IMG/VR virus record: IMGVR_UViG_3300044616_000756
Span: 1-32,625 of that record
Direction: 5' to 3' (one strand)
Source: a virus
Length of the DNA stretch: 32,625 bases
In this document: in pieces, positions 1 to 32,625 of the stretch
How the letters are laid out: every line of letters begins with the position of its first letter
Numbering within the stretch: the stretch's first letter is position 1
The notes under the pieces: model-generated
Seen by the model: the letters and a program-made list of their open reading frames with translations, nothing else
The model's database searches: none
What the model was told of the DNA's origin: nothing
Made by a program: the position numbers and the translations under genes

Positions 1-127
1 CGGACGCGTTCCCGATGAACGTGTCCCCGTACCATCGCCCCAGTTTGGACTGGCTCCACCGGCGGAACTCCTTGGCCGTCCACCCCAGTTCATTCGCCGC
101 CCGTAGGATCGCCCTATCCGCCCGACG
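1..127. repeat. 127-bp direct terminal repeat (circle joint)
   Basis: Bases 1-127 are identical to 32499-32625, seen directly. An exact overlap of 127 bases is the usual mark of an assembler closing a circular or circularly permuted sequence with a k-mer of that size. The joint falls inside a coding frame that stays open across it. This fits a circle of about 32,498 bp better than true short terminal repeats, though the latter cannot be excluded. Confidence 0.9.
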
Positions 128-211
128 GCGAGCGCGAGCGGTGATGTAGGTTCGAGCCGCCCCGTATCCCCAACGGGTCGAGCCGAAGTCGCGTTCGGTG
201 CGCGCCTTCAC
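1..211 (-). CDS. Hypothetical protein, start portion of a gene that crosses the circle joint
   Basis: A GTG start at 211-209 overlaps the TGA of the upstream gene (GTGA). The frame stays open to base 1 and continues at 32498 down to a TAA at 32412-32410, giving a protein of about 99 residues once the ends are joined. It is basic and helical in its first half (about eight arginines near RARRRADRAILRAANELGW, WTAKEFRRW) and ends FWEYYAAENLD. I recognise no family. The overlaps on both sides place it in one translation-coupled run from the 707-411 gene through the ParB-like gene. It could be a small nucleic-acid-binding protein, but that is only inferred from composition. Confidence 0.7.
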   Translation of the reverse strand, partial: MKARTERDFGSTRWGYGAARTYITARARRRADRAILRAANELGWTAKEFRRWSQSKLGRWYGDTFIGNAS

Positions 212-414
212 TTGGCCACCCCGGACACGATGGGTTCGCCGTCCAAACTGGTTCTGCACGAAAAGCATCGCGGCGTGTCCTCGTTCACGTCGGGCGAATA
301 GAGCGCGTCCATGGTGTCGTCGTCGTTGTTGCGCTTCGCGCACGGAATGCACAGCACGATCCCCGCGATCGTGTCCGCGTATCCGACTAGGGTGATTCCC
401 GATCCGGTGTTCAC
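208..414 (-). CDS. Small zinc-ribbon-like protein (68 aa)
   Basis: The GTG start at 414 overlaps the stop of the preceding gene (GTGA), and the same arrangement is repeated at its own 3' end. The protein has two CxxC knuckles, CIPC near residue 22 and CFSC near residue 50, separated by an acidic stretch (NNDDD). This is the usual layout of a four-cysteine zinc ribbon. Small zinc ribbons are common in phages and often act in nucleic-acid binding or translation control. In phage Mu a zinc-finger protein, Com, activates translation of mom. The position three genes upstream of a Mom-like gene makes a Com-like role conceivable, but there is no sequence evidence for it. Confidence 0.72.
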   Translation of the reverse strand: MNTGSGITLVGYADTIAGIVLCIPCAKRNNDDDTMDALYSPDVNEDTPRCFSCRTSLDGEPIVSGVAK

Positions 415-707
415 TTGGCCACCGTGCCAATCACCACGATCGCATCCACAAGGCCCGTGAAGTAGCCGTGTACGGCGTGAACAGCGTATCCCGCCGATTC
501 CAACGTGGTGCGGTATTCGTTGAGTTTGGCGGCGTGTTCTGTCGTCCCGTTGTTCGGCCCGTAGCATTCAACGCGCACGTTCCCGGACGGCGTTGTCGCG
601 ACGATGAACCCAGGGGTCCGGCGACCCGCGCCCCGGATCATTCCCGCGGTGCGTGTCGAACGTGTGTGATTCGTTCCCAACGTTTTCGAGATTGTGTTCG
701 CGTTCAT
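411..707 (-). CDS. Hypothetical protein, first gene of the late unit (98 aa)
   Basis: The start is chosen at the ATG at 707 because an AGGAGG ribosome site lies directly upstream, inside a leader shared with the 10434 gene. The longer open frame reaching back to 1133 crosses the promoter and terminator and is not credible. The N-terminus is basic (SKTLGTNHTRSTR, RGAGRR). The rest looks like a compact alpha/beta fold with an Asn/Gly loop (YGPNNGTTEHAAKLNEYRT) and a hydrophobic tail. I do not recognise a family. It is followed without a gap by the zinc-ribbon gene. Confidence 0.75.
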   Translation of the reverse strand: MNANTISKTLGTNHTRSTRTAGMIRGAGRRTPGFIVATTPSGNVRVECYGPNNGTTEHAAKLNEYRTTLESAGYAVHAVHGYFTGLVDAIVVIGTVAK

Positions 708-713
708 TCTTCG

Positions 714-745
714 CCTCCTGTTGTTCACGGGGGACATCCCCGATC
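714..745 (-). promoter_or_regulatory. Shared leader (5' UTR) with hairpin and AGGAGG site, copy 1
   Basis: Thirty-two bases here are identical to 10443-10474. The block contains an inverted repeat with arms CGGGG and CCCCG and, next to it, the AGGAGG ribosome site of the 707 gene. Identity over the whole leader at the heads of two different units suggests common control, either by a repressor binding the inverted repeat or by a leader RNA structure. Confidence 0.7.
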
Positions 746-752
746 CGAGGAG

Positions 753-781
753 ATTGTGGAACGGGCGTTCCCGCTCGTCAA
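753..781 (-). promoter_or_regulatory. Late-unit promoter (TTGACG / CACAAT, 17-bp spacer)
   Basis: On the minus strand TTGACG (781-776) is followed after 17 bases by CACAAT (758-753), a good match to a sigma-70/SigA promoter. The spacer holds a perfect palindrome with arms GGAACG and CGTTCC (758-771). The second promoter at about 10482-10511 shows the same -35 and the same ACGCCCGTTC spacer core. Transcription would run into the 707 gene and on to the terminase and head genes. Confidence 0.65.
758..771. promoter_or_regulatory. Candidate operator palindrome in the promoter spacer
   Basis: GGAACGGGCGTTCC has perfect six-base arms around GG and sits between the -35 and -10 boxes, where a bound dimer would block RNA polymerase. 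The equivalent sequence at the second promoter is a degenerate version with two arm mismatches. Confidence 0.45.
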
Positions 782-789
782 GTCCCCCA

Positions 790-803
790 CCGAACCGGTT
801 CGG
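790..803. promoter_or_regulatory. 14-bp perfect palindrome upstream of the late promoter
   Basis: CCGAACCGGTTCGG is a perfect palindrome lying about 9 bp upstream of the -35 box. It is absent from the otherwise similar early promoter, so it could be a late-specific activator or repressor site. Confidence 0.4.
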
Positions 804-819
804 CCCACCAAATCCGAAT

Positions 820-851
820 AACCCCCCCACGCGCACGCGTGCCAGGGGGTT
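820..851 (-). terminator. Hairpin terminator after the HNH gene
   Basis: The arms AACCCCC and GGGGGTT enclose a second stem, CACGCG/CGCGTG. On the minus strand the hairpin is followed by TTATT, a short T-rich tail. It lies between the end of the HNH gene (889) and the late promoter, as expected for insulation of the two transcripts. Confidence 0.55.
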
Positions 852-888
852 GGATGTAGCGGTCGGAACCCCCCGAACTTGTCGCCCC

Positions 889-1182
889 CTACCCCCTTGA
901 ACGGCGGGTCTTCCCGTGGCGGTGGTGGCACGGCGAGCACAGGGGCCGGAGATTCGACGGGTGATCCGAACCGCCCAGGGAGCGGGGGGTGATGTGATCG
1001 ACGTGGAGTGGAACCCCAGACACGCCACACAGCGCGCACCATGGGAACCGCTCCCGAACCTCACGGGACAACTGGGTCCAGGCGTAGCCGTAGCCCGCCC
1101 GCTTTCGGTGATCGGGGAGCGTGTGGAACTCACACCGCGAACCGGTGGATGGTCGTCCGCATTCGATACAGGGCCGCCGCAT
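889..1182 (-). CDS. HNH endonuclease (97 aa)
   Basis: The protein contains a complete HNH core: CALC at residues 49-52, HVDH at 60-63, SNLRPLC with Asn77, and CSPCHH at 82-87. An extra N-terminal zinc knuckle (CIEC near 5-8 and a Cys at 17) is common in phage HNH proteins of this size. Such enzymes nick or cut DNA, and in siphophages an HNH protein next to the terminase often helps packaging. On the circle this gene lies upstream of the terminase, separated by a terminator and promoter. The ATG at 1182 has a G-rich ribosome site (GGGGGGA). It is divergent from the metallopeptidase gene, with only 11 bp between the starts. Confidence 0.9.
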   Translation of the reverse strand: MRRPCIECGRPSTGSRCEFHTLPDHRKRAGYGYAWTQLSREVRERFPWCALCGVSGVPLHVDHITPRSLGGSDHPSNLRPLCSPCHHRHGKTRRSRG

Positions 1183-1187
1183 ACAAT
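1182..1187 (+). promoter_or_regulatory. -10 box for a leaderless transcript
   Basis: TACAAT lies 6 bp before the GTG at 1194, the spacing expected when transcription starts at or next to the start codon. No convincing -35 box is present, so this is a weak call. Confidence 0.35.
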
Positions 1188-1193
1188 CCCCCC

Positions 1194-1655
1194 GTGATTC
1201 GTGTGATTGTTCCCAATGATAAGCCCGACACGGCGGTTCGCCGGTGGTCGTCCGTGCTTGCGTTCACCAAGCGCGTGGCCAAAGCCGAGCGCATCGTCCT
1301 AGACGAGATCCGACTCCATCATCACCCCAAGGGGTCGATCGCGTGTTTTGATGCCGAAGCATCCTGGGAAGATCATTGGATCGCGTTTTGTGGTGGCCAG
1401 AACCGTGAGACGGCTCTACACGAACTGGCTCACCTAGTCGTCGAAGACTACCATTCGAAGACGTGGGCGACGGCGTTGATGGCCCTTCATCGCGCCTATC
1501 TTCCACCCGCTCGGTGTCGTCGGGCGGATCGTGTGTTGGCCATTGAATACCGTTCGGCTCGTCCCCTATACGCGGCGCGTTATGGGGAGAACCCACCACC
1601 GTTCAAGTCGGACAAGACAGCGCGACGGCGCGCACGGCGACCGCGAAGGTGGTGA
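1194..1655 (+). CDS. Zinc metallopeptidase-like protein, only rightward gene (153 aa)
   Basis: The GTG start at 1194 leaves almost no leader after a TACAAT box at 1182-1187, so the mRNA is probably leaderless. No ribosome site is visible. The protein carries HELAH at residues 76-80 (HExxH, two zinc ligands and the catalytic Glu). His87 and a W-x(6)-LHRAYL helix follow, resembling SprT/WLM-type small gluzincins, in which the third ligand lies downstream. The C-terminus is strongly basic (RRRARRPRRW) and may bind nucleic acid. It faces the early unit tail to tail. The function is unknown; a protease acting on DNA-bound or host proteins is an inference. The reading frame and motif make it a real gene despite its lone orientation. 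Confidence 0.72.
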   Translation: MIRVIVPNDKPDTAVRRWSSVLAFTKRVAKAERIVLDEIRLHHHPKGSIACFDAEASWEDHWIAFCGGQNRETALHELAHLVVEDYHSKTWATALMALHRAYLPPARCRRADRVLAIEYRSARPLYAARYGENPPPFKSDKTARRRARRPRRW

Positions 1656-1727
1656 AGGCGGAGGGGAGTCGAACCCCTCGTGTCCCCCGTCAATCGTCCA
1701 GGACGACAGGGGCGACCGCGCGCCCTC
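1648..1727 (-). other. Convergent intergenic hairpin cluster with a tRNA-like 3' end
   Basis: Between the convergent gene ends, the minus strand holds a T-arm-like hairpin (GAGGGG, loop TTCGACT, CCCCTC), then CGCCTTC, A and CCA. GAGGGCG at 1727-1721 could pair with CGCCTTC as an acceptor stem. The middle part does not form a D-arm or a usable anticodon loop. Instead it folds as GGGCG/CGCCC and CCCCTGTC/GACGGGGG hairpins, and the T-stem is one pair too long. A two-way terminator or a decayed tRNA are the likeliest explanations. Confidence 0.35.
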
Positions 1728-1736
1728 GTTGAAAGT

Positions 1737-2216
1737 CTACCAGTCCCCTGGTTGGATCGGGTTGGAACACATCGACAGCGGCGACACGTCGCGAAGCGGG
1801 CATTGCCGGTCTGGGCATCCGATTTGCTTGGCGGCTTCATCCGTGTCCGCGTCCACGCATTCCCGGCACATCCGACGAACGGCCACGCGGAACATCCGCA
1901 ACTCCGCGGACGACTGTTCGGATCGCTCTGGGGCCACGATGATCGTCTTCCCGCCGTGATACGGGTTCGATTGGGCCACCTCGATCAATCGTTGGAGGAT
2001 CTCCAAGTCGCCCGCCTTGACGCGAATGCGACCGGCGACGCGTTCCCGCATCCACGAGGTGGGGAGGCCAAGCGATTCGTGGGCGTAGGCGACCCCAGAC
2101 AGCGCGCGCGAATCACCACGCGCCCGTCGCACCATCTCCACAAAGATTTTCGCCTCTGGGGTGGTGAGGTTGGCCGCGCTCCGTTGATCCCGATCCAGTC
2201 GATTCGGTTGAACCAT
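1737..2216 (-). CDS. Cysteine-rich hypothetical protein, last gene of the early unit (159 aa)
   Basis: The ATG at 2216 is used; no strong ribosome site is visible and the preceding gene ends 30 bp upstream. The first 110 residues look helical (TPEAKIFVEMVRRARG, GDLEILQRLIEVAQ). The C-terminal part has five cysteines in CRECVD, IGCPDRQC, PLRDV and MCSN. This pattern resembles the CxxC...C...CPL metal-binding tails found on several phage proteins. No enzymatic motif is visible. A zinc-stabilised nucleic-acid-binding protein is possible. Confidence 0.7.
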   Translation of the reverse strand: MVQPNRLDRDQRSAANLTTPEAKIFVEMVRRARGDSRALSGVAYAHESLGLPTSWMRERVAGRIRVKAGDLEILQRLIEVAQSNPYHGGKTIIVAPERSEQSSAELRMFRVAVRRMCRECVDADTDEAAKQIGCPDRQCPLRDVSPLSMCSNPIQPGDW

Positions 2217-2245
2217 AGGCGGAACAATACCGCGAATCGGCCAAT

Positions 2246-2749
2246 CTAGGGGAGCACCTCGACGATCACGGGTTGAATCCCACGGCCGAACGACGCGCCA
2301 CCGGCGATCGCCTTCCATGCGACTGGGGCAAGGTCGATGAGTGAACCACCCACACACGCGCATTCATCCACCACCCAGGCGACGATCGCGATCCCGGTGT
2401 TGGGGTTCGACACGATGACGCGGTAGGGTTCCCATCCCCATTTGAACATCCGCACCGCGCGGAGTTGGGGCGAAGCGGCGGCGTAGTAGACGAACGGCGC
2501 GCCGTCCTGGTGGTACTTGGCGGCGTTCTTGCGTGGGGACTGGGTGAACCACGCGTGGTTGCGGGTCGCGTCATAGAACGTCGCGAACCCCGCTAGGGTC
2601 GGGAACGCGGTCGATGGCGCGGGGGTTGGCTCTATGGTCGGGATTGGGGTTGGGGAGGGCGTAGCGTTGGGCGTTGGGGCCACAGCGTGGAAGGCTAGGA
2701 GCGCGACAGACACGGACAGCGACAGAAGGGCCACCGCTAGGATCCTCAT
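2246..2749 (-). CDS. Secreted RlpA-like double-psi beta-barrel protein (167 aa)
   Basis: Residues 1-21 form a signal peptide or anchor (MRILAVALLSLSVSVALLAF). A Pro/Thr-rich linker covers 25-48. From about 53 the protein follows the double-psi beta-barrel plan of RlpA/expansin-like proteins: GFATFYDA, a YRVIVSNPNTG strand, VVDECA with Asp128, IDLAPVAWKAI with Asp139, and a closing QPVIVEVLP strand. RlpA family members are peptidoglycan-cleaving or -binding envelope proteins. The gene starts with an ATGA overlap. Export suggests a role in modifying the host wall during infection or release. Its place in the early rather than the lysis unit is unusual. Confidence 0.72.
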   Translation of the reverse strand: MRILAVALLSLSVSVALLAFHAVAPTPNATPSPTPIPTIEPTPAPSTAFPTLAGFATFYDATRNHAWFTQSPRKNAAKYHQDGAPFVYYAAASPQLRAVRMFKWGWEPYRVIVSNPNTGIAIVAWVVDECACVGGSLIDLAPVAWKAIAGGASFGRGIQPVIVEVLP

Positions 2750-2949
2750 CGGATCTCCACGTGCCGATCATCCACCGCGCGGTTCAACCCATCGAATGCC
2801 CGAACGATGTCGATCGCAACGTCCATCGCTTCCACGAACCCACGCTTGAACTCTGGGGCATCCCGGAGCGTCCGCTCGGCGATCCCGCGGGCCTCGTGGA
2901 GGGCGATGATCACGTCTTCCCGCGTCTTGGGCCGTGGATCACGCTTCAT
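2746..2949 (-). CDS. Small helical hypothetical protein (67 aa)
   Basis: The ATG at 2949 lies inside the end of the upstream nuclease gene (11-bp overlap) and the stop overlaps the next start. The protein is charged and predicted to be all-alpha (REDVIIALHEARGIAERTLR, GFVEAMDVAIDIVRAFDGL). No family is recognised. Tight coupling to both neighbours supports it as a real gene. Confidence 0.65.
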   Translation of the reverse strand: MKRDPRPKTREDVIIALHEARGIAERTLRDAPEFKRGFVEAMDVAIDIVRAFDGLNRAVDDRHVEIR

Positions 2950-3325
2950 TGTCGGACCCGTCTGGGTTCCCGTACCACGAGACGAAGTCGTCAAGGTCGA
3001 TCACCACGAGCGTTCGACGCTTCACGCCCGCCCCCGGTGAGTCGCCCAGGATGACGACGCGTAGTTGATCGGCGCGGGTGGGGAGCGATCGCAACCACCC
3101 GTCAATCCGTTCGGGGAACGAACCGCCCACCTTGCATTGGGCCACGAGCCACCCTGGGGCTTCCACATCGACTTTCGTCCCCATCCAACCGGTGCGACGC
3201 GCCCCGCCACCCAGACGGCGAGCCACTTCCAGTTCGAACGAGTTCCCGCGGGCGCGAGCGCGTCGCCCCCGGCGGGATTTGACGGCGTTCGCATCGTCGA
3301 TCGCGAGGTCCTTCACCTTGCCCAT
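2939..3325 (-). CDS. PD-(D/E)XK-type nuclease, resolvase-like (128 aa)
   Basis: The protein starts with a basic stretch (KSRRGRRARARG) followed by the nuclease order GNSFELEVARRL (acidic residue near 31), R44-TGWMGTKVDV with Asp53, and VAQCK (63-65) as the Q/ExK motif. This is the layout of Holliday-junction-resolvase and VRR-like nucleases of the PD-(D/E)XK fold. The Gln in place of Glu is tolerated in several such families. The start at 3325 is in a TGATG overlap. It probably resolves branched DNA before packaging, or acts with the recombination proteins upstream. Confidence 0.7.
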   Translation of the reverse strand: MGKVKDLAIDDANAVKSRRGRRARARGNSFELEVARRLGGGARRTGWMGTKVDVEAPGWLVAQCKVGGSFPERIDGWLRSLPTRADQLRVVILGDSPGAGVKRRTLVVIDLDDFVSWYGNPDGSDNEA

Positions 3326-3516
3326 CACGCACCACCCTTGGCCGTGCGGTCTTTTTTGGCCCATCCGCCGCCCTTGAATAGGACAGCGGGAGCGCTCCAT
3401 CGAATCACCATTGGCGCGTCGCACTTCCAACACGTGGGGACGGTGTTCGAATCGAACGACCGAACGATCGTCTCCATCGTCTCGCATTGGGCGCACTCAA
3501 ACTCGAAGATCGGCAT
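3325..3516 (-). CDS. FmdB-family zinc ribbon protein (63 aa)
   Basis: The sequence follows the FmdB/CxxC regulatory pattern closely: MPIFEFECAQC at the N-terminus, a second knuckle CWKC near residue 29, then RWSAPAVLFKGGGW. The family is widespread in bacteria and actinophages and is thought to be regulatory. Its exact role in phages is unknown. The start is in a TGATG overlap with the preceding gene, and the stop overlaps the start of the nuclease gene. Confidence 0.85.
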   Translation of the reverse strand: MPIFEFECAQCETMETIVRSFDSNTVPTCWKCDAPMVIRWSAPAVLFKGGGWAKKDRTAKGGA

Positions 3517-3713
3517 CACTTGCCCCCCGCGAATAGGTGGGCGCGATGGACCCACGTGTACCCCGACCGGCGACTGGAATCCACCCACCAAATCGTCCGA
3601 CAACGGGACGCGTCCGCGTTCTTCTGGATGTCCTGGCCACAGGATGCACAGGGGCGGACGGTCCACGATGGAGCCTTCCGCGGCCCGCCGCCTGTTTTCT
3701 TCACACCCGCCAT
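3516..3713 (-). CDS. Small zinc-finger-like hypothetical protein (65 aa)
   Basis: The ATG at 3713 follows the preceding stop by 9 bp. The protein has CASC near residue 22 and a further Cys, with Trp/His-rich content after it (TIWWVDSSRRSGYTWVHRAH). The CxxC suggests one zinc-binding knuckle. No family is recognised. It is adjacent to and coupled with the FmdB-type protein, so the two zinc proteins may be co-expressed. Confidence 0.6.
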   Translation of the reverse strand: MAGVKKTGGGPRKAPSWTVRPCASCGQDIQKNADASRCRTIWWVDSSRRSGYTWVHRAHLFAGGK

Positions 3714-3722
3714 TGGCCCATC

Positions 3723-4055
3723 CTACCCGACGAGGCGGTACAGCGCGGGGGCGTGATACCCGGTGGACGGTTCCTCGACATGGACTAGTTCGACGAAGTG
3801 GAGCCGCGCGAAGATGTCCGCGATCTCCTTGTTCTCCGACCAGTATTTGAGGAAGAACTCGCCCGCGGCCAGTTGCTCATCCGTGTTGGACGACAGCGTG
3901 GCGTAGGGTTCGCCGGTGTCCGAGATCACGGCGCGGACCGCCGTGTTCCCGTTGGCGTAGCATCCCCGCTCGACGCGGAGCCGAACGCCTTCGGTGTCGC
4001 CCGCCGCCTGGTAGACGAACTCCCCCAATGGAACCCAGAGCCCCTCGTACGTCAT
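3723..4055 (-). CDS. Hypothetical protein, DUF4313-like pattern (110 aa)
   Basis: The start at 4055 overlaps the upstream stop (ATGA). The protein begins MTYEGLWVPLGEFVYQ and continues with CYANGNTAVRAVISDTGE, PYATLSSNTDEQ, FFLKYWSENKEI and a C-terminal strand-rich end. This order (small-molecule-like beta sheet, 'Y-x-TLS-x-N' and 'K-x-WSEN') resembles DUF4313-type plasmid and phage proteins. The resemblance is from memory and not firm. No catalytic residues are evident. Confidence 0.7.
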   Translation of the reverse strand: MTYEGLWVPLGEFVYQAAGDTEGVRLRVERGCYANGNTAVRAVISDTGEPYATLSSNTDEQLAAGEFFLKYWSENKEIADIFARLHFVELVHVEEPSTGYHAPALYRLVG

Positions 4056-4390
4056 CGCACGCCTCCATTCACGATGATCCCGCGCGCCACCCCTGGGGTG
4101 CGCTTGATCTTGCCGCCATTGGCCAGTTCGACGATCGCCTTTTGGATCGTTGAATGGCCACATCCCAGTTCGGTCGCGAGATCCCGCACCGTGGGCGCGT
4201 ATCCCGTCCGCTTCACAAATGCCCGGATCGCGTCCAGGACTTCGCCGGTTGCGATTGTGTTCATCGTGTCCTCCTTCCATAGTCCCGCCGCGCGGGAACA
4301 GGCGTTCGCGTCCGAGTGTACCGCTTCAACGCCCACCTCGTACAGCATCCCCAACGGGGTTCGACATACCCGACAACGTGCGACCGTCAT
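4052..4390 (-). CDS. LexA-like winged-helix DNA-binding protein with CxxC N-terminus (112 aa)
   Basis: The ATG at 4390 overlaps the previous stop (ATGA). Residues 1-42 contain CRVC. From residue 43 the sequence matches a LexA-type winged helix: EVLDAIRAFVKRTGYAPTVR, DLATELGCGHSTIQKAIVEL, then a basic wing (GGKIKRTPG). There is no LexA peptidase domain. A second in-frame ATG at 4264 has a better ribosome site (GGAGG, 5 bases away) and would give the 70-residue HTH alone. It is a candidate regulator of the early or late promoter. Confidence 0.78.
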   Translation of the reverse strand: MTVARCRVCRTPLGMLYEVGVEAVHSDANACSRAAGLWKEDTMNTIATGEVLDAIRAFVKRTGYAPTVRDLATELGCGHSTIQKAIVELANGGKIKRTPGVARGIIVNGGVR

Positions 4391-4821
4391 TCGGGGTTCT
4401 CCCACATCCATTCGACATCGAGCCCCCAGGGTCGCGTCGGGCGATCGGGATGGAGCACCATGTCGCGCGTCCAGTTGTTTTCCGACAGCGCGAGCGTGAT
4501 GATCGCGTAGTTGGCAAGGTCGATGAGCGAATCGTGGAACGTGGCCAGAGCCGCGCCGTCCATCGGATCAAGCACGATTTTCCCCGCCTCAACCCGACCG
4601 GTGAGTTGGGCCGATGCCCGCTCGATCTTGTTCCGTGCCTGTTCCAGAACCCCCGCCACGCCCGCTTCGGCGATGTTCGTTGGCCCATAGGCGCGTTGGC
4701 GTTCAACCAGGGTGGCGAACGCTTCGGCGTAATACGGCCAGAGCAAGTATTCAAAGAACGGTCGCCCCTGGGAGTCCATCAACATCGGGATCGCCGGATA
4801 GTGGTTCACCTCGTCCGTCAT
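4387..4821 (-). CDS. Hypothetical protein, possible nucleotide-modification-associated domain (144 aa)
   Basis: An AGGAGG site lies 8 bp before the ATG at 4821, and the start follows the only large gap in the early unit. The N-terminus is FFEYLLWPYYAEAFATLVER. The central region QARNKIERASAQLTG and DSLIDLANYAIITLAL resembles the all-alpha Nmad1/DUF1599 pattern associated with phages carrying modified nucleotides. That would fit a phage with a Mom-like protein, but the match is weak. It could also be an unrelated helical protein. Confidence 0.7.
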   Translation of the reverse strand: MTDEVNHYPAIPMLMDSQGRPFFEYLLWPYYAEAFATLVERQRAYGPTNIAEAGVAGVLEQARNKIERASAQLTGRVEAGKIVLDPMDGAALATFHDSLIDLANYAIITLALSENNWTRDMVLHPDRPTRPWGLDVEWMWENPE

Positions 4822-4853
4822 TTTTTTCTCCTCCTGTTTTCTATAAGTAAGAA

Positions 4854-4878
4854 TCTCTAATCTCTAATCTCTAATCTC
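4854..4878. repeat. Tandem heptamer repeat (TCTCTAA)
   Basis: Three complete TCTCTAA units plus TCTC form an AT-rich tract of a kind seen nowhere else in the window. On the minus strand it reads GAGATTA and precedes a TTATAG-containing stretch and the AGGAGG site of the 4821 gene. It may be an iteron-like protein-binding site, an AT-rich unwinding element or a transcript spacer. Confidence 0.7.
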
Positions 4879-4889
4879 GTCCGTGACGT

Positions 4890-4920
4890 GGGACGATTTG
4901 GGGACGGAGTAAATCGTCCC
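4890..4920. repeat. Perfect 10-bp inverted repeat in the early-unit gap
   Basis: GGGACGATTT (4890-4899) and AAATCGTCCC (4911-4920) are perfectly complementary around an 11-base spacer that itself contains GGGGACG. No T-tract follows in either direction, so a simple terminator is unlikely. With the adjoining heptamers it makes a compact regulatory or origin-like element in the gap 4822-4935. Confidence 0.7.
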
Positions 4921-4935
4921 CGCGACGCTACACGT

Positions 4936-5496
4936 TCATCGGAACCTCCCCGCCGCCGCGATCGAGGTGAACGGGAGTAGTTCGTGGAATCGGACCGTCC
5001 ACATCTCGCGCGAGGACGGACGACCGCCACCCATAATCGTCCCCACCGGTTCGAAGTTGGCCCGTTCGACGAACTCACCACGGGGGATGAACCCGACGAC
5101 ATAGCCTTCCTGGTACGTCCACGCATGATCCGCATCGGCCTTGGGCCACAGCGAGACGAACGCTAGGTGATCCGCCTTCTGGAACTCCAACGCGGACGCG
5201 GAGATCCCAGCGAAGAAGTTCGGCCCTGGACGGTAGTTCGTGGCCTTGGTCTTCACCTCAATCGTCCCAACGGGGGTCTCGAAGTCGTGGGTGATCAACC
5301 GGTCCCCGACGTACACGGTGGCCAGTCCGATCTCCTGGGCCGCGGTGCGGAACACCGCCTCCCCGAACGCCCCCACGATTGGGGCTTCAATCCCCAAATC
5401 CGTCCGTGAATGATCCCGTCCGAGCGGGTAGAACGAGCGCGCCAGTTCCCGAACTTCGGGGGTAATGGCCACGCGGTAGCCGTACGCCTCAATCAT
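4936..5496 (-). CDS. PD-(D/E)XK-fold nuclease, restriction-enzyme-like (186 aa)
   Basis: The nuclease motifs run in order: GAFGEAVF with Glu46, an Asp at 71 (THDFE), and TIEVKTKA with Glu80-x-Lys82. This is the core of VRR-, Mrr- and restriction-endonuclease-like proteins. The rest is beta-rich, with SLWPKADADHAW and YVVGFIPRGEF resembling substrate-fitting strands. The start at 5496 is in an ATGA overlap. It sits two genes after a C5 methyltransferase, which leaves open whether it is a restriction-type enzyme or a recombination nuclease. Confidence 0.7.
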   Translation of the reverse strand: MIEAYGYRVAITPEVRELARSFYPLGRDHSRTDLGIEAPIVGAFGEAVFRTAAQEIGLATVYVGDRLITHDFETPVGTIEVKTKATNYRPGPNFFAGISASALEFQKADHLAFVSLWPKADADHAWTYQEGYVVGFIPRGEFVERANFEPVGTIMGGGRPSSREMWTVRFHELLPFTSIAAAGRFR

Positions 5497-5885
5497 CGAT
5501 TCGTCCTCCTCACGATGTCCGCGATCGATTCGGTCGTCCCCGTACGGGGGGCGTGGATCGCCTTGATCTTCTCCCGATACCGGGCGGAGCGTTCCGCCTT
5601 CGTGGGGTCAATTTGATACTTGGTCCATTTGGCCACGTGGATCCCGCCGTCTGGATCAACAGCGAGAAGCCCCCTGTCGATGAGTTCGGGGATGTTCCCG
5701 GCCACGGAAAACGACACGCACGCGTGAAGGTGATCAAGCGATTCGAACCCCCCTGGGCGATCCTGTTCCTTGGCCGCTAGGATCACCACCACGAACGCCC
5801 ATCGCGCCGCGTCCGACGTGAGCGTGGCCACCTTCGGATCGCGTGGGGTCCCCACGTCAAACTTGGCCCACGGTCGTCCTTTCAT
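5493..5885 (-). CDS. Winged-helix replication-initiator-like protein (130 aa)
   Basis: The ATG at 5885 overlaps the methyltransferase stop and has an AAGGAG site. The protein shows WAKFDVGTPRDPKVATLTSDAARWAFVVVILAA, a GGFE turn, then ELIDRGLLAVDPDGGIHVAKW and QIDPTKAERSARYREK. That order (small winged helix with a strand-turn-strand wing and a basic RSARYRE tail) is typical of phage DnaD-like or primosomal proteins. No DnaD C-terminal domain is present. It may load host replication proteins or act as a regulator. Confidence 0.72.
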   Translation of the reverse strand: MKGRPWAKFDVGTPRDPKVATLTSDAARWAFVVVILAAKEQDRPGGFESLDHLHACVSFSVAGNIPELIDRGLLAVDPDGGIHVAKWTKYQIDPTKAERSARYREKIKAIHAPRTGTTESIADIVRRTNR

Positions 5886-6880
5886 GCGTTCGTCTCCTTC
5901 CAATACTTCGCGTCCACGGCGACAATCCGCCGCCCAATGAACTCCGCCACCGGTGCAACCACCCCGTTGCCGATGCATCGATACCGGTTCGAATCCAATC
6001 CGATTGGGTTCAACGGGTCGTCATCCACGAACCGGTCCGGTTCACGCAATCGCATCACCGCCGGAGCGCCGGCCGAATGCGCGAACGATTGGGCGATGTC
6101 CGAAGTCACTTGGGCGTTTGATCCGAATCGCGACGGGAACGAGAACGTCGCGGCCGCCATTCCCGGACGATCGTCCACCCGTCGGGCCACCCCATCAACC
6201 GTTCGCATTCGGTCGGAGTGAGCCTCCGGATGTTCGCTTCGGCGTTCCCCAACCCATCCACCACGAGCGGCGGGAGTTTTTTCGCCCGTCGATTCGCACG
6301 TCGCAAGATGCCCACACGCGCCTTCACACTCAACCAGAACCTCCGCGGCACGGTCGCCACCAAGGTCATTGAAAGCGTCATCACGTGCGGCGACGATGAA
6401 GATTCGCCGGCGTTTGTGTGCGACCCCGAACCATTGGGCATCCAACGTTCGCCACGCCAGGCCATACCCCATGGAGCCCATCTCATGGATGAGTCGTCCG
6501 AAGTCCCGGCCCCGGTTGGACGTGAGCAAGCCAGGGACGTTCTCCAACACCACCCACCGAGGTTGTCGTCGTTCCACAAGGTCAAGGAACGTGAATGCAA
6601 GGCGGGATCGGGTTCCATCGGCGAATCCCCGTCGCGCACCGGATGCGGATAGGTCTTGGCACGGGAACCCCCCGGAATAAACTTCGGCATTTGGAACCTC
6701 CTCATCGTTGATCTTCGTGATGTCCCCGAAGTTGGGAACGCCTGGGAATCGTTCGGCGAGAACGGCCGAGGCGTACGGCTCGATCTCGCATAGGCTCACC
6801 GTGCGGATGCCCGCATTTTCGAATCCGAGATCCAGTCCACCTACGCCCGAAAAGAACGACGCGTGGCGGAGTTCGCTCAT
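5882..6880 (-). CDS. C5-cytosine DNA methyltransferase, Dcm-like, with scrambled specificity region (332 aa)
   Basis: Clear motifs are present: I (FSGVGGLDLGF, residues 10-20), IV with catalytic Cys74 (GGFPCQDLS), VI (ENVPG, 113-117), VIII (QWFGVAHKRRR, 149-159) and X (RYRCIGNGVVAPV). It would methylate cytosine C5 in phage DNA, probably against host restriction. The usual RRLTP-x-ECERL-x-G-x-PDGWT block is missing from the protein, yet it is encoded within the gene at about 6160-6228 in another frame. A run of six A on the coding strand (6277-6282) lies just before it. Activity and specificity are therefore uncertain. The start is in an ATGA overlap. Confidence 0.85.
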   Translation of the reverse strand: MSELRHASFFSGVGGLDLGFENAGIRTVSLCEIEPYASAVLAERFPGVPNFGDITKINDEEVPNAEVYSGGFPCQDLSASGARRGFADGTRSRLAFTFLDLVERRQPRWVVLENVPGLLTSNRGRDFGRLIHEMGSMGYGLAWRTLDAQWFGVAHKRRRIFIVAARDDAFNDLGGDRAAEVLVECEGACGHLATCESTGEKTPAARGGWVGERRSEHPEAHSDRMRTVDGVARRVDDRPGMAAATFSFPSRFGSNAQVTSDIAQSFAHSAGAPAVMRLREPDRFVDDDPLNPIGLDSNRYRCIGNGVVAPVAEFIGRRIVAVDAKYWKETNA

Positions 6881-7110
6881 CGAACCCCCTCCGCCCTGGC
6901 CATCGCCAGAACCGCGACCCCCATCGCCGCGATCACCGTGTCGAGCGAATCCGCTTCCGCTCGAAGCGCTTTGGGATGGTTCCGATCGCGGGCGGGGTAC
7001 AGTTCACCCGTCCACCCGCCATTCACGAACCGCACGCGCGCACCCGACGGGCGACCGGTGAGTTCCTCGTACGCCTGGACGACTTCGCGAATGCGATCGT
7101 CCGCCGTCAT
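6877..7110 (-). CDS. Small hypothetical protein (77 aa)
   Basis: The ATG at 7110 (MTADDRIREVV) overlaps the stop of the annealing-protein gene. The N-terminal half is a charged helix; the middle has GARVRFVNGGWTGELYPARD and the end is a helix (DSLDTVIAAMGVAVLAMARAEG). It is coupled by overlaps to the ERF-like gene upstream and the methyltransferase downstream. No family is recognised. Confidence 0.65.
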   Translation of the reverse strand: MTADDRIREVVQAYEELTGRPSGARVRFVNGGWTGELYPARDRNHPKALRAEADSLDTVIAAMGVAVLAMARAEGVR

Positions 7111-7757
7111 CGGCCCACCTCCTGGGACGCGATCCACGATGGGGATGGCTTCTCATCGCACCACCCTTTTCGTGCTTCTGGATCACGCGCCCCGCAAGAC
7201 CAGAACGCCCAGGGCTTCCCGCCCGTCTCCCCAGTTTTGAACTTCCACGGGCGGGCGTGTTTTGCACAGACACCCGCGCCGCGTTCCTTGTCCGCCTCCG
7301 CGAACCCCATCGCCGCCGCCGCGAACCGGATCGCCTCGTCGTCGGAGATCGAGGGAGCGGCCGCTACGGGGGGCGGGGACGCGACCCCTGGACCGTCGCC
7401 TACCACGGACACCGCCACCGGTTGATCCGCACGCTTGGCGCGCACCTCGTCCGCGGATGCGATCTTCTTGGAAGCCAGACCGGCGGCGACGAGCGCGCGC
7501 CCGATGGCCGATGTCTCCGCGTTTTCAAGTTCCGCCCCCTTGGTGTACGGCGTGATCCCAGGGATCGCGAGCGCGGAATGCCCCGCGCCGGATGGGACAG
7601 CGTGGGCCGTCTCGCGGTACACCTCCGCTTTCACCACCACCCGCTTTTCGGTGAGTTCCACGATCGACGTGATCACGCGTCCCCCTGGGTGTTTTTCATA
7701 GAACTCCCGGAGCCGATCCGCCACCTCGACGTAGTTCGAAAGATCAAATCCCGCCAT
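7107..7757 (-). CDS. ERF/Rad52-like single-strand annealing protein with C-terminal zinc motif (216 aa)
   Basis: A GGAGG site precedes the ATG at 7757. The fold begins with VEVADRLREFYEKHPGGRVITSI, then beta strands (RVVVKAEVY). Residues 77-96 hold the motif ELENAETSAIGRALVAAGL, a hallmark of phage annealing proteins of the ERF/Rad52-like group. After a Pro/Val-rich linker, a C-terminal segment has Cys/His ligands (GVCAKH, FWSCGARD, KGWC) of a zinc ribbon. With the Cas4-like exonuclease two genes upstream it forms an Exo/annealase recombination pair. Confidence 0.72.
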   Translation of the reverse strand: MAGFDLSNYVEVADRLREFYEKHPGGRVITSIVELTEKRVVVKAEVYRETAHAVPSGAGHSALAIPGITPYTKGAELENAETSAIGRALVAAGLASKKIASADEVRAKRADQPVAVSVVGDGPGVASPPPVAAAPSISDDEAIRFAAAAMGFAEADKERGAGVCAKHARPWKFKTGETGGKPWAFWSCGARDPEARKGWCDEKPSPSWIASQEVGR

Positions 7758-8178
7758 TTGTGCCTCCTGTTCTGGCCGCCCGAAGTTCGGGTCGGACCCA
7801 TCCCGATTTGATTCGCTCGATCAACGTGATCGCGCGCTTTGACGGTGCGACCGTCAAGAACGTTGCACCACGCGCCGCCGCGTAGTTTGGAACCGTCCCA
7901 AACTGGTCCGCCGTCGGATCCAGGATGGAGCCATCCGCGAACCGCAACGCCCAATGAGGTTGCGATTCGTGCTTCATGTGGATCGGGGTGATCCCCGATC
8001 CGCGTCCGCCGAGGATGTGGAACACCGCTTCGGCGGCGACGTAGCATTGGCCCGCGTACGGGTTCGGCGACCCCTTCCAGGGCGACCGGCGAAGGTCGTC
8101 CGTGAGTGCGGCACGCGCCGCGTCCGCCAACACCCGAACGCCCACCGTGATCGACGGTCCGGTTGCGGTGTACGTCAT
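7744..8178 (-). CDS. Papain-like (C-H-D triad) hypothetical protein (144 aa)
   Basis: The ATG at 8178 overlaps the exonuclease stop (ATGA). The protein has GQCYVAAEAVFHILGG with Cys45, SQPHWALRF with His75, and ILDPTADQF with Asp87. The order Cys, His, Asp and the helix after Cys match the core of papain/transglutaminase-like folds. Similar proteins recur in phages without known function. It could be a protease, amidase or acyl transferase, or the residues could be structural. It overlaps the next gene by 14 bp. Confidence 0.68.
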   Translation of the reverse strand: MTYTATGPSITVGVRVLADAARAALTDDLRRSPWKGSPNPYAGQCYVAAEAVFHILGGRGSGITPIHMKHESQPHWALRFADGSILDPTADQFGTVPNYAAARGATFLTVAPSKRAITLIERIKSGWVRPELRAARTGGTNGGI

Positions 8179-9065
8179 GCGTCCACCTCCTCGGTCGCCA
8201 TCAACAGCCCAATCGAGCATCCGTCGAATCCGACAGCGGGGTTCGGCCTGTTCCATTCACACGATCCACAGAACGACGTGGTGAATCCCACCTCGTCCGC
8301 CGTATCCCGTGCCACCACGGATTTGGTGGTTGCGATGTACGCCTCCGCGATCCGAAGATGATCCGTCGTCGCCGTGCCGGTGATGAACTGGAACCGTGGG
8401 GTCTTCGTTCGGATGAACGTGAGATAGCCCACGTCTGGAAGATCCCCGCCCCACTTCTGGGCGTAGAGGTAAGCGTAGAACGCCATCTCCGCGGAACGTA
8501 AATCCCGCTCGGATTTGGCGCGCGCACCCGATTTGAGATCCAGAACGAGATCCCGACCGTTGGCCCGTGTCCGACCGGAGATGATGAAGTCGGGAGTCCC
8601 GATCACCTCGCCGAACGAATCCGTGTTCACCCGAATCGAATCGCCGTTGATCCCCTGGACGAGCGACCCGTGGAAGTCCACTACGGGCGGTTCGCCCATC
8701 CCATCGCGGAGGATGTCCGACCGGAACAGTTCCAACGCCACCCAGAGTTCGCCCTGGAACTTGTCCCAATCGATGTCGTCCCGATGCGGACGCGTCATAG
8801 CCGCCTGGACCCCCAAATGGTGGACGTTGCGGAGATCCCACGGGGCGTTTTCCCGTAGGGCCACCACGATCTCCAAGATGGATTCATCCAATGCCGCCCC
8901 GAATGCGACCCGTTCCGGTGCGATGAGCGGGAGTCGTCCACCATCCGCCGTTCGGACGTGTTCCGCGAACCACCCTTTCCGGTTGCACAGCGCGGTGGAC
9001 GTGATGAGCGATTTGGAGATGCCCGTTCGCTTCGGGTCGATCGCCTTGGAGATTGACGCGCTCAT
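8175..9065 (-). CDS. Cas4/RecB-like PD-(D/E)XK exonuclease with iron-sulfur cysteines (296 aa)
   Basis: The nuclease core is GEVIGTPDFIISG (Asp159) followed by LVLDLKSG (Asp176-x-Lys178), then a helix with MAFYAYLYAQ (the Q-x3-Y type motif). Cys27 near the N-terminus and Cys266, Cys269 and Cys283 near the C-terminus are spaced as in Cas4 and AddB-type 4Fe-4S nucleases. The start at 9065 is in an ATGA overlap. It probably resects dsDNA ends to give single strands for the annealing protein. Confidence 0.82.
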   Translation of the reverse strand: MSASISKAIDPKRTGISKSLITSTALCNRKGWFAEHVRTADGGRLPLIAPERVAFGAALDESILEIVVALRENAPWDLRNVHHLGVQAAMTRPHRDDIDWDKFQGELWVALELFRSDILRDGMGEPPVVDFHGSLVQGINGDSIRVNTDSFGEVIGTPDFIISGRTRANGRDLVLDLKSGARAKSERDLRSAEMAFYAYLYAQKWGGDLPDVGYLTFIRTKTPRFQFITGTATTDHLRIAEAYIATTKSVVARDTADEVGFTTSFCGSCEWNRPNPAVGFDGCSIGLLMATEEVDA

Positions 9066-9223
9066 CGAGCCACCTCCCGAACGATCACCACGGCCACGAT
9101 GAACACCACGAGCACGGCGATCGTCCAGGCGGCGCGCCGTTGCGCGGTCGCCCGTTCGTGGAGGCGGTAATACTCCCGCCCTGTTTTCGCGTAGGTTGCG
9201 GCGTTTGACGTGCGCTTTTTCAT
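9062..9223 (-). CDS. Single-pass membrane microprotein (53 aa)
   Basis: The ATG at 9223 overlaps the primase stop. A basic N-terminal half (MKKRTSNAATYAKTGREYYR) is followed by one transmembrane helix (WTIAVLVVFIVAVVIV) and REVAR. Charge distribution predicts the N-terminus inside. Early-expressed phage membrane proteins of this kind can act in superinfection exclusion, but nothing here proves that. Confidence 0.7.
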   Translation of the reverse strand: MKKRTSNAATYAKTGREYYRLHERATAQRRAAWTIAVLVVFIVAVVIVREVAR

Positions 9224-9708
9224 TGTGAACCTCCATCCCCGACCTCGATGAACCACTCCGCCCCTGGCCGGTGTTGGGGAACGAAGTATGAATGGCACGG
9301 GGCGCGGAGGACATCTCCCACCCCAAACTCCCCACGGAGCGAGTCGTACCGCGCCGCCCATTCATCACCCTTCACGGGTTCCGGTAGGCGAACGACGACG
9401 TGGAACCGTTCCGAATCGGGGCGGTGTGAATGGGTGGAATACGCGATCCATTCACGGCCATCCAGACGCGGGCGGATCGCGGCGTACGCCGTCCCGCCGT
9501 CCACATCAAGGACGAGCGCGTTCACGGTTCCGACCGCCGCGTTGCGACGGGTTCCACCATCAACGAGCGACACCGGCGACCACATCGCCGCGCGTTCCTT
9601 GTCGGGGTTCTCCCGATGATGGGACAGCATCCCAACCAGTTCCGTCCACGAATCAATCGTGGCCCCTGGGCGCGTGTTGAACAGCGACGGGTAGACGACG
9701 GCGATCAT
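9220..9708 (-). CDS. Primase-polymerase (AEP)-like domain protein (162 aa)
   Basis: The ATG at 9708 overlaps the preceding stop. Residues 64-70 ALVLDVD give the D-x-D motif, 91-95 STHSH the S-x-H-like second motif, followed by ERFHVVVRLPEPV and a late DVLRAPCHSYFVPQHRPGAEW segment. This order is that of the archaeo-eukaryotic primase superfamily seen at the N-terminus of P4-type and VapE-like phage primases. There is no helicase domain, so it must work with host or other phage factors. It is short for a full primase (162 residues). Confidence 0.65.
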   Translation of the reverse strand: MIAVVYPSLFNTRPGATIDSWTELVGMLSHHRENPDKERAAMWSPVSLVDGGTRRNAAVGTVNALVLDVDGGTAYAAIRPRLDGREWIAYSTHSHRPDSERFHVVVRLPEPVKGDEWAARYDSLRGEFGVGDVLRAPCHSYFVPQHRPGAEWFIEVGDGGSQ

Positions 9709-9821
9709 CGAGCCACCATCCCCGCGCCCGTGGTGAACAACAACACGAGCAACATCCACAAGCCGACGACCGTGATCGCCGCCGGGATGATCGCCGATTT
9801 GAACTCGTCCCAGGACATCAT
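9705..9821 (-). CDS. Single-pass membrane microprotein (38 aa)
   Basis: A GGAGG site lies 7 bp before the ATG at 9821, which overlaps the previous stop; the stop overlaps the next start. The protein MMSWDEFKSAII continues into one hydrophobic helix (ITVVGLWMLLVLLFTTGAG). Its start, ribosome site and both overlaps make it credible despite its size. Confidence 0.7.
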   Translation of the reverse strand: MMSWDEFKSAIIPAAITVVGLWMLLVLLFTTGAGMVAR

Positions 9822-10213
9822 CGGACATCCTCCACGGTTGCTTCGGTGATGACGAACGCGCCGGATTCGCCGAGCGATTCGTCCGTGATGTCGTCCACGA
9901 GATCCGTGGCCAGTTCGTTCACGCCGTCTTCCAGTTCGGCACGCGGTGCGAACTTGCCTTCAACGCGTTCGATGATCACTTCCAGTTCAACGATCGCGAA
10001 CGCGTCCCGGTCGAGCACCTGGACCACGGTCGCATCCGTGATCTCGTATTCGGACGACGAGTCCGCGCCGATGCGATCGATCGTGTCGCCCACCCACGAA
10101 TCGACGCGCGCCGCGACGGCTTCGTGGATGAGGTGGATGCGCGTTTCCGCGCTAACGTCGTCCAGTTTCTGGACGGTGGTGATGTTGAGTTCAACGTTGA
10201 TGGTGTGGGCCAT
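9818..10213 (-). CDS. Strongly acidic hypothetical protein (131 aa)
   Basis: The start is taken at the ATG at 10213 (TAATG overlap, MAHTINVELN) rather than an upstream in-frame codon inside the zinc-finger gene. More than a quarter of residues are Asp or Glu and few are basic. Two segments resemble each other: YEITDATVVQV and FVITEATVEDV. No family is recognised. Acidic early proteins of this size are sometimes DNA mimics that block restriction or other DNA-binding enzymes; this is only an inference from composition. Confidence 0.72.
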   Translation of the reverse strand: MAHTINVELNITTVQKLDDVSAETRIHLIHEAVAARVDSWVGDTIDRIGADSSSEYEITDATVVQVLDRDAFAIVELEVIIERVEGKFAPRAELEDGVNELATDLVDDITDESLGESGAFVITEATVEDVR

Positions 10214-10434
10214 TATCGTTCCCCCCCGTTTGAAAGGGCGGCGAGCATCTCCTGTTCGCGACGATTCCATTCGTCGCGTTCGCGGATGCACGTTGAACAC
10301 GCGATCGAGCCATCAACATCGGCGGGGCCGTAGCACTTCACGCATTCCCGATCGGCGATCATTCGATGCACGGCCGCCATCGCGTGCCGGACCGCCGCCG
10401 CTGTCCCGATTTTTTCGAGCGTTCGTTTGGCCAT
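10213..10434 (-). CDS. Zinc-finger-like protein, first gene of the early unit (73 aa)
   Basis: AGGAGG lies 8 bp before the ATG at 10434, inside the leader shared with the 707 gene. The protein has CVKC near residue 31 and CSTC near residue 46, a four-cysteine zinc ribbon, between a basic helix (MAKRTLEKIG) and a charged helix (RERDEWNRREQEMLAAL). As the first product of the early unit it may be a regulator of phage or host transcription or translation. Confidence 0.75.
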   Translation of the reverse strand: MAKRTLEKIGTAAAVRHAMAAVHRMIADRECVKCYGPADVDGSIACSTCIRERDEWNRREQEMLAALSNGGER

Positions 10435-10442
10435 TGTGTGAT

Positions 10443-10474
10443 CCTCCTGTTGTTCACGGGGGACATCCCCGATC
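10443..10474 (-). promoter_or_regulatory. Shared leader (5' UTR), copy 2
   Basis: This is identical over 32 bases to 714-745, including the CGGGG/CCCCG inverted repeat and the AGGAGG site of the 10434 gene. It sits directly downstream of the early promoter. Confidence 0.7.
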
Positions 10475-10488
10475 TATGGAGACCATAG
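10474..10488. promoter_or_regulatory. Candidate operator over the early -10 region
   Basis: CTATGG-AGA-CCATAG has perfect six-base arms around three bases and covers the -10 box and probable start point. It is not present in the late copy, so it may give early-specific control. Confidence 0.45.
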
Positions 10489-10511
10489 AACGGGCGTACC
10501 CGACCCGTCAA
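10482..10511 (-). promoter_or_regulatory. Early-unit promoter (TTGACG / TATGGT)
   Basis: TTGACG (10511-10506) is followed after 18 bases by TATGGT (10487-10482), or after 17 by CTATGG. The -35 box and the spacer core ACGCCCGTTC match the late promoter. It lies between the late-unit terminator and the 10434 gene. Confidence 0.65.
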
Positions 10512-10530
10512 GCCCCACAAATCACGCACG

Positions 10531-10561
10531 AAAAGGCCCCCCTGGGCGAACCCAGAGGGGC
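10531..10561 (-). terminator. Rho-independent terminator of the late unit
   Basis: An 11-position stem with one mismatch (GCCCC-x-CTGGG) closes on a TTCG tetraloop in the transcript and is followed by TTTT on the minus strand. It lies downstream of the phosphoesterase gene and upstream of the early promoter. Confidence 0.8.
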
Positions 10562-10577
10562 GATTTGCACGGTAGGA

Positions 10578-10610
10578 GCGACCGCCGGGGGGAGGCACCC
10601 CGACGGTCGC
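10578..10610. terminator. Second hairpin at the end of the late unit
   Basis: GCGACCG pairs with CGGTCGC and CGGGG with CCCCG, with one mismatch and a seven-base loop. There is no T-tract, so it may be a processing or back-up hairpin ahead of the terminator at 10531-10561. Confidence 0.5.
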
Positions 10611-10621
10611 GGACCCCGATT

Positions 10622-11659
10622 CTAGGGCGCGTCATCCCCCAGACGGATGAGGTACTCCGCGCTCAATCCGTGGGCCGTCTGGAATAGGAGCCATTGGGCG
10701 GGTTCACCCGACGCGGCCAACCACTCCTGGGCGTAGGTGTTGGACGATTCGATTGAACCCGACGCGAACGCCGTGATCTTTCCGTCCGCCGCAACCAGTC
10801 GCGCGGGTGTGTGCCAATGGCCATGAGCCGCGTAGTCCATCCGCGCGGTTGAGATGTTCCACCCGCCGATCTTTTTGTTCAACGAGTAGAACGGGAATCC
10901 CATCGAGGCTTTTAGTTGATCGCCGTGGAACAGGAACCACTTCTTCCCCAACACATCAACGACCTCGTTCCAATGACGTTCGCCGGCCGTGAACGTCTCC
11001 TTCCAGGTGATGCGCGATTCGTTGGCCACCATCATCGCCGCCGTCCGGTACGCGATCGCATCCGCGTTGGACTCTGGACGCGACACGCCGTATCGTCCGA
11101 TCCGTCCGTGGTTCCCAATCACGCCCGCGATGTGAACCTTTTCAAAGTGCGACGCGAGCGATCGCGTCAATCCCGCGAGCATCTCCGCGGTGGAGAAGAT
11201 TTGGGTGTAGATCGACGCGTCGATCAAGTGCGCTTGTCCTGGGAAGATGTCTTCGCCTTCGACCAAATCTCCCAACAGAAAGACGTGGCACTCGCGAACA
11301 GGATGGTCCGCGCGTTGAATGGCCACGAGCCGTTCAACCTTGGCCGCTAGTTTTTTGACGCGCGCGGCGGCGACTTCCGTGGAATAGGTGGGCGTCTTTT
11401 TTCCCACTTGCCAATCGGCGATCAACAAGATCGCGACCTCTGGTGTTCCCTTGCGACGGTCCGCTTTCGGCGTTGGCACGGGTGGGATTCGCATCCCGGC
11501 GGCGGCGTCTTTCGCGGCGCGATACACGGCTTCCACCATCTCATCCTGGGACCGCTTGGTCTTGTCCAGTTGTCGAAGCACCCGATTGTGGGCTTCACGC
11601 AACTCGCGTAGTTGATCCGATTCCACATCCACGGCCAGAGCCTTTTCGATCTTCGTCAT
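10622..11659 (-). CDS. Calcineurin-like metallophosphoesterase (345 aa)
   Basis: The ATG at 11659 overlaps the preceding stop. After a coiled-coil N-terminus (ESDQLRELREAHNRVLRQL) the two-metal phosphoesterase motifs follow in order: IADWQVG (Asp82), LLGDLVEG (130-131), GNHGR (183-184), FHGDQ (245) and AHGHWH (279-283). Phage members of this group resemble SbcD/Mre11 or the small subunit of archaeal polymerase D and may be nucleases or phosphatases. It is the last gene before the terminator. Confidence 0.85.
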   Translation of the reverse strand: MTKIEKALAVDVESDQLRELREAHNRVLRQLDKTKRSQDEMVEAVYRAAKDAAAGMRIPPVPTPKADRRKGTPEVAILLIADWQVGKKTPTYSTEVAAARVKKLAAKVERLVAIQRADHPVRECHVFLLGDLVEGEDIFPGQAHLIDASIYTQIFSTAEMLAGLTRSLASHFEKVHIAGVIGNHGRIGRYGVSRPESNADAIAYRTAAMMVANESRITWKETFTAGERHWNEVVDVLGKKWFLFHGDQLKASMGFPFYSLNKKIGGWNISTARMDYAAHGHWHTPARLVAADGKITAFASGSIESSNTYAQEWLAASGEPAQWLLFQTAHGLSAEYLIRLGDDAP

Positions 11660-11913
11660 TGTCCGAACCTCCATCCACATGAACAATCGCGTCGCCGATG
11701 CCGGTCGATCGCGTTCCGTCCGATACGTCGCCCGAACGCCGCTTCGATCGCCCGTGCAAGGGCGGTCGATGTGGTTCGGGGATACGCGTCGGGGTTGATG
11801 AGCGACAACAGCGCGTCGCGCTCGTCGTCTGGGATGTGGGCCAATAGATCCCCCAATCCACAGGGTGGCCCTTTGATCGTCCGCGCTTGGGCGATCGCGT
11901 CCAAGATCTTCAC
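11656..11913 (-). CDS. Small basic protein with RHRRRDCSC tail (85 aa)
   Basis: A GGAGG site lies 4 bp before a GTG at 11913, which I prefer over any upstream codon because the frame upstream runs into the lysin gene. The middle (GLGDLLAHIPDDERDALLSLI, TTSTALARAIEAAF) looks like a small helix-turn-helix. The end, NAIDRHRRRDCSCGW, carries a basic RHRR and Cys-x-Cys. Similar small proteins with a RHRRGDC-type motif occur in actinophages. A DNA- or RNA-binding role is likely. Confidence 0.62.
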   Translation of the reverse strand: MKILDAIAQARTIKGPPCGLGDLLAHIPDDERDALLSLINPDAYPRTTSTALARAIEAAFGRRIGRNAIDRHRRRDCSCGWRFGQ

Positions 11914-11980
11914 GGTGCCTCCAATCCATCCGCCCAGGTTGAGCGGTTGGGGATACGCTACACCCCCACGCCGGTCGCGT

Positions 11981-13147
11981 CTATCGGGCGCGTGATCCGA
12001 TCGTGGCCGCCTTCTCCGCGGCACGGACCGCCTTGGCTCGCCCGACCCCGAACTTCGGATCGTCTGGGTTCAACGCTCGGACGAGGACTTGGAGCGTTGC
12101 GGCGATGGCCCCCGATGCAACCACGCGGAAGTCCTGGGCCGTCATGTCGAGGATAGGCGCGCCGGTCGCAAGCATCACAGCGAGGCCCGTTGATAGGCCT
12201 ACTCGGAGGGCTTCCAAGATGGCGTCATCGATTCCCGTGTTCGCGATCGTCCACGCGATGGTCGCCTTCAACTTCTGCATCGTTCCGCCTTTCGCTTTCG
12301 CCCCCGCGCCTAGGGCGGCGGCGAGGGACTTCCCCGCCTTATTGCCCACGTCGCCCCAGTTTACCCGCCCCAGGGCGGCGATCTCTTCGTCGATCCCCGT
12401 GGAAGCCGATTTGCGCGACGCTACGGGGCGCGGTGTTGGAGTTTGGGGAATCACCTTCGGGGCCACGGGAACCACCGCCACGGGCGCGGGGATAGGGGTG
12501 TTCGGAGCGGGGGTCGGGGCGACCTTCCGGTTCGGCCATTCAACGATGATTGTGTGGCGGTATTCGGGGAGTTTGTCCTTCCCGGCGACACGCTTCGAGT
12601 CGGCGATCTTGCGGAGGTCGGCTTCGGACACCTTCACCCCGAACGCTTCGGCCCCCTTGCCGCTACGGGTAGGACACGCCCACATCCACCCCTCCTCCGG
12701 GTCCCAGGCCGCCGCCGTGAAGTGGCCGTAGCCCGCTCGGAGGTGAGCCTTGTCCGTTTTGGCCCACCACTTCCCCCATTTGACGTGCCACGCGGACACC
12801 TCTTGGCCGTTCGGGTAGCCGATCGGCTGTTGCACCCACACGCCGATCCCGGCCCCACGCTTGGCGGAAGCCGCCACGTCATCCCATGACTTGGCCCATC
12901 GTGCTTTCGCGCCGAATCCATTGGCGACCTTGATGAGTTGGGCGAGGCTTGAACCGTTGTCGGATACGCCGTCCAAGTCTTTTTGGCCCGTGATCTTTTT
13001 CTTCATGGCGATCCCGTCGCCGGCCGATGGGTCGATCTCGTAGGCGGAAGCCCAAGCCACGAGCGCGGCCACGGATGATGGGCCACAATCGTCAAGGATG
13101 CCGCCCTTCTCGATGTGATCGAGTTGAGATTTGACCTTGAACCTCAT
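11981..13147 (-). CDS. Endolysin-like C39-type peptidase with holin-like C-terminal domain (388 aa)
   Basis: The N-terminal domain (1-200) has a C39/papain-like core: DDCGPSSVAAL with Cys21, GYGHFTAAAWDPEEGWMWACP with His142 and Asp149. This fits a peptidoglycan peptidase. A Pro/Val-rich linker (about 210-250) leads to a C-terminal domain with two hydrophobic helices (ALRVGLSTGLAVMLATGA, VVASGAIAATLQVLV) and the ending RALNPDDPKFGVGRA, which resembles r1t-type phage holins. No signal peptide is present. The start is in an ATGA overlap with a small membrane protein, within the lysis cassette. Confidence 0.72.
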   Translation of the reverse strand: MRFKVKSQLDHIEKGGILDDCGPSSVAALVAWASAYEIDPSAGDGIAMKKKITGQKDLDGVSDNGSSLAQLIKVANGFGAKARWAKSWDDVAASAKRGAGIGVWVQQPIGYPNGQEVSAWHVKWGKWWAKTDKAHLRAGYGHFTAAAWDPEEGWMWACPTRSGKGAEAFGVKVSEADLRKIADSKRVAGKDKLPEYRHTIIVEWPNRKVAPTPAPNTPIPAPVAVVPVAPKVIPQTPTPRPVASRKSASTGIDEEIAALGRVNWGDVGNKAGKSLAAALGAGAKAKGGTMQKLKATIAWTIANTGIDDAILEALRVGLSTGLAVMLATGAPILDMTAQDFRVVASGAIAATLQVLVRALNPDDPKFGVGRAKAVRAAEKAATIGSRAR

Positions 13148-13368
13148 AGCGCGGAACTCCGGTTGTCGTCGGCTTTCTTGGGGGCGTATTTGGCGGAGTA
13201 GTGGGATTCAATCACGTCGCGAATGGTGTCGAACGCGTGCCACACGATCAACGTCGCGCCAATGGTTGAAAGGCCGGCGACGATCCCCGTTGGGATGTTC
13301 ACGAGGTATCCGAACCCCGCGGCCACGAGTGCGGCCAGGGTGTAGACGATAGCCGTTTCTCGGTTCAT
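13144..13368 (-). CDS. Holin-like small membrane protein (74 aa)
   Basis: GGAGG lies 4 bp before the ATG at 13368. Two hydrophobic helices (TAIVYTLAALVAAGFGYLV, IVAGLSTIGATLIVWHAF) are followed by a charged tail (YAPKKADDNRSS). This is the layout of class II holins, and it directly precedes and overlaps the lysin gene. Which of the two small membrane genes is the holin cannot be decided from sequence. Confidence 0.7.
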   Translation of the reverse strand: MNRETAIVYTLAALVAAGFGYLVNIPTGIVAGLSTIGATLIVWHAFDTIRDVIESHYSAKYAPKKADDNRSSAL

Positions 13369-13376
13369 TGGACCTC

Positions 13377-13574
13377 CTATTCGCCCCCCACGCGGATCGG
13401 CATCGTTGCGACCCAGACAACCGTGAGGACGGCGAGCGTCGCGCCAATAGTATCTCGCGTCTCCCCGTCCGGGCATAGCGCCCACGCGATAGCCAGGCCG
13501 AATAGCACGAACGACCCATTGACGACCTCGGCGACCCATGGGCGAAGTGCGTTGATGATGCGCTTCATCGTCAT
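13377..13574 (-). CDS. Small membrane protein of the lysis cassette (65 aa)
   Basis: The ATG at 13574 overlaps the previous stop; an in-frame ATG two codons later is an alternative. Two hydrophobic segments ([33 protein letters not shown]) flank a short charged loop (CPDGETRD). It may be a holin, antiholin or pinholin partner of the 13368 gene. Confidence 0.68.
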
Positions 13575-14560
13575 CCCTTTCGATGTGTTGAGCGTGTCCC
13601 GCCGGCATTTGCCGCGGCGACCGCCGCGCCCCCAACTTGCGAGATGATAATGGACGCGACGACGGGAGCGGCCATCTCCTCGCGTTGGGCGGGCGACAAA
13701 TCCGCGCCGAGGTTCGCGTATGCGGCGGCTACTTCCCCGACCGCGGCGACAGCGGCATCCACGGCTTCACCCACGGCGGCGACAACCTCATCGGGTGACG
13801 GGAGTTCAATCGCCGGTGGTGGTGCGGTAGGCGTGGGCGGTGCTTCCGTGGGCGTAGGTGGCGGCTCCGTGGGCGAAGGCGGGGGTTCGGTTGGGGATGG
13901 AGGCGGTTCCGTCGGGGACGGTGGTGGTGGTGGCGTTGGGGACGGGGTGGCCGTCGGGGTGGCGGTAGGCGTGGGAGTCGGGTCGGGCGACGGGGACGGC
14001 GTGGGATCGGGTGACGGTGACGGCGGTTCTGGGGACGGGGACGGCTCAACCGTGGGTGTTGGATCGGGTGATGGGGTTGGGGTCGGCTCTGGGGTAGGCG
14101 ACGGCTCCAATGACGGCTCCATGGACGGTTCAATGGATGGGGATGGGGTGACGGGGATCACGTCCACCGTGGTCTCCACGTGATACCCGCGAACATCCGT
14201 CGCGCGCCACGCGTCGGGGTTCCCGCAACAACGACCCGCCCGGAGACGATACGTTCCCGGCGCGAGTTCGATCACGAGTCGGGATGCCCATGTTGAACCG
14301 TATTCGTTGGGGTGATCATCGTTCTCGCCAACAAGCACGCCGTCCGCCGAATAAAGCCACAACATCGAATCCACCACGCCGTCGCACCATCCAACGGGGT
14401 CGGGATAACACAACACCGTTTGAGCGGTGAACGTTGATTGTTCCAGGACCTCAATCGTGAAGTCCGTTGGGCCGGCGACGTGGTTCCATTGGCCACCGCG
14501 GACGCGTGGCACGAACGACAACGCGACGACGAACGCAAGGACGATGGATGCGCGCTTCAC
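13571..14560 (-). CDS. Secreted Pro/Thr-rich protein with beta-sandwich N-domain (329 aa)
   Basis: The start is a GTG at 14560, next to the previous stop. Residues 1-23 form a signal peptide. Residues 25-135 look like a PPC-type beta-sandwich ([26 protein letters not shown]) with several cysteines. Residues about 138-258 are a long Pro/Thr/Ser/Glu repeat region ([15 protein letters not shown]). The C-terminus is Ala/Val-rich and may insert into a membrane. The architecture suits a protein that crosses the host cell wall. Its place between tail and lysis genes suggests a role in adsorption, release or blocking reinfection. Confidence 0.7.
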
Positions 14561-14743
14561 CTAGCGTTGGCCATTCAACCAGGCAAGCACCCCACCCAAG
14601 CCAGACACCCCCAACAACGCGATGACGAACTTGGCCAGGCGATACGCGCCACGAGTTTCCGCCATCTCAAGTTTGATCTCCGCGAGATCGGACTCGATGC
14701 GGGCGAGGCGTTCCAAGATTTGGGAGACATCACGGGTCGTCAT
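14561..14743 (-). CDS. Coiled-coil membrane protein, XhlA-like (60 aa)
   Basis: The ATG at 14743 overlaps the fibre gene stop. The first half is a heptad-like helix (VSQILERLARIESDLAEIKLEMAE), followed by one transmembrane helix (LAKFVIALLGVSGLGGVLAWL). The order and length match the haemolysin XhlA family that works with holins at the membrane. It heads the lysis cassette. Confidence 0.7.
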   Translation of the reverse strand: MTTRDVSQILERLARIESDLAEIKLEMAETRGAYRLAKFVIALLGVSGLGGVLAWLNGQR

Positions 14744-16443
14744 TCGACGGATTCTAGATGGGCGACCTTCGCCTCCAACGCTTCAACCCGCGCGGTAAGT
14801 TCGCGCACCGCGCCCACGAGGTACGGGATGAACTTCGCGGGATAGAGCATTTGATAGACGGGGTCGCCTTCCGAATCCACCGCATCCTTCACGCCTTCAA
14901 CGGCGTTCGGGATCACGGCCTGGACTTCGTGCGCGATGAATCCGAGAAGGTTCTCATCACCCGAACCCGTCTCCGTGTAGAGAACCGGACGGAGGTCGTT
15001 GATCTTCTCAACAAAGTTGATCTCGTCCGACGCGTCGCGAACGTCGGACTTCAATCGCCAATCGGAACCCGCGCCGAACGATGGCTCGGTGGTTGCGTTA
15101 TTCGCGACGAGGATGTGGCCAGTTCCCGTGAGGGCGGTTCCGCCCACGGTGATCTTGCGGAAGAACCGAACCATTTGAAGGTTGCCGTTGAAGTATCCCG
15201 ACGACAAGAACAACGAAGAATCCGTCGCCGCATTATTTGGGGAACGATCAATCCACGCGAGTCCATTCGCCGCGTCAATCATTCCACCCGGCGCATCAAC
15301 AAGGTTCACGCTCGCGGTGGTTCGTTGCCCGACAACGAATCGATCGTCCGTTCGGAGGATGTCCGCGGAGTCGCGATAGAGGTTCGTGTCTGGAACCGTA
15401 GCCGTTCCGAATAGAACGGTTCCCGCTCCAAAGACGAACGTGTCGTCTGTCTTGATCTTGTCCACTTCGAACTCGTAAAGATTCACGCCGGTCGCGGTAG
15501 TCGTTCCGCCAATCCATACCGTTCCGCCCGCGGAGAGCGTAGAGGTTGCGGAGACAGTATCAACCGAAAGCGTTCCATTGTTGAGCGTCGCGGATGTTGC
15601 GCCCACGGCCGTTCCGCCGCGCATCACGAGTGCGGTTCCAGAAGAGATGATCGCCCCCGCGCTCATCGTCATAAACACGTTGGGATCGTTGATGTTGTAC
15701 GTTCGAAGAATCGGCGGGGTTCGATACAACGAGACATCAATGATGTCGATCCATCGTTCCGTGGCGTTCGTTCCAGTTGTTGCCACCGTGAACTCGTACC
15801 GCAAGAATGCGGCGTTGGCCGGCGGGAGGAACGATCCCAGTTGATACGTCTTCACACCCGCGCCGAGGTCCGAAAGATAGTCCGCAAACTGGACGGTCGG
15901 CGAGATCGCGAATGCGGTTCCCGCGATGGTGGTTCCATCGGCGGCGTAGAAGACTCCCGCCAGGGACAGGGTGCGATTCGTTGCGTTCGTCGCGGTCGCG
16001 TCAATCCCGACGGTGAGCGTGGACGTGAACCCAACATCGCGGGACGCGTTCGCGACTAGGGCGACCATACGCGACAGGGTTGTCGTTCCGCCGGTTGTCG
16101 CGCCCGCGGTTGCGATCGCGCGGAGTTTGAACCCCGACGGCGTGGTTGCATCTTCGACGGACTGGAATCCAACCGTCCCGATTGACGGCGTAGAGTTGGC
16201 CAGAGATCCCCAATAGGGGAGCGGGTTGTCCACGGTCGCGAAGTCCGCCGTTCCAATCGCCGCCGTGGGTTGTGAAAAATCGCCGTTTGTGATGCCGAAG
16301 AATACTTCACGGAGGAGCGACGAACCGAACGGGTACGACGACTCCCCGTTTGAATCCGTCGAGATGATTGGGAACCCGTCGTCGTTCTGGATCACGCCCG
16401 TCGTGTCTTGAAGGACGGCGCGTTCCGTTCCATAGTTGGCCAT
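14740..16443 (-). CDS. Tail fibre with C-terminal S74 intramolecular chaperone (567 aa)
   Basis: The long N-terminal part is rich in Thr, Ala and Gly with beta-helix-like repeats (GGTVWIGGTTTATGVNLYEF, TSATLNNGTL). From about residue 460 the sequence is a peptidase S74 chaperone: SDWRLKSDV (Ser/Lys dyad), INFVEKINDLRPVLY, LLGFIAHEVQAVIP, and a final coiled coil (ELTARVEALEAKVAHLE). Such domains trimerise the fibre and cut themselves off. The protein probably forms the host-binding fibre or tip. Confidence 0.85.
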   Translation of the reverse strand: MANYGTERAVLQDTTGVIQNDDGFPIISTDSNGESSYPFGSSLLREVFFGITNGDFSQPTAAIGTADFATVDNPLPYWGSLANSTPSIGTVGFQSVEDATTPSGFKLRAIATAGATTGGTTTLSRMVALVANASRDVGFTSTLTVGIDATATNATNRTLSLAGVFYAADGTTIAGTAFAISPTVQFADYLSDLGAGVKTYQLGSFLPPANAAFLRYEFTVATTGTNATERWIDIIDVSLYRTPPILRTYNINDPNVFMTMSAGAIISSGTALVMRGGTAVGATSATLNNGTLSVDTVSATSTLSAGGTVWIGGTTTATGVNLYEFEVDKIKTDDTFVFGAGTVLFGTATVPDTNLYRDSADILRTDDRFVVGQRTTASVNLVDAPGGMIDAANGLAWIDRSPNNAATDSSLFLSSGYFNGNLQMVRFFRKITVGGTALTGTGHILVANNATTEPSFGAGSDWRLKSDVRDASDEINFVEKINDLRPVLYTETGSGDENLLGFIAHEVQAVIPNAVEGVKDAVDSEGDPVYQMLYPAKFIPYLVGAVRELTARVEALEAKVAHLESVE

Positions 16444-16446
16444 AGG

Positions 16447-17889
16447 TTATCCCTCCCCCAAGATGATCTCGCGGAGACCTTTCTTGCGGAACTCCAACTC
16501 TAAATCTAGATCAACGATTGTCGAACCGGTGCGGAACGAATAGGTGAGCGATTCGATGCGGAACAAGCCAGACAAGTTCAACGCTGGGGCGGTGAGTTTG
16601 ATGTATTGGCCCGCGGCGATCGTCTTCGTGAGCGTATACGGTGATCCGCCCGTGTACCCCTGGACGAATCCATACGATAAGTCTGGCGCGGACGTGGCCG
16701 TTCCAATCGCACCCGCGATCGACACGGAGATCGTCCGCTTCGGAACGGCGTTGAGCGCGAACGTTGCACCCGTGAACCGGTCGATGTAATCGGCGCGGTT
16801 GGAGTTATTGAGTCCGCGGAACTGGGACAAGTCGAACATCTTTTCCGATCGCGGTCCAGTTGGGCGGGCGAACGCTGTTCCCGGTCCCGTTGGAATGGCC
16901 GATCCCGCGGTGCGAACGTACGGGTCCACCGTGTTCCCCCTGGTATACGGCCCCGACGTACCGCTCCCACGTCCACGGTCGAGGTCGGATTGATAAGACG
17001 CGGCGCGCGTGAAGATGCGATCGACTTGGGAGTTGTGATCGAGGTTCACCTTGATCGAGTTCGCGAACACCTTGGTCGTCGCGGCGGACGATCCAACTAC
17101 TTGGGTTCCCGACGTGATGATCTCAACGGGTGCGGTTGGATTCGCGGGCGCGGTTCCCGTGATCCCGTAGTTGAGCCGCGCGTTCGCGTCCACCCAATAG
17201 CGGCGGATAGTCCCGTCGAAGCCTTCGGCCAGTCCGCGCACGGTGTCGATCGCCGAAGCGAACGTCTGTGGTTCGAACGTCTGTCGCCCATAGGACGGGG
17301 ACCCGGCGTTCAACGATGTCGCCGAACCGTAGTAGAGCGGCGCGGTGGACGCGTTGAAGATGAGTTTGGTTGCCGCGTCCTGGGTGTATGAACCAGAAGC
17401 CGCACCGTTCACATAGCCGAGGATCTCGGTGATGATGGCTTGGTCCGTGGTGTTGGACGTTTTGATCACGCCCACGGGTTGCGCGGTGGCCGATCCGATC
17501 TTGCCCTTACGAAGGACGACCTTCTCCAACCACGCGGTCGGATCGCTTGCGCTCACCCGTGCGCGTGTCCCCTGGCCAGACGGTAGGAGTTCGGCATCGA
17601 TCGACGTGATGAACCCCATCGCGATCGGGGTCGCGCCCGAATACCGGGTGTCGAAGAATCGGACGCGGGAGTTGTCTGGGAAGATTGATGTTGCGAACCA
17701 CGGTGTCCCGTTCGTGTTGGACTGGATCACTTCGAACGAGATGGACGCGCCGCCACCATTGGCCGCCGCCGTGATTGATACCGTCTCTGGTAGGACAAAC
17801 GGTGTTGTCCCCGCGGCGTACGCGGGAAGCGTGAATAGATCCGCACCGGCGTTGAGCGAATCAACGCGGAGTTCCCACGGCGAAGGCAT
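16447..17889 (-). CDS. Minor tail / baseplate protein (480 aa)
   Basis: The ATG at 17889 follows the tape-measure stop by three bases. The protein is beta-rich throughout (ISFEVIQSNTNGTPW, RVRFFDTRYSG, RIESLTYSFRTGSTIVDLDLELEF) and lacks catalytic motifs. Its place between tape measure and fibre corresponds to distal-tail or tail-hub proteins of siphophages. The C-terminal RIESL...F pattern is like tail-hub proteins that end in a barrel. Confidence 0.7.
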   Translation of the reverse strand: MPSPWELRVDSLNAGADLFTLPAYAAGTTPFVLPETVSITAAANGGGASISFEVIQSNTNGTPWFATSIFPDNSRVRFFDTRYSGATPIAMGFITSIDAELLPSGQGTRARVSASDPTAWLEKVVLRKGKIGSATAQPVGVIKTSNTTDQAIITEILGYVNGAASGSYTQDAATKLIFNASTAPLYYGSATSLNAGSPSYGRQTFEPQTFASAIDTVRGLAEGFDGTIRRYWVDANARLNYGITGTAPANPTAPVEIITSGTQVVGSSAATTKVFANSIKVNLDHNSQVDRIFTRAASYQSDLDRGRGSGTSGPYTRGNTVDPYVRTAGSAIPTGPGTAFARPTGPRSEKMFDLSQFRGLNNSNRADYIDRFTGATFALNAVPKRTISVSIAGAIGTATSAPDLSYGFVQGYTGGSPYTLTKTIAAGQYIKLTAPALNLSGLFRIESLTYSFRTGSTIVDLDLELEFRKKGLREIILGEG

Positions 17890-17892
17890 CGG

Positions 17893-19572
17893 CTACCGCC
17901 CGCCCTTGGGGTTCACCGAATAGTCCCGCGTGAGGATTGGAACGACCGCATCGGCGACGGCCGATCCCCCGACGTACACGTTGAACTCTGGCGACGAATA
18001 CTTGGCCGTCATTGGCGAGGTATAGACACCGCCGAATGAACGAGCATTGGGATCGCCGTTCGCATACTTTGCCGTCATAGGATCAACGAAGTCGGGGACC
18101 AAGAACGGCAAGATGTCTGCCCCCCCGTTATTGCCGCGGAAGATGTCGCCGAGCGCGCCGGGCCACGTCCACGGGCGGACGAGCGTATCAACGAACGAGT
18201 CGATGCCTTTTTGGTGGGCATTGAACTTGTCTTCTTGAACGGCGGTTTGTGCGACGAACATCGCCGCGAATCCCGCAAGAGCCAACCCCACCCCCGTCGC
18301 CCCGACTCCAATCGCGCCGCCGATGGCGGTGGTGATTGTGCCGAAGAATGCCGAGATGGGATTTGTTCCGCCGCCACCACCGGTCGGAACGGGGGCGACC
18401 CCTGGGATCGGCGTTGGGATGGCGGCGGCCGCCGTCATTCGGACTTTGAATGCGGCGATGAGGGCGAGCGCGGCCTGGGATGCGAGACCTTCCGCAAGTC
18501 CCGCTAGGATCGCGGACGACACCGCTCCCAACAACAACGATTCGAATGGCCCCACTCCCACATCGGAGAATCCCTTTGTGAGCGCGCCCGCGAGCGCGCC
18601 TTTCAATCCGCCGATCTTGAACCCGATTGCGGCGATGCCGGTGGTGATCAATCCGTCTGGACCCAACGCCTTCACCGCACCGTCGGAGAACTTGGTCGCT
18701 TCCAAGAAGAACTCTTTGACCTTGTTGATCAACGGTGGAAGTTCGCGCTTGGCCGTGGCCACCCACTTCGGGATGTTGCGAACCAGTTTGTCCGCGATCG
18801 TATTCGCGAACTTTTCAAGGTCGGGGAGTTTCTTGTCGAGGTCGCCCAACAACGAATCAACGACTGGTTGAAGCGCTTTGAACACTTTCATCACGGCCGG
18901 CAACAACGCGCCGCCGATTGATTCCTTGGCTTCGTCAATCTTGATTCGGAAGATTTCAAACTGGGCGGATACGGTCTCCGCGTTCTTCGCCGCTACACCC
19001 GCGAACTTTCGATTGATCGATGTGAGAACCGCCAGACCTTTCGCGCCTTTCTTCGTCTCGATGCCGAGGAGTTTGAGACCACGGGTGTTCCCCTGGTACG
19101 CCTTGCCAACGAGCGACGTGGCTTCTTCCAACGAGATCCCCTTGGCGCGCGCGACGTCTTGGGCGGTGGTGAGGATCTTTTGGGCATCGGCGAAACTCTT
19201 GGTGAACTGGGTGGCCGTTGCGATACCGGCGCGGATCTCGTCGTCCGTGAATGCGAGGGCTTGCCCCGCGGCGATGAGTTTTTCGACCGTCGCGAGGTTG
19301 GCTTCGGTGGCAAGTTTTCGCGCTTCTAGGATCGAGACCAGTTTTGTCTGGGCGGCGATGTCTTCGATCGCGGACTGGACGAACCCTTTCGCGGCGTAGG
19401 CGGCCGCACCGAACGCCGCGCCAATGGCGGCGATCCCAATGGCGATCCCCTTCCCGATCGTCTTCGCGACGCTTCCCAAGCCTTTGAGGTTGCGGCCGAT
19501 GGCGTTGATCGATTTGGAGGCGGCATCTTTCGCGAGGAATGCGAACGTGATTTGAGCCGATGAACCCGCCAT
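17893..19572 (-). CDS. Tape measure protein (559 aa)
   Basis: The protein is long, Ala/Gly/Lys-rich and helical, with hydrophobic stretches near the N-terminus (IGKGIAIGIAAIGAAFGAAAY) and in the second half (VGATGVGLALAGFAAMFVAQ). The pattern GLGSVAKTIG, SLVGKAYQGNTRGLKLLGI is typical of tape measures. It lies after the tail chaperones and before tail-tip genes. At the usual ratio of about 0.15 nm per residue it predicts a tail of roughly 80 nm. Confidence 0.88.
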   Translation of the reverse strand: MAGSSAQITFAFLAKDAASKSINAIGRNLKGLGSVAKTIGKGIAIGIAAIGAAFGAAAYAAKGFVQSAIEDIAAQTKLVSILEARKLATEANLATVEKLIAAGQALAFTDDEIRAGIATATQFTKSFADAQKILTTAQDVARAKGISLEEATSLVGKAYQGNTRGLKLLGIETKKGAKGLAVLTSINRKFAGVAAKNAETVSAQFEIFRIKIDEAKESIGGALLPAVMKVFKALQPVVDSLLGDLDKKLPDLEKFANTIADKLVRNIPKWVATAKRELPPLINKVKEFFLEATKFSDGAVKALGPDGLITTGIAAIGFKIGGLKGALAGALTKGFSDVGVGPFESLLLGAVSSAILAGLAEGLASQAALALIAAFKVRMTAAAAIPTPIPGVAPVPTGGGGGTNPISAFFGTITTAIGGAIGVGATGVGLALAGFAAMFVAQTAVQEDKFNAHQKGIDSFVDTLVRPWTWPGALGDIFRGNNGGADILPFLVPDFVDPMTAKYANGDPNARSFGGVYTSPMTAKYSSPEFNVYVGGSAVADAVVPILTRDYSVNPKGGR

Positions 19573-19580
19573 CTATTCCC

Positions 19581-20138
19581 TCACCTAATCTTTGGGATCT
19601 TGATTCCACCCTTCGCCGGGATTCCCGCCTGGATGATAGACGACAACGAATCGTTCCAAATCCGAATGGCCGTGTTGATGTTGCGATCTACCGTGTCGAA
19701 GACGAACCCGCGCCCAGGGATCGGCGACACGCGCTCGAACCGCTTCCCGATTGTGAGCACGCCGCCGTTCGTGAAGAACATCGCCTTCGCTTTACGCGGG
19801 ACAATCGTGTATGGGACGCGGGACACGCCCGCCGTCACGATCCAACGGTAATAAGCCCCGCGGGTATCGCCGCGGTTCTTGCCGGGCTTGATTCCGACGT
19901 AGGCTCCTGGGCCGTTTTTCATAACCTTCTGGGCGTAGACGGCGCGACGTAGGCGACCGGTCTTCACCGGTGCGGCCTTGCGAACGGGTCCAACCATGGA
20001 GCGAGCGGTGGCCAATGATGCCGCGTTGAGCGCTTTATTGATCCGCTTCGCATCGAACCCCGTCTGGATCGACAGGGCGAGCGCGTCCAACTGTTGGATC
20101 GCCTTCGGATCGATCGTGAAGTCCGAACGTTGGGCCAT
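19581..20138 (-). CDS. HK97 gp10-like neck/tail protein (185 aa)
   Basis: The ATG at 20138 follows the TAG of the chaperone extension at once. The N-terminal helices (AIQQLDALALSIQTGFD, RINKALNAASLATARSM) lead to PVRKAAPVKTGRLRRAVYAQKV. The APVKTGRLRR motif is characteristic of HK97 gp10/gp36-like neck and tail-completion proteins. In most relatives this gene comes before the major tail protein; here it follows the chaperones. Confidence 0.78.
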   Translation of the reverse strand: MAQRSDFTIDPKAIQQLDALALSIQTGFDAKRINKALNAASLATARSMVGPVRKAAPVKTGRLRRAVYAQKVMKNGPGAYVGIKPGKNRGDTRGAYYRWIVTAGVSRVPYTIVPRKAKAMFFTNGGVLTIGKRFERVSPIPGRGFVFDTVDRNINTAIRIWNDSLSSIIQAGIPAKGGIKIPKIR

Positions 20139-20599
20139 CTACTTTCTCCGTTCCTTGGGTTGAAGGTCCGACATCAACATCCACGCGCGCATCACCGCGC
20201 CCGCGTCTGCGGATTCTACCTCCCACGGTGGAATCCCAAACTCCTTGCCGATGAGGTGGAACATGAGGTGCGGGTGAGGCGAGATCGAACGGCCCAACGC
20301 GAGCCTCTGCGCGTCGAGCCTTATCGCGGGGGGAGTGCGGCGACCGCTTCACCCCACTTGCCGATGAGCATTCCCAACGCTTCCATTGGCGCGTCCAAGA
20401 TGTCGTCCACCTTGTTCCCGTCGCCGTCCTGGAACTCGTGCGAGACAACCAGTTTTCCGAGCGCGAGCATTTGACGCTCGACGTTGCCGGACGATAGTTC
20501 GATGAACACGCGGGCCGAGATCCCATCCGCCTTCATCGTGGCCGTGTACCCGTTCCATTCGCCGTCCAGGGCGACATCAACCGTTCGTGCGTTGCTCAT
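20139..20599 (-). CDS. Tail assembly chaperone G-T fusion by -1 frameshift (153 aa)
   Basis: The first 92 residues are those of the G-like protein. At C-CCC-CCG (20333-20327), just before its TAA, ribosomes shifting back one base continue into AIRLDAQRLALG...LMFHLIGKEFGIPPWEVESADAG and end at the TAG at 20141-20139, directly before the next ATG. The region would otherwise be a non-coding gap of about 180 bp. G and G-T proteins of lambda-like tails bind the tape measure during tail assembly. The second frame has no start or ribosome site of its own. Confidence 0.82.
20321..20599 (-). CDS. Tail assembly chaperone G-like protein (92 aa)
   Basis: This is the unshifted product, starting at the ATG at 20599 and ending at the TAA at 20323-20321. 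It has a beta-rich N-terminus (RTVDVALDGEWNGYTATMKA) and a helical C-terminal half (MEALGMLIGKWGEAVAAL). Position between the major tail protein and the tape measure is diagnostic of the G protein. In relatives it is made in large excess over the frameshifted form. Confidence 0.82.
   Translation of the reverse strand: MSNARTVDVALDGEWNGYTATMKADGISARVFIELSSGNVERQMLALGKLVVSHEFQDGDGNKVDDILDAPMEALGMLIGKWGEAVAALPPR
20327..20333 (-). other. Programmed -1 frameshift site (C CCC CCG)
   Basis: The zero-frame codons are ctC CCC CCG CGA TAA, matching the X-XXY-YYZ rule. Slippage by -1 reads GCG ATA AGG CTC GAC and so on, an open frame of about 60 codons that ends directly before the next gene. Confidence 0.8.
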
Positions 20600-20628
20600 T
20601 CTGGCCTCCTCCGTTTACGTCCGCCCGA

Positions 20629-21648
20629 TTATGGGAGGGCGGCGATCCCGTTCACGATGACGACTTGGATCACCTTGGTCGATGTTGGATCATAAGCCAA
20701 CGTCCCCGTGATCGCCATAGTCGTCAATCCATCTTCGTTCCCGGAGATAGGTTGAACATCGGACACGATGATTGAAGCGTAGATCGTGGCCGAATAGGTT
20801 CCGTCCGTCCACGATAGGCGGACGAACTTCTGTGAACCCAGAACCCACGCATCGTTGGCGGCCTTGTTCGACTGGACGGTGAGCGTAAGTTCCCCACCGA
20901 ATGCGGCCGATTCCGCGTGTGTTGAGAACACGGTTGTTCCCGCGAGGTAAGCCTGGCGGGTGATGCCGGTGTTGATGGTGAGTCCGAAGTCGAGCGCGTA
21001 GTTGTACGAGGTGAACGTCCCCGTTGCAAGAGCCGTTCCCGTTGCGACGTTCCAGAGTCGACCCGACAAGAACTTGGATGTTGGGACGACGGTGGCGGCG
21101 GCGGCGACCGCCGTTGATGCGGCCACATCCTGGGCGAAAAGGTTTGACGACAGGGCGGTGAGGCCCGAACGATCGGCGGTGATTGATACCTCGGTTGGGA
21201 GACAGTAGTTCAAAAGGTACGCGTTCCCACCGGCGGCGGTCCCACCAAGCGCATCGAACGAGATGAATGAATACGATGTCGGATTGTTGGAGGCGGTTCC
21301 CGTCGCCCAATCGTACGTCCAAGTGTACGGCGCGGCGGTTCCCGCGATTGATGGCGCGGTCGTCATGCCCAACCAGACGGAAAGTTCGTCGATCGATACG
21401 GCGGGAACGGACACCGCTAGTTCCGGTTCTTTGGAGACGAGGGTTGCGGTCGTTGCGATGATTGGCGTTCGAAGCGCGACGGAACGATCTTCACCTAGAT
21501 CCCACGTCTGGCCGAGCGTGATGAGGCCCGTTGGCTCGACGAGGAACTTGCGTCCGCCCGCGGCGAACGATGGTGATGTCCCCGCCGTGCCTTCCGACTT
21601 CCCGACGAGGCCAGAGAAAAGGATGTTCCCGCTGTTCGCGACCGGCAT
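20629..21648 (-). CDS. Major tail protein (339 aa)
   Basis: A GGAG site precedes the ATG at 21648. The protein begins MPVANSGNILFSGLVGKSEGTAGTS and is beta-rich with many Thr/Ala/Ser (TALATGTFTSYNYALDFGLTI, GELTLTVQSNKA), the usual look of a siphophage tail-tube subunit. It follows the tail-terminator-like gene and precedes the chaperones, the standard place. The length is above the minimal tube subunit (about 200), which suggests an added surface domain. Confidence 0.82.
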   Translation of the reverse strand: MPVANSGNILFSGLVGKSEGTAGTSPSFAAGGRKFLVEPTGLITLGQTWDLGEDRSVALRTPIIATTATLVSKEPELAVSVPAVSIDELSVWLGMTTAPSIAGTAAPYTWTYDWATGTASNNPTSYSFISFDALGGTAAGGNAYLLNYCLPTEVSITADRSGLTALSSNLFAQDVAASTAVAAAATVVPTSKFLSGRLWNVATGTALATGTFTSYNYALDFGLTINTGITRQAYLAGTTVFSTHAESAAFGGELTLTVQSNKAANDAWVLGSQKFVRLSWTDGTYSATIYASIIVSDVQPISGNEDGLTTMAITGTLAYDPTSTKVIQVVIVNGIAALP

Positions 21649-21660
21649 TCGTTGTTCTCC

Positions 21661-22095
21661 TTACGCTGTGGGGGCGATTGCCTCGACCCCGGTGATCTCA
21701 ATGTTAGCCGTGACGGTGATGAAGGGAGCGTCCCCATAATCGGACGAGTCCGTGGTTGTTGATGTGATCGACGCTTGGCCAACCCCATCCGTCCCGTCCA
21801 ACAATACACCGTCCAAAAGTGAATCCCGCATCCACGCCCGAAGGGTCGCGATGCGGGCGTATTGGCGGGCGTATTCCACGAGCGGGAGGTAGAGGATCGC
21901 CTGGACTTGGATCGTGGTGTTGCGACTGGCCGCGCCGTAGGTGACGGCATCCGACCCCTCGAACAGGACGATCGCGGGCGACGCGGGGATTGATTCCACG
22001 GGGTAGGCGGACACGAATCGAATCGTCTCGCCCGTGGGTGGTGTTGCGGCGCGGTAGTGCGTGGCGATCGCGTTGAGCACCGTCGCGTCGTTCAC
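21661..22095 (-). CDS. Tail terminator / head-tail joining protein (144 aa)
   Basis: The ATG at 22095 overlaps the connector stop. The sequence shows an N-terminal helix, a beta core (IRFVSAYPVESIPASPAIVLF, TTIQVQAILYLPL), a helix with YARIATLRAWMRDSLLDG, and a final strand (ITVTANIEITGVE). This alternation and the gene order fit tail-terminator proteins of lambda gpU or HK97 type. No closer family is recognised. Confidence 0.65.
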   Translation of the reverse strand: MNDATVLNAIATHYRAATPPTGETIRFVSAYPVESIPASPAIVLFEGSDAVTYGAASRNTTIQVQAILYLPLVEYARQYARIATLRAWMRDSLLDGVLLDGTDGVGQASITSTTTDSSDYGDAPFITVTANIEITGVEAIAPTA

Positions 22096-22700
22096 ATCGC
22101 CTCGCGCGCTACGCGGTACGGTCGGAGCATCAACTCAACATCGGGGTCCAGTCGCGATAGAAGACGGATGATCCCCCCGTCTGGGCTTCCGGCTACTCCG
22201 AACGGAGTTGCCCTTCGCGCGTGGATTCTCACCGTTTGCAAGGCGCAAGCCTGGGAGACGGCCGCTGGGACGGCGGCCCATCCTCGCGTCCCAATCACTT
22301 TCACGCCTTCCGTGATTCCAACGGGGAACGTGTGTGATCCGAACGTGGTGATGATGATCCCCGTCGTTGGCCACCCGATGAAGTCCTTGTTCGTGTCGAG
22401 CCGATAGTCGAGCGTCGGGGACAACACGATGTTCGGCGTTCCGGTGTTCCCATCGTCAATCGTGATGGATGTGATCGCGCTCCAATCGCCAGGGAGTTCG
22501 GCATAGCCGTAGTTCGATGCTGTGAACAGAACAGTCCCGGCGGCCGAATAGAAGAACCGCCCACAATAGTCGTCGATAGTGCGCGACACCGCGCCGATCG
22601 CCGCCTCGATCTCGGCGGTGTCTGGCGTGATCACGGCCGTCCCCAAGCCGAGGGCGTTTTGAACATCGGCGGCGGTGGTGTATCCGTTCACAACGGCCAC
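22092..22700 (-). CDS. Head-tail connector (adaptor) protein (202 aa)
   Basis: The start is a GTG at 22700 after an AAGGAG site. The N-terminus has the typical adaptor layout: YTTAADVQNALGL, then IEAAIGAVSRTIDDYCGRFFY, followed by a beta region (YAELPGDWSAITSITIDDG, DYRLDTNKDFIGWP). A helical C-terminus (PAAVSQACALQTVRIHARR) completes it. It forms the ring below the portal in HK97-like phages. Confidence 0.8.
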   Translation of the reverse strand: MAVVNGYTTAADVQNALGLGTAVITPDTAEIEAAIGAVSRTIDDYCGRFFYSAAGTVLFTASNYGYAELPGDWSAITSITIDDGNTGTPNIVLSPTLDYRLDTNKDFIGWPTTGIIITTFGSHTFPVGITEGVKVIGTRGWAAVPAAVSQACALQTVRIHARRATPFGVAGSPDGGIIRLLSRLDPDVELMLRPYRVAREAM

Positions 22701-22759
22701 GAGATTCTCCTTGCGTTATTGGGCGCGGTTGCGCTCGCCTATCCTACCGCGTCCCTGTC

Positions 22760-23992
22760 CTACTTCTTGCCCGCCCTCCGCGCGGCACGGTTGGCGGGAA
22801 TCGAGATGATCTTCGCGGGTTCCCGAACGAGCGATTCCATCGTGGCCAACAGGGGAACCCAATGGTCCGCGAATACCCGATCCGTCGCGTACGGTGCGGC
22901 GTGGGCCAATGCCTTGGCCTTCGCATCGGCGGACGCGGCCGCGTCGCCCTTCAACTGGTAGGACGATTCAAGCGCGTTGAGGATCTCTTCCGTGTAGGGA
23001 ACCTTCCAGAACGACCCCTGGAACTCATCCCATTCCAGTTCACCATCGACGAGCCATCCCGATCCAACCAGTTCTGGTTGGGCCGTCCAGTTCGTCGCGA
23101 TCGCGGGGATGCCGGTCGCTTGGGCTTCCAACACCCCAAGCCCGAATCCTTCTCCACGGGAAGTCGACAACAGAACATCGGCCGAGCGGTAGAGGTCGCC
23201 CATCACGGACGACGCGATGCCCATGCGGAGTTCATACTGGGGAACCAGTCGCACCCGATCGAGCGGTGCCTTGAACCGTTCCAACAACCGTTGGATGTTC
23301 ACGCCGCCCGCCATTCCCAGAACTTCCGTGTGGAGGTACAAGTACGCGTCGGGATGCCGGTTCGCGAACGTGGCCCAGGCCAACAGCATCTCCGGGAAGC
23401 ACTTCCGAATCGGCGTGTTCCCCTTGTTGGCGGCGTTGATCATCGTGAGATGGGCATCGTCTGGGATCAACATCTTCGCCCGCATCGTGGACGCGCCGGG
23501 ATAGAACACGGACGGGTTGAACGAATGCGGAGCGTAGAACACGCGATCGCGTGCGATGCCCGAATCGATGAGTGCTTTCTCCCCAGAGCGCGACATCGCG
23601 AGCGCCCACTTGCGGCCAGGGCGATCGAAGAACGCGCGCACCTCATCGGGTGGGAGCGGACCGTGATCGACCGGAGTCCACGATAGGAGCGGGAGATCGT
23701 CCCATTGCGGGGCTTTATACACCCAGACATCGAACAGGGTGATCCCCAAGCCGTTCCCATCCTTGCCAATCCATTGGGAGATTTGGAACGGAGTGAGATC
23801 GTTCGAATACCCGTCGATCCCTTGCGGCATCACGGGGATTCCATTCCAATCAATCGTTGAACCGGCGAGTCCATAGTTTGACTGGATGGCCACATCGTGG
23901 CCCGCCGCTTTCAACTTGGGAACGACCTCCGAAGTCTGGCCACCGTATCCGGTCCCGCACCAAGGCGCGTTCGAAGTCCACGCGATTCGCAT
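22760..23992 (-). CDS. GT4-family glycosyltransferase within the head genes (410 aa)
   Basis: GGAGG precedes the ATG at 23992. The fold is GT-B: MRIAWTSNAPWCGTGYGGQT and EVVPKLKAAGHDVAIQSNYG form the first Rossmann domain. In the second, LLSTSRGEGFGLGVLEAQA with the E-x7-E-type motif and GIPAIATNWTAQPELV are the nucleotide-sugar signature. Known actinophage relatives modify virion proteins with sugars. Its place after the capsid terminator and before the connectors suggests glycosylation of capsid or tail proteins; the target is unknown. Confidence 0.88.
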   Translation of the reverse strand: MRIAWTSNAPWCGTGYGGQTSEVVPKLKAAGHDVAIQSNYGLAGSTIDWNGIPVMPQGIDGYSNDLTPFQISQWIGKDGNGLGITLFDVWVYKAPQWDDLPLLSWTPVDHGPLPPDEVRAFFDRPGRKWALAMSRSGEKALIDSGIARDRVFYAPHSFNPSVFYPGASTMRAKMLIPDDAHLTMINAANKGNTPIRKCFPEMLLAWATFANRHPDAYLYLHTEVLGMAGGVNIQRLLERFKAPLDRVRLVPQYELRMGIASSVMGDLYRSADVLLSTSRGEGFGLGVLEAQATGIPAIATNWTAQPELVGSGWLVDGELEWDEFQGSFWKVPYTEEILNALESSYQLKGDAAASADAKAKALAHAAPYATDRVFADHWVPLLATMESLVREPAKIISIPANRAARRAGKK

Positions 23993-24022
23993 TGTTCGTC
24001 CTCCAACTATGCCGCCAAATAG

Positions 24023-24056
24023 AACGGACCCCCTTGGCGAACCAAGGGGGTCCGTT
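24023..24056 (-). terminator. Strong hairpin terminator after the capsid gene
   Basis: A perfect 15-bp stem (AACGGACCCCCTTGG with its complement) closes on TTCG in the minus-strand transcript. The downstream bases are CTATTTGG, only a short T-run. It lies in the 109-bp gap between capsid and glycosyltransferase genes and probably lowers transcription beyond the capsid gene. Confidence 0.75.
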
Positions 24057-24101
24057 CGTTGCGAGTTTACCCGAAGGCGAACCCGCCCGCTAGTCCTCGG
24101 C

Positions 24102-25298
24102 TTACGAGGCGGCGGATACCAGGATGCGACCGGCGTTCGTGTCCGGAAGGTTCGCGTCGAAGTGGTACATCGTCCGGATGCCGATCGAGTTCAACTCGAA
24201 GTAGCGGTCCGCGCTCTGTGCAACTTCAACCCCACCCGCCTCGCGGATGTAATACGAAGGCTCGTGCAGAAGAGCAACGCTCTTCGATGCGTTGGCCACG
24301 GCGGCCATGTAGACGTTCTCCTTCAAGCGGTAGCCCAGAAGCGTCTCTGGCTGTCCCGCGGCCACGGATGGCTGGAGGATGAACTGGCCCGTGGTGTCTT
24401 GCAACTGGCGGATCTTCGACAGAGCGCCGGTTGAGACGTGCCACACCGTGTTCGGGTTGCGGTACGAGGGAGCGAGTGCATAGAGGACGGAAGCCAAGTC
24501 CGTTGCGGAGAAGAAGGTCGCGGCGACCGCGGCGGTTCCACCCTTGACGGCGGTTGTCGTCTTCGATGCGGCGTTGAGAGCGGTGATGAAGCCAGTTGGC
24601 TCCGCCGTCCCGGTTCCGATCGTACAAGCCGAACCCGCGAGGTACGCGATCTGGCGGCCCGCGGCGCGCCCAACGTACTCAACCAGGTTGAAGCCCGCCG
24701 AATCCACCAACTCGCGTGATGCGAGCGTGAGGGTTGCGGCGTTGAATGCACCCAGGGTGAGCGACGAGAAGACAGGATCGGAAGCCGTAATGGTTCCTCC
24801 CTGGCCCACGAAGCCCGCCGCCGGTGCGGTCCCGGCTACTACTGGAATCGTAAGGTTTCGGATGTCCGTGGTTCGGATCTTGGAAGCACCCTCATAGACG
24901 GTGTTCCCGTCGACCAACTGTTCCACCACAAAATCGGCGAACGAGACCGGCGTTGTCGCCGTCGCGGTCGCGAGTGCGCGGAGGTCGAAGTTGGCCGAAC
25001 GTCGCTCGCCCGTGAGGACGGCGCGAAGAAGGTCCGCATCGTTGTCGATCGTCTTCCCGGTGGCGACTTCAACAGTCTCGGCCAGGGCGGCGATCTTCAC
25101 GGCGCGATCCTCGGACTTCTGGATGTCCTCGATCTTGGCCATCTTTGCATTCATCGACTCGTTGAGGCGGGAATACTGTCCCTCCTCTTCGGCCGAAAGG
25201 TCGCGCTTCTCACCCGCGGCGCGCTCGACGAGAGCCTTGGCGGCCTCGAAGTCTACGCGATACGCGGTGTGGAGCGTGTTGAGAAGAGCCTTGCTCAT
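24102..25298 (-). CDS. HK97-type major capsid protein (398 aa)
   Basis: Two adjacent ATGs (25301, 25298) follow an AGGAG site. I choose the second because it is 7 bp away. The first 100 residues are a helical delta domain (AKALVERAAGEKRDLSAEEEGQYSR). The HK97 fold follows: FADFVVEQLVDGNTVYEGASKIR, TIPVVAGTAPAAGFVGQGG, FNAATLTLASRELVDSAGFNL, GTGTAEPTGFI and LGYRLKENVYMA. The prohead protease upstream would remove the delta domain during maturation. Confidence 0.93.
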   Translation of the reverse strand: MSKALLNTLHTAYRVDFEAAKALVERAAGEKRDLSAEEEGQYSRLNESMNAKMAKIEDIQKSEDRAVKIAALAETVEVATGKTIDNDADLLRAVLTGERRSANFDLRALATATATTPVSFADFVVEQLVDGNTVYEGASKIRTTDIRNLTIPVVAGTAPAAGFVGQGGTITASDPVFSSLTLGAFNAATLTLASRELVDSAGFNLVEYVGRAAGRQIAYLAGSACTIGTGTAEPTGFITALNAASKTTTAVKGGTAAVAATFFSATDLASVLYALAPSYRNPNTVWHVSTGALSKIRQLQDTTGQFILQPSVAAGQPETLLGYRLKENVYMAAVANASKSVALLHEPSYYIREAGGVEVAQSADRYFELNSIGIRTMYHFDANLPDTNAGRILVSAAS

Positions 25299-25326
25299 CA
25301 TCAAACTCCTTGCCCATAGTGGGCGA

Positions 25327-25332
25327 CTATTA
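25327..25332 (-). promoter_or_regulatory. Possible -10 box before the capsid gene
   Basis: TAATAG on the minus strand stands out in the GC-rich 90-bp gap between protease and capsid genes. No clear -35 box is present. A separate promoter would fit the terminator right after the capsid gene, but the support is weak. Confidence 0.3.
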
Positions 25333-25388
25333 TCCCGCCGGTGGTGCGCTCCCGCGAAGTCCGCGCGCGCCCTTGCGTTCTGGGACGG

Positions 25389-26792
25389 CTATCGTACCTC
25401 GCGACGAGCGAGTTCGATTTGTCGTTCACGGATTGCACGTGGTACGGCGTGCGGAATCTCAATCTCAATCGTGATGGAATCGTTGTGGTACGGGTCTTCG
25501 GACGGGACGACTTCTTCCATCGGGGCCTCTTCTGGCGGTAGTTCATCCATTGGCGCGTCTTCCACAGCGGCCTCGGCGATGACGGCATCGGCGGCCGCAA
25601 CCACAAGGGCGATCTCATCGGATGACGCGTCGCCCGCTTTCACGGCGGCGACAGCGGCGGACAGGGTATCAATCACAATGCCCGCGTCCTCGGCGAGCGA
25701 CTTCTTCTCGACTGGTTCATCGATCACCGGAACCTCCTTGGCGGGTTCGTCTTCCTTTGGTTCCACCGGCGCGTCGCCTGGGAACTTGGTTGGGACACCT
25801 TCCACATCGCGCGACGATGCGGCGATTGCGGACGCGAGGATGGCGGCGTGATCCTGGGTGGCTTCGCCCGCTAGGAGCGCGGCCACCGCGTCGCGTAGTT
25901 CGTCCGTGTCGACTCCCGCTTTCGCGGCCAATCCGCGAACGGAGACGAGGGAGACCGTGCCGGGATAATACGGCGCGAGTCCCGTGAGAGCGGAGACCTC
26001 GACGAGTTTCACGTCGCGAAGTTCCCGGACCCCGTCTTGGTTCACCTTATTGGCGGCGGTATTCCAGAAGCCGAACGACATCCCCAGACTGTTCCCCATC
26101 GACTTCACGATCGCCGCAAGATCGCGGTGGAATGAGATCTCTGGGTTGAGTTTGATCTTGGCCAGAAGCCCGCGCGCATCGGCGCGGAGCGACAGCGTTC
26201 CCGACTTGGTGGTTCCGAGTAGGAGTTTTGGATCGTGATCCTGGTAGGCGCGAACGTCCCATTCCCCGCGATCAACGGCGGACAGCGAACGATTGAACGC
26301 GGTGGACTTCACGATCTCCGGGACGGTTCCATCGGCGGATGGCGAATCCCAGAGCGCGGCGTAGCCTTCGAACTCCATCCCAGTTGCATCAACGGCGCGA
26401 AGTTCAACCTTCGCGGTTCGGAACTCAATCCCCATGTTGTCCTCTACGCTACGGGCCGAACTTGCATCGTCGGCCTCGTTGATGATACCCGTCGCCCACG
26501 TCCGACCCGCATCCCCACCCCATAGTCCCCACGCGACGCGACCGGCGGATGGGAAGCCGTCTTCTCCACGGTTGAATCCTTCGGCTTGCTTGTCGACTTC
26601 ATGGCGTGCGAAGAACGACGACATCCGGCGAACGGTGTCGATTGGGAGGTTCTTCCCCGCGGCGATGTCGCGGGCGCGCGCAACCCCAACCAGAGTCCCG
26701 CCACGGTTGAACTCACGCCGCCATTCAAGGGCTTGATTGGCCTCGCGAACCATCTCGTCGTTCGGGACATAGCCGTTCGGATCAATGGCCAC
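25389..26792 (-). CDS. HK97-type prohead protease with extra N-terminal domain and acidic tail (467 aa)
   Basis: The GTG at 26792 overlaps the preceding TAG. Residues 1-105 form a separate domain (NQALEWRREFNRGGTLVGVARARDI, FFARHEVDKQAEGFN, GRVAWGLWGGDAGRTWA) found in many phage proteins without known function. Residues 120-300 are the herpes-protease-like fold, with His186 (YQDHDP) and Ser239 (GMSFGF). The C-terminal 150 residues are Ala/Glu/Pro-rich and may act as scaffold. An ATG at 26435 with a nearby GAGG could start the protease domain alone. The protein matures the capsid. Confidence 0.88.
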   Translation of the reverse strand: MAIDPNGYVPNDEMVREANQALEWRREFNRGGTLVGVARARDIAAGKNLPIDTVRRMSSFFARHEVDKQAEGFNRGEDGFPSAGRVAWGLWGGDAGRTWATGIINEADDASSARSVEDNMGIEFRTAKVELRAVDATGMEFEGYAALWDSPSADGTVPEIVKSTAFNRSLSAVDRGEWDVRAYQDHDPKLLLGTTKSGTLSLRADARGLLAKIKLNPEISFHRDLAAIVKSMGNSLGMSFGFWNTAANKVNQDGVRELRDVKLVEVSALTGLAPYYPGTVSLVSVRGLAAKAGVDTDELRDAVAALLAGEATQDHAAILASAIAASSRDVEGVPTKFPGDAPVEPKEDEPAKEVPVIDEPVEKKSLAEDAGIVIDTLSAAVAAVKAGDASSDEIALVVAAADAVIAEAAVEDAPMDELPPEEAPMEEVVPSEDPYHNDSITIEIEIPHAVPRAIRERQIELARREVR

Positions 26793-27070
26793 TAGATGTT
26801 CGCCTGGTAATCGTAGACTTCCAACACCGCATTCGCTCCTCCGGCGATGGCGTAGAGGACATCCCCATCCGTGATCTTGACGGTGATGGCCATTGTGTTT
26901 TTTGGAATGTTGAACCCGTCCACGGTATTCACCGCGGTTCCGCCGATGTAGATCTCCGCGTTGGAGTTATTGAACAACGTCATCTCGTGAACGATGTCGG
27001 GGAGTGCGGTTCCGATTGCGACCGGTGTGGCCGTTCCGACAGCGTAGTGGCGCGTCCCGAATCGTGGCAT
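26792..27070 (-). CDS. Small beta-rich structural protein (92 aa)
   Basis: The ATG at 27070 follows the portal TAA without spacing. The sequence is almost all beta (GTATPVAIGTALPDIVHEMTLF, AEIYIGGTAVNTVDGFNIP, VLYAIAGGANAVLEVYDYQA), like small head-decoration or spike-type proteins. Its place between portal and protease suggests a virion component, perhaps a capsid cement protein. Confidence 0.68.
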   Translation of the reverse strand: MPRFGTRHYAVGTATPVAIGTALPDIVHEMTLFNNSNAEIYIGGTAVNTVDGFNIPKNTMAITVKITDGDVLYAIAGGANAVLEVYDYQANI

Positions 27071-28360
27071 TTAGAGCCTCGCGATGCGCTTGGCCTCGGC
27101 GGGGTCCATCCCCGCCCCGATGAGAAGCGCGTAGATGTCGGCTTTCTGGCGCGCACCGGCGAGCGTCGCATCCGCCTGGTTGAGCGGTTGTCGATAGGCG
27201 GACGCGGACGGATCATCGATTGGGGATAGGTCTTCGATCTTGCGGATGTCGGAGATGCTCTCCCAACCTTCTTGGACGGCGATGCGGTGAGCCTCATACC
27301 GGTCGCGTAGATTGCCGCGGAGTAGTGCATCCATCGACAATCGGACGAACGCGTCTGGGAGCGGGATGAGCGTGGAGAGCGCGCGTTCGATCTTCTCGGC
27401 CAACGGTCGGAGCGTGTACGAGATGAACGCGGCGTTGAGTTCGGACACGGACGAGAACGACATCGAGCCTGGAGTCGTCATGGCCAACAGCGCGGGCGGG
27501 ACACGGAAGATGCGAGCGATCTCCGCCACCCCAAACTCGCGGGACGATAGGAGTTGGGCATCTTCTGGGCGGAACGACAACGCCTTCCAGGACGCGCCGC
27601 CGCTCAACACCCCGACGGAATACGAGTTGGAACCCGTGTGGGCGCGCGCCCATCCTTCTTTCAAGTTGCGGATTTGTTCGGCCGTGAGCGGTTCGGTTGT
27701 CTCGATCACGCCCGCCGGTGTGGATGCGGACGAGAAGAAGTTGGACGCGGATTCCTCCAACGTGATCCCCAGTCCAATGGTGCGGCGTAGTGCTTCGATT
27801 GGATTGATGCCGCGATCCTGTCCTGGGAATCGGATCAACGGGATGTGGAGAATCGTGTCTGTTCCGAACGACACGCCGTTCACGTTTTCACCGTTGCGGA
27901 CGACGTATCGAACTTCTGCACCGGTGCGGACGATCTCCACGCTCTGGGGATTTAGGACTCGAACTTCAAGCGGTTCCAACGTCTGGGGATCTTTTGGCGC
28001 GTACACGAAGGCGTTCCCGTTCATGTAAAGGCTTACGACAATCTCCGAAAGCACGGACTGGACCCCGATCGCCGGTTCCGATGCAAGCGGGGTGAGCAAC
28101 CACGCGGGCTTCGATCCGCCTGGACGATACGGGCGACGTTGGCCGTTGTCCCGAACGTAGGAGTCGATCGGCATTGTCGAGATGAGGTCGGACAGGAGCG
28201 TGATGCAAGACCAGGCCGAAGCCAATCCGATCGTGGACTTTTCATCAACGCGGGTCGCGCCGAAGATCGGGGCGCGATCGAATGCCTGGGGTAGTAGGCC
28301 AAGCCCGTTGAGGTTGCGCGATTCGTTCCCGGTTCCCAGGACGCGGCGGAGGATGCTCAC
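27071..28360 (-). CDS. HK97-family portal protein (429 aa)
   Basis: The GTG at 28360 overlaps the microprotein stop (GTGA) and has an AAAGGA site. Characteristic segments are STIGLASAWSCITLLSDLIS, MNGNAFVYAPKD, a VGVLSGGASWKAL strand, LSSREFGVAEIARIFRVPPALL and LNAAFISYTLRPLAEKIERAL. These match the HK97 gp3/PF04860 portals. Twelve copies form the DNA channel and dock the terminase. The gene order terminase, portal, protease, capsid is standard. Confidence 0.92.
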   Translation of the reverse strand: MSILRRVLGTGNESRNLNGLGLLPQAFDRAPIFGATRVDEKSTIGLASAWSCITLLSDLISTMPIDSYVRDNGQRRPYRPGGSKPAWLLTPLASEPAIGVQSVLSEIVVSLYMNGNAFVYAPKDPQTLEPLEVRVLNPQSVEIVRTGAEVRYVVRNGENVNGVSFGTDTILHIPLIRFPGQDRGINPIEALRRTIGLGITLEESASNFFSSASTPAGVIETTEPLTAEQIRNLKEGWARAHTGSNSYSVGVLSGGASWKALSFRPEDAQLLSSREFGVAEIARIFRVPPALLAMTTPGSMSFSSVSELNAAFISYTLRPLAEKIERALSTLIPLPDAFVRLSMDALLRGNLRDRYEAHRIAVQEGWESISDIRKIEDLSPIDDPSASAYRQPLNQADATLAGARQKADIYALLIGAGMDPAEAKRIARL

Positions 28361-28494
28361 TTGTTATCCTTTCGCGTGTAGCCGATGGCGATCAACACAA
28401 TCCCGACAATCCCGACGATAGACGCGGGGTGGACGAGGTACGCCGCCAACAATAACATCGCGAATCCCGCCAGTTCCAACACGTTCGACATCAT
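28357..28494 (-). CDS. Membrane microprotein between terminase and portal (45 aa)
   Basis: The ATG at 28494 overlaps the large terminase stop (ATGA) and the stop overlaps the portal GTG. The protein has two hydrophobic helices (NVLELAGFAMLLLAAYLV, SIVGIVGIVLIAIGY) and a basic end (TRKDNK). Its overlaps leave no room for anything else here. The function is unknown. Confidence 0.72.
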   Translation of the reverse strand: MMSNVLELAGFAMLLLAAYLVHPASIVGIVGIVLIAIGYTRKDNK

Positions 28495-30020
28495 AGGGCG
28501 ATGAACTCCACACTCCGAGCGGGCTTGTCCGCTTCGCCCGCATAGTACCGCGCCCGATCAAAAGCCATCACCATCGCAACCGCGAGGTCGATCTTGCGGG
28601 GACTCCCGCGGTGTTCCTTGACGATGCGTGGCCCGAACCGGTCGATCTTCACGGCGGAGTTTGTGAGGTGGCGGGTAAGCGCGGCGGATAGGTGCGGGAT
28701 GCCGCCCCAATGGATTTGATCCTGGGACACGGCTTCGGCCACCTTCTGGCACGCGCTCACCATGCGGACGGGTGATTGGGCGTAGTTCACCACCCGACCG
28801 GCGAACGGGCCTTCGCGGTCCAACGCTTCCAACGAACGGGACCATCGGAACGGGTCCGCCGATAGTTCAAGCACGTTCAACCCACGGACTTCCACGAGGT
28901 CGCGGAGATCCTGTTCTACTTGGCCGATGTCGACTTGCCAATGGGGATCATCCAATGGGCGTTCATAGAGGAGCAACGGCTCGACGAATCCGTCCAACGT
29001 ACACGCCACGGCCGCGCTCGCGTCCAACTGGAATGAGCCGTCCCAAGCCACCACGCACGGCTCCCCTGGTTGGATTCGCCGGTCGGACTCCAACCGTTCC
29101 CACGCCCCGTTCGGGAGCCATTGGGAGGTCGTCGAGACCCACCGGTTCAACCGCTTCGTCTGGAACTCCACGGGTGAGATCGATCGCGCGGCGGCTTCGA
29201 AGTCTTCGGGATCAAGGAAGTCGCCGAATGCGGGGTTGGCCATCTTCCAGGCTTCGGCCGAATCCCACGCGATGGATTCGGGCGCGTGAAAGTATCGGAA
29301 GAAGAACGCATCATCAACGACTTCGCCGGACTGGATTCGCGTCCCGTATTGCCAGAGCCGAAAACAAATCGAATCTTGCCCACGGGAATCCGTCTTCGAA
29401 CCCGCCGTTGAGATGGCCAACACGAGCGGGTTCCGTCGGGTTCCCGATCCTAGGTTCACGGCGGACCATAGACGGTCGTCTGGTTGGACGTGGAGTTCGT
29501 CGAAGATCACCATCGACGGGTTCGTTCCTTCGGCCCGTGATCCGTCGGACGATAGGACGCGAAGCACGGAACCGGTGTCGGGGTATTCAATCACGTCCCG
29601 CATGACGCGGAGTTTCTTCGACAACACGGGATCCAGTTCCACCATGCGCGCGCATTCGCGGAACACGATCCGCGCTTGTTGCCGGTCGCCCGCGCAAATC
29701 AACACCTCGGCCCCCACCTCCTGGAACAATCCGAACAGGGCGATCCCGGACGCGAGCGTGGACTTGCCGTTTTTTCGTGGGAGTAGAAGTAGGCCGCGCC
29801 GGTTCTTCCGCCTACCGTCTGGCCGCACCTCGAACAGTCCGTCCAAGATCTCGCGTTGCCAGGGTCGGAGCGCGATGAGTTGTCCCGCCTCGTCGCCTTT
29901 CGACGATCGACAGAACGTCTCGATGAACTCCGCGACGAATGGCCCGTCTGTCCTAGGCGCGGCGGGTCGCGCGGATGATCGCGTCGAGTTTCGCGGTTGC
30001 CGAGTTCGCTTGTTCGCCAA
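28491..30020 (-). CDS. Large terminase subunit (509 aa)
   Basis: The ATPase part has LRPWQREI, Walker A PRKNGKST (81-88), Walker B SMVIFDELH (Asp174, Glu175) and motif III LAISTAGS. The nuclease part has AWDGSFQLDASA, LELSADPFRW and the late IDLAVAMVMAFDRA. This is a Terminase_1-type TerL that cuts and pumps DNA into the prohead. The ATG at 30020 overlaps the small-subunit gene by 68 bp; no later start fits better. Confidence 0.93.
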   Translation of the reverse strand: MANKRTRQPRNSTRSSARPAAPRTDGPFVAEFIETFCRSSKGDEAGQLIALRPWQREILDGLFEVRPDGRRKNRRGLLLLPRKNGKSTLASGIALFGLFQEVGAEVLICAGDRQQARIVFRECARMVELDPVLSKKLRVMRDVIEYPDTGSVLRVLSSDGSRAEGTNPSMVIFDELHVQPDDRLWSAVNLGSGTRRNPLVLAISTAGSKTDSRGQDSICFRLWQYGTRIQSGEVVDDAFFFRYFHAPESIAWDSAEAWKMANPAFGDFLDPEDFEAAARSISPVEFQTKRLNRWVSTTSQWLPNGAWERLESDRRIQPGEPCVVAWDGSFQLDASAAVACTLDGFVEPLLLYERPLDDPHWQVDIGQVEQDLRDLVEVRGLNVLELSADPFRWSRSLEALDREGPFAGRVVNYAQSPVRMVSACQKVAEAVSQDQIHWGGIPHLSAALTRHLTNSAVKIDRFGPRIVKEHRGSPRKIDLAVAMVMAFDRARYYAGEADKPARSVEFIAL

Positions 30021-30438
30021 TCTCCGACCTCAATCCAACTCTGGCCGCGGGCGTTAGTCCCAACTCCCGCGCGTACTTTTTCACCGCGTCCGCATTATCG
30101 CGGACGATTTGGTGGAGCGGGTTCTTGACGAAGTTCCCGTCCCGCCCTTTTAGGAGCGGCCCCGTCTTCGACAGCATCGCCTCCGCCTCCTGGTATCGAA
30201 CGAACGCTTCCGAGTATAGGCGGAGGAGATCTTTGTCCGCGGATGTGAGGACACCGGTCGGACCCAGGGCGGCGACGACGCGTTCCCAGACTTCGCGCGC
30301 TTCTGGCCGTAAGTCCGCGGGCGGCGTGAGCGGCCCACCGGCGGGGATAGGTTCGGCGTAGTTCACCACGGACGGCCGCGTCTCGCCCGCCAGAAGGCGG
30401 AGGCGGGTTGGCTTCGGTGCGGGTCCACGGGTTCCCAT
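29953..30438 (-). CDS. Small terminase subunit, P27 family (161 aa)
   Basis: The protein begins MGTRGPAPKPTRLRLLAGETRPS and continues PPADLRPEAREVWERVVAALGP, TSADKDLLRLYSEAFVRYQEAEAML and NPLHQIVRDNADAVKKYARELGLTPAAR. These are the standard blocks of P27-type small terminases in GC-rich siphophages. It recognises the packaging site. Only a weak ribosome site is seen; the gene follows the GP88-like gene by 9 bp. Confidence 0.92.
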   Translation of the reverse strand: MGTRGPAPKPTRLRLLAGETRPSVVNYAEPIPAGGPLTPPADLRPEAREVWERVVAALGPTGVLTSADKDLLRLYSEAFVRYQEAEAMLSKTGPLLKGRDGNFVKNPLHQIVRDNADAVKKYARELGLTPAARVGLRSEIGEQANSATAKLDAIIRATRRA

Positions 30439-30447
30439 TGGGTGATT

Positions 30448-31131
30448 CTAGATCCGCGCTCGTTGCAAATCCCCGAACGTCGCCGTGCCTTGCTTCTTTT
30501 TGAAGTGCGGGATGTTGTTGGCCACGATCCCAATCCGATTCGTTGGGGCCGTGATCGCGAGGATGTCCGATGCCGATTGATCGAAGTATCCCGCCGCGTC
30601 GAGCGCGGCTTTCGTGGGGAAGACCTCCGCGTGCCGGTCGCGTTCCACATCGATCAAGTGGTCTTCTTTCCCGCCCATCGAATAAAGCCAACGGAAGTTG
30701 TCTGGGGCGTGGCCTTCGACTAGGCGTTTGAACATCGACACTTCTTTGGTGTAGGCGTAGAAGACGACCGCCGGGTGATTGGCCGCGATTCGCAACCAGG
30801 CCAACAGATAATCGGCGGTGAAGAAGTCCCCCGAATCGTGGATTCGAACGTACGATCCCGGCTTGATGTAGCGGGTGATCTCATCGTTCATCGCCTGTTC
30901 CCATTCGTCGGGTGTATCAATGACGAGTTTGAGATTGCGGGCGTGGGCCGCCTTGACGTTCTTGAACCGGAACGTCCCGCTTCGGGCGTAGCATAGGGCC
31001 GCGCACGCGCCCGCCTGGGGACACGTGTGAATCGTTCGGCCGTCGTCTAACTTCGCACCCAGGGCCGGAAGCGTCCAGTTCCACGCGCCCACCTCGCGGA
31101 GTTCACGGTTCTGTCGCAACAGTCGCGTCAT
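30448..31131 (-). CDS. GP88-like three-cysteine protein, putative Fe-S enzyme (227 aa)
   Basis: A GGAGG site precedes the ATG at 31131. The only cysteines are Cys37, Cys43 and Cys47 (HTCPQAGACAALCYARSG), a C-x5-C-x3-C cluster. Then follow AAHARNLKLVIDT, YVRIHDSGDFFTADYLLAW, AVVFYAYTKEVSMF and ILAITAPTNRIGIVANN. This matches my memory of the mycobacteriophage gene-88 family. A three-Cys cluster before barrel-like strands recalls radical-SAM enzymes. It directly follows a Mom-like gene, so it could supply or tune the base modification. That link is an inference. Confidence 0.78.
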   Translation of the reverse strand: MTRLLRQNRELREVGAWNWTLPALGAKLDDGRTIHTCPQAGACAALCYARSGTFRFKNVKAAHARNLKLVIDTPDEWEQAMNDEITRYIKPGSYVRIHDSGDFFTADYLLAWLRIAANHPAVVFYAYTKEVSMFKRLVEGHAPDNFRWLYSMGGKEDHLIDVERDRHAEVFPTKAALDAAGYFDQSASDILAITAPTNRIGIVANNIPHFKKKQGTATFGDLQRARI

Positions 31132-31203
31132 GTGTGCCTCCTATTGGAGCGCGCGGATTGCATCACAGCATCCTCTCCCCGATGGAATCGGGTCGCATCG
31201 TTC

Positions 31204-31848
31204 CTATGCTTCGCGCGCTCGTGCGTTGGATTGTACCGCCGCGGGGTACGGTTGAGCAAGCGGCGTGATTTGTTCGCGCATCGCGTCATCCAGGGGCATC
31301 AAATAGCGGTGCTTCCCCGCCTTGATCACGGCCGTCGCGGTAGGCGAAAAGAACTTCTGCACCGCTTCCAGGGAGTTGGAGCAACCCTTTTGGACGACGC
31401 TTCGCGGATGCCAAATCCGTCCGTTGATCTTGTAATACCGCGCGTCGCCCATCGTGCCGGTGTAGATCCAACCGCCCGCTTTATAGATCCCGCCCGAATG
31501 CCCTTCGCTCGGATCGGCGAATGAGACGACTAGCCGAAGCCCTGGGAATGCTTTCCGCAACATCCGAAGCGCGATCGCGATCACCCGCGACACCGGCGTT
31601 CGGTGGGTCGTCATCGACACGCGAACCAGTTCGCACCCTTCAAACTGTCCTAGGCCATAGGGCTTCAATAGGTTCGGGGTTGCACCACCACCGAAGATCA
31701 CCGTCCCGACAAACTTGTCGTCTTCCCACACGCCGAACGTGACGAGTTTGAACGTGGGCATTTGGCGGGAATAGTGCCACTTCTCGACGGCGTACTTCGC
31801 GGCTTCGCGCGAACAGTAATCGACCCGAAGGCTAGGCCCGCCATTCAT
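31204..31848 (-). CDS. mom: Mom-like DNA adenine hypermodification protein (214 aa)
   Basis: The ATG at 31848 lies inside the end of the ParB-like gene (17-bp overlap). Hallmarks are REAAKYAVEKWHYSRQMP, FGVWEDDKFVGTVIFGGGA, GCELVRVSMTTHRTPVSR, LRLVVSFADPSEGHSGGIYKAGGWIYTG. These define the GNAT-fold Mom family, whose Mu member converts adenine to an N6-carbamoylmethyl form that resists many restriction enzymes. The C-terminal 60 residues carry a basic stretch and a PLDDAMREQI end. It probably protects the phage DNA before packaging. Confidence 0.85.
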   Translation of the reverse strand: MNGGPSLRVDYCSREAAKYAVEKWHYSRQMPTFKLVTFGVWEDDKFVGTVIFGGGATPNLLKPYGLGQFEGCELVRVSMTTHRTPVSRVIAIALRMLRKAFPGLRLVVSFADPSEGHSGGIYKAGGWIYTGTMGDARYYKINGRIWHPRSVVQKGCSNSLEAVQKFFSPTATAVIKAGKHRYLMPLDDAMREQITPLAQPYPAAVQSNARAREA

Positions 31849-32410
31849 AGCCGCACCCCGGACACTTGATCGCGTTCTTCTGGTCGAGTTTGGACTGTTG
31901 ATCAAGCGTGGACGTGCCGAACTCTGGGGCTTCCGCACCGGTCGCGCGCGCTAGGTTCGACAACAGTTCCGCGACCTCATTCGATGACGGGGTGATCTCC
32001 GCGAGCAACTCGCCCAGGCGCGTCGGATCGGCGAACGCTAGATCGCCGAGCGGATCGTAGGTGGCCAGAACAACGCGCTCCTCGTCTTCGGATAAATCAA
32101 CGTAGGACACGGGGATCTTCGATTCGTTCCGCGTCATTGCCAGTTCGACCCGAAGGTGGCCGTCGATCAATCGGCCCGTTCGTTGATTCACGATCACCGG
32201 TGCGACGAATCCAACCTCATCTAGGACAGCGGCCAACGCTTCCCGTTGGGCGGCGGGGTGACCGCGCCAGTTGGCGGGGTTCGCGAGCAACTGGTCGGGC
32301 GACTCTTCACCCGCGCCAATGATGCGCGACCGGAACGCCCCTAGTTGTCCTCCAACAATGCTCATGCGCGGATGATAACTCATCCCGTGGGCCGTGCCAA
32401 TCGGGGGCAT
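31832..32410 (-). CDS. ParB/sulfiredoxin-fold nuclease-like protein with CxxC end (192 aa)
   Basis: The ATG at 32410 overlaps the previous stop (TAATG); internal ATGs, for example at 32365 (MSIVGGQLG), are alternatives. The ParB core is LLANPANWRGHP, REALAAVLDEVGFVAPVIVN, GRLIDGHLRVELA, IPVSYVDLSEDEERVVLATYD. The C-terminal part is helical and ends with CPGCGYEW. Phage ParB-like proteins are often nucleases or NTP-binding proteins. The overlap with the Mom-like gene suggests joint action. Confidence 0.85.
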   Translation of the reverse strand: MPPIGTAHGMSYHPRMSIVGGQLGAFRSRIIGAGEESPDQLLANPANWRGHPAAQREALAAVLDEVGFVAPVIVNQRTGRLIDGHLRVELAMTRNESKIPVSYVDLSEDEERVVLATYDPLGDLAFADPTRLGELLAEITPSSNEVAELLSNLARATGAEAPEFGTSTLDQQSKLDQKNAIKCPGCGYEWRA

Positions 32411-32625
32411 TAGTCTAGGTTCTCCGCCGCGTAATACTCCCAGAACGTGGAATCGAGGTACTCCCGCGCGACAACAACCGCGCGGCGGCCGTACAGCGCG
32501 GACGCGTTCCCGATGAACGTGTCCCCGTACCATCGCCCCAGTTTGGACTGGCTCCACCGGCGGAACTCCTTGGCCGTCCACCCCAGTTCATTCGCCGCCC
32601 GTAGGATCGCCCTATCCGCCCGACG
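32410..32625 (-). CDS. Hypothetical protein, C-terminal portion of the joint-spanning gene
   Basis: This is the rest of the gene that starts at 211. The frame runs from the window edge to the TAA at 32412-32410 and includes WTAKEFRRWSQSKLGRWYG, ALYGRRAVVVAREYLD and FWEYYAAENLD. The part 32499-32625 duplicates 1-127. The stop overlaps the ATG of the ParB-like gene. Confidence 0.7.
   Translation of the reverse strand, partial: RRADRAILRAANELGWTAKEFRRWSQSKLGRWYGDTFIGNASALYGRRAVVVAREYLDSTFWEYYAAENLD
32499..32625. repeat. 127-bp direct terminal repeat, right copy
   Basis: This is the second copy of bases 1-127, without any mismatch. It should be removed once when the genome is circularised. Confidence 0.9.

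Follow-up and report, generated by a model that had tools for sequence, protein, structure and literature searches.

In this phage, the gene for a Mom-family DNA modification enzyme is followed by a gene for a small tRNA-Gly-like RNA, and more than 100 phage contigs carry such an RNA together with Mom. We put at roughly three in four the probability that it is a non-decoding tRNA dedicated to supplying Mom with a glycyl group, its charging and its role as donor being suggested by what is conserved in it. Only a shade less confidently, we think it probable that Mom is an aminoacyl-tRNA:DNA transferase fed by this private glycine tRNA, the donor being the aminoacyl-tRNA itself. The Mom enzyme family is already known; what appears to be new is its RNA partner.

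The window, i.e. the whole stretch of DNA that was analysed, comprises positions 1 to 32,625 of IMGVR_UViG_3300044616_000756. All features described here lie on its minus strand. An earlier, sequence-only reading had placed a ParB-like, a Mom-like and a GP88-like gene one after the other directly ahead of the small terminase gene, with the first overlapping the second. Both the positions and the overlap were borne out. The mom start codon, an ATG at 31846-31848, lies inside the end of the ParB-like gene (31832-32365, 177 aa), and Mom is therefore encoded by 31204-31848 (214 aa). Further downstream are the gene for a GP88 family protein (30448-31131, 227 aa; PF17338, E 4e-52), a neighbour that we place outside the Mom module, and, as context, those for the small (TerS, 29953-30438; PF05119, E 3.9e-21) and large (TerL, 28491-30020; PF03354, E 3.7e-24, and PF20441) terminase subunits. 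What the earlier reading missed is a tRNA-like RNA gene between, and partly inside, its three genes. This Mom-linked gene occupies 31148-31218, and a CCA is encoded 3' of its discriminator base, at 31145-31147 (sequence ...GCGCGCTCCA).

The assignment of the enzyme is secure. The window Mom matches PF25680 with 159.3 bits against a cut-off of 27.1 (E 1.3e-46) and the PHROG 'Mom-like DNA modification protein' with an E of 8e-55, and it is 27% identical to Mu Mom. Its predicted structure (pLDDT 94.4) superimposes on Mu Mom (8BV8) with a Z of 19.9 and a TM of 0.72 over 184 residues (rmsd 3.3; Foldseek E 8e-13), and we are confident from this model that it has the GNAT fold of Mu Mom. Residue S87 stands opposite S124 of Mu, altered in the inactive mutant S124A, in the profile alignment to 8BV8 and by BLAST to Mu. 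The structural matches are dominated by Mu Mom itself and CoA-dependent GNATs. Fem enzymes also have a GNAT-like fold and use aminoacyl-tRNA as substrate; no such aminoacyl-tRNA transferases are found among the matches, an absence that is uninformative. The product known for Mom, from Mu, is adenine whose N6 bears CH2-CO-NH2, that is, N6-carbamoylmethyl (glycinamide) adenine. An acyl-CoA donor such as glycyl-CoA has been suggested for the enzyme (PMC7824862).

The ParB-like protein is recognized by PHROG 620 (E 2e-18) and in Pfam and NCBIfam nothing passes the cut-off for it. ParB genes lie directly upstream of mom, or overlap it, in unrelated phages, and most Mom relatives in viral contigs have a ParB-like gene directly upstream. 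Across 68 diverse ParB-Mom loci, the long open reading frame that comes first downstream encodes TerL in about 57, according to Pfam and with the agreement of PHROGs, a count that spans four Pfam terminase groups, assumed to be disjoint. Hence the ParB-Mom cassette recurs in phages of quite different kinds, each time before the genes for packaging. The pair is thus a real module that is found again and again, most often immediately before the terminase. The ParBs that adjoin Mom share a conserved C-terminal tail, ...DQGxLDxK...CPxCGHEF, the window protein ending in DQ-x-x-LDQK...CPGCGYEW; its CxxC knuckle, conserved in the Mom-adjacent ParBs, is encoded by 31832-31880.

The first 15 bases of the window RNA overlap the last four codons and the stop codon of mom. 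It has a seven-bp acceptor stem, a D arm, a UCC anticodon, a six-bp T stem with an A.A mismatch, and U73. It keeps U33, and its T arm is abnormal, the T stem departing from the common form partly through compensatory changes. A covariance model (R1) built from 38 elements of other phages, none of them from the window's lineage, finds it in what amounts to a held-out test with 52.1 bits (E 3.2e-11), the second-best match in the window scoring 12.2 bits. R1 also finds the RNA in every relative tested from the window's lineage. The minimum free energy fold is a cloverleaf of -29.3 kcal/mol; its folding z of -1.8 is unremarkable, which counts against the donor reading. ARAGORN reports no tRNA in the window, and around mom Rfam returns only a sub-threshold snoRNA match that overlaps the element.

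Several lines of search tie the RNA to Mom. A tRNA-Gly stands right after mom in annotated regions of Microbacterium phage Appa and Salinibacter phage B2_17, ARAGORN finds one adjoining mom in several contigs, and a simple cloverleaf scan places a similar element at the 3' end of mom in most ParB-Mom loci, including that of the window. A motif-first search of viral contigs with the T-arm sequence GGGCGGTKYRAYTCCGACC alone gave at least 120 matches. Among the 120 matches listed, 106 directly follow a Mom gene and share its strand, and in 115 all seven pairs of the acceptor stem are perfect. Most of the remaining listed matches abut the end of a contig, adjoin divergent Mom-like GNATs, or are partial relics. 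The divergent GNATs suggest that the RNA serves a wider group of enzymes than PF25680 Mom. A stricter motif, searched across 84,980 genomes of bacteria and archaea, yielded 14 matches, of which 13 are in a tRNA-like context (one of these cut by a contig end) and one is a chance match inside an apparent coding sequence. Mom is close by in nine, and L265 has a Mom fragment at the contig end.

Conversely, when the search starts from Mom, R1 scores in all 28 ParB-Mom loci tested and in all six from named phages, a few of them on contigs that also served to train R1. The model finds no match in the whole records of eight phages with a ParB-less Mom, Mu included. Nor is there a credible match in 475 kb of loci that have GP88 and lack Mom, or any match in the sister phages whose Mom has been replaced by a TAGT glycosyltransferase. 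A sister phage without GP88 keeps the RNA (see below). In short, the RNA goes missing together with Mom, and not together with GP88.

Some variations on this arrangement deserve mention. Intact RNA elements stand beside divergent Mom-like GNATs at L221:1-1193, L225:2748-3587 and L246:618-1277. At L112:449-1689 there are two mom genes in tandem, with a single RNA element after the second. Psychrobacter phage vB_PmaS_Y8A (L129) has tandem tRNA-Gly-like elements (2117-2181 and 2189-2254) after mom and before the terminase genes, both without a normal D arm. The Microbacterium phages Appa (L122:4657-4728) and Antuna (L135:2157-2228) carry, just after mom and antisense to it (minus strand in both), a near-canonical tRNA-Gly(CCC), as if it were an independent solution to the same need. 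Partial relics are found in L188 near 558, after a C5 cytosine methyltransferase gene, and in L203 near 11814, without Mom; both are just upstream of terminase-like genes and look like scars of cassette exchange. A crude detector based on the acceptor stem alone gave a likely false positive in L130, where the covariance model has no match, and overlooked the canonical tRNAs that run antisense. We relied on the covariance model in its place.

The RNA is a conserved, tRNA-shaped gene, and this is supported by covariation. In 38 aligned elements 98.4% of the pair cells are paired, against 77.3% after shuffling, and the covariation score is 0.599 against 0.164. For 99 model-aligned elements, an alignment that was fitted to the structure, the corresponding values are 98.8% against 74.0% and 0.618 against 0.150. 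Conservation of individual bases is uneven. G1C2G3, C70G71C72 and U73 are constant in all 96 distinct elements; pairs 4-7 of the acceptor stem are free to change, and their changes compensate each other. Among the 83 seven-base anticodon loops, C35C36 is invariant and position 34 is free (U in 38, A in 34, C in 8 and G in 3). We take the constant bases to be those by which bacterial glycyl-tRNA synthetase identifies its tRNA. With six pair positions in the T stem, of which one is mismatched, the acceptor-T helix has 13 layers, as in bacterial tRNA-Sec. The only weak Rfam match, for one copy, is to tRNA-Sec. At gathering thresholds, Rfam 15 has no match in the nine loci tested.

The same uneven conservation bears on whether the element acts in cis, as a part of the mom mRNA that mimics tRNA-Gly and controls translation, 3' processing or stability, or plays perhaps a Com-like role, and is not a glycine donor. 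The RNA does overlap or directly follow the mom reading frame, and in many loci a long mom frame runs through it. In Mu, mom translation is controlled by Com, according to annotation, and no Com was seen ahead of mom in loci of the ParB type. However, a role in structure alone would not freeze pairs 1-3, U73 and C35C36 while leaving pairs 4-7 to vary. Nor does a cis element readily account for the tandem pair in L129 or for L115, L258 and L268, in which the RNA is upstream of Mom. We consider this explanation unlikely, albeit the one that survives best after the glycyl donor.

An ordinary tRNA-Gly, next to mom by chance or supplementing the decoding of GGN codons, seems quite improbable to us. 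Phages often carry tRNAs, and ARAGORN calls a tRNA-Gly in a few copies (Appa, Sicarius2, L101 and L106-L108). Some copies, from Arthrobacter phages, Appa and Antuna, look closer to canonical tRNA-Gly, and those of Appa and Antuna are antisense; both points count against the donor reading. On the other hand, glycine is the only identity seen (83/83), the linkage to Mom is fixed, and most copies are missed by both Rfam and ARAGORN. Features required for decoding are relaxed or lost: U33 is present in 30 and absent from 53 of the 83 seven-base loops, and 34 of the 83 have the anticodon ACC, which is not a normal bacterial glycine anticodon. The T and D loops are off consensus, position T55 often being G and the D loop often lacking GG, and 26 copies are without a D stem. 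To judge by these features, the RNA looks unfit for protein synthesis.

The sequence-only reading had proposed instead a hypermodification module of three members, in which GP88, through a radical-SAM-like cysteine cluster, supplies the chemistry missing from Mom. Of this proposal, ParB and Mom stand, as a recurrent unit next to at least four TerL families; GP88 does not belong to it. In the window's own phage lineage (L002-L011) the order is ParB-Mom-GP88-TerS wherever the contig reaches. GP88 is, however, absent from every unrelated ParB-Mom locus examined, and among the Mom relatives in viral contigs none outside this lineage has it, so that a survey of co-occurrence joins ParB to Mom and leaves GP88 aside. 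A natural experiment is provided by the sister phage L088, whose TerS, TerL and ParB are 99%, 95% and 91% identical to those of the window. It has kept ParB and Mom, and GP88 is missing: DNA similarity to the window stops just 3' of the RNA gene and restarts at TerS. Conversely, more distant sisters (L012-L017, TerS about 82% identical) have kept GP88 and TerS, as well as ParB where the contig reaches, and where readable their mom slot is occupied by the TAGT glycosyltransferase (PF20691, 1.8e-47), accompanied in L015 by a sugar epimerase. Since the distributions of GP88 and Mom differ and L088 has one without the other, ParB-Mom is the module and GP88 a separable neighbour. We judge GP88 to be a separate passenger gene, outside the Mom module.

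The slot between ParB and GP88 (L012:2826-3755; L015:2164-3965) is an exchangeable DNA-modification slot, filled by either mom or TAGT. GP88 also occurs without Mom in dozens of other phages, many times beside a metallophosphoesterase-like gene; repeatedly, in unrelated phages, it lies directly 3' of that gene (several of L018-L052, and L082). At L070:3273-3983 an N6/N4 DNA methyltransferase gene is directly 5' of the GP88 gene, with a ParB_N gene nearby.

The cysteine cluster of GP88 is real: C37-x5-C43-x3-C47 is invariant in 40 aligned relatives, the radical-SAM norm being CX3CX2C or a variant. In the AlphaFold model (pLDDT 91.9) strands and helices alternate, and the three cysteines are in a loop after an early strand of the putative barrel. 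Support from the fold is weaker. Radical-SAM enzymes lead the VIA-align list (spore photoproduct lyase, SuiB, lipoyl synthase and ChlB at the top), with a best Z of 6.5, which is too low to be trusted, and Foldseek against the PDB gives nothing significant (E >= 0.08). A profile search of solved structures found nothing convincing. The model does match a viral Gp37/Gp68-like one in structural comparison (E 2.5e-7), a kinship that we suspect from this single viral match, and nothing in the window matches DUF5131 (PF07505). A radical-SAM-like fold is plausible for GP88. That it supplies the missing Mom step is the least probable of the explanations considered, given its absence from unrelated ParB-Mom loci and L088, its retention elsewhere without Mom, and the lack of a GP88 neighbour in the Mu region examined. 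The missing donor of Mom is more plausibly a charged tRNA than GP88 chemistry.

We propose the following scheme for the glycyl donor. The cassette would consist of the ParB-like protein, Mom and the dedicated tRNA-Gly-like RNA, placed before the terminase. Host glycyl-tRNA synthetase would charge the RNA, and the odd T arm and elbow would keep the charged form off EF-Tu and the ribosome. From the charged tRNA, Mom might then pass the glycyl group on to the N6 position of an adenine in the phage DNA. The amine of this group would next attack C6 via a five-membered ring, with expulsion of the original nitrogen as the amide, to yield N6-carbamoylmethyl-adenine. Donation of a glycyl group thus fits the glycinamide product known for Mom. 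The ParB-like protein may bind DNA and recruit Mom, and late modification, beside the packaging genes, could protect the outgoing DNA from restriction. Mu Mom works without such an RNA, which counts against the scheme, and host Gly-tRNA or another donor would have to serve there.

Comparison with known systems shows both shared and distinct features. Mu Mom, encoded in the com-mom operon, shares with the window enzyme its family, its fold and the region of the catalytic serine, and Mu mom is a late gene annotated as acting just prior to packaging. Unlike the window, Mu has Com, no ParB beside mom, and no RNA element anywhere in its record. In Arthrobacter and Microbacterium phages the ParB-Mom pairs show the same gene order, usually with overlap, and the RNA adjoins mom. 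Records of these actinobacteriophages pass over the link between mom and the tRNA-Gly-like gene without comment, and the tRNA of Zartrosa and Sicarius2 is unannotated in the stretches examined. Nor did we find a report of a tRNA beside mom in the literature searched, from which subscription journals, bioRxiv and the 8BV8 paper were excluded.

Staphylococcus aureus has special tRNA-Gly species with weak EF-Tu binding that are thought to feed the Fem enzymes (PMC4052509). These non-proteinogenic tRNAs are alike in their altered T arm and D loop and in serving transferases outside translation. However, the acceptor of the Fem system is a peptidoglycan precursor, and the one proposed here is DNA adenine. 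The phage CmoX/CmoY system for cytosine (PMC12783734) is also a DNA hypermodification ending in glycine, with ParB-domain neighbours, but the glycine is ligated with ATP to carboxymethylcytosine and no tRNA donor is involved.

The route by which Mom makes its modified adenine, and the donor that it uses, are not fully understood, as the sequence-only reading had pointed out. With a conserved glycine tRNA linked to mom, one particular donor suggests itself, and the question can be put to purified components. Transfer from an aminoacyl-tRNA would also account for the unusual glycinamide in Mu, host Gly-tRNA being the donor in that case. If the reading is right, it defines a family of RNAs that numbers at least 100. 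We know of no other DNA modification that draws on charged tRNA; this one, if true, would be the first, and phages would have gained a route to decorate their DNA with amino acids.
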